From: Candidatus Zixiibacteriota bacterium
GTDB taxonomy: Bacteria; Zixibacteria; MSB-5A5; GN15; PGXB01
NCBI GenBank assembly: GCA_026397505.1
Contig: JAPLUR010000046.1
Span: 1 to 64,000 of the forward strand
Reading direction: 5' to 3'
DNA: 64,000 bases
A program made the translations under genes and the position numbers. The notes under the pieces are model-generated. The model was not told the DNA's origin. It saw only the letters and a list, made by a program, of their open reading frames with translations, and ran no database searches. Shown piece after piece: positions 1 to 64,000 of the stretch. The stretch's first letter is position 1; every line of letters begins with the position of its first letter.

Positions 1-2
1 TC

Positions 3-800
3 GGCGGCATACTCTCGCTTATTATCGCCTTTTTTGCCTTCAGATTGAAGGCACTTTCCGGAAGCGGCGCCGTAGGAACTGTTCTGGTCGGCACGATTGT
101 CTTTGGATTCGGCGGAATACTTTTCGCCGTTCCCTTAATCTTTTTCTTTGTAAGCTCGAATCTTCTTTCGGCAATAAGAACAGCCCGGAAAAATTCGGTA
201 ATCAGTATATTGGGGAAGAGTGGGCCGCGTGACTTGAAACAGGTTCTTGCCAATAGCGCGGCGGCTGCGGCTATGGTTCCCATTTATGCCATTACCGGCG
301 AAATATTCTGGTTTTTTCTTTATCTGGCGGCGGTCTCTGAGGCCGCGGCCGATACTTGGGCAACCGAATTGGGGACGCTCTCAAAGCACAGTCCGATATC
401 AATTGTCACTTTCCGAAAAATCGATCCCGGTCTCTCGGGCGGTGTGACCGTTTTGGGAACTCTGGGGGCAATGGTGGGGGCGGCGGCCACTGTTGGCAGC
501 GGCTATCTGACCATGATGCTGATGAATCAGAAAATGAATATTGCAGATATGGCATGGCCGGTAGTCATGCTTTTCGGTTTTATCGGCTCATTGAGTGATT
601 CTTTCATTGGCGGGGCGTGGCAGGGGCAGTACCGCTGCTCAATCTGCGGGAAGATCGTTGAAAGAACTCTCCATTGCGGGCGGGAGACAATTCTACACCA
701 CGGTTATCGTTTTATCGGCAATGATCTGGTCAACTTTTTCGGCACCGTCTCAGGCATGCTGCTGGTCGGGCTGTTCTTGAAGGTTCTCATACAATTTTGA
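3..800 (+). CDS. DUF92 family membrane protein (5' end outside window)
   Basis: Integral membrane protein of the DUF92/TIGR00297 family, which includes plant phytyl-phosphate kinase VTE6; the bacterial role is not established. The frame is open from base 3 with no stop, so the N-terminus lies upstream. What is visible begins with a glycine-rich start (ALSGSGAVGTVLVGT) typical of the family's early membrane segments, continues through several hydrophobic segments (GGILFAVPLIFFFVSSN, VTVLGTLGAMVGAAATVG) and carries the family motif of an aspartate-containing loop (EAAADTWATELG). Near the C-terminus a cysteine cluster (YRCSICGK then LHCG) matches the short metal-like knuckle common in this family. 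The family is sure; the function is not. Confidence 0.85.
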   Translation, partial: GGILSLIIAFFAFRLKALSGSGAVGTVLVGTIVFGFGGILFAVPLIFFFVSSNLLSAIRTARKNSVISILGKSGPRDLKQVLANSAAAAAMVPIYAITGEIFWFFLYLAAVSEAAADTWATELGTLSKHSPISIVTFRKIDPGLSGGVTVLGTLGAMVGAAATVGSGYLTMMLMNQKMNIADMAWPVVMLFGFIGSLSDSFIGGAWQGQYRCSICGKIVERTLHCGRETILHHGYRFIGNDLVNFFGTVSGMLLVGLFLKVLIQF

Positions 801-890
801 GTGGAGTTTCCCAGTCTGCGGCCAATTGTTCTTGTCATAGTATCCTTATAATGTGGACTGGAAAACGTGATAATTCGGGAGAAGTTATAA

Positions 891-2102
891 ATGGATTTTG
901 AATTCAATGAAGATCAACTGGCGGTGCAGTCGCTTTGCCGCGATTTTGCCCGGAAAAATATCGCCCCCGATATTAAGGAAAATGACCGGGAGCAGAAATT
1001 TGACCCATCCATTTTGAAGAAGATGGCGGAGTTGAACATTCTTGGGCTCTGTTTTCCGGAAAAATACGGCGGCGCGGGAATGGATTATATCTCGCTCGGC
1101 CTGGCCTGCGAGGAATTGGAATATGTTGACACCTCCGCCCGAGTGATTCTTTCGGTGCATATCGGGCTCAATTCGCTGACTCTTCTTTCCTGGGGCAACC
1201 AATTCCAGAAGGAAAAATATCTTGTGCCGCAGGTGAAAGGGGAGAAGATTGCCACTTTTGGCCTGACGGAACCGAACGCCGGATCTGATGTGGTCGGCAT
1301 CCAGAGCACGGCTGTTAAGAAGGGGGGCAAGTATATCCTGAACGGCGAGAAAATGTGGATAAGTCTGGCCGATGTGGCCGACAATTTTCTTATTTTTGCT
1401 TGGAGCGACCAGGAGAAGAAAAGGCTTCGCGACCACAGCGGGATAAGCTGCTTTATAGTCGAGCGCTCGTTTTCCGGTGTAAGCAGCGGCCCCATTCATG
1501 GTAAGCTTGGAATCCGGGCCGGCAATACCGGCTGGATCGCGCTGCAGGATGTGGAAGTCCCCGAGGAAAATCGTCTGGGCCATGAGGGTGAGGGATTTGG
1601 AATTGCCATGTTTTGTTTGGAGCAGGGACGGTACACGGTGGCGGCCGGATCAACCGGACTGATAAAGGCCTGTCTTGATGCCTCTATCCAATACTCGTTC
1701 ACGCGGAAAACATTTCAAGCGCCGATTGCGGAGCACCAGTTGGTAAAAGAGATGATAGCCAATATGGAAGGGGGTTACCAATATGCCCGTCTTCTCTGGC
1801 TTAAAGCCGGCTGGCTAAGGAATAAAGGGTTGCGAAGCACAAGAGAAACTTCGCTGGCCAAGTGGATTGCCTGTCAGGAGGCGGAAAAAGCCTCGGCCGA
1901 TGCGGTCCAGGTTCACGGCGCCTATGGCTATTCCGACGAATATCCGGTGGAAAGGTTCTACCGCAATTCCAAGGGAGCATCGATATATGAAGGGACGCGG
2001 GAGATTCATAAGCTGATGCAAGCCGATTACACCCTTGGTTTCCGGGTTGATAAACCGCGCCGCTGTAACCTGCCCTCGTGGCCATTCCCGGAAAACGTCT
2101 GA
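891..2102 (+). CDS. acyl-CoA dehydrogenase
   Basis: FAD-dependent acyl-CoA dehydrogenase, 403 aa, slightly longer than the usual 380. The N-terminal helical domain, the beta-domain signature FGLTEPNAGSD, and the C-terminal domain with the catalytic-base region YEGTREIHKLMQADYTLG (the glutamate of YEGT is the expected base) are all present. It would oxidise a short-chain or branched acyl-CoA to the enoyl-CoA, passing electrons to an ETF. The substrate cannot be read from sequence. A good ribosome site (GGGAGAAG at 877-884) sits 6 nt before ATG 891. The 2-oxoacid dehydrogenase operon downstream produces acyl-CoA, so a role in branched-chain amino acid or fatty acid catabolism is plausible but inferred. 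Confidence 0.9.
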   Translation: MDFEFNEDQLAVQSLCRDFARKNIAPDIKENDREQKFDPSILKKMAELNILGLCFPEKYGGAGMDYISLGLACEELEYVDTSARVILSVHIGLNSLTLLSWGNQFQKEKYLVPQVKGEKIATFGLTEPNAGSDVVGIQSTAVKKGGKYILNGEKMWISLADVADNFLIFAWSDQEKKRLRDHSGISCFIVERSFSGVSSGPIHGKLGIRAGNTGWIALQDVEVPEENRLGHEGEGFGIAMFCLEQGRYTVAAGSTGLIKACLDASIQYSFTRKTFQAPIAEHQLVKEMIANMEGGYQYARLLWLKAGWLRNKGLRSTRETSLAKWIACQEAEKASADAVQVHGAYGYSDEYPVERFYRNSKGASIYEGTREIHKLMQADYTLGFRVDKPRRCNLPSWPFPENV

Positions 2103-2269
2103 TCAATAATCCCGGGAAAATAGTTCCTATTCTGAGTGCAGCAGCGGGCAACTCCAAGAAAAGATTAGCCCGTCGGCGATTTGATGCGTAATATGACAGA
2201 TTAGAATGATAAATTGCAGTCCATTTTTGGCGATTTATGAGTATAGAAGAGGAATTAGGACAGAAATGG

Positions 2270-2297
2270 TTGACAAAATCGATTGGAAATATATTTT
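2270..2297 (+). promoter_or_regulatory. sigma-70 type promoter for the 2-oxoacid dehydrogenase operon
   Basis: TTGACA at 2270-2275, a 16-nt spacer, then TATTTT at 2292-2297. It lies about 60 nt upstream of the E1 alpha start in the 257-nt gap after the acyl-CoA dehydrogenase. The spacer and hexamers match other promoters in this window (36003, 39766, 54593). Confidence 0.6.
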
Positions 2298-2359
2298 AAG
2301 ATGAATTTCTTGAATCCGGCATCTTTGAGTGAACAATGATTTTTAATATTGGAGGATAA

Positions 2360-3391
2360 ATGTCTGCGAATCAAGCGGCCAATAAATCAAAATTGAAGCA
2401 GATCGGTCTCTCCGAAGAAACTCTTCTGGGACTTTATACCAATCTGATGAGGACCAGACTGCTCGATGAAAAATTCCGCAAGCTTTTCCGTCAGGGAAGG
2501 TTTGCCGGTACATATTTCTCGGCGGTCGGGCAGGAGGCCACCACGGTCGGGGTTACTTACGGCCTTCGTGATGAAGATATTATCGGCCCCTCGCATCGGG
2601 AAATCGGGGCCGCGGTCACCAAGGGAATACCTTTCCGGGAGATTGTCGCTCAGGTTTTTGCACGCTCCAGCTCGCCCGATAAAGGGAAAACCCACCCCTG
2701 CCATTACGGCTCACGCGAGAAGGGGATAATCAATCCAGCCTCGACTGTAGCCGGGCAGACAGTGGTTGCCACCGGCTGCGCCATGGCTTTCAAAATTCAA
2801 AAGAAGGACAATGTGGCTGTCGCTTTTTTTGGCGAGGGCTCGACCGCCCGAGGCGGGTGGCACGAGGCGCTTAATTTTGCCGGTATCCATAAACTGCCGA
2901 TGATTTATGTCTGCCAGAATAATCTCTGGGCCGAATCGGTCCCCGCGACTCTTCAGGGCGCTATCGAGCATTTTGCCGACCGCGCTAAAGCGTATGGATT
3001 TCCCGGTGTGACAATTGACGGCAACGATGTTGTGGTCGTGCACAAGACTGCTCAGGAAGCAATTGCCCGCGCCCGGGCCGGTGACGGGCCGACTCTGATT
3101 GAATGCATGACCTACCGCTGGTACGGCCATTCCGAAATCGATCCGGCCAATTATCGCCGTTCCGAGGAATTGGAAGAGTGGAAGAAAAAGGATCCTATCG
3201 CGAGAGCGGAGCTGCTTTTGACGGAGTTAGGCCTTCTTACCGTCGAAAAGCGGGAAGTGCTAGTCGAACGGATTGAGCAGGAAATGGAAGAGGCGATCAA
3301 ATTCGCCGAGGAATCCAAATATTCCGAACCCGAGGAAGCCTATTGCGATGTTTACTCGGATAAGTTCCCGGTCAGAAGAGAGGAATATTAG
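2360..3391 (+). CDS. 2-oxoacid dehydrogenase complex E1 component, alpha subunit
   Basis: Thiamine-diphosphate-dependent decarboxylase subunit of a pyruvate or branched-chain 2-oxoacid dehydrogenase complex, 343 aa, full length. The ThDP motif runs from the GEG of FFGEGSTARGGWHEALNFAG (about residue 156) to the paired asparagines of VCQNN about 30 residues later. The first triplet is GEG rather than GDG; GEG is common in branched-chain E1 alpha, so substrate identity is open between pyruvate, acetoin and branched-chain 2-oxoacids. A strong ribosome site (GGAGGA, 2350-2355) precedes ATG 2360. It heads the E1a-E1b-E2-E3 operon, each gene 10-70 nt from the next. Confidence 0.92.
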   Translation: MSANQAANKSKLKQIGLSEETLLGLYTNLMRTRLLDEKFRKLFRQGRFAGTYFSAVGQEATTVGVTYGLRDEDIIGPSHREIGAAVTKGIPFREIVAQVFARSSSPDKGKTHPCHYGSREKGIINPASTVAGQTVVATGCAMAFKIQKKDNVAVAFFGEGSTARGGWHEALNFAGIHKLPMIYVCQNNLWAESVPATLQGAIEHFADRAKAYGFPGVTIDGNDVVVVHKTAQEAIARARAGDGPTLIECMTYRWYGHSEIDPANYRRSEELEEWKKKDPIARAELLLTELGLLTVEKREVLVERIEQEMEEAIKFAEESKYSEPEEAYCDVYSDKFPVRREEY

Positions 3392-3434
3392 GCGGTCATA
3401 AGATGAAAATAATTCTGAGAGTTCAGGAGATAAA

Positions 3435-4418
3435 ATGAAAACGACGACATTTATCGAGGCTATTACGGAAGCAATGGCCGAGGAAATGGCACGTGATGAA
3501 AGTGTTTTTTTGATTGGCGAGGATATCGGCCTCTACGGGGGTGTTTTCAAAGCGACCAAGGGGCTGATGGATCGTTTCGGGACAGAGCGGGTTATCGATT
3601 CCCCCATTTCCGAGGCTTATATAATCGGGGGTTGTGTCGGTGCGGCGATGGTCGGAATGCGCCCGGTGCCCGAAATACAGTTCGCCGATTTCATCACTCC
3701 GGCCATGGACCAAATTATCCAGCAGGCGGCCAAGATTCGTTACCGTTCCGGCGGCGCCTGGACCTGCCCGATGACGGTCAGAGTCTGTTGCGGCGGTGAT
3801 GTCGGCGGCGGATTGTACCATTCGCAGATCAACGAGCAATGGTTCTTTTCTCAGCCGGGTCTCATCGTGCTGATGCCCTCGACGCCGTACGATGCCAAAG
3901 GGCTTCTTAAATCCGCCATCCGCGGAGAAGACCCGGTGATCTATTTCGAGCATAAGAGACTGTATCGCTCTATCAAGGAGGATTTGCCCGATGATGATTT
4001 CACGGTTCCTATCGGCAAGGCCGCCATTAGAAAAGAAGGGAAAGATATCACGCTGGTCGCCTATGGGCTGATGTGCCATAAATCGCTTGAGGCTGCAGCC
4101 GCCTTGGAAAAAGAGGGTATTTCGGCAGAGCTGATCGACATGCGGACTCTTCTCCCCTGGGATAGAGAGACCATTTTTGAGTCGGTGAAGAAAACTTCCA
4201 AGGTTGTTCTGGTGCAGGAAAATTCCAAGACCGGCGGTGTCATGGCCGAGGTCGGGGCGTCCATTGCCGAGGAGTTGTTCGATTATCTTGATGCTCCCGT
4301 GACCCGGGTTTGCGGGCTGGATGTGCCGATGCTTCCTTTCGCCCCGCCTTTGGAGCATTACTTCCTGCCGAACGCCGAGAAGATTATCCGCGCCGTAAAA
4401 AAAGTTCTGGAATATTAG
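3435..4418 (+). CDS. 2-oxoacid dehydrogenase complex E1 component, beta subunit
   Basis: Partner of the preceding subunit, forming the alpha2beta2 E1 that decarboxylates the 2-oxoacid and reductively acetylates the E2 lipoyl arm. 327 aa is the normal length. Family landmarks are the N-terminal EAITEAMAEEMARDESVFLIGEDIG segment (pyrimidine-domain glutamate in GEDIG), DSPISEAYIIG, the central QINEQWFFSQPGLIVLMPS loop and the C-terminal transketolase-C domain ending LPNAEKIIRAVKKVLEY. A ribosome site (AGGAG in gttcaggagataaa) precedes ATG 3435. A long antisense frame over this gene is a coding shadow. Confidence 0.93.
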   Translation: MKTTTFIEAITEAMAEEMARDESVFLIGEDIGLYGGVFKATKGLMDRFGTERVIDSPISEAYIIGGCVGAAMVGMRPVPEIQFADFITPAMDQIIQQAAKIRYRSGGAWTCPMTVRVCCGGDVGGGLYHSQINEQWFFSQPGLIVLMPSTPYDAKGLLKSAIRGEDPVIYFEHKRLYRSIKEDLPDDDFTVPIGKAAIRKEGKDITLVAYGLMCHKSLEAAAALEKEGISAELIDMRTLLPWDRETIFESVKKTSKVVLVQENSKTGGVMAEVGASIAEELFDYLDAPVTRVCGLDVPMLPFAPPLEHYFLPNAEKIIRAVKKVLEY

Positions 4419-4427
4419 GGAGGAAAG

Positions 4428-5711
4428 ATGGAATATAAAGTTATTGTTCCGCCGCTGGGAGAGTCGGTTGTCGAGGGGACCATTGTCAAGTGGCTCAAAA
4501 ACGAGGGTGATAAAATAAAGGTCGATGACCCCCTGGTTGAAATCATGACCGACAAGATCAATATCGAAATTCCCTCGCCCCATAACGGGGTGATGAAACG
4601 GCATCTGGTTCCTCCCGATACGCTGGTGCAGATCGGGGCGGAAATCGCCATAATGGAGATAGAAGGAACGGCAGTCGGAACAAAAGCTTTCCAGACGCTG
4701 CCCGAAAGCGGCAAAGAGGCGATTCCCCGCGAGCAGGATGTCAAAGCGCCGCCGGAGGAGTTTGTCGGCACGACGGCCCATCACGAGCAGATGGGTATCC
4801 ATGCCGATCAGAATGCCATTGACGCGGGAATCAAGGCGGTCAAGTCATCGCCGGTGGTTCGCCGTTTGGCCAAAGAGCATTTCATCGATCTGCGTCTGGT
4901 GCGCGGCACCGGTCGCGAGGGACGAGTCAGCAAAGAGGATGTCATCAGATATATCAACAGCCGCCATCAGGTGGATGTCAAGAAACCCGATTTTGCCTGG
5001 CCCGATGACGAACCGGAAGAGCTTATCCCGATTACCGGCGTGCGCAAGGTAATCGCCGACCATATGGTCAAATCGGCTTTTACCATCCCTCATGTTACGA
5101 CTTTCGATGAATGCGATATGTCGAAGCTGATCGCGTGGCGCAAGGAGTATGTCGATAAAATTGAAAAGATGCACGGTGTGCGTGTGACCTATCTGCCGTT
5201 TATGGTCAAAGCGATAATATTTGCCGCCAGGGAATTCCCCTGGATGAACGCTACTTTTGAAAAAGACGTTTTGCATGTGAAGAAATATTTCAATGTCGGT
5301 ATGGCGGTGGCGCGACAGAATTCGTTGATTGTTCCGGTGGTTAAGCACTGCGAGCAAAAGTCCATACTTCAGATTGCCAAAGAGATGCGCGATCTGGCCG
5401 ACCGGGCCAATGCCGACAAGTTGACGGTCGGTGAAATAACCGGCGGCACTTTTTCCATTACCAATGCAGGTCTTCTGGGTGCACTCGGTTCGACGCCGAT
5501 TATTGCTCATCCGCAGGTGGCCATTTTGGGAGTGCATAAGATAGTCGAACGACCGGTGGTGTGGGATGGGCAGATTGTGATCCGGCCGATTCTCAATTTC
5601 GGTCTCTCTTTTGACCACCGCGTGGTCGACGGCGCTTATGCCGTCCAGTTCCTGCGCCGGACGATTGAATATCTGGAGAACCCGGATAGCTGGCTTCTGG
5701 GAGTTGTTTAG
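4428..5711 (+). CDS. dihydrolipoamide acyltransferase (E2) with one lipoyl domain
   Basis: Core acyltransferase of the complex, 427 aa. Domains in order: a lipoyl domain (residues 1-80; lipoyl lysine K42 in TDKINIEIPSP), a proline/charged linker, a peripheral-subunit-binding domain (about 137-175, SSPVVRRLAKEH...GREGRVSKEDV), then the CoA acetyltransferase domain whose catalytic motif DHRVVDG lies at about 395-401. The lipoyl context (DKI.IEIPSP rather than DKA) resembles branched-chain and 2-oxoglutarate E2 proteins, so pyruvate specificity should not be assumed. The start is 10 nt after the E1 beta stop with GGGAGG ahead of ATG. LipB, needed to modify K42, is encoded at 11026-11739. Confidence 0.93.
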   Translation: MEYKVIVPPLGESVVEGTIVKWLKNEGDKIKVDDPLVEIMTDKINIEIPSPHNGVMKRHLVPPDTLVQIGAEIAIMEIEGTAVGTKAFQTLPESGKEAIPREQDVKAPPEEFVGTTAHHEQMGIHADQNAIDAGIKAVKSSPVVRRLAKEHFIDLRLVRGTGREGRVSKEDVIRYINSRHQVDVKKPDFAWPDDEPEELIPITGVRKVIADHMVKSAFTIPHVTTFDECDMSKLIAWRKEYVDKIEKMHGVRVTYLPFMVKAIIFAAREFPWMNATFEKDVLHVKKYFNVGMAVARQNSLIVPVVKHCEQKSILQIAKEMRDLADRANADKLTVGEITGGTFSITNAGLLGALGSTPIIAHPQVAILGVHKIVERPVVWDGQIVIRPILNFGLSFDHRVVDGAYAVQFLRRTIEYLENPDSWLLGVV

Positions 5712-5782
5712 GACACGGATATTTTGTATTATGGTTGAGGCGCATTTATTTGCCTTATACTATTTTGAAAAAGGATATTGAT

Positions 5783-7180
5783 ATGGCAGAAAAATATAAA
5801 CTGGTCGTAATCGGAACCGGCCCGGGCGGATATGTCGCCGCCATCAGAGCAGCGCAGTTGGGCATAAAAACGGCCGTGGTTGAAAAAGAATACATCGGCG
5901 GGGTTTGCTTGAACTGGGGGTGTATTCCCTCCAAGGCGCTTCTATATGTGACAGAGTTGAAAAGAACGGTCGAGGGGGCGTCTCGTATCGGGCTGAAAAG
6001 CCTGGCAGTGGAAATCGATCTCGACAAACTCCGCAGGCATAAGGATGATACGGTCAAGCGGCTTACCAGCGGCGTCAAATTTCTTATGGAGAAAGCGGGA
6101 ATAAAAGTATATGATGGTTATGCATCATTTCTTTCTCCGACGGAAATTGAAATTGCCGCTGATGGCGGTAAAACCAAACTCGAAGCCGAATATTTTATCA
6201 TCGCCACCGGGGTCGAGCCGATAGATCTGCCCATGATCAAGATGGACGGGAAGACAATTATCGGCGCTCGCGAGGCAATCGATATTCGGTATGTTCCGCC
6301 GACCATGGGCGTGATCGGTGCGGGGCCGATCGGATTAGAAATGGCAACCGTGTATAATACTCTTGGTTCCAGGATAACGGTCATCGAACTTCTCGATAGC
6401 GTTCTTCCCATGCTCGATCCGGAAATATCCTCATCGGCCGAGAAGGCTCTGCGCAAGCAGGGGATGGAATTCTATTTATCATCGAAAGTTGTGGCTTCCC
6501 GGAAGAAGGGTGACAAGGTTGAAGTTGATATGGAGAGTCCGCAGGGAAATAAGACTTTCACTTTCGACATGGTTCTGGTGTCGGCCGGGATGAGACCGAA
6601 TACGGCCGGGCTGAATCTCGACAAAGCCGGTGTGAAAACCGATACCAGGAAATTCATTTCGGTTGATCAGAGAATGCGGACTAATGTGTCCAATATATTT
6701 GCCATTGGCGATGTCACCGGAGGATTGCTTCTGGCACACAAGGCCTCGCATGAGGGAATTGTCGCCGCCGAGGCGATTGCCGGTTCGAATATGGGCGCCG
6801 ACTGGAAAGCGGTGCCGTATGCGGTTTTCACCGACCCGGAAATCGCGGGAATTGGTCTGACCGAAAAAGAAGCGGCCGCGTCAGGGAAAAAGATCAAGGT
6901 CGGCAAGTTTCCATATCGTGCGGTAGGGAAAGGTATTGCCACGCTGGCCACGGAAGGTTTTGCCAAAGTTATTTCCGATGCCGAGACCGATGAGATTTTG
7001 GGAATACATCTGTTCGGCCCCCATTCGGGGGATATTATCTTTGCCGGAACGGCGCTGATGGAGTTTGACGGCACCGCGGAGGATTTGGGGCATATAATGG
7101 GGATTCATCCCACTCTTTCCGAAGCGCTGATGGAGGCCGGCCTGAACGCCAACAAAAAGGCGATACATATAATAAATTAA
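5783..7180 (+). CDS. lpdA: dihydrolipoyl dehydrogenase (E3)
   Basis: Flavoprotein that reoxidises the dihydrolipoyl arm of E2 with NAD+. Motifs: FAD Rossmann VIGTGPGGYVAA near the N-terminus, redox disulfide C42/C47 in GGVCLNWGCIPSKALL, NAD Rossmann GVIGAGPIGLEMA, second FAD motif FAIGDVTGG, and the C-terminal catalytic pair His-Glu in GIHPTLSEALMEA. I place the start at ATG 5783, not at the in-frame TTG 5735, because AAGGA at 5771-5775 sits 7 nt before it and the protein then begins MAEKYKLVVIGTG as in the family. 465 aa, complete. Last gene of the complex operon. Confidence 0.95.
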   Translation: MAEKYKLVVIGTGPGGYVAAIRAAQLGIKTAVVEKEYIGGVCLNWGCIPSKALLYVTELKRTVEGASRIGLKSLAVEIDLDKLRRHKDDTVKRLTSGVKFLMEKAGIKVYDGYASFLSPTEIEIAADGGKTKLEAEYFIIATGVEPIDLPMIKMDGKTIIGAREAIDIRYVPPTMGVIGAGPIGLEMATVYNTLGSRITVIELLDSVLPMLDPEISSSAEKALRKQGMEFYLSSKVVASRKKGDKVEVDMESPQGNKTFTFDMVLVSAGMRPNTAGLNLDKAGVKTDTRKFISVDQRMRTNVSNIFAIGDVTGGLLLAHKASHEGIVAAEAIAGSNMGADWKAVPYAVFTDPEIAGIGLTEKEAAASGKKIKVGKFPYRAVGKGIATLATEGFAKVISDAETDEILGIHLFGPHSGDIIFAGTALMEFDGTAEDLGHIMGIHPTLSEALMEAGLNANKKAIHIIN

Positions 7181-7339
7181 ATCCTGTCGCCGGGTGCACG
7201 GGCGCACGATATTACGCTCCAACTCCCTTTTCGGGCCGAAAGGGAAACGCCCTGGTTCTGTTGGATTTTGATTGAAAACCCTCCTTCTTTCACTTGTTTT
7301 GAGCAACTTGCCTTCATTATATTCCGTAGTAATAATTAG

Positions 7340-7678
7340 ATGATGGAAAGCGGAATGAAGAAAATTCTCACATTTCTAATGCTACCGTATCAGAAGGAGA
7401 TTCTCCTCTGGGGGGCGGCGCTGATTGCGCCGGCTTTTATTGACCCGGCGAAGCAGCATTTCTCATTCTGTCTTTTCAGAAATATCGGAATCGATTTCTG
7501 CCCCGGGTGTGGATTGGGGAGAGCGATCGCGCTTTTCTATCACGGCGATATCGCCGGTTCCTTTTTGTGTCATCCGCTCGGCATAATTGCTGTCATAATA
7601 TTGTCACTTAGAATAGTATCGCTTATATGTAAATCGCCGGGTCTGACCGGCCTTAGAATGGGAGAATATCATGGCTGA
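7340..7678 (+). CDS. DUF2752 membrane protein
   Basis: Small membrane protein of the DUF2752 family (112 aa). The diagnostic FCPGCGLGRAIALF motif (cysteines at about 54 and 57) is followed by a second conserved stretch, FLCHPLGIIAVIIL, which forms a membrane segment. The function is unknown; the paired cysteines suggest a metal or redox site but nothing here proves it. Starts at 7340, 7343 or 7355 are all possible; 7355 has GGAAAG just upstream. The gene overlaps the TM2 gene by 8 nt, so the two are probably translated together. Confidence 0.8.
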   Translation: MMESGMKKILTFLMLPYQKEILLWGAALIAPAFIDPAKQHFSFCLFRNIGIDFCPGCGLGRAIALFYHGDIAGSFLCHPLGIIAVIILSLRIVSLICKSPGLTGLRMGEYHG

Positions 7679-8024
7679 CCTTTATCAGTTGCTACCGGAA
7701 TTGCAGGTGGACGAAATGATCTTCGTGAGCGGCCTGCTTAAGAATGTCGATGAGGAGACCGCCCGCCGCTTCGCGACCGTATATCGCTCGCGAAGAAAGG
7801 AACCTCAAACCGTCCTGTTGATGTCTTTGATCGGTTTTGTGGGGATCGCCGGTGTGCATCGTTTCTATCTGGACCAGATAGGCATGGGCCTGCTATATCT
7901 TTTTACCGCAGGCATTTGCTTCATCGGGACAATCATCGACATTATTAATCATAAGGATCTGGCCTTTGAATATAATCAGAAGAAGGCACAAGAAGTTTTT
8001 TACATGATTAAAGGTTCTGCTTGA
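7671..8024 (+). CDS. TM2 domain-containing protein
   Basis: 117-aa protein: a soluble N-terminal half of unknown role (residues 1-40, acidic) followed by a TM2 domain with two hydrophobic segments (TVLLMSLIGFVGIAGVHRFYL and GLLYLFTAGICFIGTIIDI) joined by the typical short turn with DQIGMG. The HRFYLDQ-G-LLY-T pattern is characteristic. TM2 proteins often travel with DUF2752 genes, and here the two overlap. Function unknown. Confidence 0.85.
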   Translation: MADLYQLLPELQVDEMIFVSGLLKNVDEETARRFATVYRSRRKEPQTVLLMSLIGFVGIAGVHRFYLDQIGMGLLYLFTAGICFIGTIIDIINHKDLAFEYNQKKAQEVFYMIKGSA

Positions 8025-8086
8025 GGCCGATACCGGATCTATTCAGTGTCTTAAATTCATAACCATCATATAGGGATTTCTTGAGC

Positions 8087-8428
8087 ATGTCTTTCGCTTC
8101 ATGGATAAGGGAATTTCCCGGAGCCATCACTATTTGCAATGCCGATGGTATCATTCTGGAAATGAATGACAAGGCTGATGAGACTTTCAAGCAGGATGGG
8201 GGCGCGGATTTGATCGGCAAGAACCTTCTCGATTGTCACCCGGAGCCGGCCCGCAGCAAACTGCGCGATTTGATGAAATCGCGCAAAGTGAACTGCTATA
8301 CAATCGAAAAGAATGGTATCAGGAAAATGATCTATCAGTCGCCATGGTACAATAACGGTGCATATGGCGGCGTAGTGGAGTTCTCAATAGAAATTCCTAC
8401 CGAAATGCCGCACTTTGTGAGACAGTAA
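8087..8428 (+). CDS. single PAS-domain protein
   Basis: 113-aa protein consisting of little more than one PAS domain: GAITICNADGIILEMNDKADETF (PAS core), LIGKNLLDCHPEPA, then the beta strands YTIEKNGIRKMIYQSPW and GGVVEFSIEI. No output domain is present, so it would act as a free sensor or partner protein. I prefer ATG 8087 (AGGGA at 8072-8076 upstream) over the in-frame TTG at 8081. Ligand unknown. Confidence 0.75.
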   Translation: MSFASWIREFPGAITICNADGIILEMNDKADETFKQDGGADLIGKNLLDCHPEPARSKLRDLMKSRKVNCYTIEKNGIRKMIYQSPWYNNGAYGGVVEFSIEIPTEMPHFVRQ

Positions 8429-8523
8429 ATCGCTTTCAAGTTTAAGTGCGGCCATTTTGAGTTCGACAAGTCCTGGTGTCCGGGCACTTGATTGGAACCG
8501 CGACCGAAACACGATAAGAGGAA

Positions 8524-10224
8524 TCAATAATCCACTTCCTGGTGCATCTGAAACGCCGTTTCGCCATTTGGCCGAAAACGGTAGATCACCAGACCGGCTT
8601 GACCGGCTGCGACAAAGAAGGTATTAGCGACAGCGTCGACATCATGAGCCATGTCGGGAGTCGGGATGCTTCCGGCGAGCATGGGATATAGCGGATTTTC
8701 TATGTTCACAATCTGCAGACCGCCTTCCCAGCCGTCGGCAATGAAGATATATTTTGAATACAGAGCGAGCGAGAGTGCCTGGCCGGGCGTATCATAACCG
8801 GCAACCTGATAGGGATCGCCGGGATTGGAAATGTCGAAGATCATAAGGCCGCCGAAGTTGTCGGCCAGGTAGGCATAATTGCCGACAATGGCTATATCCC
8901 GCACCTGATCGGGCGTGCGGCATGTAGCTAGAAACCAGGGGTTTCCAATAACGGAAAAATCGACTACTACCAGACCGGATGCTCCGGCCGCAATGAATAC
9001 GTAACTTCCGCTTACGGCCGCCCCGTATGCGGCATCTTTGGTTTCATACTTCGAAAGTTCGTGTGGAGTTACCGGATCTTTTAGATCGAGAATCTGAAGG
9101 CCGGGGCTGCAATCGTTGGTTACAAAGGCAACATTGGCGGCCAGAGTAACCGAAAGCGCCTGTCCGGAGGTCGCGAAACTCCCGGCAATAATTGGATTCC
9201 CCGGGTTCGTTATATCAATGATTTGCAGGCCGCCTTCCTCGGCGGCAATATAGGCATAATTCCCGTTCACATCCAGGTCAAGGGCCTTCCCCGGTGTCGT
9301 GATATGTCCTCTGATTTGGGGTTGTCTTAAATTCGTAACATCGATAATCTGGAGGCCCGAGTCATGATCGGCAACATAGGCGAGATCTCCAATTATCTTC
9401 ACGGCCAAAGCATAGTCAGAAGTCTTGCAGATTCCCAGTTGCTCTATCGCCGTCTGACCCGCCTGAAGTGTTCCCATGGCGACATTCGACACAGAGGACC
9501 ACTGGGTGAGTTCTTCATCACGGGCTTTCAGAGCAATCCAATAAGTCTCGCCGGGAGCGAGATTGGCGATGAAAATTTCCTCCTGTTTTCCTGCCGCCTG
9601 AGGATTGGGCAAGGCGGTCATCTTGACCGCATATTGCCAGGTGTTCAAATTGATGGGGAAATCGGCATATCGCATATCATATTCGGCGGCCTGCCCGGTG
9701 TTTCCGTCATCGCCCGGCGCGGTCCAGGATAGCGTCATGCTTTTGAGTTCTGTCTCGACCACAGCCAGGTCGGTGACCGGAGCGGGGGGAATAGTGTCCT
9801 GGGGAGTTGTCGTCCGGGCGCTGTCAACAGTTGAAATGGTCGACCAGTTAGGAACCCCATCGGCCGTGCGAAGCGCAAAATAATAAAGCGTGCTATTTGA
9901 GAGATTCCTGATTATTAAATTCTCGGGAGAGCCAGCCCTGCCGGGCAATGGTTCGCCCACGGCTCTCAAGGCACTGTTCCAATTTTCTTCCGATATGGGC
10001 TCGGTGAAATATCTAACATCATATTCGTCTGCCCGCCCAATCCTGCCATCATCACCGGGAGCCAGCCAAGTAATTGTCGCCGTGGTAGAAGTCGTCGCTT
10101 TGACCGCCAGATCGGTTACCCGCGATGGCGGCGTGACATCGGCCGGTATCGGCAGAGGTTCCGTTACCTTCTGGCAGCTGATCGCGAGACAGAAAAGAAG
10201 AGATAAGGCCTTGATAAAGCGCAT
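8524..10224 (-). CDS. lipoprotein with two FN3 domains and LVIVD repeats
   Basis: 566-aa predicted lipoprotein. The signal peptide ends in a lipobox-like LAISC (cysteine about residue 17). Two fibronectin type III domains follow (about 28-135 and 140-255, each with a TWLAPGDDG or SWTAPGDDG motif), then a propeller-like array of about six LVIVD repeats (about 265-555) with the recurring pattern GGLQIIDITNPGNP...TPGQALSLAL...YAYIAAE. Such proteins are placed on the outer surface or periplasmic face and are thought to bind other molecules; no enzyme motif is seen. It is on the opposite strand to its left neighbour, so it is its own unit. Confidence 0.85.
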   Translation of the reverse strand: MRFIKALSLLFCLAISCQKVTEPLPIPADVTPPSRVTDLAVKATTSTTATITWLAPGDDGRIGRADEYDVRYFTEPISEENWNSALRAVGEPLPGRAGSPENLIIRNLSNSTLYYFALRTADGVPNWSTISTVDSARTTTPQDTIPPAPVTDLAVVETELKSMTLSWTAPGDDGNTGQAAEYDMRYADFPINLNTWQYAVKMTALPNPQAAGKQEEIFIANLAPGETYWIALKARDEELTQWSSVSNVAMGTLQAGQTAIEQLGICKTSDYALAVKIIGDLAYVADHDSGLQIIDVTNLRQPQIRGHITTPGKALDLDVNGNYAYIAAEEGGLQIIDITNPGNPIIAGSFATSGQALSVTLAANVAFVTNDCSPGLQILDLKDPVTPHELSKYETKDAAYGAAVSGSYVFIAAGASGLVVVDFSVIGNPWFLATCRTPDQVRDIAIVGNYAYLADNFGGLMIFDISNPGDPYQVAGYDTPGQALSLALYSKYIFIADGWEGGLQIVNIENPLYPMLAGSIPTPDMAHDVDAVANTFFVAAGQAGLVIYRFRPNGETAFQMHQEVDY

Positions 10225-10346
10225 GGATTGAATCTCTGCTGTTTAGTGCGTCTGATTCAGAGACGCCCGAAATGGCAATCCTGTGCAAAACGACCTTGAA
10301 TCTTTTGGATGCCAAGCTGTTACTAAAGCCCCATAAAGCCGGATAC

Positions 10347-10976
10347 TCAGACTATTTTTATCGCCATACCCAGACCGTCGTGAATTGGGATGAGGGAAGA
10401 AAGGATATCCTTTGAGTTGAACAGCCCCCGGTTGAATTCGAGGATAGCCCGGCTGGCCGCAGTCGGTTTTCGATGCAGAATCCGCCCGGACCAGAGGACA
10501 TTATCGGTGATAAAAATACCCCCCCTGCGGAGGCGCGGAACAGCCAATTCAAAGGCCTCAGGATATGATTCCGTGTCGATATCATTGAGAATAATATCAA
10601 AAGGGCCGTCGAATTTTCCGATTATTTTCAGGGCATCGCCTGCGTGAAATTCAACTTTCGATTTACAACCGCCCCGTTCCAGGTAATCCAGCCCGCGCTG
10701 ACGGTTATCTTCGGACATATCGGTGCAGATTATTCTGCCCCCGCCGGTCATGCCGCCGGCAAACCAATAGGCGGAATAGCCGTACCCCGATCCCATTTCA
10801 AAAATTGATCTGGCGTTTGAGGCCAGAGCCAACTGTCTCAGGAAACGCCCCGCCATGGCGCCGATAATGGGGAAATGATGCCGCCGGGCATGGGCCTCCA
10901 TCTCCTTCAGAACCGGGTCATCAGCCGAGGGCAAATTGGCGATATAATTTTCAATTTTGGGTTCAATAATGTTCAT
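10347..10976 (-). CDS. class I SAM-dependent O-methyltransferase
   Basis: 209-aa methyltransferase of the small catechol-O-methyltransferase-like (family 3) group. SAM motif I is FEMGSGYGYSAYW, followed by the acidic ribose-binding strand IICTDMSEDN, a metal/substrate region FDIILNDIDTESYPEAFE and the following GGIFITDNVLWSG strand, all in the family order. ITDNVLWSG with its Asp-Asn pair is the usual divalent-metal site. Substrate unknown; bacterial members act on catechols, flavonoids or tRNA uridines. It lies between the lipoprotein gene and lipB on the same strand, about 50 nt from lipB. Confidence 0.85.
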   Translation of the reverse strand: MNIIEPKIENYIANLPSADDPVLKEMEAHARRHHFPIIGAMAGRFLRQLALASNARSIFEMGSGYGYSAYWFAGGMTGGGRIICTDMSEDNRQRGLDYLERGGCKSKVEFHAGDALKIIGKFDGPFDIILNDIDTESYPEAFELAVPRLRRGGIFITDNVLWSGRILHRKPTAASRAILEFNRGLFNSKDILSSLIPIHDGLGMAIKIV

Positions 10977-11025
10977 AAAGCACCTTGCTAACTGGGTTCT
11001 TCATATCGAACTAAGCATTTACAGC

Positions 11026-11739
11026 CTAAATAATTCTGCCGGCAGCCAAATCGTTTATGAATTGCGCTGCATTTCTTATCATCTCAATATCATAATCAAA
11101 AAGGGTCGCGAAATTCTTGGCCAGGGAATCATTGACCTGCCGCTGACTGATATTTCGCCCCAATATTTCCGATAGCGAGCCGACTGAATAGTCTATTATG
11201 CCGCAGGGATTGATTAATCGGAAATATTTGAGATCCGTGGTTACATTAAGAGCCAGACCATGGTAAGTAATCCAGTGGGCGACGGCCACGCCGATAGCGG
11301 CCAATTTCTTATCGCCGACCCAAACCCCGGTCAATCCCGATTTTGTCCCGGCCTCCAGCCCGAATTCTCCGAGAGTGGCCGTGACCAATTTCTCCAGATC
11401 CCGGAGATACTGATGCAAATCGCGTCCGCGAAAGTTCAGGTCAACGATGGGGTAGAGGACAGTTTGACCGGGGCCATGAAAAGTGATATCGCCGCCTCGT
11501 TCGACTTTGAAGAGCCCGATTCCTTTTTCCCGCAAGAATTCCGGGGTGACCAGGAGGTTTTCCATAGTAGTCCCTCTTCCCATGGTGATTGTCGGCTCAT
11601 GCTCGGTGAAGATAAGACAATCGGGAATTCGTCCTTCATGCCGCAGTGACACCATTGATTTCTGGAGCAGCCGGGTGTCATCATATCCGGTTCGCCCCAA
11701 GTCTATCCGGAGCAGCCTTTTGCGTGAAGAACTCGACAT
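11026..11739 (-). CDS. lipB: octanoyltransferase LipB
   Basis: Transfers octanoate from acyl carrier protein to lipoyl domains, the first step of de novo lipoylation, so it would serve the E2 at 4428-5711. The hallmark RGGDITFHGPGQ motif (about residues 81-92), the lysine in VWVGDKKLAAIGV (about K145) and the acyl-thioester cysteine in INPCGI (about C179) are all present. I place the start at 11739, where MSSSSRKRLLRIDLG gives the usual N-terminus; an in-frame TTG at 11829 would add 30 residues not typical of the family. No lipA is in the window. Confidence 0.9.
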   Translation of the reverse strand: MSSSSRKRLLRIDLGRTGYDDTRLLQKSMVSLRHEGRIPDCLIFTEHEPTITMGRGTTMENLLVTPEFLREKGIGLFKVERGGDITFHGPGQTVLYPIVDLNFRGRDLHQYLRDLEKLVTATLGEFGLEAGTKSGLTGVWVGDKKLAAIGVAVAHWITYHGLALNVTTDLKYFRLINPCGIIDYSVGSLSEILGRNISQRQVNDSLAKNFATLFDYDIEMIRNAAQFINDLAAGRII

Positions 11740-11830
11740 ATGGTCAATATAGAGGCCTTTTGTCGGATCGAAAAGGATTTTATTAGGGGCCGGGGAGGTT
11801 GACAATTCTGAATTGAGCCCGAGGCTCAAT

Positions 11831-11851
11831 GCCTCAAACGTTATTTGAGGC
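11831..11851. repeat. 8-bp perfect inverted repeat upstream of lipB
   Basis: GCCTCAAA (11831-11838) and TTTGAGGC (11844-11851) around a 5-nt loop. There is no T run on either side, so it is not an obvious terminator; an operator or mRNA hairpin for lipB is possible. Confidence 0.5.
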
Positions 11852-12029
11852 GGGTGCAGTTTCTTGGCGGGTGCGCAAGCTGTAAACTAAAGTCTTGCTT
11901 ACAGATGTCGAAAATATTATGTGTTATAGGATGTTTTGGGAAAAGTGGGAACCGGGGGCGGGTAATATTGTTAAAGACAAATAGATACAGGAAAGAGAAA
12001 GATATTTTGAAAAAAGTTATTTTTTTCTC

Positions 12030-12058
12030 TTGACAAGATAATGGATAGTAGTTATTAT
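12030..12058 (+). promoter_or_regulatory. rRNA operon promoter
   Basis: Perfect TTGACA at 12030-12035, a 17-nt spacer and TATTAT at 12053-12058, placing the transcript start near 12065 and leaving a leader of about 200 nt before the 16S. Most of the 435 nt between lipB and the 16S is accounted for by this promoter and the leader elements. Confidence 0.8.
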
Positions 12059-12095
12059 CCTTGCCTGCCTGAAATATGGCAGTTTTTTATCAGAC

Positions 12096-12110
12096 TGGTT
12101 CTTTGAAAAC
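12096..12110 (+). promoter_or_regulatory. boxA-like antitermination site in the rRNA leader
   Basis: TGGTTCTTTGAAAAC resembles the Nus-factor boxA (TGCTCTTTAACA). A clearer copy, GCTCTTTGACAAC, occurs in the spacer at 13995-14007, supporting both calls. Confidence 0.6.
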
Positions 12111-12112
12111 TT

Positions 12113-12126
12113 AATAGCAAGTACCG
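12113..12126 (+). other. 16S processing stem, 5' strand
   Basis: AATAGCAAGTACCG is perfectly complementary (14 bp) to 13755-13768 downstream of the 16S. Such leader/spacer stems are RNase III targets in rRNA maturation. Confidence 0.75.
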
Positions 12127-12264
12127 AGCAAGAAGAATGATTCTTGTCGGTAGTGTGGGTCTCAATGTCTTTAAGACATATTTTGAGATCGTAGTTCGAA
12201 TAACGAAGTGTTTCGTAAAAGGAACAACCTTCGAGAATATGACATCGCAAATAAGAGATGTAAT

Positions 12265-13676
<1,412 letters not shown>

Positions 13677-13754
13677 CTAAGGAGTTAGCTCTTGATCTCT
13701 CTATAAGAGTGGCAAGGGCTAGGTCGACACACTCCCGGTAGAGTTTTTTTCTGC

Positions 13755-13768
13755 CGGTACTTGCTATT
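13755..13768 (+). other. 16S processing stem, 3' strand
   Basis: CGGTACTTGCTATT pairs exactly with the leader segment at 12113-12126, bracketing the 16S for RNase III. Confidence 0.75.
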
Positions 13769-13809
13769 ACCTATAAATCTTGGGCTTAAGATTGGGTTCA
13801 AAAGCTTTT

Positions 13810-13883
13810 GGGCCTATAGCTCAGTTGGTTAGAGCGCGCGCCTGATAAGCGCGAGGTCAGTGGTTCAACTCCACTTAGGCCCA
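13810..13883 (+). tRNA. tRNA-Ile (GAT)
   Basis: Cloverleaf with acceptor GGGCCTA/TAGGCCC, D-arm GCTCAGTTGGTTAGAGC, anticodon loop CTGATAA and T-arm loop TTCAACT. CCA is not encoded. It lies in the 16S-23S spacer, the usual place for tRNA-Ile. Confidence 0.95.
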
Positions 13884-13891
13884 GATTGATT

Positions 13892-13964
13892 GGGGATGTA
13901 GCTCAGTTGGGAGAGCGGTGGCTTTGCAAGCCACAGGTCGCCGGTTCGATCCCGGTCATCTCCA
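13892..13964 (+). tRNA. tRNA-Ala (TGC)
   Basis: Acceptor GGGGATG/CATCTCC contains the G3-T70 wobble that identifies alanine tRNAs; the anticodon loop is TTTGCAA. CCA is not encoded. It follows tRNA-Ile by 8 nt in the rRNA spacer. Confidence 0.95.
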
Positions 13965-13994
13965 TAATAAGGCAAATTGATTTTGCCTCTTAAA

Positions 13995-14055
13995 GCTCTT
14001 TGACAACTTCATATTGTTAGCGTATGTCAATCCTTATTCTGCGGATTGACATACG
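13995..14055 (+). promoter_or_regulatory. spacer boxA and 13-bp hairpin before the 23S
   Basis: boxA copy GCTCTTTGACAAC at 13995-14007, then a perfect 13-bp stem between 14021-14033 (CGTATGTCAATCC) and 14043-14055 with a 9-nt loop. The boxA fits antitermination of the long transcript; the hairpin may be a processing or folding element. Confidence 0.6.
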
Positions 14056-14064
14056 GGCATCTTC

Positions 14065-14092
14065 CAATAGGTTGCACAGAAAATACCTTTGG
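14065..14092 (+). other. 23S processing stem, 5' strand
   Basis: The segment beginning CAATAGGTTGCACAGAAAAT is nearly complementary over about 27 nt to 17165-17192, downstream of the 23S, forming the long stem expected for RNase III release of pre-23S. Confidence 0.65.
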
Positions 14093-14112
14093 TGAACTTG
14101 AGAAAGGTTTTC

Positions 14113-17141
<3,029 letters not shown>

Positions 17142-17222
17142 GATTAAATTTCTTTCTCATAGGCCAAAGGTCATTTTCTTTGCAACCTGTTGAGAGATGC
17201 CCGCAAATGCGCTTAATGTGCG

Positions 17223-17244
17223 CGGCAGATGTCCTCATCTGCCG
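17223..17244. repeat. 9-bp palindrome between 23S and 5S
   Basis: CGGCAGATG (17223-17231) and CATCTGCCG (17236-17244) around TCCT. The GGCAGAT core recurs at 29761-29780, so it belongs to a dispersed palindrome family. Confidence 0.6.
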
Positions 17245-17283
17245 AAATTCGAAATACGCTGACAATATGTCGTGATAAATATT

Positions 17284-17401
<118 letters not shown>

Positions 17402-17411
17402 GTAAATAGAG

Positions 17412-17439
17412 AAGCCCTCTTGAAAAAGAGGGCTTTTTT
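17412..17439 (+). terminator. rho-independent terminator of the rRNA operon
   Basis: AAGCCCTCTT / GAAA / AAGAGGGCTT, a 10-bp perfect stem, followed by a T run (17434-17439) starting 11 nt after the 5S. Confidence 0.9.
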
Positions 17440-17563
17440 ATTGACTTTTGCGCGCGGATTGATAGATTTAAACAGGCGTAGTTTTGCCAGAACTGCCTTA
17501 CAGGTGGGATTTAGAAGTGATTTAATAGCACTCATCCGATGCGCGGATTATTAGTTAATCAAG

Positions 17564-18070
17564 ATGGAAATTCTATATTTATTTATCGGTGCACTCTTCA
17601 GCTGGATTATAGCCCATTATTATTACCGGCGCTCTGCTTTAGAGGAGCCAAAGTGGGCGGCGCAATTGCTGAAGAAGCTGCATGAAACAACTAACAGAGC
17701 AGACGCGGTTGGTCTGCTTGCAACGACTGCCCAGTCCGCGGCTACTCCCAATTATTCATTTGAATTGATGGCCGACGAAGATCCAATATTGGCGCTTGCT
17801 GGACTGAGAATTGAGATTGAGAAACGCCTGACGCAATTGGCCGAAGCTAACAATATAAGTGCCCAGCGTGCTGGAGTAAGTAGATTGCTGAAGATTTTGG
17901 GCGAACGTGGCCTGCTTTCAAATGAGGAAGGAATTGTGCTCGCCGATCTGGTGGGATTATTGAATATCGCTGTTCACGGAGGGAAGGTGGATAAGAGAAT
18001 AACTGCTTGGGGTCTTGATGCAGGAAAAAGATTCCTGGTCGGCTTGGATCGTCGATCGGGGAAAGAATAA
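17564..18070 (+). CDS. membrane-anchored hypothetical protein
   Basis: 168 aa, not recognised. One N-terminal transmembrane segment (ILYLFIGALFSWIIAHYYY, residues 3-21) is followed by a basic stop-transfer (RR) and a cytoplasmic helical domain. The C-terminal half (LALAGLRIEIEKRL, then SRLLKILGERGLLSNEEG and VLADLVGLLNIAVHGGKVD) resembles the helical DUF4145-type domain often fused to membrane or nuclease proteins. That likeness is by eye only. It stands alone after the rRNA terminator. Confidence 0.7.
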   Translation: MEILYLFIGALFSWIIAHYYYRRSALEEPKWAAQLLKKLHETTNRADAVGLLATTAQSAATPNYSFELMADEDPILALAGLRIEIEKRLTQLAEANNISAQRAGVSRLLKILGERGLLSNEEGIVLADLVGLLNIAVHGGKVDKRITAWGLDAGKRFLVGLDRRSGKE

Positions 18071-18412
18071 TTATACACAATAAATGGATGCCCCACTCAA
18101 TAAAAGGATTTGATATAACATTCGGTGAACAAAATACATAAATGTCGAAACCGCAGAAAATTATAAATTTTTGCAGATGATGGAGGGGTAATACGAATGG
18201 GAAAGCCAGAATTGGAAGGACTTTTTAGGTTCCGCGGGGTCTTAGGCTTCCCGGCGTCAAGGAGGAAGGCGTGACCCTGCGGCATAAGAAGGAGGAATGT
18301 CCCATTGCATATGAATGATTATGAGTTTTGACCTAGTGCTTGAAATAACAATCCCACAGCCCGCGGTGGCGGGTGGGTTACCCGGCTATTATTAACTGGC
18401 GTGAGCAATATC
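18071..18412. other. intergenic stretch, no confident gene
   Basis: About 340 nt without a supported gene. It holds GC-rich fragments like those in other intergenic regions here (a GGTGGCGGGTGGGTTACCC segment at about 18365-18383) and short frames of unnatural composition that I do not accept as genes. No promoter stands out. Confidence 0.4.
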
Positions 18413-19120
18413 ATGAGAAACATTGTCTTCTTATTAGTTCTACTGTCCAATATCTCTTATGGTAAGGATTATGGGATCGGCGTTATCTATTTTTCTGCAC
18501 ATGGAGTAAATTCATCATCATTTCAGACTGATTCTATGTCAATCTTCGCAGAGCCGTCGAGATCTTCAAAGATCATAGCAAAGCTCCGACAAATTGCGCC
18601 CAAGGGAGACAAAGCTCCATATCAATATATAGTAACTCCGTCCATGCGGGGCGTTTCAAAAAACATTGTTGAGTTTGCTTACGAGGAGTCGGGATTACCT
18701 TTTGATAGTGTCAATGAAACCCGGAATTGGGTAAGAGCTGTCTATGGATTATCAGATTCAAATATCTCTTATAAAGGCTGGGTTGAAGTACAGTCACCTC
18801 ATACCGAGATTATTTTCTGGTCGGTGAAATTGAAACAGAGGGACGTGTTTTTCCTTTCAATCTCACCTGTCCCTAAGTTTTTTGACGAGCCCAACGGAAA
18901 TGAGGTCGAATTCCCATTGGTAGAATTTAAATATGGTGAACGTAGGTATAATTATATCATGCATCCCCTGAAATCTGAGGGAAGTTGGCTTCAAGTTCTC
19001 GTTGTTACACCAAGTGATTTCTGTGAAAATCCTCTTAATCCAAAGAAGAAGATTTTGTGGATTAGATATTTGGATGATAGTGGTCGCCCCTTGGTGTTTT
19101 ATTATTCGCGTGGTTGCTAA
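18413..19120 (+). CDS. exported hypothetical protein
   Basis: 235 aa, not recognised. It begins MRNIVFLLVLLSNISYG, a clear signal peptide with probable cleavage after SYG, so it is exported. The mature part is rich in aromatic and charged residues (for example ESGLPFDSVNETRNWVRAVY, a segment that could fit an SH3-like fold) with no catalytic motif visible. The in-frame GTG at 18401 is the alternative start; neither has a strong ribosome site. A GC-rich hairpin unit starts 5 nt after the stop. Confidence 0.65.
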   Translation: MRNIVFLLVLLSNISYGKDYGIGVIYFSAHGVNSSSFQTDSMSIFAEPSRSSKIIAKLRQIAPKGDKAPYQYIVTPSMRGVSKNIVEFAYEESGLPFDSVNETRNWVRAVYGLSDSNISYKGWVEVQSPHTEIIFWSVKLKQRDVFFLSISPVPKFFDEPNGNEVEFPLVEFKYGERRYNYIMHPLKSEGSWLQVLVVTPSDFCENPLNPKKKILWIRYLDDSGRPLVFYYSRGC

Positions 19121-19125
19121 ATGGA

Positions 19126-19222
19126 CCGGTGGCCCGCCATTCATGGTGGGACAAATCCAACCGGCCGGGTGGCCCACCCGCTTGGGGAGTTAAGTAGGTC
19201 AAGACCCCTCGGCGGTCTTGAC
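19126..19222. repeat. repeat unit with palindromes after an accessory gene
   Basis: GGTGGCCCGCCATTCATGGT and the following GGGAC (19129-19152) fold as CCCGCCA/TGGTGGG. A close copy follows the OLD gene at 56856-56881. Next comes CGGGTG/CACCCG, then a perfect 9-bp stem GTCAAGACC (19198-19206) with GGTCTTGAC (19214-19222). These probably act as terminators or are REP-like elements. Confidence 0.55.
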
Positions 19223-19260
19223 TATCTTCTTGGTTTAATATTATGAACGCTCCGGGTCGC

Positions 19261-19282
19261 ACCTCGCACTCCGTGCTCGGCA
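19261..19282. repeat. 22-bp direct repeat, copy 1
   Basis: A 22-bp segment containing CGCACTCCGTGCTCGG occurs identically at 19641-19662. The two copies bracket the molbindin gene, 380 nt apart. Confidence 0.8.
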
Positions 19283-19307
19283 AGGCCCCACGCAACCTTG
19301 GAATTTG

Positions 19308-19517
19308 TTATTCGCGCACCAGCAGCACATTTATGGCCTTTACGACAACTCTAACCTTGTCCCCCTTCTTAATACCGAGCTCCTTCAGCGAATCGATCGT
19401 CATCACGGAACTCATTACCGAGTCGGCCGGAACATTCACCGTCACCTGACACATCAGCGAACCTTTCTTGATACCGGTCACCTTCCCGATCAACTGATTG
19501 CGCGCACCGTATTTCAT
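19308..19517 (-). CDS. molbindin-type (Mop/TOBE) protein
   Basis: 69-aa single-domain molbindin. The sequence begins MKYGARNQLIGKVTGIKKGS and ends with KKGDKVRVVVKAINVLLVRE, the classic Mop fold with the NQL.G.V..I..G opening and the D.V...S opening of the second strand pair (ADSVMSSVMTIDSLKELGIKKGD). Members form hexamers that store molybdate or tungstate. It is short but full length for the family. It is alone on the minus strand between two copies of a direct repeat. Confidence 0.88.
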   Translation of the reverse strand: MKYGARNQLIGKVTGIKKGSLMCQVTVNVPADSVMSSVMTIDSLKELGIKKGDKVRVVVKAINVLLVRE

Positions 19518-19914
19518 ATTTTCCTCGCCAATAAATGGTTACTGCTATTGTATGCTGTAAAACAAAGCAAAAATTCGTCTTATCGGGCACAATTTATCCT
19601 TTTTCCTTTCATGTGGCAAGAGGAAATTGGGCGGGGTCATACCTCGCACTCCGTGCTCGGCAGGAACCGGCGCAAATCCCAATCCAATTTTATTGGAATT
19701 TCGGTTGACTTGGCGGTTCGTGGCCGGATTGAAGTCTGCGGCTTACATAATCCGGCAAGCAGATATTGAAAATCCCTTTTCAAATTCCAATAATTGCTTT
19801 ACTTTATTATTCCTATGGCCCGGAGTTCCCGATGAATTCCCCTTTGAGGAGAGGAATGAGAGCCATGACAATCTTAGTAAGTACTTTAAATTAGGTCCAG
19901 AGGAGGATTGATTC
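19518..19914. other. intergenic stretch with repeat copy, no confident gene
   Basis: Contains the second 22-bp repeat copy (19641-19662), otherwise AT-rich sequence. The last 15 nt are the leader of the isochorismatase gene (AGGAGG at 19901-19906). Short frames here have no family resemblance. Confidence 0.4.
19641..19662. repeat. 22-bp direct repeat, copy 2
   Basis: Identical to 19261-19282; see that entry. The bases beyond the repeat differ on both sides. Confidence 0.8.
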
Positions 19915-20574
19915 ATGCCAGCCTATGTTTCATCAGACAATATCGTCTCAAAGTCAAAGGAATGGCTTAATCAGATTGCCGCATTCAATACTCACCAGAT
20001 GTCGCTAAATATAGACAAGGCCGCCCTGCTGGTAATCGATATGCAGAAATTCTTTTTGGATCCCAATTCCCCAACATACACGGAAAGCGGCCCGGCTATT
20101 ATTCCCTCAGTCAAACGTCTGATCGCGGCCTTCCGTGCGGCGGGTCGTCCGGTAATCTATACCAAACATGTTCATCATCCCGATTTCATCGATGCCGGAA
20201 TCATGAAATGGTGGTGGGATGGCGCCTGTCTGGAGGGAAGCCCTGAAAGCGAAATAGATGATGATATTGCCCCGCTCGCGAATGAGAAAATTATCCTTAA
20301 ACATCGCTACTCGGCTTTCTATAATACCGATCTCGAAACGATTCTCAGATGTCTTAAAATTGAAGATTTGGTGATTACGGGAGTAATGACCAACATGTGC
20401 TGCGAATCAACCGCCCGTGATGCCTATTATCGCGATTATCGGGTTTTCTTTTTGGCGGATGCGACCGGAAGCATCAATGAGGAAATGCATAAAGCAAGTC
20501 TTCTCAATCTGGCGTTTGGCTTCGCAATGGTGACATCGGCTGAGTCTATTATCAAGCAGATTCAGGCCGGGTAA
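19915..20574 (+). CDS. isochorismatase-family cysteine hydrolase
   Basis: 219-aa hydrolase of the isochorismatase/nicotinamidase fold. The catalytic triad is visible: D42 in LLVIDMQKFF, K129 in ILKHRYSAF, and C162 in TGVMTNMCCESTARDA, with the non-proline cis-peptide region GVMTN just before it. Substrate unknown; members hydrolyse amides such as nicotinamide, ureidoacrylate or N-carbamoyl compounds. A strong AGGAGG lies 8 nt before ATG. It is followed 28 nt later by a cupin gene, so the pair is probably an operon handling one small molecule. Confidence 0.9.
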   Translation: MPAYVSSDNIVSKSKEWLNQIAAFNTHQMSLNIDKAALLVIDMQKFFLDPNSPTYTESGPAIIPSVKRLIAAFRAAGRPVIYTKHVHHPDFIDAGIMKWWWDGACLEGSPESEIDDDIAPLANEKIILKHRYSAFYNTDLETILRCLKIEDLVITGVMTNMCCESTARDAYYRDYRVFFLADATGSINEEMHKASLLNLAFGFAMVTSAESIIKQIQAG

Positions 20575-20602
20575 ATCAGGTTCCGAAAACAGGAGGATAT
20601 TT

Positions 20603-20959
20603 ATGAATGGTTTCTTGAAAGAATGGGATAATACCATTTACCCGGAGATGATCCGCAATCTGCCGGAGGTGGATGTTAAGATCAACGGTATCCGCGGTTG
20701 GCTGATGCAGGCAGGGAAGAAGCAGGTGGTTTTCTTTGATATTCAGGCCGGTTCTATTGTTCCGGCGCATGCTCATTGCGCTCAATGGGGAATTATGCTC
20801 GAGGGGGAAATGGTTCTCACAATCTCCGGGGAGGCGAAGACATATCACAAGGGTGACAGCTATTTTATCCCCGAAGGAGCGGTTCATTCGGCCACCTTTC
20901 CGACCCAGATCAATGTCATCGACATATTCGACTCCGCCGACCGGTACAAGTCAAAATGA
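20603..20959 (+). CDS. cupin domain protein
   Basis: 118-aa single cupin. Motif 1 is the strand pair AGSIVPAHAHCAQWGIMLEG (two histidines and a glutamate further on), followed by EMVLTISGEAKTYHKGDSYFIPEGAVHSA (motif 2, with its histidine). These are the expected metal ligands. It could be an isomerase, dioxygenase or sensor, and the neighbouring hydrolase suggests metabolite handling. A good AGGAGG precedes ATG. Confidence 0.88.
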   Translation: MNGFLKEWDNTIYPEMIRNLPEVDVKINGIRGWLMQAGKKQVVFFDIQAGSIVPAHAHCAQWGIMLEGEMVLTISGEAKTYHKGDSYFIPEGAVHSATFPTQINVIDIFDSADRYKSK

Positions 20960-21056
20960 TTTGAGATAACATAGAAGTGCACGATGGCCATTTTGCCGTT
21001 TTCATCTGCACCGGGCAATGAAATATTCGTACGGTCGAGATCGTGAAATATAAGAA

Positions 21057-21084
21057 CGGGCACGAACCGGATGGTTCGTGCCCG
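21057..21084 (-). terminator. 12-bp perfect hairpin, probable terminator
   Basis: CGGGCACGAACC (21057-21068) and GGTTCGTGCCCG (21073-21084), loop GGAT, between the cupin gene and the convergent dockerin/propeller gene. On the minus strand it is followed by a T-rich run (TTCTTATATTTC), so it probably ends that gene; it could work in both directions. Confidence 0.6.
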
Positions 21085-21142
21085 CTTGAGGCAAAACAAG
21101 AAGGCGTAATAATTCGATTCCAGACGAATCCTTATTTTATAA

Positions 21143-23059
21143 TCAATTCGGCTTCCAGTCGGGATCGAAGGCATGGCCGCTGGAAGTGACGGTTAATCGG
21201 GTTTGCCGGCTTCCGTCGGCTTTCATAATGTAAATCTCCATATGACCGTCCCGCCAGGATACAAATGCGATCCGCAATCCGTCTGGCGACCACTCGGCAT
21301 CATCCTCATTTTGAGAACTGGTCGTAAGGCGCACGGGGCCGGTGCCATCGGCGTTCATGGTGTAAACTTCGAAATTCCCATCCCGGTTGGAAACAAATAC
21401 AATTTTGCCGCCATCAGGTGACCAGGAGGACCAATAGTCATCGGAAGTGTTGTCCGTCAATTGCACCTGGTTGGCACCGGAAGTATCCATCACAAATATC
21501 TCGTAATCGCCGGCAAGCCCGGAGTAAAGGACTTTTTCACCATCAGATGACCATCTTGGCCCGAAGCCGATAGCCGAGCCGACCCGGTGCAGATCACTGC
21601 CATCAATATCTACCATCCAGATATCCGAGTGATAGTCGGAAGGATACATCCTGGCGAAGAGCAACTTGGTACCATCGGGCGACCATTGCGGACACCAATC
21701 CCAGGCACCGGGAATATCGGTCACACGGGTCACATTGCCGCCGTCGGCATCCATAATAAAAATCGACCAGGTATTTTCGGATTCAAAATGTGTGTAGAAT
21801 GCTATTTTGCTGCCGTCGGGAGACCATTCCGGGGCCATGTTACGTCCCGGCAGAGCCGTCAGTTGCTGAAGATTGCTGCCATCACAATCTATCGTATATA
21901 TCTGATTATTTCCGTCCGGTGGAGTAATGGTGTAGGCGATCCTGCCCACGCAAGGGCGCAACTTCTCTATGAAGGCGGTATCGCACCAGTAAATATCTTT
22001 GGCCGAACCGTTCCACCGACCATAGAAGAAATATTTGCCGTCCGGTGTAACTGTCGGACAGAAATCGTCTCCCACGGTATTGATACTGCTTCCGAGATTA
22101 ATTGATTCCGTCCATGAACCGTCTTCGTTCCGGAAGCTGATATAGAGATCGGAGGCACCATACCCACCCGGTCTATTCTGGGCGTCAAATATCATATAGC
22201 TTTCATCGGCTGCTATATATGGATGAGCCTCATAGTACCCTTTGTTTATGGCCGTTCCGAGGCGCTGCGGCATGAAGTACTGGCCGTCGACAAATCGCGA
22301 CAGATATATGCAGGGAGGTACGACGCTAACGTTAGTGAAGTACATATTGCCGTTCGAGCTTTGAGTAGAATACATGACCATTATGTTGTTGAAGGGCACG
22401 CCAAGATACTGCGGATCCGACCAATCGGAATCGATTCTGGTGACAAACCAGTTACAATTATAAGGTACCGCCGTTTGGTATCCCGAACAAGGCCGGGTAC
22501 TGCTGAAATAGAGCCTTTGGCCATCGGGAGTCATTAGCGGCTCCATGTTCTCATAATTGCCGCAGAAAGGTGCTATTGCCGGATTTGTCCATGAACCGTT
22601 CACAATTTCAGAGAAATAGATTTCATTTATGTTATCTCCTCCCCTCCGGGTAAAGTAGAATTCCTGGAACGAGGGATCGAAAGATGCCACAAACTCTGTT
22701 TCAGAACCGGAGATAAGCCCCGGGGCGAAGATTTGTGGTATGGAGTCAGGGGGGACCTGGCCCAGATATTTGGAGCAGGCCGGCTTGGGGCCGCCCTTAT
22801 AAAGAAAATTAATCATATAGGTAATATCAGAAATGTTCACGATCCCGGAATTATTGACATCGGCGGCCACGAGCGTGTTAGGTGACTGGCCGCCTTTGTA
22901 AAGGAAGTTGATTAGAAAGGTTATATCTTTGATATTAACTATCATGTCATTGTCGGCATCACCGCAAACCGTGGCGGCAATGGCATTGTTAAAAGAAGAA
23001 ATACCTGTCAAAAAAAGGATTAACAGGAATAAGCGCATCGCAACCAAACGGATTCTCAT
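21143..23059 (-). CDS. secreted protein with dockerin-like repeats and TolB/PD40 propeller
   Basis: 638 aa. A signal peptide (MRIRLVAMRLFLLILFLTGI to about residue 29) is followed by two type I dockerin-like calcium repeats (CGDADNDMIVNIKDITFLINFLYKGG and AADVNNSGIVNISDITYMINFLYKGG, about 32-95; each a loop of D.DN/N...VNI.D). The rest (about 110-638) is a beta-propeller: first degenerate blades, then clear PD40/TolB-type blades at about 380-635 with the repeating WSPDG.KI.F pattern. Such proteins are exported and often surface-attached; ligands unknown. It ends convergently with the cupin gene. Confidence 0.88.
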   Translation of the reverse strand: MRIRLVAMRLFLLILFLTGISSFNNAIAATVCGDADNDMIVNIKDITFLINFLYKGGQSPNTLVAADVNNSGIVNISDITYMINFLYKGGPKPACSKYLGQVPPDSIPQIFAPGLISGSETEFVASFDPSFQEFYFTRRGGDNINEIYFSEIVNGSWTNPAIAPFCGNYENMEPLMTPDGQRLYFSSTRPCSGYQTAVPYNCNWFVTRIDSDWSDPQYLGVPFNNIMVMYSTQSSNGNMYFTNVSVVPPCIYLSRFVDGQYFMPQRLGTAINKGYYEAHPYIAADESYMIFDAQNRPGGYGASDLYISFRNEDGSWTESINLGSSINTVGDDFCPTVTPDGKYFFYGRWNGSAKDIYWCDTAFIEKLRPCVGRIAYTITPPDGNNQIYTIDCDGSNLQQLTALPGRNMAPEWSPDGSKIAFYTHFESENTWSIFIMDADGGNVTRVTDIPGAWDWCPQWSPDGTKLLFARMYPSDYHSDIWMVDIDGSDLHRVGSAIGFGPRWSSDGEKVLYSGLAGDYEIFVMDTSGANQVQLTDNTSDDYWSSWSPDGGKIVFVSNRDGNFEVYTMNADGTGPVRLTTSSQNEDDAEWSPDGLRIAFVSWRDGHMEIYIMKADGSRQTRLTVTSSGHAFDPDWKPN

Positions 23060-23220
23060 AATCGTTTCTCCCTAGTTTAAACTCGAATAATGTGTTGTCA
23101 TAGAATTAGTTTTATGAATATGAGAATTCTTGCAAGTTATTTACCCGGATTTTGAGATTTTCCGATAATGGAATTGCGGAATGATGAAAATCAGCTTGCT
23201 ATAAAGGGAAAAAGACTATT

Positions 23221-23248
23221 TTGCGTTTTCAAATACAATTATTATACT
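23221..23248 (+). promoter_or_regulatory. possible promoter of the sigma factor gene
   Basis: TTGCGT at 23221-23226, a 16-nt spacer and TATACT at 23243-23248, about 30 nt before the sigma start. The -35 is weak, as would suit a regulated gene. Confidence 0.4.
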
Positions 23249-23277
23249 ACTGCTGAATTAGCAGGTTCGCGTTTATA

Positions 23278-23814
23278 TTGGATATCAACGAGTTACAAAA
23301 ATCGGCCGTCGCCGGCGGCAATCCCGAAGCGGAAAAGCAGCTATTTCTGGAACTGTCTGCAAGATTCCGTTTCTTTGTAAAACGGAGTATATGGAATAAA
23401 GAAGATGGTGAGGAAGCCGTCCAGGACGCCCTCGCTGTTGTTTTTAGCAAGTACAAAGAGATTGTTTACGAAACCAGCTTTGTGGCCTGGGCCCATAGGG
23501 TGTTGCAGAATGTGGTTATGAATCACAACTCAAAAAGAGCCCGGCGAAAAAGCGATACGAACAGCTTTGATGAAGATGGTCGAAGCGATTTCGGCCGTGA
23601 CTCCGACCCTTTATTTGAAGCCACGCTTCTGGAATGTCTGCGGAAAGTAAGCCAGAGGAGCCTTCAGTTTGCCCGCGCCCTTAATCTCAACTATCAGGGT
23701 TATGGCGTGGAGGAAATCTGTGCCAGGCTGGAATTGACCAAAAGCAATTTCTATTCGGTGCTTTCGCGCGCACGGGCCATGTTGACACTTTGTCTGCAGA
23801 AAGGGAGCTTATAG
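23278..23814 (+). CDS. RNA polymerase sigma factor, ECF-like (sigma-70 family)
   Basis: 178-aa sigma factor with the two domains of the short type. Region 2 (about 25-90: FFVKRSIWNKEDGEEAVQDALAVVFSKYKEI...SFVAWAHRVLQNVVMN) and region 4 (about 110-175: LLECLRKVSQRSLQFARALNLNYQGYGVEEICARLELTKSNFYSVLSRARAML), a helix-turn-helix for the -35 element. No region 1.1 or region 3. The start used is TTG 23278, the only start in this frame that keeps region 2 whole; a strong ribosome site is not visible. The next gene begins 2 nt after its stop and carries a zinc-finger of anti-sigma type, so the two are a regulatory pair. Confidence 0.88.
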   Translation: MDINELQKSAVAGGNPEAEKQLFLELSARFRFFVKRSIWNKEDGEEAVQDALAVVFSKYKEIVYETSFVAWAHRVLQNVVMNHNSKRARRKSDTNSFDEDGRSDFGRDSDPLFEATLLECLRKVSQRSLQFARALNLNYQGYGVEEICARLELTKSNFYSVLSRARAMLTLCLQKGSL

Positions 23815-23816
23815 TC

Positions 23817-26114
23817 ATGAGCCGGTGTATTGATAAGAAGTTCGAAAAGTTGTTGAGCGCCTATGAGCTGGGGATGCTCGATGAGAAGGATAAGGACGCC
23901 TTCGAACTTCATCTCTATGAGTGTGAATACTGCTTTAAGAAGGCCACCGAGTTTGAAAAAGCCGCCGGGTATATTCAGAGAAACCCGGCTGTCAAAGATA
24001 GTATCCGTCAGATTGCCGAGTCGGCAATGGAAGCGGCAAAAGAGGACCATTCCCTGTGGCATTCCGTTGTCAGCAGAAGAGTGTGGCCGAAATTGGTCCC
24101 GGCGGCGGCGGTTGTAATAATCGTTCTGATCTTCCTGATTCTGCGCCCCTGGCAGATAGAGTTTCGGACGCAACAGGATGCTTGGGCGTCGGCCAATCGG
24201 TTGGCCATAGTCGATTTCAGAAATCTCAGCGATCCTCAGGATACTTCTCGCCTAGGACTCATCTTATCCAATCTGCTCACGACCGATCTGTCCGAATCAC
24301 AGTCCGCGAAAGTGGTTTCCAATGAACGCATTAATGATGTTCTAAAATTGATCGGGAAAACACAAGATGATATGGCAAACCGGGAGACCGCCACAAATAT
24401 GGCTAAGAGGGTTGGGGCACGGTGGATATTGTACGGTTCCTTTATCGACAAGGACGATAAACTGACGGTCACGACGCAATTGACCGAGGCTCGAAGCGGC
24501 GAGGTTTTGAAGGGGCGCCGCATGACAGCCGAGGCGAATGAGGATATATTCGCTCTGGTGGACAAGCTGGCGCTTCAGATCAAGAAAGATCTGTCATTTC
24601 CGGCTGAAGTCCCCTTTGAGCCGGTACGATCCATATCCGAGATTACAACGCGTTCTCCTGAAGCGTATCGATTGTACCTTGAAGGAGTGGAGAATTATCA
24701 AAAACGCTATTACTCCGATGCGAAGGAGTGTTTCAATAAAGCCCTGTCCTTTGATACCAGCATCGCTATGGCCTACTATTATATGGCCAAAATGGGCGAC
24801 CAAAAAATGATCTTCAAGGCCAAGCATTTCGCGAAAAATGCCACCACTCTGCAACGTCACTATATAGAATCATCCGTCTTGCTGGCCCAGGGGAAAAGAG
24901 ATACCGCCATCGCCTTGCTGGAACAAATAGCAAGGGATTATCCGGACGAAAAAAATGCCTATCTCGCATTGGGAGGTTTGGAATATCAGAATGTCCGGTA
25001 TGATTCCGCCATTGCGAACTTCAATGAGGCGATAAAAATCGATTCGCTATTCAAGAATCCCTACAATGAACTTGCTTATGCTTATCAGGCGATCGGCAAT
25101 GTTGAAAAAGCCCTGGAATCGATAAATAAATATATTGAACTATCTCCCGATGAGGCGAATCCTTATGACACGCAAGGTGAATTGTACGCAACCAACGGGA
25201 TGCCCGATAAAGCTATTGAATCATACCGGCAGGCTCTTAGAATCAAACCGGATTTCATGACCTCATTCCTGGCTGTCGGATACCTCCATTTGTTGACAAG
25301 AGACTATGACAGGGCCGACAGTTGTTACCGGCATCTGGAATCAATCGGCGATGGATATAACCGCGCCATGGGGCGGGTCTATCGGGCTCTCATTCCGTAC
25401 AATCAGGGGAAAATTTCAGCCGCGCTGAAATTCCTGGACAGCTGTCTGGTGCTGAACAAGAGCGAAAAAATAAAAGGGATAACCCAGCAGATTCTATACA
25501 TGAAGTCCTTTATTTACCAGGGGAATAATGATTTCACTCGGGCTCTTGCTACATATTACGAAGCTCTGAATACCGAACAGAAAGAGACGCCGGAGAAACT
25601 TCAGATGAATGTTGATATATTTACCCAGCTGCTGGCACAGAACGGGAGGCTTGACAGCGCCCGGAATTATGCCGAACAGGTGAATGAATTTCAGAAAAAG
25701 AGTGGTTTCGCGCAATATTCATATTGGTATGGGACGGCGGCAATAGCCTTTGCAGAGGGTGATATTCAAACCTGTATTAAAGATCTGGAAAAAATTGGGG
25801 ATAATTATGGGAAGCGCTATTTCATCGCACACTATCTTCTGGGGAGGGCCTATCTGGTCGCCGGTGATTTCGCCGGCGCAATCAGAGAATTCGAAAATCA
25901 GATCAATGTATACAACTATTCACATGCCCGGCACGCGATCTGGAATGCCGACATGCACTACTATTTGGGAGTTGCATACGAGGAATCGAAGCAGGTCGAC
26001 AAGGCTATCAAGCAGTATCAATTGTTTCTCGATATCTTCAGAAATGCCGATCCTGAGGTAATGTCAAGATATGATGCCGCCCGGCGGCTGGGTCGGCTTC
26101 TGAAGAGCCGGTAG
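23817..26114 (+). CDS. membrane anti-sigma-like zinc finger fused to TolB-N/TPR sensor domain
   Basis: 765 aa. The N-terminal cytoplasmic part carries a zinc-binding anti-sigma motif, H32-x3-C36-x2-C39 (ELHLYECEYCFKKA), like ZAS anti-sigma factors. A single transmembrane helix follows (about 93-112, LVPAAAVVIIVLIFLIL), then a periplasmic FlgO/TolB-N-like alpha/beta domain (about 130-260, beginning RLAIVDFRNLSDPQDTSRLG), then about ten TPR repeats (about 290-755). ATG 23817 with AGGGAG at 23802-23807 is better than the earlier in-frame TTG; it starts 2 nt after the sigma stop, so the pair is translationally coupled. It probably holds or releases the sigma factor in response to a periplasmic or assembly cue; this is inference. 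Confidence 0.85.
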   Translation: MSRCIDKKFEKLLSAYELGMLDEKDKDAFELHLYECEYCFKKATEFEKAAGYIQRNPAVKDSIRQIAESAMEAAKEDHSLWHSVVSRRVWPKLVPAAAVVIIVLIFLILRPWQIEFRTQQDAWASANRLAIVDFRNLSDPQDTSRLGLILSNLLTTDLSESQSAKVVSNERINDVLKLIGKTQDDMANRETATNMAKRVGARWILYGSFIDKDDKLTVTTQLTEARSGEVLKGRRMTAEANEDIFALVDKLALQIKKDLSFPAEVPFEPVRSISEITTRSPEAYRLYLEGVENYQKRYYSDAKECFNKALSFDTSIAMAYYYMAKMGDQKMIFKAKHFAKNATTLQRHYIESSVLLAQGKRDTAIALLEQIARDYPDEKNAYLALGGLEYQNVRYDSAIANFNEAIKIDSLFKNPYNELAYAYQAIGNVEKALESINKYIELSPDEANPYDTQGELYATNGMPDKAIESYRQALRIKPDFMTSFLAVGYLHLLTRDYDRADSCYRHLESIGDGYNRAMGRVYRALIPYNQGKISAALKFLDSCLVLNKSEKIKGITQQILYMKSFIYQGNNDFTRALATYYEALNTEQKETPEKLQMNVDIFTQLLAQNGRLDSARNYAEQVNEFQKKSGFAQYSYWYGTAAIAFAEGDIQTCIKDLEKIGDNYGKRYFIAHYLLGRAYLVAGDFAGAIREFENQINVYNYSHARHAIWNADMHYYLGVAYEESKQVDKAIKQYQLFLDIFRNADPEVMSRYDAARRLGRLLKSR

Positions 26115-26134
26115 TTTCCTATATATTCCACAAA

Positions 26135-26632
26135 TCAGAATGGTGCAAAGCCGGCATCAGACCAATAATCTTCTTTCAACTCGTCCTGCTGGCGAAGCAG
26201 CGCGCGATAATGCCCCGATTCCCAATCGGCCAGTTCGGCAAGGAATTTCTTTATGTCGGGGTCAGCGGCGGCGGCAGCCTGATCTTTATAGAAATTCATT
26301 GCGTCCATTTCAAGCTGCACTCCGATCGATAGCGCGCTCATCTCGTAATGGGCATCACCAATGCGTGACCGAATGCTATCGGAGAAAATCGGGAATCCTT
26401 CCGAGAGGTCGAGACGCGGCCCGAGGCTCAGGGAGCGATCCGGCTTTCCGGTTTTCAGGATGGCGTCATACTGCTTCTTGAGAAATTGCATGTGGTCCAT
26501 TTCCTCGGCGGCCAGGGTTTCAAAAACCTTCCTCCCCTTGGGATCGCTGGTGCTGTGAGCGGCCATCATATAAAAACTATGGCCGTGACGTTCGGCCTGA
26601 ATTGCCTGCAAGAGTCCTTCGGTAATCTCCAT
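26135..26632 (-). CDS. ferritin-like (rubrerythrin-type) diiron protein
   Basis: 165-aa helical protein of the ferritin-like superfamily. Iron ligands are visible on paired helices: QAERHGHSFYMMAA, AAEEMDHMQFLKKQYD, QLEMDAMNFYKDQA and ADWESGHYRALLRQQ (E..H patterns). There is no C-terminal rubredoxin domain, so it is a rubrerythrin-like peroxidase or ferroxidase lacking its usual electron-transfer domain, or a family of unknown function. It ends convergently, about 20 nt after the TPR gene. Confidence 0.85.
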   Translation of the reverse strand: MEITEGLLQAIQAERHGHSFYMMAAHSTSDPKGRKVFETLAAEEMDHMQFLKKQYDAILKTGKPDRSLSLGPRLDLSEGFPIFSDSIRSRIGDAHYEMSALSIGVQLEMDAMNFYKDQAAAAADPDIKKFLAELADWESGHYRALLRQQDELKEDYWSDAGFAPF

Positions 26633-26903
26633 CTCAAGTCCTTTCCAAAAAAACGGAATTTTATCCCTTAAAACTAATATTCGGCCCCGACTTCCGCAAG
26701 ATGTTTATGACGCCCGGACATTTTGTCGCTGTATTTAGGAATACCCCGTCGGTCAGGGGCATCCGACTGTTCAAATTTTGCGCATGGCGCCATGATTGGA
26801 CATTCCGTGATAAAGAATGGGTGTCAAATTCCGAAAATTAGAGTAGGAATTATCATATCCGGCTTTGTGGATAAGTCTCAAATAATATACGGAAGGAAAA
26901 CTT

Positions 26904-27392
26904 ATGGTATTCAAGTATCCCAACGCAAACAGAGGGTTCACTCTCATTGAATTGGTGGTGATTATTGTTGTTCTGGGTATTCTGGCAGCGATTGCTGTCC
27001 CGAAGCTTTTCTCGGTGACCAAAGAAGCCGAGAAAGCCTCGTTGGCCAATATGGTATCCAGTCTGGAATCGGCCCTGGCCACATACACGGCCAGGCAGTT
27101 TGTCAAAGGGCAGCCCATCGCGGTTCATAATCCTTTTGACGATCTCTCGAATACGCCCACCAATTATAAAGGTGTCAATGACCCGGTTACCGTGGCCAAT
27201 ACTCCTGATGGCTACTGGTCGTGGCGTCCGAATGGAAATTGGATAATGTACAATCCCAAATCGCCCGTCAGCGGCGGCTGGCTTAATGGAGGCGAGCCTT
27301 TCATCATCTATCAGGTACAGGCAGTAACCGATGGGGTCGATACCGTTGGACTTAAATTGACCACCACTCCGGTTTATTCATTTACCTGGTAG
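26904..27392 (+). CDS. type IV pilin-like / GspG-type pseudopilin
   Basis: 162 aa. It has the prepilin signature: a short basic leader (residues 1-11), cleavage before F in RGFTLIELVVIIVVLGILAAIA, and the long hydrophobic N-terminal helix. The C-terminal region holds conserved tryptophans (YWSWRPNGNWIMYN) and resembles secreted pseudopilins. No assembly ATPase or secretin is near, so it would use machinery elsewhere. A good ribosome site (AAGGA in acggaaggaaaac) precedes ATG, and a terminator follows. Confidence 0.9.
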   Translation: MVFKYPNANRGFTLIELVVIIVVLGILAAIAVPKLFSVTKEAEKASLANMVSSLESALATYTARQFVKGQPIAVHNPFDDLSNTPTNYKGVNDPVTVANTPDGYWSWRPNGNWIMYNPKSPVSGGWLNGGEPFIIYQVQAVTDGVDTVGLKLTTTPVYSFTW

Positions 27393-27428
27393 AAGCTGTT
27401 ATAGTTTGACAGGCAGTTGCGATTATTC

Positions 27429-27476
27429 CGGCGCAGGGTGATGTTCTGGCATTAATCCTGCGCCGTTTGTTTTTTT
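27429..27476 (+). terminator. rho-independent terminator after the pilin gene
   Basis: CGGCGCAGG (27429-27437) and CCTGCGCCG (27457-27465), a 9-bp perfect GC-rich stem, then TTTGTTTTTTT (27466-27476). Confidence 0.85.
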
Positions 27477-27546
27477 ACTGTTTCCTATTTCTCAAAATAT
27501 CCTTATCATCCATTTGATTCTTTAAACCACTATAAAGGATAATGCT

Positions 27547-27783
27547 ATGGATACAGACCTGATGATTGGCATTCTGGGAATGGTTTTTCTATTGGTTGCC
27601 TTTGCCCTGAATATCATTAAGAAGCTGAGCCAGGATTCGGTCACATATATCGGACTGAACATACTCGGGGGCGGGCTTTCCACCTATTACGCGATTGTGC
27701 TTGCGGCCATACCTTTTGTTATTTTAGAATCTATCTGGACACTGGTGGCATTATATAAGCTCGTCTTTGAGAGAAAGAAATAG
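27547..27783 (+). CDS. small membrane protein, CBU_0592-like
   Basis: 78-aa protein with three hydrophobic segments (IGILGMVFLLVAFALNIIK, SVTYIGLNILGGGLSTYYAIV, PFVILESIWTLVALYKLVF). It resembles the CBU_0592 domain family of unknown function, which often precedes small solute-transporter genes. It starts at ATG 27547 (AAAGGA just upstream) and ends 10 nt before the next gene, a SemiSWEET, suggesting a two-gene unit. Confidence 0.75.
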   Translation: MDTDLMIGILGMVFLLVAFALNIIKKLSQDSVTYIGLNILGGGLSTYYAIVLAAIPFVILESIWTLVALYKLVFERKK

Positions 27784-27793
27784 GGCGGGGAAA

Positions 27794-28048
27794 ATGGATT
27801 ATACAATTTTACTGGGATATGCGGCCGGAGCGTTAACCACGCTGGCTTTTCTTCCCCAATTAATTAAAGTCTGGAAATCCAAATCGACGCATGATATTTC
27901 GCTGGCGATGTTCATCGTCATCTGCACGGGGATATCCCTATGGCTGGTTTATGGTATTCTGATTGACTCGCTTCCGATCATTCTGGCCAATATAGTCACT
28001 TTAGCCATCGCCGGGATGATACTGCTGCTGAAAATAAAGTACAAATAG
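27794..28048 (+). CDS. SemiSWEET sugar transporter
   Basis: 84-aa PQ-loop protein with three transmembrane segments: MDYTILLGYAAGALTTLAFLPQLIKVWKSKST holds the PQ motif (FLPQ), then ISLAMFIVICTGISLWLVYGI and SLPIILANIVTLAIAGMILLL. SemiSWEETs dimerise to carry sugars such as glucose or sucrose down their gradient. ATG 27794 with GGGGA upstream is preferred over an earlier in-frame GTG at 27767. It is downstream of and nearly adjacent to the CBU_0592-like gene. Confidence 0.9.
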   Translation: MDYTILLGYAAGALTTLAFLPQLIKVWKSKSTHDISLAMFIVICTGISLWLVYGILIDSLPIILANIVTLAIAGMILLLKIKYK

Positions 28049-28135
28049 AGTAAGGTCCTGGTTCTTTGCCCGCGTCACATTATCTGTTTTTATCTCTTTC
28101 GTTCATGAGTGTCATAATTTGCCTCCGCCCTTTAG

Positions 28136-28966
28136 TTATAACTCCTTTAAATATTCTTTAACCACTCTGGCGGAATTGACCGCCGCCACTTTGAAAAACT
28201 GCCCGATTTCGGTTCGGGCGGTGGCCGAGCCGGAACCACCGGCCAGATCGGATGCGGACCGAAAGATTATGAACGGTACCCCGTTGATAGTGCAAACCTG
28301 CGCCACCGCCGCCGATTCCATATCGGTTACCAGCGCGCCAAAATTGGCTGAGAGCCACTGCCTTTTCTCGACATTGTCGATAAAAGCATTCCCGCTGACG
28401 CCCACGCCGCCGACTTCCAGGCGGGGAATATGAGAGCCGATACTATCGAAACTGAAAGTATTGAGGGCAAGTTTTGCAGCTTTGTCGAAAAGAATGCTGT
28501 CGGTCATAAGATATGCCATCTCGATGATGCTGTCGGCTTCGGGCATGTAAACATCGGGCGGGGAGGGTTTAAACCCCTCGGCGCCCCAGTAGCCGTAATC
28601 GTGGGTGGCCCACTTGCGGCAGACAACAATATCGCCGATATGCACGGTGCTGTCGATGCCGCCGGCGATGCCGGTAAATATGACCGCACGGGGATGAAAT
28701 CGGTCGATAAGCCCCTGGACAGTCATGGCGGCGTTGGTCATGCCGACTCCCGACTCGGCGAGAATGATATCCTTCCCGGATAGTTTGCCGATATGGATCG
28801 TCCTGCCGAGGATTTTAGCGGTGGAATCAACCGTCATCTCTTTGGCCAGCAACTGCCCCTCGGTGGAGAAAGCGTAAATAATCAGATATGGACTTAATTG
28901 TTCTGCCTGAGTAAAATTGGCGGCGAAAATAAGAATGCCGAGGAATAGAATTGATCTTCTCTTCAT
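28136..28966 (-). CDS. exported 5'-methylthioadenosine/S-adenosylhomocysteine nucleosidase-like protein
   Basis: 276 aa: a signal peptide (MKRRSILFLGILIFAANFTQA) followed by a purine-nucleoside phosphorylase/MTAN-type fold. The family motifs ESGVGMTNAAMTVQGLIDRF, FTGIAGGIDSTVHIGDIVV, TDMESAAVAQVC (substrate-binding Met-Glu) and the catalytic aspartate loop FRSASDLAGG are present. Cytoplasmic MTANs have no signal peptide, so this one probably acts outside the cytoplasm, perhaps salvaging or degrading external adenine nucleosides. The catalytic residues look intact. Substrate unproven. Confidence 0.85.
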   Translation of the reverse strand: MKRRSILFLGILIFAANFTQAEQLSPYLIIYAFSTEGQLLAKEMTVDSTAKILGRTIHIGKLSGKDIILAESGVGMTNAAMTVQGLIDRFHPRAVIFTGIAGGIDSTVHIGDIVVCRKWATHDYGYWGAEGFKPSPPDVYMPEADSIIEMAYLMTDSILFDKAAKLALNTFSFDSIGSHIPRLEVGGVGVSGNAFIDNVEKRQWLSANFGALVTDMESAAVAQVCTINGVPFIIFRSASDLAGGSGSATARTEIGQFFKVAAVNSARVVKEYLKEL

Positions 28967-29040
28967 ACCTGCCTCCCGGATTAGTGGTTTCAGTCAGTAA
29001 TATATATTTTGTGCCGGTGAGTGCAAGAGAAATGAAAGGA

Positions 29041-29136
29041 GGCATGGCCGGATTCCTTCTGGTCGTCAAGAGAGACTTTTGACCGCGCGAAATGCGAAGA
29101 AAGGGGCTTGCGGACAGAAGTGGATATCTGCCCCGC
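29041..29136. repeat. intergenic palindrome cluster, copy 1
   Basis: Stem GTCAAGAG (29065-29072) / CTTTTGAC (29076-29083), then a weaker GGACAGA...TCTGCCCC hairpin (about 29112-29135), just after the nucleosidase start. A second set of the same two hairpins, in the opposite order, is at 29755-29850. Confidence 0.6.
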
Positions 29137-29153
29137 AAAGAATTAAGGAGGTT

Positions 29154-29660
29154 CTATGGGTGTGCCTTTCGAACGATGTAATGCACTACTGCTGCGATCC
29201 ACAATAAAACAGTGGCAATGATTATCGCCACTAGCAATGTTCCTAGAAATGGGTTGCCAGCGCTTCTCGAAAGTAGCATTAATTGCCATGAAGTTACTGC
29301 AAATGCCCAAGTTATGCCGGTCTTACCCACTGTCAAGAATAGCCGATGAAATTGTCTGGTGATGATATCCCGATTGTCCTTCCTGCCCATTAGTCGCTCA
29401 TATATTGTTCTTCCCTTCCAATTCCGATCGGAGAACGATGACAGCAGGATAAGAAGTATATTTCCATTCAGAGATATTATGAAAAATAATATTGCGTATC
29501 CCTTTCCCAACGGTGCTCTCCCACTCTGCGACAGTCCAATGATACCGTTGGGTTCAGCGGTCCAGTTCCCCAAGATGATCCATACGAAAAAGATTAGGGC
29601 TAGTATAGATAGAAAATCCAAAAATATAAGAAATTTGGAAATGGTATCAATTTTCTTCAT
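29154..29660 (-). CDS. four-helix membrane protein
   Basis: 168 aa, not recognised. Four hydrophobic segments: FLIFLDFLSILALIFFVWII, GYAILFFIISLNGNILLILL, LTVGKTGITWAFAVTSWQLML and FLGTLLVAIIIATVLLWIAA, with a basic loop between the second and third (DRNWKGRTIYERLMGRKDN). I use the internal ATG at 29660 (MKKIDTISKFL) because GGAGAG lies just upstream; the longer frame adds unlikely coding sequence made of repeat DNA. No family likeness found. Confidence 0.65.
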   Translation of the reverse strand: MKKIDTISKFLIFLDFLSILALIFFVWIILGNWTAEPNGIIGLSQSGRAPLGKGYAILFFIISLNGNILLILLSSFSDRNWKGRTIYERLMGRKDNRDIITRQFHRLFLTVGKTGITWAFAVTSWQLMLLSRSAGNPFLGTLLVAIIIATVLLWIAAVVHYIVRKAHP

Positions 29661-29754
29661 ATCGCTCTCCGGGTTTGAGCCTAATCCATTAACTGGTATC
29701 CCACCCATTGCATATGCTTTGAGTCTGACAGCGCGGAGAAGAGGAGGGATTGAG

Positions 29755-29850
29755 CTTGCGGGCAGATGTGGAGATCTGCCGCGCACATAGTAAGGAAAAT
29801 GAAAGGCGGGTGGCCGAATTCTTTCTGGTCGTCAGGAGGGACTCCTGACG
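29755..29850. repeat. intergenic palindrome cluster, copy 2
   Basis: GGCAGAT (29761-29767) / ATCTGCC (29774-29780), then CGTCAGGAG (29830-29838) / CTCCTGACG (29842-29850), a perfect 9-bp stem with loop GGA. The TCAGGA core recurs at 54358-54383 and the GGCAGAT core at 17223-17244. Repetitive extragenic palindromes. Confidence 0.7.
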
Positions 29851-29880
29851 GCGCATATAAGATGAAATTTGTAAGCTGAT

Positions 29881-30525
29881 TCACTCGAGCCAATATATCA
29901 ACACTCCGTTATGAGTTTCTTCATCCTTGGGATATGTTCCCCGGGTACGGATAAACGCATAGTGACCAGTTCTGATAACCTCTTCAATATAATAATTCTT
30001 ATAGAGACCGCCGGGGTAACGCCAAATCAATTTGGCTTTCAGGTTAAAATAGGGATCATCGAAATTTTCAGCAAGGAGACGGTGTTGAGCGCTTTGGTTA
30101 CCCACAGCGTCAGCCTCAGCCCAAAGCCGTGAGAAGGCTGTGTCATATACTGGTGATCGCACTGTGTCGGTTGTGAAATTCACAATGAATACGCCATTGA
30201 CTTGCGATAGATAATGCATGAATGCCAAAGTGTCGCCCACCGTAAGGGCCTTATCCCAAATGGGCACAGTGGGACCGTCCGGAACCGCCGTTTTGTGTTC
30301 GGCAATTACTCCCTGAGAACTGAGAGTGAGGTAGTAAATATGCCAATTTTCACATTCCCCCTCAGTAACTGCCATAAATGCAAGCGTACATGTGTCTCCT
30401 TCTGTCCTGCCCATGAAAACGAAGGAGTCATAGCATGGAAGCCATGCTATGGTAGGGATTGAGCTGGCAACTATAGCCCCCAGTGTCAGTAAAAGCAAGA
30501 CCGTCACATATTGAAATTGCTTCAA
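29881..30525 (-). CDS. exported hypothetical protein
   Basis: About 214 aa, not recognised. A signal peptide (MKQFQYVTVLLLLTLGAIVASS if started at TTG 30525) directs export. The mature part has conserved-looking aromatic and acidic residues but no motif I can name. The first ATG in this frame (30537) lies inside the ribosome site GGGAGGA, which would place its start without a usable site; TTG 30525 sits 5 nt after GGAGG, so I prefer it. This is a judgment call. Confidence 0.6.
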   Translation of the reverse strand: MKQFQYVTVLLLLTLGAIVASSIPTIAWLPCYDSFVFMGRTEGDTCTLAFMAVTEGECENWHIYYLTLSSQGVIAEHKTAVPDGPTVPIWDKALTVGDTLAFMHYLSQVNGVFIVNFTTDTVRSPVYDTAFSRLWAEADAVGNQSAQHRLLAENFDDPYFNLKAKLIWRYPGGLYKNYYIEEVIRTGHYAFIRTRGTYPKDEETHNGVLIYWLE

Positions 30526-30833
30526 TTTTCCTCCCATAGTTGATAGGCAAAACTGGTACTGGTACCCCACCCAACGGGTGGGAATTTTAGGGTCTTCGGA
30601 CGGCATCACTTTTCAGCACGCCTATCTATCTGCCAAGATGCAAATCACGCCTGGCAGGCTACGCAATGAGGAGGCGGTTGACTCGCTTCGGATTTCTCAT
30701 CGCCGCTGGCATGGTGCTTCGGAGCCGGACCTACCGCACTGCGGCACACAACCCAACCCTATACTGCACTTGGTCGTGTGCTGATCTTGAGGCCGATCCT
30801 AACTATTACTTTGGCTTACGTTTGGGTTTGGGT
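30526..30833. other. intergenic stretch, no confident gene
   Basis: About 300 nt between two minus-strand genes. It has a hairpin-like CCCACCC/GGGTGGG pair near 30565-30590, similar to other intergenic repeats in this window. I see no coding signal I trust. Confidence 0.4.
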
Positions 30834-31442
30834 TTATCTTTTGGTGGTAATTGTTTCTCTTTCATTTGCGTTTTCACCTCCTTTAATCGCAAGTCCTTTT
30901 TGAATATCGAAAATCGTAGTGCATTGCCAGCCGATTTCTCGATTCTTCTTTTCCACGTTCTTTATGTGCGAATAAGCCATCACAACTTCTACACCGGCGT
31001 TTATTATGAAATCGTCATGAAAGTACTCCAGTTCCCCGGGCTCCAATTCCGCTTCTTCTTCCGCCCACTCTATTTCATGACTGTCCAACAGTGGCCATTC
31101 TATCTCGGACATGTTTTTGTGGACTGAATCATTATTAGTTTCTAAGCCAGCAGTTATTTCTTCTGACAAAGGAGTAATCTGCTGGAGCCATGTTTCGCGG
31201 TGACGAAGTTGAATAAGAATTTCACCTATATTATTGAATGTAGTTTTAATATGAATGAGAATTTTGTCTTCAGACAATTTCACGCGGGAAATATCATGAT
31301 TTATCACAGCTTTGGGGTAAGGCGCTCTTTTCTTTATGAACCGTCGGTAGGTCCAAATGCCGCCTATTACGAGTGCAGCAATTTCAGCAATATTGGTTAA
31401 TATGTCTGTCCAGGTTTTGGTATCTGCTATTGACAAATACAT
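30834..31442 (-). CDS. hypothetical protein with one membrane segment
   Basis: 202 aa, not recognised. It has an N-terminal segment of moderate hydrophobicity (IAEIAALVIGGIWTYRRFIKKR, residues 18-39) that looks like a membrane anchor, then a soluble, acidic domain (SEIEWPLLDSHEIEWAEEEAELEPGELEYFHDD). The GAG-rich region before ATG is a weak ribosome site. No neighbour suggests a role. Confidence 0.6.
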   Translation of the reverse strand: MYLSIADTKTWTDILTNIAEIAALVIGGIWTYRRFIKKRAPYPKAVINHDISRVKLSEDKILIHIKTTFNNIGEILIQLRHRETWLQQITPLSEEITAGLETNNDSVHKNMSEIEWPLLDSHEIEWAEEEAELEPGELEYFHDDFIINAGVEVVMAYSHIKNVEKKNREIGWQCTTIFDIQKGLAIKGGENANERETITTKR

Positions 31443-31566
31443 ATTTTAGAGCCTCTGGATTCTATTCGCATTCATCAGTCCTCTATTCCTGGGCTTGCGA
31501 TACAGGTATTTCCACCTGCCCGGCATTCACTACTTCATTTCCGAATCGCCCTGCTGCTTTATTCAA

Positions 31567-31638
31567 TACCCCCGACAGGAATCGAACCTGTATTAACGGC
31601 TTCGGAGGCCGATGCGTTATCCATTACACCACGGGGGC
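31567..31638 (-). tRNA. tRNA-Arg (CCG)
   Basis: On the minus strand: acceptor GCCCCCG/CGGGGGT (the first pair is a G-T wobble), D-arm, anticodon loop CTCCGAA (anticodon CCG) and T-arm GTTCGATTC. CCA is not encoded. 72 nt. Confidence 0.9.
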
Positions 31639-31826
31639 ATTCTCTCGGTCTTGAAACCCGATCAATACCACAAATACTACACATTTTAACCCCGCTTTGT
31701 CAACTGTAGTTTTCAGAAAAGGGGAGACCGACAGATTAGACCGATTTCCGCCTTGACCCAGGCCGTTTTTATGCCTTAACTTGAGCACTTGAGCCGTTTA
31801 GCTCATATAAAACGAAAGGAATCGAA

Positions 31827-33818
31827 ATGAAGAAATTTTTAATGTCACTAATATTTCTCTCTGGATTAGCCGGAATAACGCAAGCTGCCACACCGCCTCT
31901 AATAACAAAGCCTGCTGTGCCGAAAATCGCCAACAGATTCGCCGACACACTCAATGCGGCACCAGCCGAGCGTAAATTTAGAGTCTGGGTATTCTTCGCG
32001 GATAAGAAGATTTTTGATGAAGCAGCTTATAAGAAAGCGATAGATAATCTGGAAAGCCGCTTTTCTCCCCGGGCAATGGAGCGACGGCAGAAACGTAACG
32101 CAAGCCCCACGCTCGATTTCTATGATATCCCAGTCAGCGCCGAATATGTTCGCGCGCTGCAAGAAGCCGGCATGGAGGTCAAAAATGAATCGCGATGGCT
32201 GAATGCCGTTTCCGGATATGCCGATTATGAAACACTCCAGAGAATCAGCGCCTTTCTTTTTGTAATGAAGATCAGGCCGGTGGCCGGCGCGGTCAAAGAG
32301 CCACTTCCGCCGGTCGAGACGCCGAAACTTGATGGCATCCCCTTGCCCGATTCGCTCTATGGGCCGTCGCTGACCCAGCTTAAACTGATAAATGTGCCGC
32401 TGGTACATCGGTTCGGATTTACCGGGAAAGGGGTTCTTATTGCCCTTTTCGATACCGGGTTTCGTCTCGATCACCCTGCTTTCGACAGCCTGCATCTGGT
32501 GGCCAAACATGATTTTATCAATAACGATACTTCGGTAGGCGAAACCGTCTGCAGCGACCCTAATAACCCCAATCCTCGCCATGGGACGCTTACTCTCTCG
32601 GCCGTTGCCGGATTTGACCCGGGGCATTTGATCGGGTCGGCCTACGGCGCCGATTTCGCGGTAGCCAAGACCGAAGATCCCTGTGATGAGGTGCCCTCGG
32701 AAGAGGACAACTGGGTGGCGGCGGCCGAATGGGCCGATTCGCTGGGGGCGGATATTATTTCCTCTTCACTGGGATATTATGACTGGTATACTTATGCCGA
32801 CCTGAATGGCCATACGGCGGCTATTACTATTGCCGCTGAAAGAGCGGTCTCGCGGGGAATTGCAGTATTTAACTGCGCGGGAAATACGCGCAGTTGCGGC
32901 AATCCCGATTTATGTTTCTATTATATCATTCCTCCCTGCGATGGCGATTCGGTGATGGCGATCGGCGCCGTGGATGGACTCGGGCATATCCTGGCTTTCT
33001 CCTCCGCCGGCCCGACCTACGATGGGCGGATCAAGCCGGACCTGGTGGCGATGGGTTTTCTGGTTTACTCCGCCGATCATCTGGGAGGATACACCCTGGC
33101 AAGCGGAACCTCACTGGCGGCACCCCTGGCGGCAGGCGCCGCCGCCCTTATCTGGGAGGCTCATCCCGATTGGGGGCCGGTTCAGGTCGGAAATGCCATG
33201 AAACAGTCGGCCGACCGTTATAATAATCCCGATGACCTCTATGGCTACGGCCTGTTTGATACCTATAAAGCGGCCGATCTTTTCAGAATAGACTCGATTC
33301 CACCGATTATTCTGGCGGTGGGTGATTCCCTGAATCTCAGGATAATGGTTTCGGGGATGGAGGGGTATATTCCGGAATTAAGCGCCGAAAATCTTCCACC
33401 GACCGCAATACTCGTTGACAATCAAGACCGCACCGGCGACCTGAAATATAAGGCCGAAAAAGAAGATAGTGGCACCCGGAGCATCGTTTTTATAGCCACC
33501 CTTGGCGCCGGCGAGTACCGGCTGGCGGTCAGTCTGACCGTTCTGGCCGGCCGGGGGGTGACTTTCGGTCCCAATCCTTTCAGTGATTCGCTGACCATTT
33601 TTCTCGGCCCGGCGGCCGGCCGGCCGGTGGAAATTTCAATTCATAGCGCCGACGGAGAGAAAGTTTGGGGAAAATTGTCCGATAATTATAATAGTGAAAG
33701 AGGGACAGTGACTTGGCATGGAGTCAACGACCGGGGTGAGAAAGTGACGCCAGGTGTATATTACATGATTGTGAAAACAGCAAAATCGACCGAAAAGGTC
33801 AAGCTTTTTAAAAAATAG
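31827..33818 (+). CDS. secreted subtilisin-like (S8) protease with FlgD-type C-terminal domain
   Basis: 663 aa. A signal peptide (MKKFLMSLIFLSGLAGITQA) and a propeptide region (about 30-165) precede the S8 catalytic domain: Asp in LIALFDTGFRLDHPAF (about 209), His in NPRHGTLTLSAVAG (about 252) and Ser in LASGTSLAAPLAAGAAAL (about 429). The Asn of the oxyanion hole is in NCAGNTRSCG. The C-terminal 80 residues (FGPNPFSDSLTIFLG...VTPGVYYMIVKTA) are a FlgD/T9SS-type sorting domain, common in secreted proteins of this lineage. AAAGGA lies upstream of ATG 31827. Active, secreted, probably surface-attached. Confidence 0.92.
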   Translation: MKKFLMSLIFLSGLAGITQAATPPLITKPAVPKIANRFADTLNAAPAERKFRVWVFFADKKIFDEAAYKKAIDNLESRFSPRAMERRQKRNASPTLDFYDIPVSAEYVRALQEAGMEVKNESRWLNAVSGYADYETLQRISAFLFVMKIRPVAGAVKEPLPPVETPKLDGIPLPDSLYGPSLTQLKLINVPLVHRFGFTGKGVLIALFDTGFRLDHPAFDSLHLVAKHDFINNDTSVGETVCSDPNNPNPRHGTLTLSAVAGFDPGHLIGSAYGADFAVAKTEDPCDEVPSEEDNWVAAAEWADSLGADIISSSLGYYDWYTYADLNGHTAAITIAAERAVSRGIAVFNCAGNTRSCGNPDLCFYYIIPPCDGDSVMAIGAVDGLGHILAFSSAGPTYDGRIKPDLVAMGFLVYSADHLGGYTLASGTSLAAPLAAGAAALIWEAHPDWGPVQVGNAMKQSADRYNNPDDLYGYGLFDTYKAADLFRIDSIPPIILAVGDSLNLRIMVSGMEGYIPELSAENLPPTAILVDNQDRTGDLKYKAEKEDSGTRSIVFIATLGAGEYRLAVSLTVLAGRGVTFGPNPFSDSLTIFLGPAAGRPVEISIHSADGEKVWGKLSDNYNSERGTVTWHGVNDRGEKVTPGVYYMIVKTAKSTEKVKLFKK

Positions 33819-33824
33819 TCGCTA

Positions 33825-34664
33825 ATGACATATTCAATTACCGAGCGCCGGAAAGCGGATTGCGAACTTCAACGATGCGCCGTTTTTAAAATAGATTTTA
33901 AGGGGCGACTTGTATTCATAGATGAACTGGCCGAAAGGCTCCTGCAGTTGCCCGGTGAGAATCTGTTTGGCCGCCATATCAAGGAGTTCCTGACCGAAGA
34001 ATCCTACACCGCCCTGATGGCCTTTCTCAAGCGGAGTCGCCACTTTGAGACGGTCTTTGAGGCCTTCGACCTGGTTATTGTTGATGTCTCCGGGCGGGAG
34101 CATTTTTTGAAAGCGATAATATCCCTTAACTTCATCGGCGGTAATCCCTCCAATTACCAGATCATTCTCGTTCCACCATCGGTCGCAATCCAATCGCCGG
34201 GGGAGAGTGTCGGGACCGACCAGCTCCTGGTTTTCCTGTGCGAACTGATTGCAGAAACAAGGAGTGATGTGGACTGGGGACAGCTGACCGAGATCTTCAC
34301 CATAATTCCGGAACTCCTCAGAATCGGGATATATCGATTCGACGGAGAGACATTGCACCTTCTGGCCGCATCATCCCCGAGCGGAAAAACCGAGCCACCG
34401 GTAGATATGAATGTCATCGATGAAAACCATCTCAAAGTTGTACATCATCGACAGAAATTCATGGGCAGTATCAAGGACCCGGCGGCGGCTCTGACCGAGA
34501 TGATGCCGCAGACGGCGGAGATCTGCTATCCGCTCATTCATGGCGACCGGTGCTGGGGAATCATTCGTCTGTTCTGCAGCGGTGACGTGGCCGAGCTGGA
34601 TCGAATGCTGCGTCGTCCGGTGGCCTTTCTGGGGCATGCCCTTTTCTCCTTTATCAATCAATAA
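33825..34664 (+). CDS. PAS-GAF-type sensor protein without output domain
   Basis: 279 aa. The first half is a PAS domain (about 12-115: CAVFKIDFKGRLVFIDELAERLLQLPGENLFGRHI...FEAFDLVIVDVSGREH). The second half (about 135-275) has the hydrophobic pattern of a GAF-like domain (LRIGIYRFDGETLHLLAASSP, ICYPLIHGDRCWGIIRLF). No kinase or DNA-binding domain. It begins 7 nt after the subtilase stop and is followed 12 nt later by a DHp-only kinase gene, so the two seem to form a split sensor system. Confidence 0.75.
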   Translation: MTYSITERRKADCELQRCAVFKIDFKGRLVFIDELAERLLQLPGENLFGRHIKEFLTEESYTALMAFLKRSRHFETVFEAFDLVIVDVSGREHFLKAIISLNFIGGNPSNYQIILVPPSVAIQSPGESVGTDQLLVFLCELIAETRSDVDWGQLTEIFTIIPELLRIGIYRFDGETLHLLAASSPSGKTEPPVDMNVIDENHLKVVHHRQKFMGSIKDPAAALTEMMPQTAEICYPLIHGDRCWGIIRLFCSGDVAELDRMLRRPVAFLGHALFSFINQ

Positions 34665-34676
34665 TGGGTTATCGTC

Positions 34677-35081
34677 ATGGAAGAGACTCAACAGATTGCC
34701 GAAATCCCTTATGATGAGAACAACGCGGGAGAAGAGAATCACCGGGGAAAACAGAAATTAGTACTACGGATGCGTCAGCCGCAGAGGCCCCGTGGCGATC
34801 AGATCGCCTCGATAATAGTCGCACAGACCGCCGCCACACTTAGTCATGAAATCAATAATCCCCTTATGGCCATAACCGGTCTGGTGGAAATTCTCCGGAA
34901 AGAACGGCAGAAATTACCGGGCGATGTGGTCGAGAAGATTGAACAAATAGGGTCTGCGGCCGAGCGGATCAGAAAAGTGACCGAGAAACTGATAGAGGCC
35001 GATACCCTTCATTATCGGGAGACACCCTCGGGGCGAATTATCGATCTGGATTCGCTGCTTAAGGATGAGCCGGCCCGGTGA
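34677..35081 (+). CDS. histidine kinase dimerisation/phosphoacceptor (HisKA) domain protein, no ATPase domain
   Basis: 134 aa. After an N-terminal charged tail (1-45), a HisKA domain (about 46-110) is present with the H-box ATLSHEINNPLMAITG; the phosphoacceptor histidine is H57. There is no HATPase_c domain: the reading frame ends 35081, 77 nt before the tRNA-Ala gene, and no frame downstream continues it. It may act as a phosphotransfer protein or as a partner for a separate ATPase, or be a truncated kinase. The neighbour PAS-GAF protein probably provides the sensory part. Confidence 0.75.
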   Translation: MEETQQIAEIPYDENNAGEENHRGKQKLVLRMRQPQRPRGDQIASIIVAQTAATLSHEINNPLMAITGLVEILRKERQKLPGDVVEKIEQIGSAAERIRKVTEKLIEADTLHYRETPSGRIIDLDSLLKDEPAR

Positions 35082-35115
35082 CTGACGGCGGATAATACTG
35101 TCGTCAATAAATCCC

Positions 35116-35143
35116 TTGACATAAGCGAATGGTTGGATATATT
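35116..35143 (+). promoter_or_regulatory. promoter of tRNA-Ala (GGC)
   Basis: TTGACA (35116-35121), 16-nt spacer, TATATT (35138-35143); the transcript would start near 35150, just before the tRNA at 35159. Confidence 0.7.
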
Positions 35144-35158
35144 AGCCCCTTGCCAACT

Positions 35159-35231
35159 GGGGCCGTAGTTCAGTTGGGAGAACGCTTGACTGGCAGTCAA
35201 GAGGTCAGGGGTTCGACTCCCCTCGGCTCCA
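35159..35231 (+). tRNA. tRNA-Ala (GGC)
   Basis: Acceptor GGGGCCG/CGGCTCC with the alanine-identity G3-T70 pair, D-arm GTTC/GAAC, anticodon loop CTGGCAG (anticodon GGC), T-arm GTTCGACTC. CCA is not encoded. Confidence 0.95.
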
Positions 35232-35273
35232 AAAAACTTGAAGCCGTCGGCGTTAATGTTGACGGCTTTTTAA

Positions 35274-35861
35274 ATGGATGCGAGAATCAGGATGAAGCAG
35301 AAATATTTGGCCGGGGAAGATCCCAACTACGACCTCTTTGCGACCATCCAGGTTATGACTGTCCCGGCGATTCCGGTTTCCGGTGGAGATGAATCCAATC
35401 CGATTTCCGCGCAGCTGCCCTCCCTGCCGGAGCTTTTCAGGTTATTCGGGGTAATCAATCGCCGTTATTTTCAAGGGACGCTTCCGGAAGCAAAAATATC
35501 GTATTCCAAGCGAATGCTGATTGCCGGATCCTATACGCCGGTAAAAAGGGAGATTAAAATTGGGATAAGATATCACCGCCTGTTTCCGAGTGAAATAGAC
35601 GATACTTTGAAGCATGAAATGATTCATATTCTTCATCCCGATCACAACCGGGAGTTTCGGCTCGAGGCGAAGCGGATAGGGGCTTCGTTAAAGGCCAAAA
35701 GTCATCCACAGCTTCGAAAACCGCCTGTTTATATTTATGTTTGTCCGAGATGCGGAAAAGAGTATCCGCGGCAGAAGCGACTTCGGATGGCCTCCTGCGG
35801 GGCCTGTTCGGTGCGGGGAAAATTCGACCCGCGCTGCAAACTCAAGCGGCTAACCCGTTGA
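35274..35861 (+). CDS. SprT-like zinc metallopeptidase
   Basis: 195 aa. The SprT-like core has the HExxH zinc motif in LKHEMIHILHPD (about residues 114-118) plus a third His downstream, and ends in a zinc ribbon, CPRCGKEYP...ASCGACSVRGKF. SprT-like proteins are thought to remove DNA-protein crosslinks or act as chaperone-like proteases. ATG 35274 follows the tRNA-Ala gene by 42 nt; an alternative in-frame ATG is 35292. A long divergent gap to rplM follows. Confidence 0.88.
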   Translation: MDARIRMKQKYLAGEDPNYDLFATIQVMTVPAIPVSGGDESNPISAQLPSLPELFRLFGVINRRYFQGTLPEAKISYSKRMLIAGSYTPVKREIKIGIRYHRLFPSEIDDTLKHEMIHILHPDHNREFRLEAKRIGASLKAKSHPQLRKPPVYIYVCPRCGKEYPRQKRLRMASCGACSVRGKFDPRCKLKRLTR

Positions 35862-36002
35862 TATTTAGATAGATTATGCGGAAACCTATGGCTGGCTCCA
35901 GTGTTCTATAAGACCTGGAGATGAGATGATAGGAAGGATTGTGAGGATAATTTTGAACGCAGCCGGAAAATATCCCGTGAATTGGAAAATTGCATAAAAA
36001 CC

Positions 36003-36030
36003 TTGACAGGGTTTGATTATTGTGTATATT
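36003..36030 (+). promoter_or_regulatory. promoter of the rplM-rpsI operon
   Basis: TTGACA (36003-36008), 16-nt spacer, TATATT (36025-36030), about 55 nt before the rplM start. A very clear match to the window's promoter consensus. Confidence 0.8.
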
Positions 36031-36084
36031 CAAAGGCTTTTAAAGAATTGGAGATAGCTAAAACCGGAATATTCCGGGGGAAAG

Positions 36085-36522
36085 ATGAAGACGTTTATAC
36101 CAAAGATTGAAGAATCAGACAAGAAATGGTACCTGATCGATCTCAAGGGTGCTACGCTGGGTCGAGCAGCGGTCGAGGCGGCCAATATTTTGCGGGGCAA
36201 GAATAAGCCGATATTTACGCCGCACCTTGATACCGGTGATTATTTGGTGGTCATCAACGCGGCCCAGGTGTCGGTGACCGGCAACAAAACAAAGAATAAA
36301 TTGTACTACCATTATTCCGGATATCCGGGCGGGTTGAAGGTTACTCCCTATGATAAACTTCTCAAATCGAACGCCCGTGATATTTTCACCCATGCTGTTA
36401 CGGGGATGCTGCCGAAAAACCGCTTGGGCCGGAAAATGATTAAGAAGCTGCATGTCTATGCCGATGAAAAGCATCCGCATCAGGCGCAGAAACCGGAAGT
36501 GTGGAAATTATCTGAATCCTGA
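36085..36522 (+). CDS. rplM: ribosomal protein uL13
   Basis: 145 aa, full length. Family motifs: the N-terminal W-Y.IDL.G..LGR.A (KKWYLIDLKGATLGRAA), ILRGKNKPIFTPH, GDYLVVINA and NRLGRKMIKKLHVY. A large-subunit protein at the surface near the exit tunnel. GGGGGAAAG precedes ATG; rpsI follows by 12 nt in the usual pairing. Confidence 0.96.
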   Translation: MKTFIPKIEESDKKWYLIDLKGATLGRAAVEAANILRGKNKPIFTPHLDTGDYLVVINAAQVSVTGNKTKNKLYYHYSGYPGGLKVTPYDKLLKSNARDIFTHAVTGMLPKNRLGRKMIKKLHVYADEKHPHQAQKPEVWKLSES

Positions 36523-36534
36523 TAGAGAAAGCAA

Positions 36535-36927
36535 ATGAGCGAAACAATTTTTTCGGCAACCGGAAGAAGAAAAGAATCGGTCGCCCGTGCTATAGTGAGG
36601 GTTGGGGGTGGCCACTTTGTTATTAACGACAAGACTCCCAAGGAATATTTGGGGCGGGGCGTTCTGGTTGATATTATCAATCAGCCGATGAAGGAAACCG
36701 ACACGGTTGGCAAGCTGGATATTGTTTGCCAGGTCAACGGCGGCGGATTAGCCGGCCAGGCCGGAGCTATCCGTTTGGCCTTATCCCGTGCCCTTGCCAA
36801 GCTGGACCCCGACTTGCGTCCGGTCCTGAGAAGAAAAGGATATCTGACCCGGGATCCGCGAGCGGTGGAACGGAAGAAATTCGGTCGGCCCAAAGCAAGA
36901 AAACGGTTCCAGTACTCAAAACGGTAA
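36535..36927 (+). CDS. rpsI: ribosomal protein uS9
   Basis: 130 aa, normal. Motifs: ATGRRKESVARAIVRVGGG near the start, QVNGGGLAGQAGAIRLALSRAL, LRRKGYLTRDPRAVERKKFGRPKARKRFQYSKR, the basic C-terminal tail that reaches the P-site tRNA. Follows rplM as usual. Confidence 0.96.
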   Translation: MSETIFSATGRRKESVARAIVRVGGGHFVINDKTPKEYLGRGVLVDIINQPMKETDTVGKLDIVCQVNGGGLAGQAGAIRLALSRALAKLDPDLRPVLRRKGYLTRDPRAVERKKFGRPKARKRFQYSKR

Positions 36928-37043
36928 TTATAAATATCCGGTTGCGGCCGGAAATGAGCACATTCTGCTGGAGGTCCGGGGGTCCTAATCAGGTCCGGAT
37001 TGGGTGGCAGGATGGAAGCATAACCAATTAGAAAGGTCTACTG

Positions 37044-37814
37044 ATGGTCACTCCACAAATCAAAGAATTGCTTGAAGCGGGTGTTCACTTCGGTCATCAG
37101 ACCAGACGATGGAACCCCAAGATGAAGCCGTTCATTTTCACCGAACGGAACGGCATTTATATCATCGATTTGAACAAGACACTTGATGCCATCAAGATGG
37201 CTTGCCAGAAAGTCAGGGAAGTTGTCTCCCGCGGGCAATCGATACTTTTTGTCGGCACCAAGAAACAGGCCAAGGATGTTGTCAGGGAAGAGGCCATTCG
37301 CGCCGGACAGTTTTATGTCACCGAGCGCTGGCTGGGCGGCATGCTGACTAATTTCTCCACGATCAAAGCTTCCATCAAGAAACTCAAAAACATGGAGCGG
37401 ACGAAGGAAGAAGGGGAGCTGCAGAAATACACCAAGAAAGAGATTTCCCATTTTGAGCATGAGATGGAAAAACTCGAAAAAGCCCTGGGCGGTATTAAGA
37501 ATATGAATTATCTCCCCGGATTGGTCATTGTTGTCGACGCGAAGAAAGAGAAAATTGCCGTGGCCGAGGCTTCACGCCTGGAAATCCCCGTAATCGGGAT
37601 TATTGATACCAATGCCGACCCCGACCCGATTGATTTTCCTATCGCGGCCAATGACGACGCCATCAAGTCCATCCGCATAATAACGCGGACTATTGTCGAC
37701 GCGATCATCGACGCGCAGCATACCATTTCGGATCAGGAGATTGCGGCGGCGGTGGAGGCCAAGACAGCCGATAAGCGGAGCAGTTATGTTTCAGCCGGTG
37801 AAGAGGATATCTAA
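37044..37814 (+). CDS. rpsB: ribosomal protein uS2
   Basis: 256 aa, full length. Motifs: LLEAGVHFGHQTRRWNPKM, the central coiled-coil domain (LKNMERTKEEGELQKYTKKE), and ETD-like C-terminal signatures VIGIIDTNADPDPIDFPIAANDDA. A 30S protein needed for S1 binding. AAAGG precedes ATG. First gene of the rpsB-tsf-pyrH-frr group, a usual order in bacteria. Confidence 0.96.
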   Translation: MVTPQIKELLEAGVHFGHQTRRWNPKMKPFIFTERNGIYIIDLNKTLDAIKMACQKVREVVSRGQSILFVGTKKQAKDVVREEAIRAGQFYVTERWLGGMLTNFSTIKASIKKLKNMERTKEEGELQKYTKKEISHFEHEMEKLEKALGGIKNMNYLPGLVIVVDAKKEKIAVAEASRLEIPVIGIIDTNADPDPIDFPIAANDDAIKSIRIITRTIVDAIIDAQHTISDQEIAAAVEAKTADKRSSYVSAGEEDI

Positions 37815-37829
37815 AGAGGAAAGCGATTC

Positions 37830-38423
37830 ATGGAAATATCAGCACAGAAAGTAAAAGAGCTTCGCGAGAAGACCGGCGCCGGCATGATGGACTGCAAGAA
37901 AGCCCTGATGGAAACCGGCGGCGACTTTGATAAAGCCAGTAACTATTTAAGGGAAAAGGGGATTGCCAAGGCGGCCAGCCGGGCCGGGCGGACGGCCAAT
38001 GAGGGATTGGTGGTTTCTTATATACATCCCGGCGATAAACTGGGGGTTCTTCTGGAGGTCAATTGCGAGACCGATTTTGTCGCCCGGACCGACGATTTCA
38101 GAGTTTTCGCGAAAGATGTCTCGATGCAGATCGCGGCGACGAATCCCCTGGCCATAAAGCGTGAAGATGTTGACCCCAAAGTGGTCGAAGCGGAATCCGA
38201 AATTTATCGTCAGCAGGCTCTCAATGAAGGAAAACCGGAGAAGATTCTGGATAAGATCGTGAGCGGTAAGCTGGATAAGTTTTTCGCCGAGACCTGTCTC
38301 ATGGAACAGCCTTTTGTCAAAGATAATGAGAAGACGATTACCGACCTTTTGAATGATCTGATTGCCAAAATCGGAGAGAATATTACCATTAAGCGGTTTG
38401 CCCGCTTCCGGCTGGGTGAATAA
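37830..38423 (+). CDS. tsf: elongation factor Ts
   Basis: Nucleotide exchange factor for EF-Tu. 197 aa, the short form also known from Thermus-type species, so no loss is implied. Motifs: the N-terminal UBA-like domain [25 protein letters not shown], the TDFVAR loop ([17 protein letters not shown]) that contacts the EF-Tu magnesium site, and EQPFVKD near the end. A good ribosome site, and 15 nt after rpsB. Confidence 0.95.
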
Positions 38424-38425
38424 TT

Positions 38426-39148
38426 ATGGAGTCCGACCGACGTCCGCGATATCACCGGATACTCTTAAAGCTTTCCGGCGAGGCATTAGTCGGTTCGCAA
38501 TCATTTGGTATTGATCTCGATACCATTGAATATATCTGCGCCGAAATTAAAGAGATTAAGGACCTGGGGCTTGAGATGGGTATTGTTGTCGGCGGCGGCA
38601 ATATCTTTCGCGGTGTTGCTGCCTCGCGCACCGGCATGGATCGGGTCACGGCCGATAATATGGGGATGCTTTCCACGGTTATCAATTCACTGGCGCTTCA
38701 GGACAAGCTGGAGCAGTTGGGAATATTCACACGGGTAATGGCGGCGGTCAATATTGAATCATTTGCCGAGCCATATATCCGGCGCCGCGCCATCCGGCAT
38801 ATGGAAAAGGGGCGATTGGTCATTTTGGCGGCCGGCACCGGCAATCCCTATTTCACCACCGACACGGCGGCGGCCTTGCGGGCAACGGAGGTCGATGCCG
38901 AGGTCTTGCTCAAGGCCACCCGGGTTGATGGCGTTTATTCGGCCGATCCGGAAAAAACGCCCGATGCCCTGTTTTATCCCCGGCTGAGCTATATGGAGGT
39001 GGTGCAGAAGGAACTGGAAGTAATGGATTTGACTTCCGTCACGCTCTGCAAGAATAATGGCATTCCGGTCATCGTTTTCAATATCAACAAGGCGGGGAAC
39101 CTGAAAAAGGTGGTTATGGGCGAGCCGATCGGAACAGTCATTTCGTAG
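38426..39148 (+). CDS. pyrH: UMP kinase
   Basis: 240 aa, normal. Catalyses UMP + ATP to UDP + ADP, with allosteric GTP. Motifs: [45 protein letters not shown], and [14 protein letters not shown]. It starts 2 nt after tsf. Confidence 0.96.
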
Positions 39149-39191
39149 TACCAATTAGGAATCTCTTAACCCTGGTCAAAGGAGTTATCCA

Positions 39192-39608
39192 ATGACTGAT
39201 AAGATTTATAACGATAGCGAAGAAAAGATGAAGAAGAGCTATCAGTCCATCCAGAAGGAATTCGCAGGGCTGCGTACCGGCAAAGCCTCGGCATCACTTC
39301 TGGATAACGTTCGGGTCGATTATCATGGGACTATCAGGCCGCTTAATCAGTTGGCCTCAATATCGGCGCCCGAAATTCGTCTTCTTATAGTCCAGGCATG
39401 GGACAAGACCACTGTCGGTGAGATTTCCAAGTCCATTCAGAAGGCCGACCTCGGCCTCAATCCTCAGGTCGAGGGGAAAAAGGATAAGGCTATCAACGAG
39501 GATGACCATAAAAAAGGAGCCGAAAAGATACAGAAATTGACCGACCATTATATCAGCATGATTGACGACTTAATGGGCAATAAAGAAAAAGAGATAATGG
39601 AAGTCTGA
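39192..39608 (+). CDS. frr: ribosome recycling factor, internally shortened by about 47 codons
   Basis: 138 aa rather than about 185. The N-terminal arm (YNDSEEKMKKSYQSIQKEF, RTGKASASLLDNVRVDYHG) and the end (EKIQKLTDHYISMIDDLMGN) are canonical. But the sequence jumps from ADLGLNPQVEG to KKDKAINEDDHKKG, skipping the stretch that in other bacteria reads about IR.P.PPLTEERRK through RVAVRNVRRDA, the end of domain II and the middle helix of the three-helix bundle. The frame is unbroken, the loss is about 141 nt, and the flanks align. As read, the factor should not fold. The cause (assembly join or real deletion) is unresolved. A terminator follows at 39630. Confidence 0.9.
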   Translation: MTDKIYNDSEEKMKKSYQSIQKEFAGLRTGKASASLLDNVRVDYHGTIRPLNQLASISAPEIRLLIVQAWDKTTVGEISKSIQKADLGLNPQVEGKKDKAINEDDHKKGAEKIQKLTDHYISMIDDLMGNKEKEIMEV

Positions 39609-39629
39609 TTACTCTCGATACAAGCTATG

Positions 39630-39668
39630 CGACCGGCTGAAGGGGACTTCGGCCGGTCGTTTTCATTT
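39630..39668 (+). terminator. rho-independent terminator after frr
   Basis: CGACCGGCTGAAG / GGGA / CTTCGGCCGGTCG, a 13-bp stem (39630-39659), followed by TTTTCATTT. Confidence 0.9.
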
Positions 39669-39765
39669 AATTCTCTCCCATTTGACAGATTTAAAAGCCA
39701 TTTGATCTCCGGATTAATGGTCGTAATTGTGATTGCGGCCAAATGATATTTTGTACCAAAAGAAT

Positions 39766-39793
39766 TTGACAATGGGCAAAAAAGGCATATATT
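39766..39793 (+). promoter_or_regulatory. promoter of the aldehyde dehydrogenase gene
   Basis: TTGACA (39766-39771), 16-nt spacer, TATATT (39788-39793), about 97 nt before the start codon. Confidence 0.7.
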
Positions 39794-39889
39794 AAAAGTC
39801 TTTGTTAGATAAGAGACTGTAAGAAATTTGGCAGTTTGCGGTTGACAGGAAATTAAATCATATAAGCAGTAATAGACTTGGAGATCTTT

Positions 39890-41383
39890 ATGGCAAACGT
39901 ACCAGTATATAAGAATTATATCGGCGGTGAGTGGCTGGAATCAAGATCGGAGCAGACTTTCGAAAACCGGAATCCGGCCAACATGGATGATCTGGTCGGT
40001 CTCTTCCAGAAATCGACGCCTGATGATGTCAATGAGGCTGTAAAAGCAGCCCGCGAGGCCTATAAGAAATGGCGTCTCGTTCCGGCGCCGAAAAGAGGCG
40101 AAATAATTTATCGCATTGCCATCAGACTGGCCAAGGAAAAGGAAAGGCTGGCCCGCGATATGACACGCGAAATGGGAAAAGTCCTCAAAGAAGCTCGCGG
40201 CGACGTACAGGAAGCAATTGATATGAGTTTCTATCTGGCCGGCGAGGGCCGGCGGATGTTCGGCCAGACAACTCCTTCGGAACTGTCCAATAAATTCATG
40301 ATGTCGATCCGGCAGCCGCTGGGAGTCTGTGGCATGATTACCCCCTGGAATTTCCCCATGGCTATTCCCTCGTGGAAGATCATGCCGGCGCTGGTCTGCG
40401 GTAATACCGTGGTAATCAAACCGGCCACCGACACGCCGCTTTCTGTGTACAACTTTGTCAAAATTATGGAAGAGGAAGGACTCCCGGCGGGAGTAATTAA
40501 TCTGGTTACCGGCTCCGGACGTGATGTTGGTGAGCCGCTGATGCGCCATAAGGATATTGGGGTGATCAGTTTTACCGGTTCGACCGATGTCGGGCGCAGG
40601 GTTTCCGAAGCCTGCGCTCCCGATTTCCGTCACTGCCATCTGGAGATGGGCGGCAAAAATTGCATCCTTGTTATGGATGACGCCAATGTTGACCTGGCGG
40701 TCGAGGGCGCTCTCTGGGGTGCGTTCGGCACGACCGGGCAACGCTGCACCGCCTCGTCGCGTCTGATAGTACAGAAAAAGGTGATCAAAGAATTTACGGA
40801 GAAACTGGTGGCGCGAACCAAAGCTCTCAAAGTAGGCAACGGACTGGATGAAGCGATTGACATGGGGCCGGCGGTCAATGAGAGCCAGATGCAGTCGGTA
40901 TTGAAGTATATGGATATCGGAAAGAATAAAGACGGCGCCAAGCTTCTCTGCGGCGGCGGTCGCCTGACCGGCCCCGGATATGACAAGGGGTATTTCACGA
41001 TGCCGACCATATTCGGCGATGTCACACCCAACATGACCATATTCCGGGAAGAGATTTTCGGCTCCGTGACTTCCATCACCGAATGCTCATCTCTGGAAGA
41101 AGCGATTGAAATGGGCAATAATACCATCTACGGTCTGTCATCTTCGATATATACTCAGGACGTAAACCGGGCCTTTATCGCCATGCGCGACCTGTTTACC
41201 GGCATTTTCTATGTCAATGCGCCGACGATCGGCGCCGAAGTACATCTTCCGTTCGGCGGCACCAAAGAGACGGGTAACGGTCATCGCGAGGCCGGCACCG
41301 CCGCCCTGGATGTTTTCTCTGAGTGGAAATCGATCTATGTCGATTTCTCCGGCAAGATACAGAAGGCCCAGATTGACGAATAA
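39890..41383 (+). CDS. aldehyde dehydrogenase (NAD(P)-dependent)
   Basis: 497 aa. The family motifs are present: NAD-binding [19 protein letters not shown] and [10 protein letters not shown], the catalytic glutamate in LEMGGKN, the catalytic cysteine in GQRCTASS, and the C-terminal [17 protein letters not shown] loop. It oxidises an aldehyde to the acid; the substrate is not clear, though the succinate-semialdehyde, aminoadipate-semialdehyde and betaine-aldehyde groups share these motifs. ATG 39890 has GGAGA just upstream and is better than the earlier TTG 39878. It stands alone, with a promoter upstream. Confidence 0.92.
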
Positions 41384-41581
41384 AATATGGGGCGGATGCC
41401 GCCCTATCATGGAGTAATCGGGTTTATTTATGGCACGGTGCAAATTCATAAAGGGGAGAAGCGGGTGGCTTTTGTTTCTCTACCTGATCATATATATCTG
41501 GTTATTGTCCAGCATATGAATCACCAATCCGGACGGTTTGATTGTAGTATGAATATATAACCAGATTGAGGAGATACGGAA

Positions 41582-42928
41582 ATGAAAAGAAAGAAAATCA
41601 TAATCATGGGCGCGGCGGGAAGGGATTTCCACAATTTCAACGTGCTTTACCGCAATAACAAGGATGTTGAAGTGGTCGCATTCACCGCCACCCAGATTCC
41701 GGAAATAGAAGGGCGCCGTTATCCCCGGGCGCTGGCCGGTCCGCTCTATCCCAAGGGGATTCCCATTTATCCCGAGGAAGAGCTTCTGGATCTCATTGTC
41801 GAGCATGATGTCGACGAGGTGATCTTCTCCTACTCGGATGTCACTTATGAATATGTTATGGACAAGGCCGCCTATGTGATGGCGACCGGCGCCCGTTTTG
41901 CCCTCGAAGGGGGCGCGCCGACCATGATTAAATCAAGCAAGCCGGTGGTGGCGGTTTGTGCTGTCCGCACCGGCTGCGGCAAATCGCAGACCACCCGCCG
42001 GGTGGCGGCCATATTGCTTGAGATGGGCCTGAAAGTTGTGGCCATTCGGCACCCCATGCCGTACGGCGATCTGGCCAAGCAGGCTTGTCAGCGCTTTGCC
42101 TCTTACGCCGACCTCGAGAAGCACAAATGCACTATCGAGGAGCGTGAGGAGTATGAACCGCATATCGACCGCGGCATTATTGTCTATGCGGGTGTCGATT
42201 ACGAGATGATTGTTCGTCGGGCCGAAAAGGAAGCCGATGTCATTCTCTGGGACGGTGGCAACAATGACATGCCGTTCTATCAGCCCGACCTGTTTATCAC
42301 GGTCGTTGACCCACACCGACCGGGACATGAAATCAGCTATTATCCCGGGCAGAACAATCTGCTGCTGTCGGATGTCATCGTGATCAATAAGATTGACACG
42401 GCGCCGCCGGAGGGGATCAATGAAGTGCGCGATAATATCCAGTATTACAACCCGGATGCGATTGTGGTTGATGCCGCTTCGCCCATCTCGGTCGAGGATG
42501 CGTCGTTGATTCGGGGAAAGAAAGTGCTGGTTATTGAAGACGGCCCGACGACCACTCACGGCGAGATGAAATACGGCGCCGACATGATGGCGGCGATCAA
42601 GTATGGCGCTGCCGAAACGGTCGACCCGCGCCCTTATACGGTCGGCACGATTAAGGCCACCTTTGAGAAATATCCCGAAATCGGGCCGTTGCTCCCGGCC
42701 ATGGGGTATTTTGGGAAGCAGTTGGCCGATCTCGAGAAAACCATTGAACAGACCAAGTGCGATAGTGTCATTGTGGCCACCCCGATTGACCTTCGCCGGG
42801 TAATCAAGATAAAGAAACCCTCGGTGCGGGTTTTCTATGATCTGCAGGAAATCGGCAAGCCGGATCTGGCGGACATATTGCATGATGCATTTAAGCCGGT
42901 CAAGAGCAAAGCCAAAGCAAAGAAGTGA
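41582..42928 (+). CDS. cyclic 2,3-diphosphoglycerate synthetase-like P-loop protein
   Basis: 448 aa. It resembles the cyclic 2,3-diphosphoglycerate synthetase family, and many bacterial members are annotated so although that compound is a methanogen solute; the bacterial role may be different. It has an N-terminal Rossmann-like part (MKRKKIIIMGAAGRDFHNFNVLY), a P-loop in AVRTGCGKSQTTRRVA (about 127-142), and the domain motif DGGNNDMPFYQPDLFITVVDPHR. The alanine/lysine C-terminus is short. The next gene, carbamate kinase, overlaps it by 4 nt, a pairing also seen elsewhere. Confidence 0.8.
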   Translation: MKRKKIIIMGAAGRDFHNFNVLYRNNKDVEVVAFTATQIPEIEGRRYPRALAGPLYPKGIPIYPEEELLDLIVEHDVDEVIFSYSDVTYEYVMDKAAYVMATGARFALEGGAPTMIKSSKPVVAVCAVRTGCGKSQTTRRVAAILLEMGLKVVAIRHPMPYGDLAKQACQRFASYADLEKHKCTIEEREEYEPHIDRGIIVYAGVDYEMIVRRAEKEADVILWDGGNNDMPFYQPDLFITVVDPHRPGHEISYYPGQNNLLLSDVIVINKIDTAPPEGINEVRDNIQYYNPDAIVVDAASPISVEDASLIRGKKVLVIEDGPTTTHGEMKYGADMMAAIKYGAAETVDPRPYTVGTIKATFEKYPEIGPLLPAMGYFGKQLADLEKTIEQTKCDSVIVATPIDLRRVIKIKKPSVRVFYDLQEIGKPDLADILHDAFKPVKSKAKAKK

Positions 42929-43890
42929 ATGAGATGACCAAGCTGAACGGCAAAACGGCGGTGATCGCGCTGGGGGGCAATGCCATTACTCAACCCGAGG
43001 TTGAGGATACCATTGCCAATCAGTTTGCCAATACCAGAAAGTCGCTGGATGGTATTGTGGAGCTGGCTCGCGCCGGATATAAGCTGGTAATTACACATGG
43101 TAACGGCCCGCAGGTTGGCAATGCCATCCTGCGGGTGGAATTAGCCCGCGGTCAAGCGCCGATTCTTCCATTGGGCGTCTGCGTGGCCGACACCGAGGGC
43201 GGCATGGGATATATGATTGAGCAGTCCCTGCAGAATCGCCTCAGGAAAGAAGGGCTCAAGCGTCCGGTGGTGACTATTATCACCCAGATTCTTGTCGATC
43301 GCAACGACGCGCAGATCGCCGATCCCTCCAAATTCGTCGGGCAGTTTTATACCGAGGAAGAAGCCGGGCGCTTCGCCCGGGAACGGGAATGGGTGGTGAA
43401 AAAGGATGCCAATCGAGGCTGGCGCCGGGTAGTGCCCTCGCCGCAACCCCTCTCAGTGGTCGAATCGGATACAATCAAGAAACTGGTTGAAAGCGGGACG
43501 ATCGTGATTGCGGCCGGCGGCGGCGGGATTCCTGTCTATATTGACGACAAGGGAAATCTGGAAGGACTTGATGCCGTTATCGATAAAGATCTTGCCTCGG
43601 CGGTACTGGGGCTGGATATAAAGTCTGAAATATTGATTATTTTAACCTCGGTGGAAAAAGCAGCCATTAATTTCGGCAAGAAGGATGAAAAGTGGCTCGA
43701 TTGCATTTCTGTCTCGGAGGCCCAGAAATATCTTGATCAGGGACATTTCCCCCCCGGTTCGATGGGTCCCAAGATTAAGGCCGCTATCCAGTTTATCCGA
43801 GGTGGGGGGAAAGAAGTCGTAATTACTTCCATCAATTATGCCGGACGCTCTCTTCAAGGAAGCGCCGGAACAAGGATATTGCCCGATTGA
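42925..43890 (+). CDS. arcC: carbamate kinase
   Basis: 321 aa. Amino acid kinase fold: TAVIALGGNAI near the start, VITHGNGPQVGNAI, AAGGGGIPVYI and the C-terminal FPPGSMGPKIKAAIQFIRGGGKEVVIT. It makes ATP from carbamoyl phosphate, or the reverse. The GTG at 42925 overlaps the previous stop; ATG 42934 is an alternative. No arginine deiminase or carbamoyltransferase is nearby. Confidence 0.9.
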   Translation: MNEMTKLNGKTAVIALGGNAITQPEVEDTIANQFANTRKSLDGIVELARAGYKLVITHGNGPQVGNAILRVELARGQAPILPLGVCVADTEGGMGYMIEQSLQNRLRKEGLKRPVVTIITQILVDRNDAQIADPSKFVGQFYTEEEAGRFAREREWVVKKDANRGWRRVVPSPQPLSVVESDTIKKLVESGTIVIAAGGGGIPVYIDDKGNLEGLDAVIDKDLASAVLGLDIKSEILIILTSVEKAAINFGKKDEKWLDCISVSEAQKYLDQGHFPPGSMGPKIKAAIQFIRGGGKEVVITSINYAGRSLQGSAGTRILPD

Positions 43891-45266
43891 TCATGTGCAA
43901 GCTGTCAGATACGGTTGTCGAGGCCCTTCTTAAGAATGGCCATATCTACGAAGTCGGAGGAGCGGTTCGAGATCGATTCCTGAATTTGCCTTCCGGAAAG
44001 GACCGCGATTATCTGGTCTGCGGCATATCATATCAGGAGCTTTCTTCAATCCTCAAAGACTTTGGGAGAGTAGATTTAGTGGGGAAATCCTTCGGTGTCA
44101 TCAAATTCACTCAGTTCCGCGGCGAGAAGATGTACACTTTTGATGTCGCCCTTCCTCGAAGGGAATACTCCACCGGGGTCGGCCATAAGGATTTTGAGGT
44201 CTCTTTCGACCCTAATATAAGAGTTGAAGACGACTTGATAAGACGCGATTTTACGATCAATGCCATGGCTATTTCGCTGGATACCGGCGATCTGGTTGAC
44301 CCGCTGGGCGGAATGATCGACCTGAGGAACCGCTTAATTCGGATGGTTTCGCCGGTCTCTTTCAAGGAGGATCCGCTGCGGATGCTCCGGGCGGTGCAAT
44401 TTGCGGCGCGTTTCCGGTTTGAAATCGAGCCGGCAACTTTCGCGGCCATGCAGGAACGTGCTCATCTGATAGTATCGGTTTCGGCGGAACGTATTTCCGA
44501 GGAATTGAACAAGCTTTTGGTGCAGGCCGATGAGCCTTCGCACGGTTTCCGCCTGATGCAGAAATCGGGATTGCTGAAATATGTCCTTCCGGAGCTTGAG
44601 GCTACGGTTGACGTCGATCAACCGGGACCTTTTCATGCTTACGATGTTTTTGAACATATCATCCACACCATAGATGCCGCGCCGCGAGTGCTGGTCATTC
44701 GCCTGGCGGCTCTTTTCCATGATATCACCAAGCCGCAGGCCAAGCGATTGGTTGAAAGAGGGGCTACTTTTTACGGTCATGAGACGACGGGGGCCAGACT
44801 GACCGCCAAAATTATGAAACGGCTGAGGTATTCGACCGATCAAACCAGAGCCGTATCGGTGCTGGTGGATCGGCATATGTTCAATACCTCTATCGGCGAT
44901 AAGGGGCTGCGGCGGTTGATTCGCAAAGTGGGGCAGGACCTGATTTTTGATCTGTTGGAATTGCGACGGGCCGATGTGGCCGGACAGGGGAAAGGGGGTA
45001 CGACGGATGATGTCGATCAGCTCGAGCAGGAAATTAAAGCTGAGTTGGAGCGCAGACCGCCATTCGGCTTGCAGGATTTGGCGGTAAACGGCAGAGATAT
45101 AATGGAGATTTTCCAGATACCGCAATCGCCGCTGGTGGGGAAGGTGCTCAATTTTCTTCTGGAAAAAGTACTCGATGATCCCAATGATAATAATCGTGAG
45201 AATCTGATTGAGATGGCTCGGTCATATCTCGCCAACCTTCGATATAGAAATAGTGCAACTCAATAA
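43887..45266 (+). CDS. cca: CCA tRNA nucleotidyltransferase with HD domain
   Basis: 459 aa. Adds or repairs the 3' CCA of tRNAs, here needed because four of the five tRNA genes in the window do not encode it. The polymerase-beta-type head carries GGAVRDRFL and the DxD pair in KDRDYLVCG; the RRDFTINAMAI motif and the neck and body (LRMLRAVQFAARF) follow. A C-terminal HD phosphohydrolase domain (LAALFHDITKP) is present. The start TTG 43887 overlaps the previous stop by 4 nt; ATG 43893 is an alternative. Confidence 0.93.
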   Translation: MIMCKLSDTVVEALLKNGHIYEVGGAVRDRFLNLPSGKDRDYLVCGISYQELSSILKDFGRVDLVGKSFGVIKFTQFRGEKMYTFDVALPRREYSTGVGHKDFEVSFDPNIRVEDDLIRRDFTINAMAISLDTGDLVDPLGGMIDLRNRLIRMVSPVSFKEDPLRMLRAVQFAARFRFEIEPATFAAMQERAHLIVSVSAERISEELNKLLVQADEPSHGFRLMQKSGLLKYVLPELEATVDVDQPGPFHAYDVFEHIIHTIDAAPRVLVIRLAALFHDITKPQAKRLVERGATFYGHETTGARLTAKIMKRLRYSTDQTRAVSVLVDRHMFNTSIGDKGLRRLIRKVGQDLIFDLLELRRADVAGQGKGGTTDDVDQLEQEIKAELERRPPFGLQDLAVNGRDIMEIFQIPQSPLVGKVLNFLLEKVLDDPNDNNRENLIEMARSYLANLRYRNSATQ

Positions 45267-45280
45267 ATGGAGATGTTTGC

Positions 45281-46441
45281 ATGAAAATACATGAGTATCA
45301 GGCCAAGGAGATATTCGCCGCGGCCCAAATTCCGGTGCCGCTGGGCCAGGTGGCCTCATCGGTGGCTGAGGTAGCCTCGATAGCCGAATCGTACGGCCGG
45401 CCGGTGATGATCAAAGCGCAGGTGCATGTCGGCGGACGCGGCAAAGCCGGCGGCATCCAGTACGCCGCAAATGTTGAAGCCGCCCGTGTCTGGGCCCAGA
45501 AGATTCTGGGTATGGATATCAAAGGTTTGACGGTCAAGAAGGTCCTGGTGACCGAAGCGGCCGATATTGCCAGCGAATCTTATGTCGGGATCATCATCGA
45601 CCGGGCGCAGAAAAAACCGGTGATAATGGTTTCCGCCGCCGGCGGTATCGATATCGAAGAAGTCGCCGCCAAGACCCCGGAGAAAATCATCAAAATGGCG
45701 GTTGACCCGACTACCGGACTCAAGGCTTATCAGGCCCGGGAATTGGCCGGCAAGCTTTATAATGACCCGGCCCTGGTGCGCCAGGCGGCCGATGTCATTA
45801 TGAAGTTGTATGATGTCTATTGGAAAGTGGATGCCTCGCTGGTCGAAATCAATCCGCTTATTACCACCCCCAGCGGTAAAGTGGTCGCCCTTGATGCCAA
45901 GATAAATATCGATGACAACGGCCTGTACCGCCATAAAGATGTGGCCGCTATGCGCGACCTTGATGCCGAGGATCCCTCCGAGGTTGAGGCCCGCGACGGC
46001 GACCTGTCTTTTGTCAAGCTGAGCGGTAATATCGGATGCATTGTCAACGGCGCCGGACTGGCCATGGCCACCATGGACCTGGTCAAGTATTATGGCGGCG
46101 ACCCGGCCAATTTCCTTGATATCGGCGGTTCATCGAATCCGCAAAAAGTCCTCACCGCCATGCGTATCATCCTTCGTGACCAGAATGTCCGGGCCATTCT
46201 AATCAATATTTTCGGCGGTATCACGCGCTGTGATGATGTGGCCAATGGCATTGTAATGGCTTACGAGGAACTGAAACCGGAAATACCGATCGTTGTTCGT
46301 CTGACCGGAACCAACGCAGACAAGGCGAAAGTTATTCTTAAGAAAGTCAATCTGGAATCGGCCGACACCCTTGATAATGTGGTCAAGAAAGCAATTGCGC
46401 TGGCCGAGATTGAGCCGATGGCGGAAGGGAGGATACAATGA
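45281..46441 (+). CDS. sucC: succinyl-CoA synthetase, beta subunit
   Basis: 386 aa, normal. ATP-grasp plus CoA-binding domain. Motifs: N-terminal [22 protein letters not shown], the [10 protein letters not shown] loop, [24 protein letters not shown] (metal site) and [17 protein letters not shown]. Partner of sucD, whose ATG overlaps the sucC stop. Opens the citric-acid-cycle gene run. Confidence 0.95.
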
Positions 46442-47454
46442 GCATCCTCATTAATAAAAAGACGAAAGTCATAGTGCAGGGAATAACCGGGCGCGACGGT
46501 TCTTTTCACGCCGAGCAGATGAAGAAGTACGGTACCAATGTTGTCGGCGGGGTAACTCCCGGAAAAGGTGGTACCGAGGTCAATGGTATTCCCGTTTTTA
46601 ACAGTGTGGCCGATGCGGTGGCCAAAACCAAAGCCAATACTTCGGTCATATATGTGCCGCCGTCATTTGCCATTGATGCCGTTTATGAGGCGGTCGATGC
46701 CGGGATATCGCTGATCGTCTGCATCACCGAGGGCGTCCCGGCCAACGATATGCTGAAAGTCTATGATTATGTAAGAAGCCGCGGGGCACGGCTGATCGGT
46801 CCCAACTGCCCCGGATTAATCTCGCCCGGCGAATCGAAAGTCGGAATCATGCCGGGAAGCATTGTCAAAAAGGGGCCGGTGGGAGTCGTTTCCCGCTCGG
46901 GAACGCTTACTTATGAAGCAATCTGGGCGCTGACCTGCGCCGGAATAGGGCAGACTACCTGCATCGGCATCGGCGGCGACCAGATTATCGGCACCAATTT
47001 CATCGATACCCTGGAATTGTTCGAGGCCGACCCGGCCACGAAGGCGGTGGTGATGATCGGCGAAATCGGCGGCACCGATGAAGAAATGGCGGCTGAATTT
47101 GTCAGAAAGAAAATGACCAAACCGGTGGTCGGCTTTATTGCCGGAAGGATGGCCCCGCCTGGAAAAAGAATGGGTCATGCCGGAGCAATTATTTCGGGCG
47201 GTTCGGGAACGGCCAAAGAGAAGATTGAAGCTTTGAACAAGGCCGGGATTCCGGTGGCTGTCTCGCCGACGGAAATCCCTGCTCTTATCAGAGAGAAGAT
47301 GCAGGCGGCGGCCAGAAAGCCTGCCGCGAAAAAGGCCGCGACGGTTAAAAAAGCAAAAGGCATCGGGAAAGTAAAACCGGGCAAAGCAATAATGACCAAA
47401 AAACAAAGAATCGCCCCCAAAGCCCGAAAGGTCGGAGCAAAAAAGAGGAAATAA
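46438..47454 (+). CDS. sucD: succinyl-CoA synthetase, alpha subunit with lysine-rich tail
   Basis: 338 aa. Residues 1-290 are the usual alpha subunit: [19 protein letters not shown], CoA site, [15 protein letters not shown] and the phosphohistidine in [12 protein letters not shown]. Residues about 290-338 are an added tail rich in lysine and alanine ([18 protein letters not shown]...[13 protein letters not shown]), unlike the family and like histone H1 or bacterial basic tails. The tail is in the same frame with no break. Its meaning is unclear; it may bind nucleic acid or the partner complex. Starts with ATGA overlap of sucC. Confidence 0.95.
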
Positions 47455-47501
47455 GATAATCTGACTATAAATCAGAGATTATCTCCGAAGGAGAGATCAT
47501 T

Positions 47502-47762
47502 ATGACTGAGACCAATCCGAAACTTGATGTTTCGGAGAAAGAACCTTCTGCAAATGACAAATATGCAGGGAAATTACCTCCGCTGAATATATTCCTGCAT
47601 TGGTGTAAGGGGTGCAATATTTGCATTGCTTTTTGCCCCAATAAGGTTCTGGAGCCGGACCGTGACGGAAAACCGATTCTGGCTCACCCCGAAAAATGCA
47701 CACAATGCGCGATCTGCTGGTTGCACTGTCCGGATTTCGCCATAACCTCCAATTATAAGTAG
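47502..47762 (+). CDS. korD: 2-oxoglutarate ferredoxin oxidoreductase, delta (ferredoxin-like) subunit
   Basis: 86 aa with two [4Fe-4S] motifs: WCKGCNICIAFCPNK and KCTQCAICWLHCPDF. It feeds electrons between the catalytic subunits and free ferredoxin. It precedes korA by 13 nt. AAGGAGA precedes ATG. An imperfect hairpin of 10 bp lies just upstream at 47455-47483. Confidence 0.9.
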   Translation: MTETNPKLDVSEKEPSANDKYAGKLPPLNIFLHWCKGCNICIAFCPNKVLEPDRDGKPILAHPEKCTQCAICWLHCPDFAITSNYK

Positions 47763-47775
47763 CGGAGGAGGAAAG

Positions 47776-48921
47776 ATGAAAAACATAAATATGGAAAAGG
47801 CCAGACTACTACAGGGAAATGAGGCCTGCGTCCAGGGGGCGCTTTATGCCGGAATCCAATTCTTCGCCGGCTACCCCATTACCCCCTCGACGGAGATCGC
47901 CGAAGGGCTGGCGCGCGAACTACCCAGGATCGGCGCGAAATTCATTCAGATGGAGGATGAGATCGGTTCCCTTGCCGCTGTCATCGGCGCCTCCAATGCC
48001 GGCTGCAAGGCGATGACCGCCACCTCGGGTCCGGGATATTCGCTGATGCAGGAACATATTGGTTACGCTTATATCACCGAAACCCCGTGCGTGATTATTG
48101 ATGTTCAACGGGGCGGTCCCTCGACCGGTCTGCCGACAAAGGTGAGCCAATCCGATACCATGCAGGCCCGCTGGGGAACGCATGGCGATTATACGGCTAT
48201 CGCCGTGGCGCCCTCATCGGTCAGGGAAGTCTTCGAGGAAACGGTCCGGGCCTTCAACCTGGCGGAGCGGTTTCGCACCCCGGTCACGGTTCTGACCGAT
48301 GAAGTTCTCGGGCATATGCGGGAGATGATGGTCATCCCCGAAAAGGGTGAATTGGAAATAGTCAACCGCAAGAAGCCGGACGTTCCCACCGATTGGTACA
48401 AACATTTTGATTTGACGGCCGATTTTGTCAGTCCGATGGCGGCTTTTGGCGAAGGATATCGCTACAATGTCTCCGGGTTGACCCATGACCAGGAGGGGTT
48501 CCCCACCGCGGTACCTTCAGAAATAAAAGAAAAACTCGACAAGTTAAGAAACAAAATAGAGCGGTTCTCGGATGAGATCTTTAAGATGCGGACAGAGATG
48601 ATGGATGATGCCAGAATCGCCGTAATTTCATATGGATCGGTGGCGCGGGCCTCCTATCAGGCGGTCAAGATAGCCCGCGAAAAGAGAATCAAAGTCGGCG
48701 CTATTCAGCCGCTGACCATCTGGCCCTTCCCGGATGCTCAACTGCGGCAGATGCTGAGCGGTGTCAAGAAAGTAATCGTAGCCGAACTCAATATGGGGCA
48801 GATGGTTCATGAAGTGCGCCGCGTGGCTCCAAAAGGAACCGAGGTGTTTTTCATGGGAAGGTATGATGGTGAAGTTATGACCCCGCAGCAAATTGTCAGC
48901 AAAATAGGGGAGGTGAAGTGA
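47776..48921 (+). CDS. korA: 2-oxoglutarate ferredoxin oxidoreductase, alpha subunit
   Basis: 381 aa. The pyrimidine-binding domain (FFAGYPITPSTEIAEGLA, FIQMEDEIGSLAAVIGAS, ATSGPGYSLMQEHIGYA) and domain III (IAVISYGSVARASYQAV) follow the family order. The enzyme turns 2-oxoglutarate + CoA to succinyl-CoA with ferredoxin reduction, and can run in reverse in reductive TCA. It overlaps korB at the stop. Confidence 0.93.
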   Translation: MKNINMEKARLLQGNEACVQGALYAGIQFFAGYPITPSTEIAEGLARELPRIGAKFIQMEDEIGSLAAVIGASNAGCKAMTATSGPGYSLMQEHIGYAYITETPCVIIDVQRGGPSTGLPTKVSQSDTMQARWGTHGDYTAIAVAPSSVREVFEETVRAFNLAERFRTPVTVLTDEVLGHMREMMVIPEKGELEIVNRKKPDVPTDWYKHFDLTADFVSPMAAFGEGYRYNVSGLTHDQEGFPTAVPSEIKEKLDKLRNKIERFSDEIFKMRTEMMDDARIAVISYGSVARASYQAVKIAREKRIKVGAIQPLTIWPFPDAQLRQMLSGVKKVIVAELNMGQMVHEVRRVAPKGTEVFFMGRYDGEVMTPQQIVSKIGEVK

Positions 48922-49769
48922 TGACTACCGAAGTACAACATTCCGATATAACCCACCACTACCTGCGTGCCAAGAAGAAATTTCCGAATGTCTGGTGTGC
49001 CGGATGCGGCAATGGGATTGTCATGGGCGCTCTTATCCGGGCGATTGACAAACTCGGCTTGGACAAAGACAACGTGGCGATCGTCTCCGGCATCGGCTGC
49101 TCCAGCCGCATGCCGGTATATATGGATTTCAATACCCTGCACACGGCTCACGGGCGCGCCCTGGCCTTTGCCACCGGCGTGAAGATGGCCAAGCCGTCTA
49201 TGAAAGTGATCGTGATCACGGGTGACGGCGATGCGCTGGCGATCGGCGGGAATCATTTCATCCACGCCTGCCGGAGAAATATTGACATCACCACTATATT
49301 GGTAAATAATCGCATTTATGGCATGACCGGCGGCCAGTTTTCGCCTACGACCACCGGCGGCGCCATTGCCACGACCGCCCCTTACGGCAACTATGAGAAG
49401 CAGTTTGATGTGGTCAATCTGGCCACCGCCGCGGGGGCATCATACGTAGCGCGCGGCACCGTTTATCATGTTCAGCAATTGGAGAAGTTGATTGAGGGCG
49501 GTATTACCAAGAAGGGTTTTGCACTTATCGAGGCGGTTTCCAATTGCCATACCTATTACGGCCGGCTCAATCGCGAGGGTGATGCTGTGGCCATGATCAG
49601 CTGGATGAAAGAGCATGCCATGCCGATTCAGGCAGCGGCCAAACTTCCCCCCGAAAAGATGGTGGGGAAATTCGTGACCGGACTTATTCATGAAACTAAT
49701 GCCACCGAATTCTGCGAGGAGTACGACAAGCTGGTTGAACGGTTGGCGGCGAAGGAGGCGGGCAAATGA
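48921..49769 (+). CDS. korB: 2-oxoglutarate ferredoxin oxidoreductase, beta subunit
   Basis: 282 aa. ThDP-binding subunit: WCAGCGNGIVMGALIRA, ITGDGDALAIGGNHFIHACR with the paired LVNNRIYGMTGGQ, and GCSSRMP. GGGGAGG 7 nt upstream selects ATG 48921, which overlaps the korA stop by one base. The same operon holds korD, korA and korC. Confidence 0.93.
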   Translation: MTTEVQHSDITHHYLRAKKKFPNVWCAGCGNGIVMGALIRAIDKLGLDKDNVAIVSGIGCSSRMPVYMDFNTLHTAHGRALAFATGVKMAKPSMKVIVITGDGDALAIGGNHFIHACRRNIDITTILVNNRIYGMTGGQFSPTTTGGAIATTAPYGNYEKQFDVVNLATAAGASYVARGTVYHVQQLEKLIEGGITKKGFALIEAVSNCHTYYGRLNREGDAVAMISWMKEHAMPIQAAAKLPPEKMVGKFVTGLIHETNATEFCEEYDKLVERLAAKEAGK

Positions 49770-50341
49770 CACCGAAAAGCTCAGCCAAAAAGAAAGAAGA
49801 TCGTTTCGAACTACGGTTCTCCGGTTCGGGCGGACAGGGATTGATCCTGGCCGGGGTGATGCTTGCGGAGGCGGTCGGCACGGGTGACGGCAAGAATGTC
49901 GTACAGACCCAATCGTACGGCCCCGAGGCGCGCGGCGGCGCCAGCCGCTCCGATGTGGTTATTTCCGAGGGGGAAATCTACTACCCCAAGACAATGAAAC
50001 TGGATCTCCTGCTGGCCCTGACTCAGGAAGCCTGTGATAAGTACTTTGCCGATCTCAAGGAAGACGGCATGCTGGTGGTCGACTCGGTCATGGTCACCCA
50101 GGTTCCCACCAAGAACTATTACAGTTTTCCCTTTGTAAGGCTGGCCCGAGAGGAGATCGGACATGTGATGGTGGCCAATGTTATCGCGCTCGGCGCCATT
50201 GCGGAGCTGACCGATATTGTCTCGCGGGAAGCCCTGAAAAAAGTGGTCCTGCGTCGGGCGCCGCGCGGTACCGAGGAGAAAAATCAAAAGGCCCTGGAAC
50301 TTGGGTTTGCCATCGCCAAGAAAGTCAAAAAACAAAAGTAG
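49766..50341 (+). CDS. korC: 2-oxoglutarate ferredoxin oxidoreductase, gamma subunit
   Basis: 191 aa. The family motif FSGSGGQGLILAGVMLAEAV at the N-terminus and the SYGPEARGGASRSDVVIS loop are complete. It overlaps the korB end by 4 nt (ATGA). Confidence 0.92.
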   Translation: MTPKSSAKKKEDRFELRFSGSGGQGLILAGVMLAEAVGTGDGKNVVQTQSYGPEARGGASRSDVVISEGEIYYPKTMKLDLLLALTQEACDKYFADLKEDGMLVVDSVMVTQVPTKNYYSFPFVRLAREEIGHVMVANVIALGAIAELTDIVSREALKKVVLRRAPRGTEEKNQKALELGFAIAKKVKKQK

Positions 50342-50356
50342 ACAGTGGAGAAATGT

Positions 50357-50755
50357 TTGGAGAGAACCCTTCTCATCATCAAACCTGATGCGGTCAGACG
50401 CAACCTGATCGGTCATATCATCGCCCGGCTGGAAATCGCCGGATTCCGGCTCAGGGAGATGCGTATGGAAACGCTCCCACCTGAGCGGGTGAGGAGATTT
50501 TATGCGGTGCATGAGGGGAAACCTTTTCTTGACTCGCTGGTCGAGTTTATGTCTTCCGGCCCGGTAGTGGCAATGCTTCTCGAAAAGGAGAACGCCATTA
50601 TGGACCTGAGGACATTGATAGGTGCGACTGACCCGTTAAAGGCGGCATGCGGGACACTTCGGCAAGAGATCGCTTTGGATGTGCAGCAGAATTCGGTCCA
50701 CGCCTCCGATTCGGTGGAAAGTGCCGCAAAGGAAATACCATTTTTCTTTGGATAG
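50357..50755 (+). CDS. ndk: nucleoside diphosphate kinase
   Basis: 132 aa. With start TTG 50357 it begins MERTLLIIKPDAVRRN, the family's usual N-terminus, 6 nt after GGAG. The phospho-histidine is in NSVHASDS near the end, and the KPF.DSLVEFMSSGPVVAM segment is typical. It balances NTPs, and its place beside succinyl-CoA synthetase, which can make GTP or ATP, is a sensible pairing. The GTG 50345 would add four residues. Confidence 0.94.
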   Translation: MERTLLIIKPDAVRRNLIGHIIARLEIAGFRLREMRMETLPPERVRRFYAVHEGKPFLDSLVEFMSSGPVVAMLLEKENAIMDLRTLIGATDPLKAACGTLRQEIALDVQQNSVHASDSVESAAKEIPFFFG

Positions 50756-50764
50756 GCCGAATGA

Positions 50765-51988
50765 ATGGTTGTCACGATCAGTTATGGTGACATCAAGCTG
50801 AGACTGGAATTGCCCGACCCGGTAGATTTCGACGAATTTGAATGCTTGGCGGGGGAGGATGCCATAGAGTACGATAGTTTTGTCTCTCAGTTGAAACAGG
50901 CCGAAATAGACCGCTTTAATGTATATTTGGCCGACCTTTTCATATTAAATGATGCCTTTCGTCCGACGCCGACTTCAACCATTCTGGAATGGCTGCATGC
51001 CGGGGGAAAGCTTTCCCCTGAAGCAAGGTTCTTAATCTCCACCGGCGCTCATGCTCGACCGACGGAGGCACACCTGAAAAAGATATTGGGGGCTCTGTAT
51101 GGCGAATTGAAGGATCGAACGCTGGTGCATGATGCCGGGGACAGGGAAAACCTGGTGGAGGTCGGTCGGGAAGCGGGAAATCAGGCAGTTTCAGTAAATC
51201 GATATTTCCTTGAAGCGAAAAGGGTGGTGGTGATAGGCTCGGTGGAGCCGCATTACTTTGCCGGCTTCAGTGGCGGACGAAAATCGATCTTTCCCGGTCT
51301 CTGCGATTACGAGACCATTGTTCGCAACCATAACCGCGCGGTCAGCTTTGATGCCGCCCCGATGAAATTGGAGGGTAACCCTGTTGATGAGCATTTGCAA
51401 TCGCTTATGAGATTGATTCCGGCAGGCAAGATTCTCAGCATTCAGGCGGTCGGCGGGAGTGGCGGCCAAATCAGAGGAATTTTCTGCGGCACTCTTGAGA
51501 GTACTTTCCAAAGGGCGGTCGATTACGCGCGCAAAATATATGGCCTCAAAGCCAGGCACGAATATGATTTGATTCTGGCTGAAGTCCGCCCGCCGCTTGA
51601 CAGCAATCTATACCAACTTCAGAAATCGCTGGAAAACTGCCAGCAGGCGATTGCGGACGGCGGAACGATCATCCTCTTTTCTCCCTGCGGCGGAGGAGTC
51701 GGCTCGGAGAGTTTTTATGGACTAGCGGACAGATGGCAGCCGGGTGTTGCTTTGGACGACCGCGCCGGTGATTTCTTCGGCATTCATAAGTTACATCGCA
51801 CTAAGGTCATAGGCGGAAGAATTAATGTATTTCTTTATTCCGAGCTGCCTCCGGGCGTTCCCGAAAAAGTCTATTTTAAAAGTGCTGCAAAACCGCAGGA
51901 GATTGTATATAATATAGCATCAAATAAGAAGAATCCTAGAGTCGCCCTGGTGCACGATGCCGGGCATGTAGTTTTGACAAAGGAATGA
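50765..51988 (+). CDS. LarA-family (nickel-pincer racemase superfamily) protein
   Basis: 407 aa. It has the LarA-family fold and motifs: ILNDAFRPTPT (aspartate 63, arginine 66), STGAHARPT, GSVEPHYFAGFSGGRKSIFPG (His 163, and Lys 173 at the position that carries the nickel-pincer nucleotide) and His 189. The lysine usually in the PKD.NLYQ motif is a leucine here (RPPLDSNLYQLQKS), so it may not be a lactate racemase. Substrate unknown; the operon neighbours are TCA enzymes, so malate or another 2-hydroxyacid is a fair guess. No larB, larC or larE is in the window. Confidence 0.85.
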   Translation: MVVTISYGDIKLRLELPDPVDFDEFECLAGEDAIEYDSFVSQLKQAEIDRFNVYLADLFILNDAFRPTPTSTILEWLHAGGKLSPEARFLISTGAHARPTEAHLKKILGALYGELKDRTLVHDAGDRENLVEVGREAGNQAVSVNRYFLEAKRVVVIGSVEPHYFAGFSGGRKSIFPGLCDYETIVRNHNRAVSFDAAPMKLEGNPVDEHLQSLMRLIPAGKILSIQAVGGSGGQIRGIFCGTLESTFQRAVDYARKIYGLKARHEYDLILAEVRPPLDSNLYQLQKSLENCQQAIADGGTIILFSPCGGGVGSESFYGLADRWQPGVALDDRAGDFFGIHKLHRTKVIGGRINVFLYSELPPGVPEKVYFKSAAKPQEIVYNIASNKKNPRVALVHDAGHVVLTKE

Positions 51989-52021
51989 CAACCTATCACT
52001 AATAAACTCTTTGGAGGAACC

Positions 52022-52948
52022 ATGAATAAGAAAATCGCTGTTATCGGAGCGGGAAATGTCGGCGCTTCGGTTGCCCAGTATCTGGCCGAGGCCAATCTGG
52101 CCGACATCGTAATGGTTGATATCATCGAAGGAATCCCTCAGGGAAAAGCACTCGACCTGACCCAGGCCGGGCCGGTTCGGGGGTACAACTGCCACCTGAC
52201 CGGGAGTAACGACTACAAGGATATCAAAGGAGCCGATATCGTGGTCATGACCGCCGGTCTGGCCCGTAAGCCGGGGATGTCCCGTGAGGATCTGCTCAAG
52301 ATGAACGCCGATATTGTCGGCATGGGCGCTGACAATATCAAGAAACATGCTCCCAAGGCATTTGTTATCGTCGTCACCAATCCGCTGGATATCATGACTT
52401 ATCATGCTTTCAAGAGAACGGGTTTCGCGCCCCACCGCGTCTGCGGCCAGGCCGGCATTCTCGATTCCACCCGTTTTCGCACTTTCGTAGCTATGGAGTT
52501 GAATATTGCCATGTCCGACGTGCAGGCAATGGTAATGGGCGGCCATGGCGATACCATGGTGCCGCTTCCTCGCTATACCACGGTCGGCGGCGTACCTATC
52601 AGCGAGCTTATCCCGGCCGAGCGGATTCAGGCCATATCCGACCGCACCCGTGACGGCGGCGCGGAAATCGTGAAGCTGCTCAAGTCCGGTTCGGCCTATT
52701 ATGCCCCCGGGGCGGCCACGGTTGAGATGGTGCGCGCCATCCTGCTCGATGAAAAGAGACTGATCCCGGTTTCAGCTTATCTGAACGGAGAGTACGGCAT
52801 GAAAGACCTCTATATTGGCGTTCCCGTTGTCCTCGGCGCCGGCGGTGTGGAGAAAGTGATCGAATTGAAACTGAATAAGAAAGAGCTCGATATGCTTACC
52901 AAGTCGGGCACAACATACAAAGGATTTCTGAAAGAAATCGGCTACTAA
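52022..52948 (+). CDS. mdh: malate dehydrogenase
   Basis: 308 aa of the LDH-like MDH type. NAD motif [18 protein letters not shown] with an acidic VMVDI ending, substrate arginines in [10 protein letters not shown] and [10 protein letters not shown], and the catalytic histidine in [13 protein letters not shown]. It interconverts malate and oxaloacetate. A good ribosome site (GGAGG) precedes ATG. Confidence 0.94.
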
Positions 52949-52959
52949 GGAGAGACAGC

Positions 52960-54210
52960 ATGGCGGCAAAATTCAAACATATTAAAATCCCCACTGATGG
53001 GGTGAAGATCACAATCAAGAACAAGAAACTGGTCGTCCCCGATCACCCCATTATTCCGGTTATCGAGGGTGATGGTATTGGGCGCGACATTATGAAAGCG
53101 ACCCGTCGGGTGGTCGACGCCGCGGTCGAAAAGGCATACGGCGGCAAAAAGAAGATTGCCTGGATGGATATCTATGCCGGCGAAAATGCCCAGAAACTGT
53201 ACGGCGAGGTGCTTCCCCAAGAAACCTTTGATGCCATCAAGCATTATGTGGTATCGCTCAAAGGGCCGCTTACCACTCCGATCGGCGGCGGGTTCCGCTC
53301 CCTCAATGTCACCCTGCGCCAGGTGCTGAATCTGTACGCCTGTGTCCGCCCGGTGCGGTATTTTGAGGGTGTTCCGGCCCCGGTGAAACATCCCGAGAAA
53401 ATGGACGTGGTGATTTTCCGCGAGAATACCGAAGATGTTTACGCCGGTATCGAATGGGCCAAGGGTACCAAAGAGGTAAAGTCGGTTATCGATTTCCTCA
53501 ACAAGAAATTCAAGGTGGGGATCCGGGCCGATTCCGGAATCGGTATCAAGCCGATTTCGGTCACCGGTACCAAGCGGCTGGTGCGGAAAGCCATTCAGTA
53601 TGCGATCGATAAGAAACGCCCCTCGGTCACTATGGTGCACAAGGGGAATATCATGAAGTACACCGAGGGCGCATTCCGCGACTGGGGATACAAGCTGGCC
53701 ACGACCGAGTTCCGCGACAAGGTGGTCACCGAGGAGGAGCTGTACTCAAAGTACAACGGTAAGGTCCCGGACGGAAAAATCATTATCAAGGATCGTATCG
53801 CCGACTCGATGTTCCAGCAGATTCTCACCCGCACCGATGAGTACGAAGTTATTGCCACGCCCAATCTCAACGGCGATTATCTTTCCGATGCCTGCGCTGC
53901 GCAGGTGGGCGGGTTGGGAATGGCGCCCGGCGCCAATATCGGCGATTTCGTGGGGCTGTTCGAGGCGACGCACGGGACGGCGCCCAAGTACGCCGATAAG
54001 GATATGGTCAATCCCGGATCGCTCATTCTCTCGGCGGTGATGATGCTCGAATATATGGGCTGGGAGGAAGCGGGGAAGATGATCGAGAAGTCGATTGAGT
54101 TGACGATCAAGAACAAGACCGTGACGTATGATTTGGAGCGGCAGATGGAGGGAGCGACGAAAGTCTCTACCTCCGAGTATGCCACGCATATAATCAACAA
54201 CATGCGTTAG
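52960..54210 (+). CDS. icd: NADP-dependent isocitrate dehydrogenase
   Basis: 416 aa, the E. coli-type. Motifs: [26 protein letters not shown] (the serine that in E. coli is a phosphorylation site), [16 protein letters not shown], and [12 protein letters not shown] with the Lys-Tyr pair that marks NADP use. It makes 2-oxoglutarate, the substrate of KorDABC four genes upstream. A 12-bp terminator follows. Confidence 0.95.
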
Positions 54211-54234
54211 TAATCTCGATTGCATTGTGATTTA

Positions 54235-54271
54235 TGCCCGGTGGGTTCCTATACCCATCGGGCATTCTTTT
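54235..54271 (+). terminator. rho-independent terminator after icd
   Basis: TGCCCGGTGGGT (54235-54246) and ACCCATCGGGCA (54253-54264), 12 bp with one G-T pair, then TTCTTTT. It closes the TCA-gene operon. Confidence 0.85.
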
Positions 54272-54287
54272 GTCATCCTTCTCTATT

Positions 54288-54383
54288 CCGTCAGGTCCTT
54301 AATTCCCCCGGCGACAACGGGGGAATGGTGACCTGACGGCAATTCTTTCTTACTTGCGGCGTCAGGAACCCATTCCTGACGCC
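54288..54383. repeat. two nested or perfect palindromes in the gap before the OLD island
   Basis: CCGTCAGGTC (54288-54297) with GACCTGACGG (54330-54339), enclosing an inner ATTCCCCC/GGGGGAAT stem; then GGCGTCAGGAA (54358-54368) with TTCCTGACGCC (54373-54383), an 11-bp perfect stem. The GTCAGGA core matches 29830-29850. A further 9-bp stem with GCACGAGC is at 54502-54533. Confidence 0.7.
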
Positions 54384-54592
54384 AATTCTCTTTTGGCTTA
54401 TGGGCATAATTATAGCTCTTGTAGGTCGGAGTTTCGAATGATTCCGGCTTTCGTCGGATGAATGAGAAACCCGACATTCTTCTTAATTCCCGGTCATGTA
54501 GGGCACGAGCCCGCCGTGGTGGGTGCTCGTGCCTTATAATTATCGAGGTTGTAGTGATTTTACGACATGCCGAGCAGGCAAAATATAATGGC

Positions 54593-54620
54593 TTGACAGT
54601 TCAAAAAAGATATGTATATT
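54593..54620 (+). promoter_or_regulatory. promoter of the KTSC/OLD pair
   Basis: TTGACA (54593-54598), 16-nt spacer, TATATT (54615-54620), about 140 nt before the KTSC start. The only good promoter in the island. Confidence 0.75.
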
Positions 54621-54723
54621 CATTATTGGTAAAAGGCTGACACCAGAGGAGAAACAGAGATTGTCTGGAAGCAGAACCCGTGAACGGGTTTATCTGGAAA
54701 CCATATAAACAGTAGTTTGGCAA

Positions 54724-54758
54724 GGGTGACTAACGGACCTGAAGAAAGGACGTTACCC
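54724..54758 (+). promoter_or_regulatory. leader hairpin with the ribosome site in its loop
   Basis: GGG (54724-54726) and TAACG (54731-54735) pair with CGTTA and CCC (54751-54758), with the sequence TGAC bulged. The AAAGGA ribosome site (54745-54750) lies in the apical loop, just before ATG 54760. An AACCCG/CGGGTT hairpin is also nearby, so the leader is structured. Confidence 0.5.
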
Positions 54759-54759
54759 A

Positions 54760-54987
54760 ATGGAACGATACAAAGACATCGGCGGCGACTCGGGCGTTGC
54801 CGCATACGAGATCGGAAGTGATTCGATCACAGTTCAGTTCAAGGATGGCGCGGTCTACCTCTACACCTACGCAAGCGCGGGCTCCGATGCGATCGAGACC
54901 ATGAAGGGACTCGCCGTCAGCGGAGATGGGCTGAACAGCTACATCAACAGGAACGTACGGAAGAAGTATGCTGCGAAGCTGGGATAA
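54760..54987 (+). CDS. small KTSC-like protein
   Basis: 75 aa. The body (DSITVQFKDGAVYLYTYASAGSDAIETMKGLA) and the end (LNSYINRNVRKKYAAKL) follow the KTSC domain pattern (V.F..G..Y.Y...., FNRNIRG.Y). KTSC proteins are small, of unknown function, and often lie in mobile or phage-related regions. It precedes the OLD gene by 88 nt and shares its promoter and leader. Confidence 0.7.
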   Translation: MERYKDIGGDSGVAAYEIGSDSITVQFKDGAVYLYTYASAGSDAIETMKGLAVSGDGLNSYINRNVRKKYAAKLG

Positions 54988-55075
54988 CTGCGACGGTATG
55001 AAGGAGTTGCCATATCAGGCCATGGAACGTACGCGCTTCTGACGCACACCGTTGGCTGCCAGAAGGACACATAAT

Positions 55076-56851
55076 ATGGCGAAAAATGTAAAAGTAGCTG
55101 AGGTTGACCCAGCCGGCGTCATGGGGCCGCGTCCTCGTCTCGTCAAACTGGTCGTCAAGAACTTCCGATGCATCGGGGCCACTCCAGTTACCATCGACCT
55201 AGATGACATCGTAGTCTTGGTCGGCCCGAATAATGTCGGGAAAAGCGCCGTTCTAAAAGCCTATGAAATCATCATGTCTGAGGGGTCGAATGCAGGGCAT
55301 CTTTCAATTGATGATTTCCCATCTGGGAAAGTCGATCCCAGTGCATTGCCAGAAATCGAATTACATACAGTTGTTTACGACAACAGCCCTGGACCTGAAT
55401 GGATTGAGAAGACAGAGGCAGGAGAGATGCTTGTTAAGGAGCTGTGGCGCTGGTCCGCTCCTGGTGTACCCGTGCGTCGTGGGTACAATGCGCAAGAGAA
55501 ACGGTGGGCCACAGACGAAGACAAAGAGAAGGTACCCTGGGGTGCCGCAGGAGTCGCAAATTCGCGACGACCGCAACCGCATAGGGTCGATGCCTTTGCA
55601 TCACCAGACGTACAGGCGGGCGAGATCGTCAAGCTCCTGATGACGGCAATTGAAAATCGGGTAAAATCGCATCAAGCCGACTCAAAGACAAACAAAGAGT
55701 CCGATTTCGCGAGACTCTTGGCTGGTATAGCCTCCTTACAGAAAAGAATAGTTGCCGAGAGTCAGGCGCAGATCACCGCCGTCCAGACAGACTTGTCTGG
55801 ATATATAGGACGTGTCTTCCCCGGCCACTGTGTTGTGTTCGACGCTAAGCCAGAAGATGATCTTGACAAGGCACTCAATCTATTCAAGTCAAATCCGCAG
55901 CTCTTGATGGGACCCGAGAACGGATATTTGAGTACGATAGGCCGCCAAGGCAGCGGTGCACGCCGCACATTGCTTTGGACCGCGATCAGACTCTTGGCTG
56001 AAACAGGCAAAAAGAAAGACATGAGCCAACGTCCTCATATCCTGCTAATCGACGAACCTGAAATCTGTCTACATCCAAATGCTATAAGAGAGGCCTGCGA
56101 TCTTCTGTATGGCCTGCCATCTCTCACGGGCAACTGGCAAGTAATGGTCACAACCCATTCACCCTGTTTCGTCGACTTTGCCAGAGACCATACGTCTATT
56201 GTGCGCGTCGCGCGGAGAGATGATGGGCTTATTACAGGGACAACCATTTTCCGACCATCCAAAGCCAACTTCGATGGCTCCGACAGAGACCTTCTGAAAC
56301 TCCTGAATCTGTGCGATCCATATGTTGCGGAATTCTTCTTCGGGGGGAGATCGATCATAGTAGAGGGTGATACGGAGTACACTGCTTTCATGCACATAAT
56401 TCACCTCTTCCCCGAGAAATACCAAGGCATCCATGTGGTGCGCGCACGGGGAAAAGCTACGATTGTGTCTCTCTGCAAAATTCTGAATCAATTTGGTGCG
56501 CCCTACTCGGTCCTGCACGACAGTGATCGCCCAACATACGAGAAGGATGGCAAGTATTGCGCGAATCCCGCATGGGCGCATAATGAGTCAATTCGTGTTG
56601 AAATGGCTAAGGCATCTGCTGCGACTCGACTACTTGCCACTTTGCTTAACTTCGAAAGCGCTTACCTCGGCGAAGAAGTCAAGTCTAACAAGCCATATAA
56701 TGTGCTGTGCAGTCTTAAAGGCGATTCCGCAGTTGTTTCAAGAATTGCCGCGCTTCTTGACGCGTTGATCGACTTCACAAAGCCCATTCCACCCGGTGCC
56801 GTGCAATGGACGAGCGTTGATCAACTTAGGCAGGAAGTGGAGAAGATATGA
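55076..56851 (+). CDS. OLD-family ATPase/TOPRIM nuclease
   Basis: 591 aa, a full overcoming-lysogenization-defect nuclease. N-terminal SMC-like ATPase: Walker A GPNNVGKS (50-57), signature region GSGARRTLLWTAIRLLAE (about 290-307), Walker B HILLIDEPEICLHP (about 321-334) and the H-loop TTHSP. C-terminal TOPRIM: SIIVEGDTEYTAF (metal-binding glutamate, about 425-437) and SVLHDSDRPT (aspartates, about 478-487). ATG 55076 has AAGGA 8 nt upstream. It lacks the UvrD-like partner of Gabija. OLD proteins act in phage defence. Codon use looks less GC-rich in third positions than the TCA operon, hinting at transfer. Confidence 0.88.
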   Translation: MAKNVKVAEVDPAGVMGPRPRLVKLVVKNFRCIGATPVTIDLDDIVVLVGPNNVGKSAVLKAYEIIMSEGSNAGHLSIDDFPSGKVDPSALPEIELHTVVYDNSPGPEWIEKTEAGEMLVKELWRWSAPGVPVRRGYNAQEKRWATDEDKEKVPWGAAGVANSRRPQPHRVDAFASPDVQAGEIVKLLMTAIENRVKSHQADSKTNKESDFARLLAGIASLQKRIVAESQAQITAVQTDLSGYIGRVFPGHCVVFDAKPEDDLDKALNLFKSNPQLLMGPENGYLSTIGRQGSGARRTLLWTAIRLLAETGKKKDMSQRPHILLIDEPEICLHPNAIREACDLLYGLPSLTGNWQVMVTTHSPCFVDFARDHTSIVRVARRDDGLITGTTIFRPSKANFDGSDRDLLKLLNLCDPYVAEFFFGGRSIIVEGDTEYTAFMHIIHLFPEKYQGIHVVRARGKATIVSLCKILNQFGAPYSVLHDSDRPTYEKDGKYCANPAWAHNESIRVEMAKASAATRLLATLLNFESAYLGEEVKSNKPYNVLCSLKGDSAVVSRIAALLDALIDFTKPIPPGAVQWTSVDQLRQEVEKI

Positions 56852-57633
56852 CGCCGGGTGGCCCGCTATTCATGGTGGGACGAATCATGACATAATATTG
56901 TCCCCCGCGCCATCAGCCGGCAAACCGGTGGCCCATAAGGCTATACAACTAACTCTGCATTGCCTCAATTTCAATCCATTTACCCCGTAAATTCCCAAAT
57001 ATTTCCTTCCTAACCTCTTGCCATTCAATCTCCGCAATACAAAATCTGTATCGAATCGATGGTGATTCGGCTCCCGACCCCTTATATGAAAGCATGGTTA
57101 TGAATATGACTTCAATCCAAAAACAATCAACCGCCAATTCCACTGTCAGAAATTGGCACTGGAAAGGCAATGAACCTTATAAATTCATTAAGGAAAACTG
57201 CAGCGAATATTTTAAAAAACGAAGAAACAAACCCAATTTGCCGGCCGTTCACTTTATGCCTAATCTGTTGCCATACATGCAACTTACACCCAATTTGCCC
57301 GTTTTTGAAAGGCCAAAAAATTTCGTAAAACAAAGCCAAATTCGTCAAACCCATGGCAGACATGTACTTGGCTGTATTTCGTGTGGCTTTGCTCCCCTGG
57401 CTGCAAACTCCACCCCTTGTGGCACAATCAATTACGCCTGCAAACCCGCCCCCGCCACCCGACTGGATTCCCCGCCGCAACGGGGATGACAATGACGGAG
57501 CAGAGATGGCAAAAAGAAAAAAAGCCAGGAGGGCCCGCCGTGGCTGGCTTCTGGCCTGCAATACTTGGGAATGCAATATGTTGCGTGAGTCAATTTCGCA
57601 AAACCCTTCGGGATTTTGCGCTACAAAGCTGAC
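56852..57633. other. repeat-rich intergenic stretch, no confident gene
   Basis: About 780 nt. It starts with a copy of the GGTGGCCCGC...CATGGTGGGAC unit (56856-56881), has AT-rich low-complexity sequence, and holds a GGATTCCCCGCCGCAACGGG-type palindrome (about 57463-57490) like those widely found as extragenic repeats. A 131-codon frame (57094-57489) has tandem PNLP-like stretches and no family; I do not call it. Confidence 0.5.
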
Positions 57634-59103
57634 CTATTTGACCTTTGCTTCCTCTTTGGCTGGCTCATCGAACGGGATGCCCATAACATATTTATGAATC
57701 GCGCGCGCGGCCACTTTACCTGCGCCCGCCGCCAGAATCACGGTGGCGCCGCCGGTAACAATGTCACCGCCGGCAAAGACACCCGGCCGCGAGGTCATCT
57801 GCGTCTTGGGATCAACCTCGATATTGCCCCACTTATTGGTCTTGAGTCCCGGCGTGGTCTGCGGGATCAGAGGATTGGAGGAGTTGCCGACCGCCACCAC
57901 GACCGTATCGACGGGAAGAATGAAATTGGAGCCTTTCATTTCCACCGGCCGCCGCCTGCCAGAGGCATCCGGCTCGCCCAGTTCCATCTTGACACATTCC
58001 ATCCCTTTGACCCAGCCGTTGTCATCGCCGATATAGCGAATGGGGTTGGTCAGGAACATGAACTGCACCCCCTCCTGTTCGGCGTGATGAATCTCCTCTT
58101 TACGGGCCGGCATCTCGTTACGGCTGCGGCGATAGACGATATAGGCATTCATAGCGCCGAGACGAAGCGAGGTACGCACCGAGTCCATGGCGGTATTCCC
58201 GCCGCCGAGAACGGCGACATTTTCACCGGCGAAAATGGGCGTATCGTAATTGGGGAAATCGTAACCGGCCATCAAATTGGAACGCGTCAAAAATTCGTTG
58301 GAGGAATAGATGCCGTTAAGGTTTTCGCCGTCAATTTGCATGAAGTTGGGCAGACCCGCCCCGGTGCCTACAAAAACGGCGTTGAATCCCTGCTCAAACA
58401 GTTCATCGACCGTATCGAGTTTGCCGATGACATAGCTGGTATAAATTTCCACACCCAGTTTCCTGAGATAATCAACCTCGGAGGCGACAATCGCTTTTGG
58501 CAGGCGAAACTCCGGGATACCGTAAATCAGCACGCCGCCCGCTTTGTGAAGAGCTTCGTATATGACCACTTTGTGTCCCATCTGAGCCAGGTCGGCGGCT
58601 ACGGTCAGACCGGCCGGTCCGGCGCCGACAATGGCGACTTTCTTGCCGGTGGGCGGGGGAAGCTGCGGTATTTCGATTTCACCGCGCTCGCGCTCAAAAT
58701 CGGCGACAAACCGCTCCAGATTACCGATGCCGACAGAATTATATTTCTTGGTCAGGATGCAGACTTTCTCACACTGCTCCTCCTGCGGGCAAACTCGTCC
58801 GCAGATGGCGGGGAGAGCGTTGGTTCTTTTTATCACCCTGGCGGCGGCGACAAAATCTCCCTCGGTCACCAGCCTGATAAATTCCGGGATGTTCACCTCC
58901 ACCGGGCAGCCGCCGATACAGGGGGGCTTGGGACAAGCGAGGCAACGCCGGGCCTCAATCATGGCCAATTCCGGCGTCAGGCCGTGTGGCACTTCCTTGA
59001 AATTGCGTATTCTCTCTTTGGCATCCTGCTCCGGCATCTTCTGCCGGGGGATTTTCATCCGCTCTTTCTTTTCCAGAGGCTTATTCTTCTCGTTGTCCGT
59101 CAT
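57634..59103 (-). CDS. nfnB: NfnB/GltA-like NADPH-dependent flavin oxidoreductase, large subunit
   Basis: 489 aa. The N-terminal domain has the two-[4Fe-4S] pattern ARRCLACPKPPCIGGCPVEVNIP and CGRVCPQEEQCEKVC. The rest is a glutamate-synthase-small-subunit-type flavoprotein: FAD site VAIVGAGPAGLTVAADL, NADP site VAVLGGGNTAMDSVRTSLRLG and FAGGDIVTGGATVILAAGAGK. With the small subunit just upstream it forms a NfnAB transhydrogenase (reduced ferredoxin + NADH to NADPH). It could also be annotated as glutamate synthase small subunit; no large GltB lies near. Confidence 0.9.
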   Translation of the reverse strand: MTDNEKNKPLEKKERMKIPRQKMPEQDAKERIRNFKEVPHGLTPELAMIEARRCLACPKPPCIGGCPVEVNIPEFIRLVTEGDFVAAARVIKRTNALPAICGRVCPQEEQCEKVCILTKKYNSVGIGNLERFVADFERERGEIEIPQLPPPTGKKVAIVGAGPAGLTVAADLAQMGHKVVIYEALHKAGGVLIYGIPEFRLPKAIVASEVDYLRKLGVEIYTSYVIGKLDTVDELFEQGFNAVFVGTGAGLPNFMQIDGENLNGIYSSNEFLTRSNLMAGYDFPNYDTPIFAGENVAVLGGGNTAMDSVRTSLRLGAMNAYIVYRRSRNEMPARKEEIHHAEQEGVQFMFLTNPIRYIGDDNGWVKGMECVKMELGEPDASGRRRPVEMKGSNFILPVDTVVVAVGNSSNPLIPQTTPGLKTNKWGNIEVDPKTQMTSRPGVFAGGDIVTGGATVILAAGAGKVAARAIHKYVMGIPFDEPAKEEAKVK

Positions 59104-59127
59104 ATTTATCTCTCGAATGATTTTTTC

Positions 59128-59985
59128 TTAGAGCTGTTTAATCTGGTCGGCCACGCGACAGCCCTCGTGAAGAAATCTTTCGTAGGCAATCTTTTCATAT
59201 TTGGCATACATCTTCAGCCGCTTGGTCATCTCATCAAAGTCAACTTCATGGCCATCGAAATCGGGACCATCGACGCAGGCAAACTTGGTTTTCCCGCCGA
59301 CTGTCACGCGGCAGGCGCCGCACATGCCGGTACCGTCAACCATGATCGGATTGAGACTGACAAAGGTTTTTATTTTCGGCAGGCGGGTGGATGCCACCAC
59401 CGCTTTCATCATCGGGACCGGCCCGATGGAAATGACCATATCGACTTTCTCGCCGGCATCGAGCAGATTTTGCAGGACGGTGGTGACAAAACCATGGGTC
59501 CCATAAGAGCCGTCATCGGTAGAAATCAGAAGCCGGTGCGAGGCGGAAGTAAGTTCCTCTTCATATATCAAAAGGCTCTTACTACGGGCGCCGATGATAG
59601 TAGTCACCTGATTGCCGGCCTCTTTGAGCGCCTGGGCAATCGGGTAAATAGGGGGGATACCGACGCCGCCGCCGATACAAACACAATGGCCGAATTTTTC
59701 CACGTGCGAGGACATCCCCAGAGGGCCGACCACATCGGCAAAGGAATCGCCGGTTTTCATCCGGTTCATCGAGCCGGACGTTTTTCCCACCTCCTGAATG
59801 ACCACGGTCAATAGGCCATTTTTCTTATCCAGCCCGCCGATGGACATCGGGACTCGTTCGCCTCGGTCATGCTGGCGCAGGATTACAAATTGTCCCGCTT
59901 TTGCCTTTTCGACAAGACGGGGAACTTCTATTCTGAAGCGATGTATTTTCTCGCAAAGCTCTTTTTTGTCGACGATCCTAAACAA
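59128..59985 (-). CDS. nfnA: NfnA-like ferredoxin-NADP reductase, small subunit
   Basis: 285 aa. FAD-binding ferredoxin-reductase domain (FRIEVPRLVEKAKAGQFVILRQ) with the NAD(P) part (CVCIGGGVGIPPIYPIAQALKEAG), and a C-terminal [2Fe-2S] site: GMCGACRVTVGGKTKFACVDGP. It starts at TTG 59985 with a strong GGAGG just upstream, since no ATG sits at the family start. It precedes nfnB by 24 nt. Confidence 0.9.
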   Translation of the reverse strand: MFRIVDKKELCEKIHRFRIEVPRLVEKAKAGQFVILRQHDRGERVPMSIGGLDKKNGLLTVVIQEVGKTSGSMNRMKTGDSFADVVGPLGMSSHVEKFGHCVCIGGGVGIPPIYPIAQALKEAGNQVTTIIGARSKSLLIYEEELTSASHRLLISTDDGSYGTHGFVTTVLQNLLDAGEKVDMVISIGPVPMMKAVVASTRLPKIKTFVSLNPIMVDGTGMCGACRVTVGGKTKFACVDGPDFDGHEVDFDEMTKRLKMYAKYEKIAYERFLHEGCRVADQIKQL

Positions 59986-60059
59986 CTTTCCTCCGATGCA
60001 ATTTCACTTCACGCTTTGTCGATGCACGCTATACGGCAGGACAATAAGACGAAATAATA

Positions 60060-61271
60060 CTATTTTTGGCCTGATTTTTCAACAATTTCTTTAGTATCAC
60101 GGGCAATGACCAGTTCCTCATTGGTTGGCACGGCGAAAATCTTAATGCGTGATTGATCGGATGAGATTTCCATCTCCTTGCCGATAGCGGCATTATTTCT
60201 CTCCGCATCCAGTTCGACGCCCATGAATTCCAGTCCCTTGCAGGTCATTTCTCTGATAATTGGCGAGTTTTCACCCACTCCGGCGGTAAAGACGAGGCAG
60301 TCAAGTCCTTTCAAGGCGGCGGCATAAGAGCCGATATATTTCCGCAGGCGATAGCAGTAAATATTCAACGCCAGTCTGGCGTTAGTGTGATTGACCTCAC
60401 TGGCCTGGATTATTTCTCTCATGTCGGATGACACCCCGGAGATTCCAATCAGCCCGGAATGTTTGTTGAGTAGCGTATTCCCCTCATGCAGCGAGAGTTC
60501 CTCGCGCCCCATGACATGGAGAATCACAGCGGGATCGAGGTCGCCGGAACGGGTTCCCATGAGAAGACCCTCGAGAGGGGTAAACCCCATGGAAGTGTCA
60601 ATCGAGACGCCGCCATCCACGGCGGTAATGGAGGCGCCGTTACCAAGATGGCAGGTTATTGTTTTGAGTTGTTCGATCGGTTTCCTCATAAGGGCGGCGG
60701 CCCTATGGGCCACATAGAAATGTGAAGTACCGTGGAAACCATAACGGCGGATGCCATACTTTTTGTACATCACATAAGGAAGGCCATAGATATATGCTTC
60801 CGGCGGCATCTGGTGATGGAAAGCGGTATCGAAAACAGCCACCTGGGGGATTCCGGGAAGCGTTTTTTCGCAAGCCTGAATCCCGCGAAGATTGTGCGGA
60901 TTATGCAGCGGCGCGAGGTCGATCAGGTTGCGGATTTCGGCCATCACTTCCGGAGTGATGAAGACCGATTCGGCGAACCGCTCGCCGCCATGCACGACCC
61001 GATGCCCAATGGCGTGAATTTCCGATTTGTCTTTGATGACGCCATGATTGGCCGAGAGAAGGATTGAAATCACATAAGCGGTGGCCGCGATATGATCCAG
61101 AATTTCGCCCGAAATCTTGACCTCAGGACGGTCAAAAGGTTTATGGGTCAGGACCGCCCCGGTCATGCCGATACGGGCAACCAAACCCTTGGCCAGAGCT
61201 TTTTCATAGTCCATATCAAAGAATTGATATTTTATGGATGAGGAGCCGCAGTTGAGTACCAATATGTTCAT
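60060..61271 (-). CDS. ackA: acetate kinase
   Basis: 403 aa, full length. Motifs: NCGSSSIKYQFFD, IGHRVVHGGERFAES, VFDTAFHHQMP, GNGASITAVDGG, FTPLEGLLMGTRSGDLDPA and FTAGVGENSPIIRE. It converts acetyl phosphate and ADP to acetate and ATP. No phosphotransacetylase is in the window. Its ATG overlaps the stop of the upstream gene by 4 nt. Confidence 0.95.
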   Translation of the reverse strand: MNILVLNCGSSSIKYQFFDMDYEKALAKGLVARIGMTGAVLTHKPFDRPEVKISGEILDHIAATAYVISILLSANHGVIKDKSEIHAIGHRVVHGGERFAESVFITPEVMAEIRNLIDLAPLHNPHNLRGIQACEKTLPGIPQVAVFDTAFHHQMPPEAYIYGLPYVMYKKYGIRRYGFHGTSHFYVAHRAAALMRKPIEQLKTITCHLGNGASITAVDGGVSIDTSMGFTPLEGLLMGTRSGDLDPAVILHVMGREELSLHEGNTLLNKHSGLIGISGVSSDMREIIQASEVNHTNARLALNIYCYRLRKYIGSYAAALKGLDCLVFTAGVGENSPIIREMTCKGLEFMGVELDAERNNAAIGKEMEISSDQSRIKIFAVPTNEELVIARDTKEIVEKSGQK

Positions 61272-62179
61272 TTTACCGTCCGATCGCCATCAGTCGATGG
61301 TTTTTCACAAGGGATACGATTTCCTTCTTTGTCATATTTAAAGAATCCCTGACCGGTCTTGACTCCCAGCTGACCGGCGCGCACCATTTTGCGAAGAACC
61401 GGGCAGGGGTTATACTTGTGCTCCGAAAGCTCGGATAGAAGATTTTCCATCCAGGACATAACCACATCGAGTCCCATCATATCGGCCAGGGCCAGCGGCC
61501 CGACATTAAAGCCGTAACCCAGTTTCATGGCGGTATCGATATCATCGGCGGTGGCCACACCCTCCATTAGAACATGCATCGCCTCGTTCAGGAGCGGAAC
61601 AATGATGCGCGTTGTTATGTACCCGGGATATTCATACACCAGCACTGGCGTCTTGCCGAGCGTATCGGCGAACTGCCGGGCTTTCTCATAGGTATCATCC
61701 GATGTCTTCAACCCGCGGATAATCTCGACCAGAGGAATTTTGGGCACCGGGTTGAGGAAATGCATGCCGATAATTCGATCAGGCCGGGTGGTCATCGCCG
61801 CCAACTCGGTTATGGAAAGAGTAGCGGTGTTGGTGATGAAAATTGTTTCCGGGGGACAGAGGTCATCAAGTTTCTGAAACAACTCTCGTTTCATACGCAG
61901 GTTTTCAGGAATGGCCTCGATGACTATTAAAGCCTCCCTGGCGACCTGCAGTTCGGCCGAGAGAGTTATTCGTGAGAGAATAGCTTTCTTCTCCGCCTGA
62001 GTCATAGCCCAGCGGACGATAGCATGATCGAGGCTTTCGTCAATCCTTTTCAAGCCTTTGTCGGCTACCCTGATGGTGCGATCGAGAAGAACAACCTCGG
62101 TGCCGGTGCTCGCTATCGCCTGAGCAATCCCCTGGCCCATGACGCCGGAACCGGCGATGACAATCTTAGTTGCAGGCAT
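61268..62179 (-). CDS. 3-hydroxyacyl-CoA dehydrogenase (3-hydroxybutyryl-CoA type)
   Basis: 303 aa. NAD motif KIVIAGSGVMGQGIAQAIAS at the N-terminus, FITNTATLSITELAAMTTRPDRIIGMHFLNPVP (catalytic histidine), and the C-terminal domain with GYGFNVGPLALADMMGLDV. It takes 3-hydroxybutyryl-CoA to acetoacetyl-CoA or the reverse. ATG 62179 (MPATKIVIAGSG) is preferred; the frame upstream adds an unconserved stretch. Overlaps ackA by 4 nt, so the pair shares an mRNA. Confidence 0.92.
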   Translation of the reverse strand: MPATKIVIAGSGVMGQGIAQAIASTGTEVVLLDRTIRVADKGLKRIDESLDHAIVRWAMTQAEKKAILSRITLSAELQVAREALIVIEAIPENLRMKRELFQKLDDLCPPETIFITNTATLSITELAAMTTRPDRIIGMHFLNPVPKIPLVEIIRGLKTSDDTYEKARQFADTLGKTPVLVYEYPGYITTRIIVPLLNEAMHVLMEGVATADDIDTAMKLGYGFNVGPLALADMMGLDVVMSWMENLLSELSEHKYNPCPVLRKMVRAGQLGVKTGQGFFKYDKEGNRIPCEKPSTDGDRTVK

Positions 62180-62340
62180 GATACTCAACCTTCGCCAATA
62201 TGTGAAAAAAGTAACAAATACCGGCGCTAATATAAGCAATTGCTATTGGCAGGCAAGGTTTTTTTGATTTCCGACCAATTCAGGTTACTGCCAATAAGTT
62301 ACGCCAAAGGAATTTTAATTCGACAAAAATGTCTATCTAA

Positions 62341-62369
62341 AATATATGTCATGAATGAATTTTTGTCAG
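62341..62369 (-). promoter_or_regulatory. possible promoter of the hydroxyacyl-CoA dehydrogenase/ackA/nfn operon
   Basis: On the minus strand: CTGACA (62369-62364), a 17-nt spacer and TATATT (62346-62341), leaving about 150 nt before the start codon. The rest of the gap from 62180 to 62534 shows no gene; a G-rich run lies near 62480. Confidence 0.5.
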
Positions 62370-62534
62370 ACAGTCGGCGATGATTTCCCGGATTATTATT
62401 TGACGGTTTTGGGTCGGAATAATTTTATTGGTGATAGAGGGGGAATTTCATTTGGAAACAGCCGGGATTGGGGAAAACGGGGGGGGGCGAGACGCGGGAT
62501 TAGTCGCGGGCAGGGGTGAGAGTTAATATTTTTC

Positions 62535-62563
62535 TTGACATAATCGATAATAGGTGATATAGT
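62535..62563 (+). promoter_or_regulatory. promoter of tRNA-Val and possibly thrS
   Basis: TTGACA (62535-62540), 17-nt spacer, TATAGT (62558-62563), about 45 nt before the tRNA. Confidence 0.7.
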
Positions 62564-62615
62564 TACAAGCTTAGGATGTATTTGCTTGTGAAAGCAGACT
62601 CCGATAATAAAGAAT

Positions 62616-62692
62616 GGGCGATTAGCTCAGATGGTTAGAGTACTTGCTTGACATGCAAGGGGTCACTGGTTCGATTCCAGTATCGCCCACCA
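62616..62692 (+). tRNA. tRNA-Val (GAC)
   Basis: Acceptor GGGCGAT/ATCGCCC, anticodon loop TTGACAT, T-arm GTTCGATTC. This tRNA encodes its CCA (62690-62692), unlike the other four in the window. Confidence 0.95.
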
Positions 62693-62756
62693 TTCTTGCG
62701 GGATGTAGGCCGTATCAAGTATGGTTTATGCCCGTTTATAGTTATGAGTGAAGAAA

Positions 62757-64000
62757 ATGAGCGACGCGCAAGTAATTATAAAATTCCCTGATGGCTCCGA
62801 AAGGAGCTTTCCCTGCGGAGTCACCGGGTTTGAAATCGCCAAGTCGATTTCCCCTCGTCTGGCCAAAGAGGCGATTGCCGCGAAGGTCGATGGCGATTTG
62901 AAAGACCTCTCCTGTCCCATTGTGGGGAATGCCCCGATTGAGATAGTCACTTTCGATTCGCCTGAGGGGAAGAAGGTTTTCTGGCATTCCACCTCCCATA
63001 TCATGGCTCAGGCGGTGCAGGAGCTTTTTCCGGGAGCTAAATTGGCCATCGGGCCGGCCATTGAGGAAGGTTTTTACTATGATTTCGACCTTGATAGTCC
63101 TTTTTCACCCGAAGACCTGCAGAAGATTGAAAGCCGGATGGCCAAGATCATCGAGGAGAAAGCCAGATTCCAGAGAGAGGATTTGAGCCGCACTGAAGTT
63201 ATTGAGAGATTCCGGGGCAAGAATGAAAAATACAAAGTGGAAATGCTTCAGGAGGACATTCTGGATGACCGGGTTTCGGTCTATAAACATTCCTTTTTTG
63301 AAGATCTCTGCCGCGGCCCTCATATTCCGGATACCGGTGTGGTCAAGGCTTTCAAGCTGATTGCTTCCTCGGGCGCTTATTGGAGAGGGGATGAGAAAAA
63401 TCGGATGCTCCAGCGTATCTACGGGATATCCTTCCCTAAAAAAAGCATGCTTGAGGAATATCTCGTTCGGCTGGAAGAGGCCAAGAAGCGCGACCACCGA
63501 ACGCTGGGGAAACAACTCAGCCTTTTCCATATCACCAATGATGTCGGCGCCGGGCTGGTGCTCTGGATGCCGCATGGCGCGACAGTCAGAAACCAGATCG
63601 AAAATTTCTGGCGTGAAGAGCATATTAAGGGCGGCTATAGCATTGTTTTCACCCCTCATATAGCCAACCTGGAGCTTTGGAAACGCTCCGGACATACAAT
63701 CAATTACGCCGAAAGCATGTATCAGCCGGTGCAGGTTGATGAGGCGCAGTACCAGATCAAACCGATGAACTGCCCGTTTCATATCATGATGTATAAGTCG
63801 CGGCGCTGGAGTTATCGCGACCTTCCTTTGCGCTGGGCGGAACTCGGCACGGTCTATCGCTATGAATTGCCCGGGGTGCTCCACGGACTGATGCGGGTTC
63901 GCGGATTCACTCAGGACGACGCTCACCACTTTGTCTCCCCGGAGACGATGGAGGACGAGCTGGTCTGGTTGATTAAATTCTGCATCCATATCCTGGACCC
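62757..64000 (+). CDS. thrS: threonyl-tRNA synthetase (3' end outside window)
   Basis: 414 residues of about 640 are visible. Domains in order: TGS domain (about 1-65, with DGSERSFPCGVTGFEIAKSI), the editing domain (HSTSHIMAQAVQELFPG, with HxxxH zinc-like site, and DLCRGPHIP), then the class II catalytic core (LVLWMPHGATVRNQIENFW, YQIKPMNCPFHIMMYKS with the zinc cysteine, and RYELPGVLHGLMRVRGFTQDD). The sequence runs off the window end. ATG 62757 begins MSDAQVIIKFPDGSERSF, the family start. Confidence 0.95.
   Translation, partial: MSDAQVIIKFPDGSERSFPCGVTGFEIAKSISPRLAKEAIAAKVDGDLKDLSCPIVGNAPIEIVTFDSPEGKKVFWHSTSHIMAQAVQELFPGAKLAIGPAIEEGFYYDFDLDSPFSPEDLQKIESRMAKIIEEKARFQREDLSRTEVIERFRGKNEKYKVEMLQEDILDDRVSVYKHSFFEDLCRGPHIPDTGVVKAFKLIASSGAYWRGDEKNRMLQRIYGISFPKKSMLEEYLVRLEEAKKRDHRTLGKQLSLFHITNDVGAGLVLWMPHGATVRNQIENFWREEHIKGGYSIVFTPHIANLELWKRSGHTINYAESMYQPVQVDEAQYQIKPMNCPFHIMMYKSRRWSYRDLPLRWAELGTVYRYELPGVLHGLMRVRGFTQDDAHHFVSPETMEDELVWLIKFCIHILD

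Follow-up and report, generated by a model that had tools for sequence, protein, structure and literature searches.

The window analysed here, a stretch of 64,000 nucleotides from a Candidatus Zixiibacteriota bacterium, carries an unusually short frr gene for the ribosome recycling factor (RRF). The locus raises the question of whether such a gene belongs to the living organism or only to its assembled sequence. As assembled, frr occupies 39192–39608 on the forward strand, an open reading frame from ATG to TGA (stop codon included) encoding 138 aa, with the N-terminus MTDKIYNDSEEKMKKS and the C-terminus NKEKEIMEV. The product matched the Pfam RRF family (PF01765, 7e-35) in two stretches, with 120.7 bits against a cut-off of 29.7. 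In the search of the whole genome assembly (G000), these stretches covered profile positions 2–77 and 124–164, each above the cut-off alone, and positions 78–123 were absent, so the gene falls short of the approximately 164 profile positions and 185 aa expected of a full-length RRF. It was found at its usual spot after rplM-rpsI-rpsB-tsf-pyrH. The intact upstream neighbour is pyrH (38426–39148, forward strand), which served as the yardstick of divergence rate. Before it, at 36085–38423 on the same strand, lie genes that are intact, in the usual order and syntenic with the related genome G006, and which by their translations are rplM-rpsI-rpsB-tsf. The window frr thus has the conserved operon context with pyrH and tsf, which are present in 54 and 50, respectively, of the frr loci of 55 relatives.

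The preliminary description of this DNA reported an in-frame loss of about 47 codons at the join LNPQVEG / KKDKAINEDD. Our alignment with the family's 185-aa proteins indicated that the join was correctly described and that the gap is exactly 47 residues (97–143), in frame, and the only one in the gene. The retained N-terminal part (39192–39476, forward strand) corresponds to RRF residues 1–95 and comprises helix 1 together with the greater part of domain II; 73–78 of its 95 residues are identical to those of the five nearest relatives. It is followed by the junction codon AAA (K96, 39477–39479), a hybrid of the codons flanking the missing 141 bp, and by the retained C-terminal part (39480–39605), which corresponds to the last helix (residues 144–185) and shares 30–37 of 42 residues with the same relatives.

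The frr products of 52 of the 55 relatives are 184–187 aa long, three are longer (191–228 aa, depending on the start codon) and none is shorter. A comparison with 60 kb of the single-contig relative G006 gave strong matches for 35 window genes. Most of them kept their order and were 50–90% identical, and frr was the only one with a gap of more than 6 aa, so a generally poor contig was rejected. As none of the 55 relatives has a shorter frr and no other compared window gene has such a gap, the length of the window frr is not chance variation. A profile search found an RRF match in 121 of the 133 genomes of the phylum. When G000 is left aside, 119 of the 120 matching genomes span the whole profile, and in the last (G070) the match is cut at a contig end. 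In this comparison with related genomes, which the preliminary description had called for, the gap was seen in no other genome of the phylum set, and a lineage trait was rejected. Among complete E. coli genomes, 5394 of 5426 had an frr match, and 5393 of these spanned at least 80% of it in one place; the sole partial match was split by the record start. One other genome of the phylum set, G042, has two RRF matches; the second (G042:C212:3362-3862) is divergent (180 bits vs 218) and may represent either a paralogue or contaminating sequence.

Several other features of the window may be mentioned. A full rRNA operon (16S, two tRNAs, 23S and 5S) lies at 12265–17401 in the same 76-kb contig. Fragmented metagenome bins seldom contain one, and it would permit 16S-based naming. 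The gene at 41582–42928 encodes a 448-aa protein that is 84% identical to that of G006 and has no Pfam match at 1e-10; judged by its sequence, it may be a nucleotide-binding protein similar to cyclic 2,3-diphosphoglycerate synthetase, and its gene precedes one of the amino acid kinase family. A cluster at 45281–52948 includes succinyl-CoA-ligase-like, 2-oxoacid:ferredoxin oxidoreductase-like and lactate/malate dehydrogenase genes. The lactate-racemase-like gene of this cluster (50765–51988) is just 51% identical to that of G006, while its neighbours are 76–90% identical.

It is reported that RRF consists of domain I, a three-helix bundle, and domain II, which is attached through flexible linkers (PMC9067457). 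AlphaFold modelling of the full-length RRF of the closest relative placed strand 97–101 and helix 107–144 in the lost stretch. The gap thus removes the last strand of domain II and the entire middle helix of the bundle, in agreement with the earlier reading of the loss as the end of domain II plus one domain I helix. That reading had also placed invariant arginines in the missing segment, and six were found there (R99, R109, R110, R129, R132 and R133), including the conserved middle-helix arginines R129, R132 and R133. Of the 21 residues invariant among 47 aligned proteins, 11 fall within the gap, and the lost part is better conserved than the retained part (mean frequency of the commonest residue 0.78 vs 0.65). 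The mean pLDDT was 82.5 and the pTM 0.60 in the model of the full-length relative. For the 138-aa protein these values were 66 and 0.39, and residues 88–105, around the join, were below 50. The model built two long helices, compared with three in the relative, so the expected failure to form the three-helix bundle was borne out. In the known fold the middle helix runs the chain from the hinge to the tip, and without it the last helix presumably cannot take its native place; the lost helix of 38 residues would measure about 57 Å, and the remaining linker is probably too short to span this distance. In this form, the 138-aa protein would not function as an RRF, the factor that, with EF-G, splits ribosomes after termination.

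The junction lies at 39477/39478 or 39478/39479, two equivalent placements with one base shared. The relatives mostly read GGN AAY AT (GGNAAY) on the left side and GCC GAA AAR (GAAAAR) on the right side, and the window join reads GGG AAA AAG. No direct repeat of at least 10 bp was found within 39380–39580, and a search of the window that tolerated up to 3 mismatches gave no second copy of the junction 19-mer. The preliminary description had proposed GGGGAAAAAGG as a short homologous run behind an assembly error. This proposal was not supported, as the breakpoints share at most one base and there is no local repeat. The run is a product of the join and not its cause, because the two equivalent breakpoints differ by one base and no repeat of at least 10 bp is present. 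On the same grounds we rejected an origin by slippage, or by collapse during assembly, at a direct repeat. With a 1-bp overlap and no repeat, an assembler that joins on shared k-mers is unlikely to have made the join without a molecule carrying it. This speaks against a simple assembler collapse and suggests that the join was present in one or more molecules, be it through a chimera in the library, an infrequent variant or a genuine deletion.

The divergence of the retained part bears on the age of the lesion. Identity to the five nearest relatives was 0.82, 0.78, 0.80, 0.80 and 0.76 for the retained RRF, and 0.80, 0.80, 0.82, 0.82 and 0.83 for pyrH. With the tree topology fixed, the window RRF had a terminal branch of 0.111 and pyrH one of 0.087; the ratio of 1.27 was within the spread of the other genomes, and the excess of RRF divergence over expectation was not significant (P = 0.08). 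The family-invariant columns showed one departure, E to K at the hybrid junction codon K96. The retained frr contains no stop codons, and, with no significant excess divergence either, a decaying pseudogene was ruled out. Because the divergence is similar to that of pyrH and the only departure is at the junction codon, the retained frr shows no sign that selection was relaxed or that compensating changes arose. Decay would be expected in a gene that had been broken ever since the sister genera split off, and changes near the join in one remodelled for function without the helix. As neither was seen, the lesion is either very recent relative to the branch or absent from the organism.

Taken together, we consider that the organism probably has a normal 185-aa RRF and that the assembled sequence shows the 47-codon gap because of an artefact or because a minor variant was captured in it. 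We infer that an intact frr exists in the living population. The short path may have entered the contig from a library molecule that was chimeric or bore the deletion, through an error in a consensus of low coverage, or from a defective variant of the strain present at low frequency. In favour of this are the full RRF profile in all but one of the other matching phylum genomes and the near-universal intactness of frr in E. coli. Conservation is higher in the lost part than in the retained part, and the unscarred state of the retained residues is what one would predict for a lesion absent from the lineage. It is reported that frr is essential in E. coli and that RRF depletion leaves ribosomes blocked at stop codons (PMC7538156). 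With a single change within the lost helix, V117D, E. coli is no longer viable at high temperature (PMC7196661). On the other hand, no mechanism for such an artefact is visible, with 1 bp shared and no local repeat; the frame is kept, for which the chance expectation is one in three; and the assembly is not generally careless, as the other compared genes have no gap of more than 6 aa. That a free-living bacterium has the 138-aa RRF only, and recycles its ribosomes through it or through HflX alone, seems very improbable to us.

It is unlikely, in our estimate, that a real and recent in-frame deletion inactivated RRF and that HflX and the remaining splitting machinery sustain the cells. HflX supplied in trans rescued the growth of an RRF-depleted S. 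aureus strain (PMC7196661), but that strain was depleted, with a leaky promoter, and was not null, and RRF is essential in E. coli, which perhaps has no effective backup (PMC7538156). The HflX of G000 is intact (351-position model, 1.1e-131) and three G000 proteins have EF-G domain IV; however, most of the relatives whose frr is full-length also have this HflX, and G004 and G006 likewise have three EF-G-like proteins. As relatives with normal frr share both, no compensation by an extra EF-G or HflX was seen in G000. The homology-free join is typical of illegitimate deletion and fits this explanation.

A deletion that is real, with an intact frr elsewhere in the cell that was lost from the assembly or bin, seems quite unlikely. 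The G000 assembly consists of 3.4 Mb in 147 contigs, from which some sequence is probably missing, but its completeness is estimated at 100% (contamination 3.6%). The family profile and a relative's full protein, used as queries, found no second RRF gene in the 147 contigs and matched the window gene alone. A 48-aa query for the missing segment had no match in any of the 147 contigs, while the same query hit its target in eight of eight relatives tested as a positive control. The second frr suggested earlier is therefore not in the G000 assembly, and a split gene with its segment elsewhere was also ruled out. Two RRF matches are, moreover, seen in only one other phylum genome.

Finally, it is extremely doubtful that the gene encodes a genuine compact RRF, functional without the middle helix and the last domain II strand through, for example, dimerisation or strand swapping: the kept frame, all other family-invariant residues, the absence of stop codons and a deletion that closely follows the bounds of strand 97–101 plus helix 107–144 would agree with this, but no other phylum member has such a form, the invariant middle-helix arginines are gone, the AlphaFold model has low confidence, no compensating substitutions occur at invariant columns, and the remaining linker probably could not replace the lost helix.

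If the deletion were real and fixed, this bacterium would live without a normal ribosome recycling factor, and a backup by HflX would be directly testable. If the gap is an artefact, an assembly estimated at 100% complete and 3.6% contaminated can hold a broken essential gene that is not flagged by marker counts.

Comparison with known systems places the gap in context. The RRF of E. coli (frr b0172), like the relatives' full-length protein, has 185 aa and aligns without gaps, so that the numbering is transferable; it has the last domain II strand, the middle helix and the arginines, whereas the window protein is without them. The frr of G006 (L015), from the same bacterial family, has its place in rpsB-tsf-pyrH-frr, its start and its end in common with the window gene and is 82% identical over the 138 shared residues, and residues 97–143 are missing in the window only. 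The RRF chain of PDB 1y69, with 113 aa, is also a shortened RRF; its structure on the ribosome has been solved, and it is without domain II. In contrast to that chain, the window protein retains the larger share of domain II, and what it loses from domain I is a helix.
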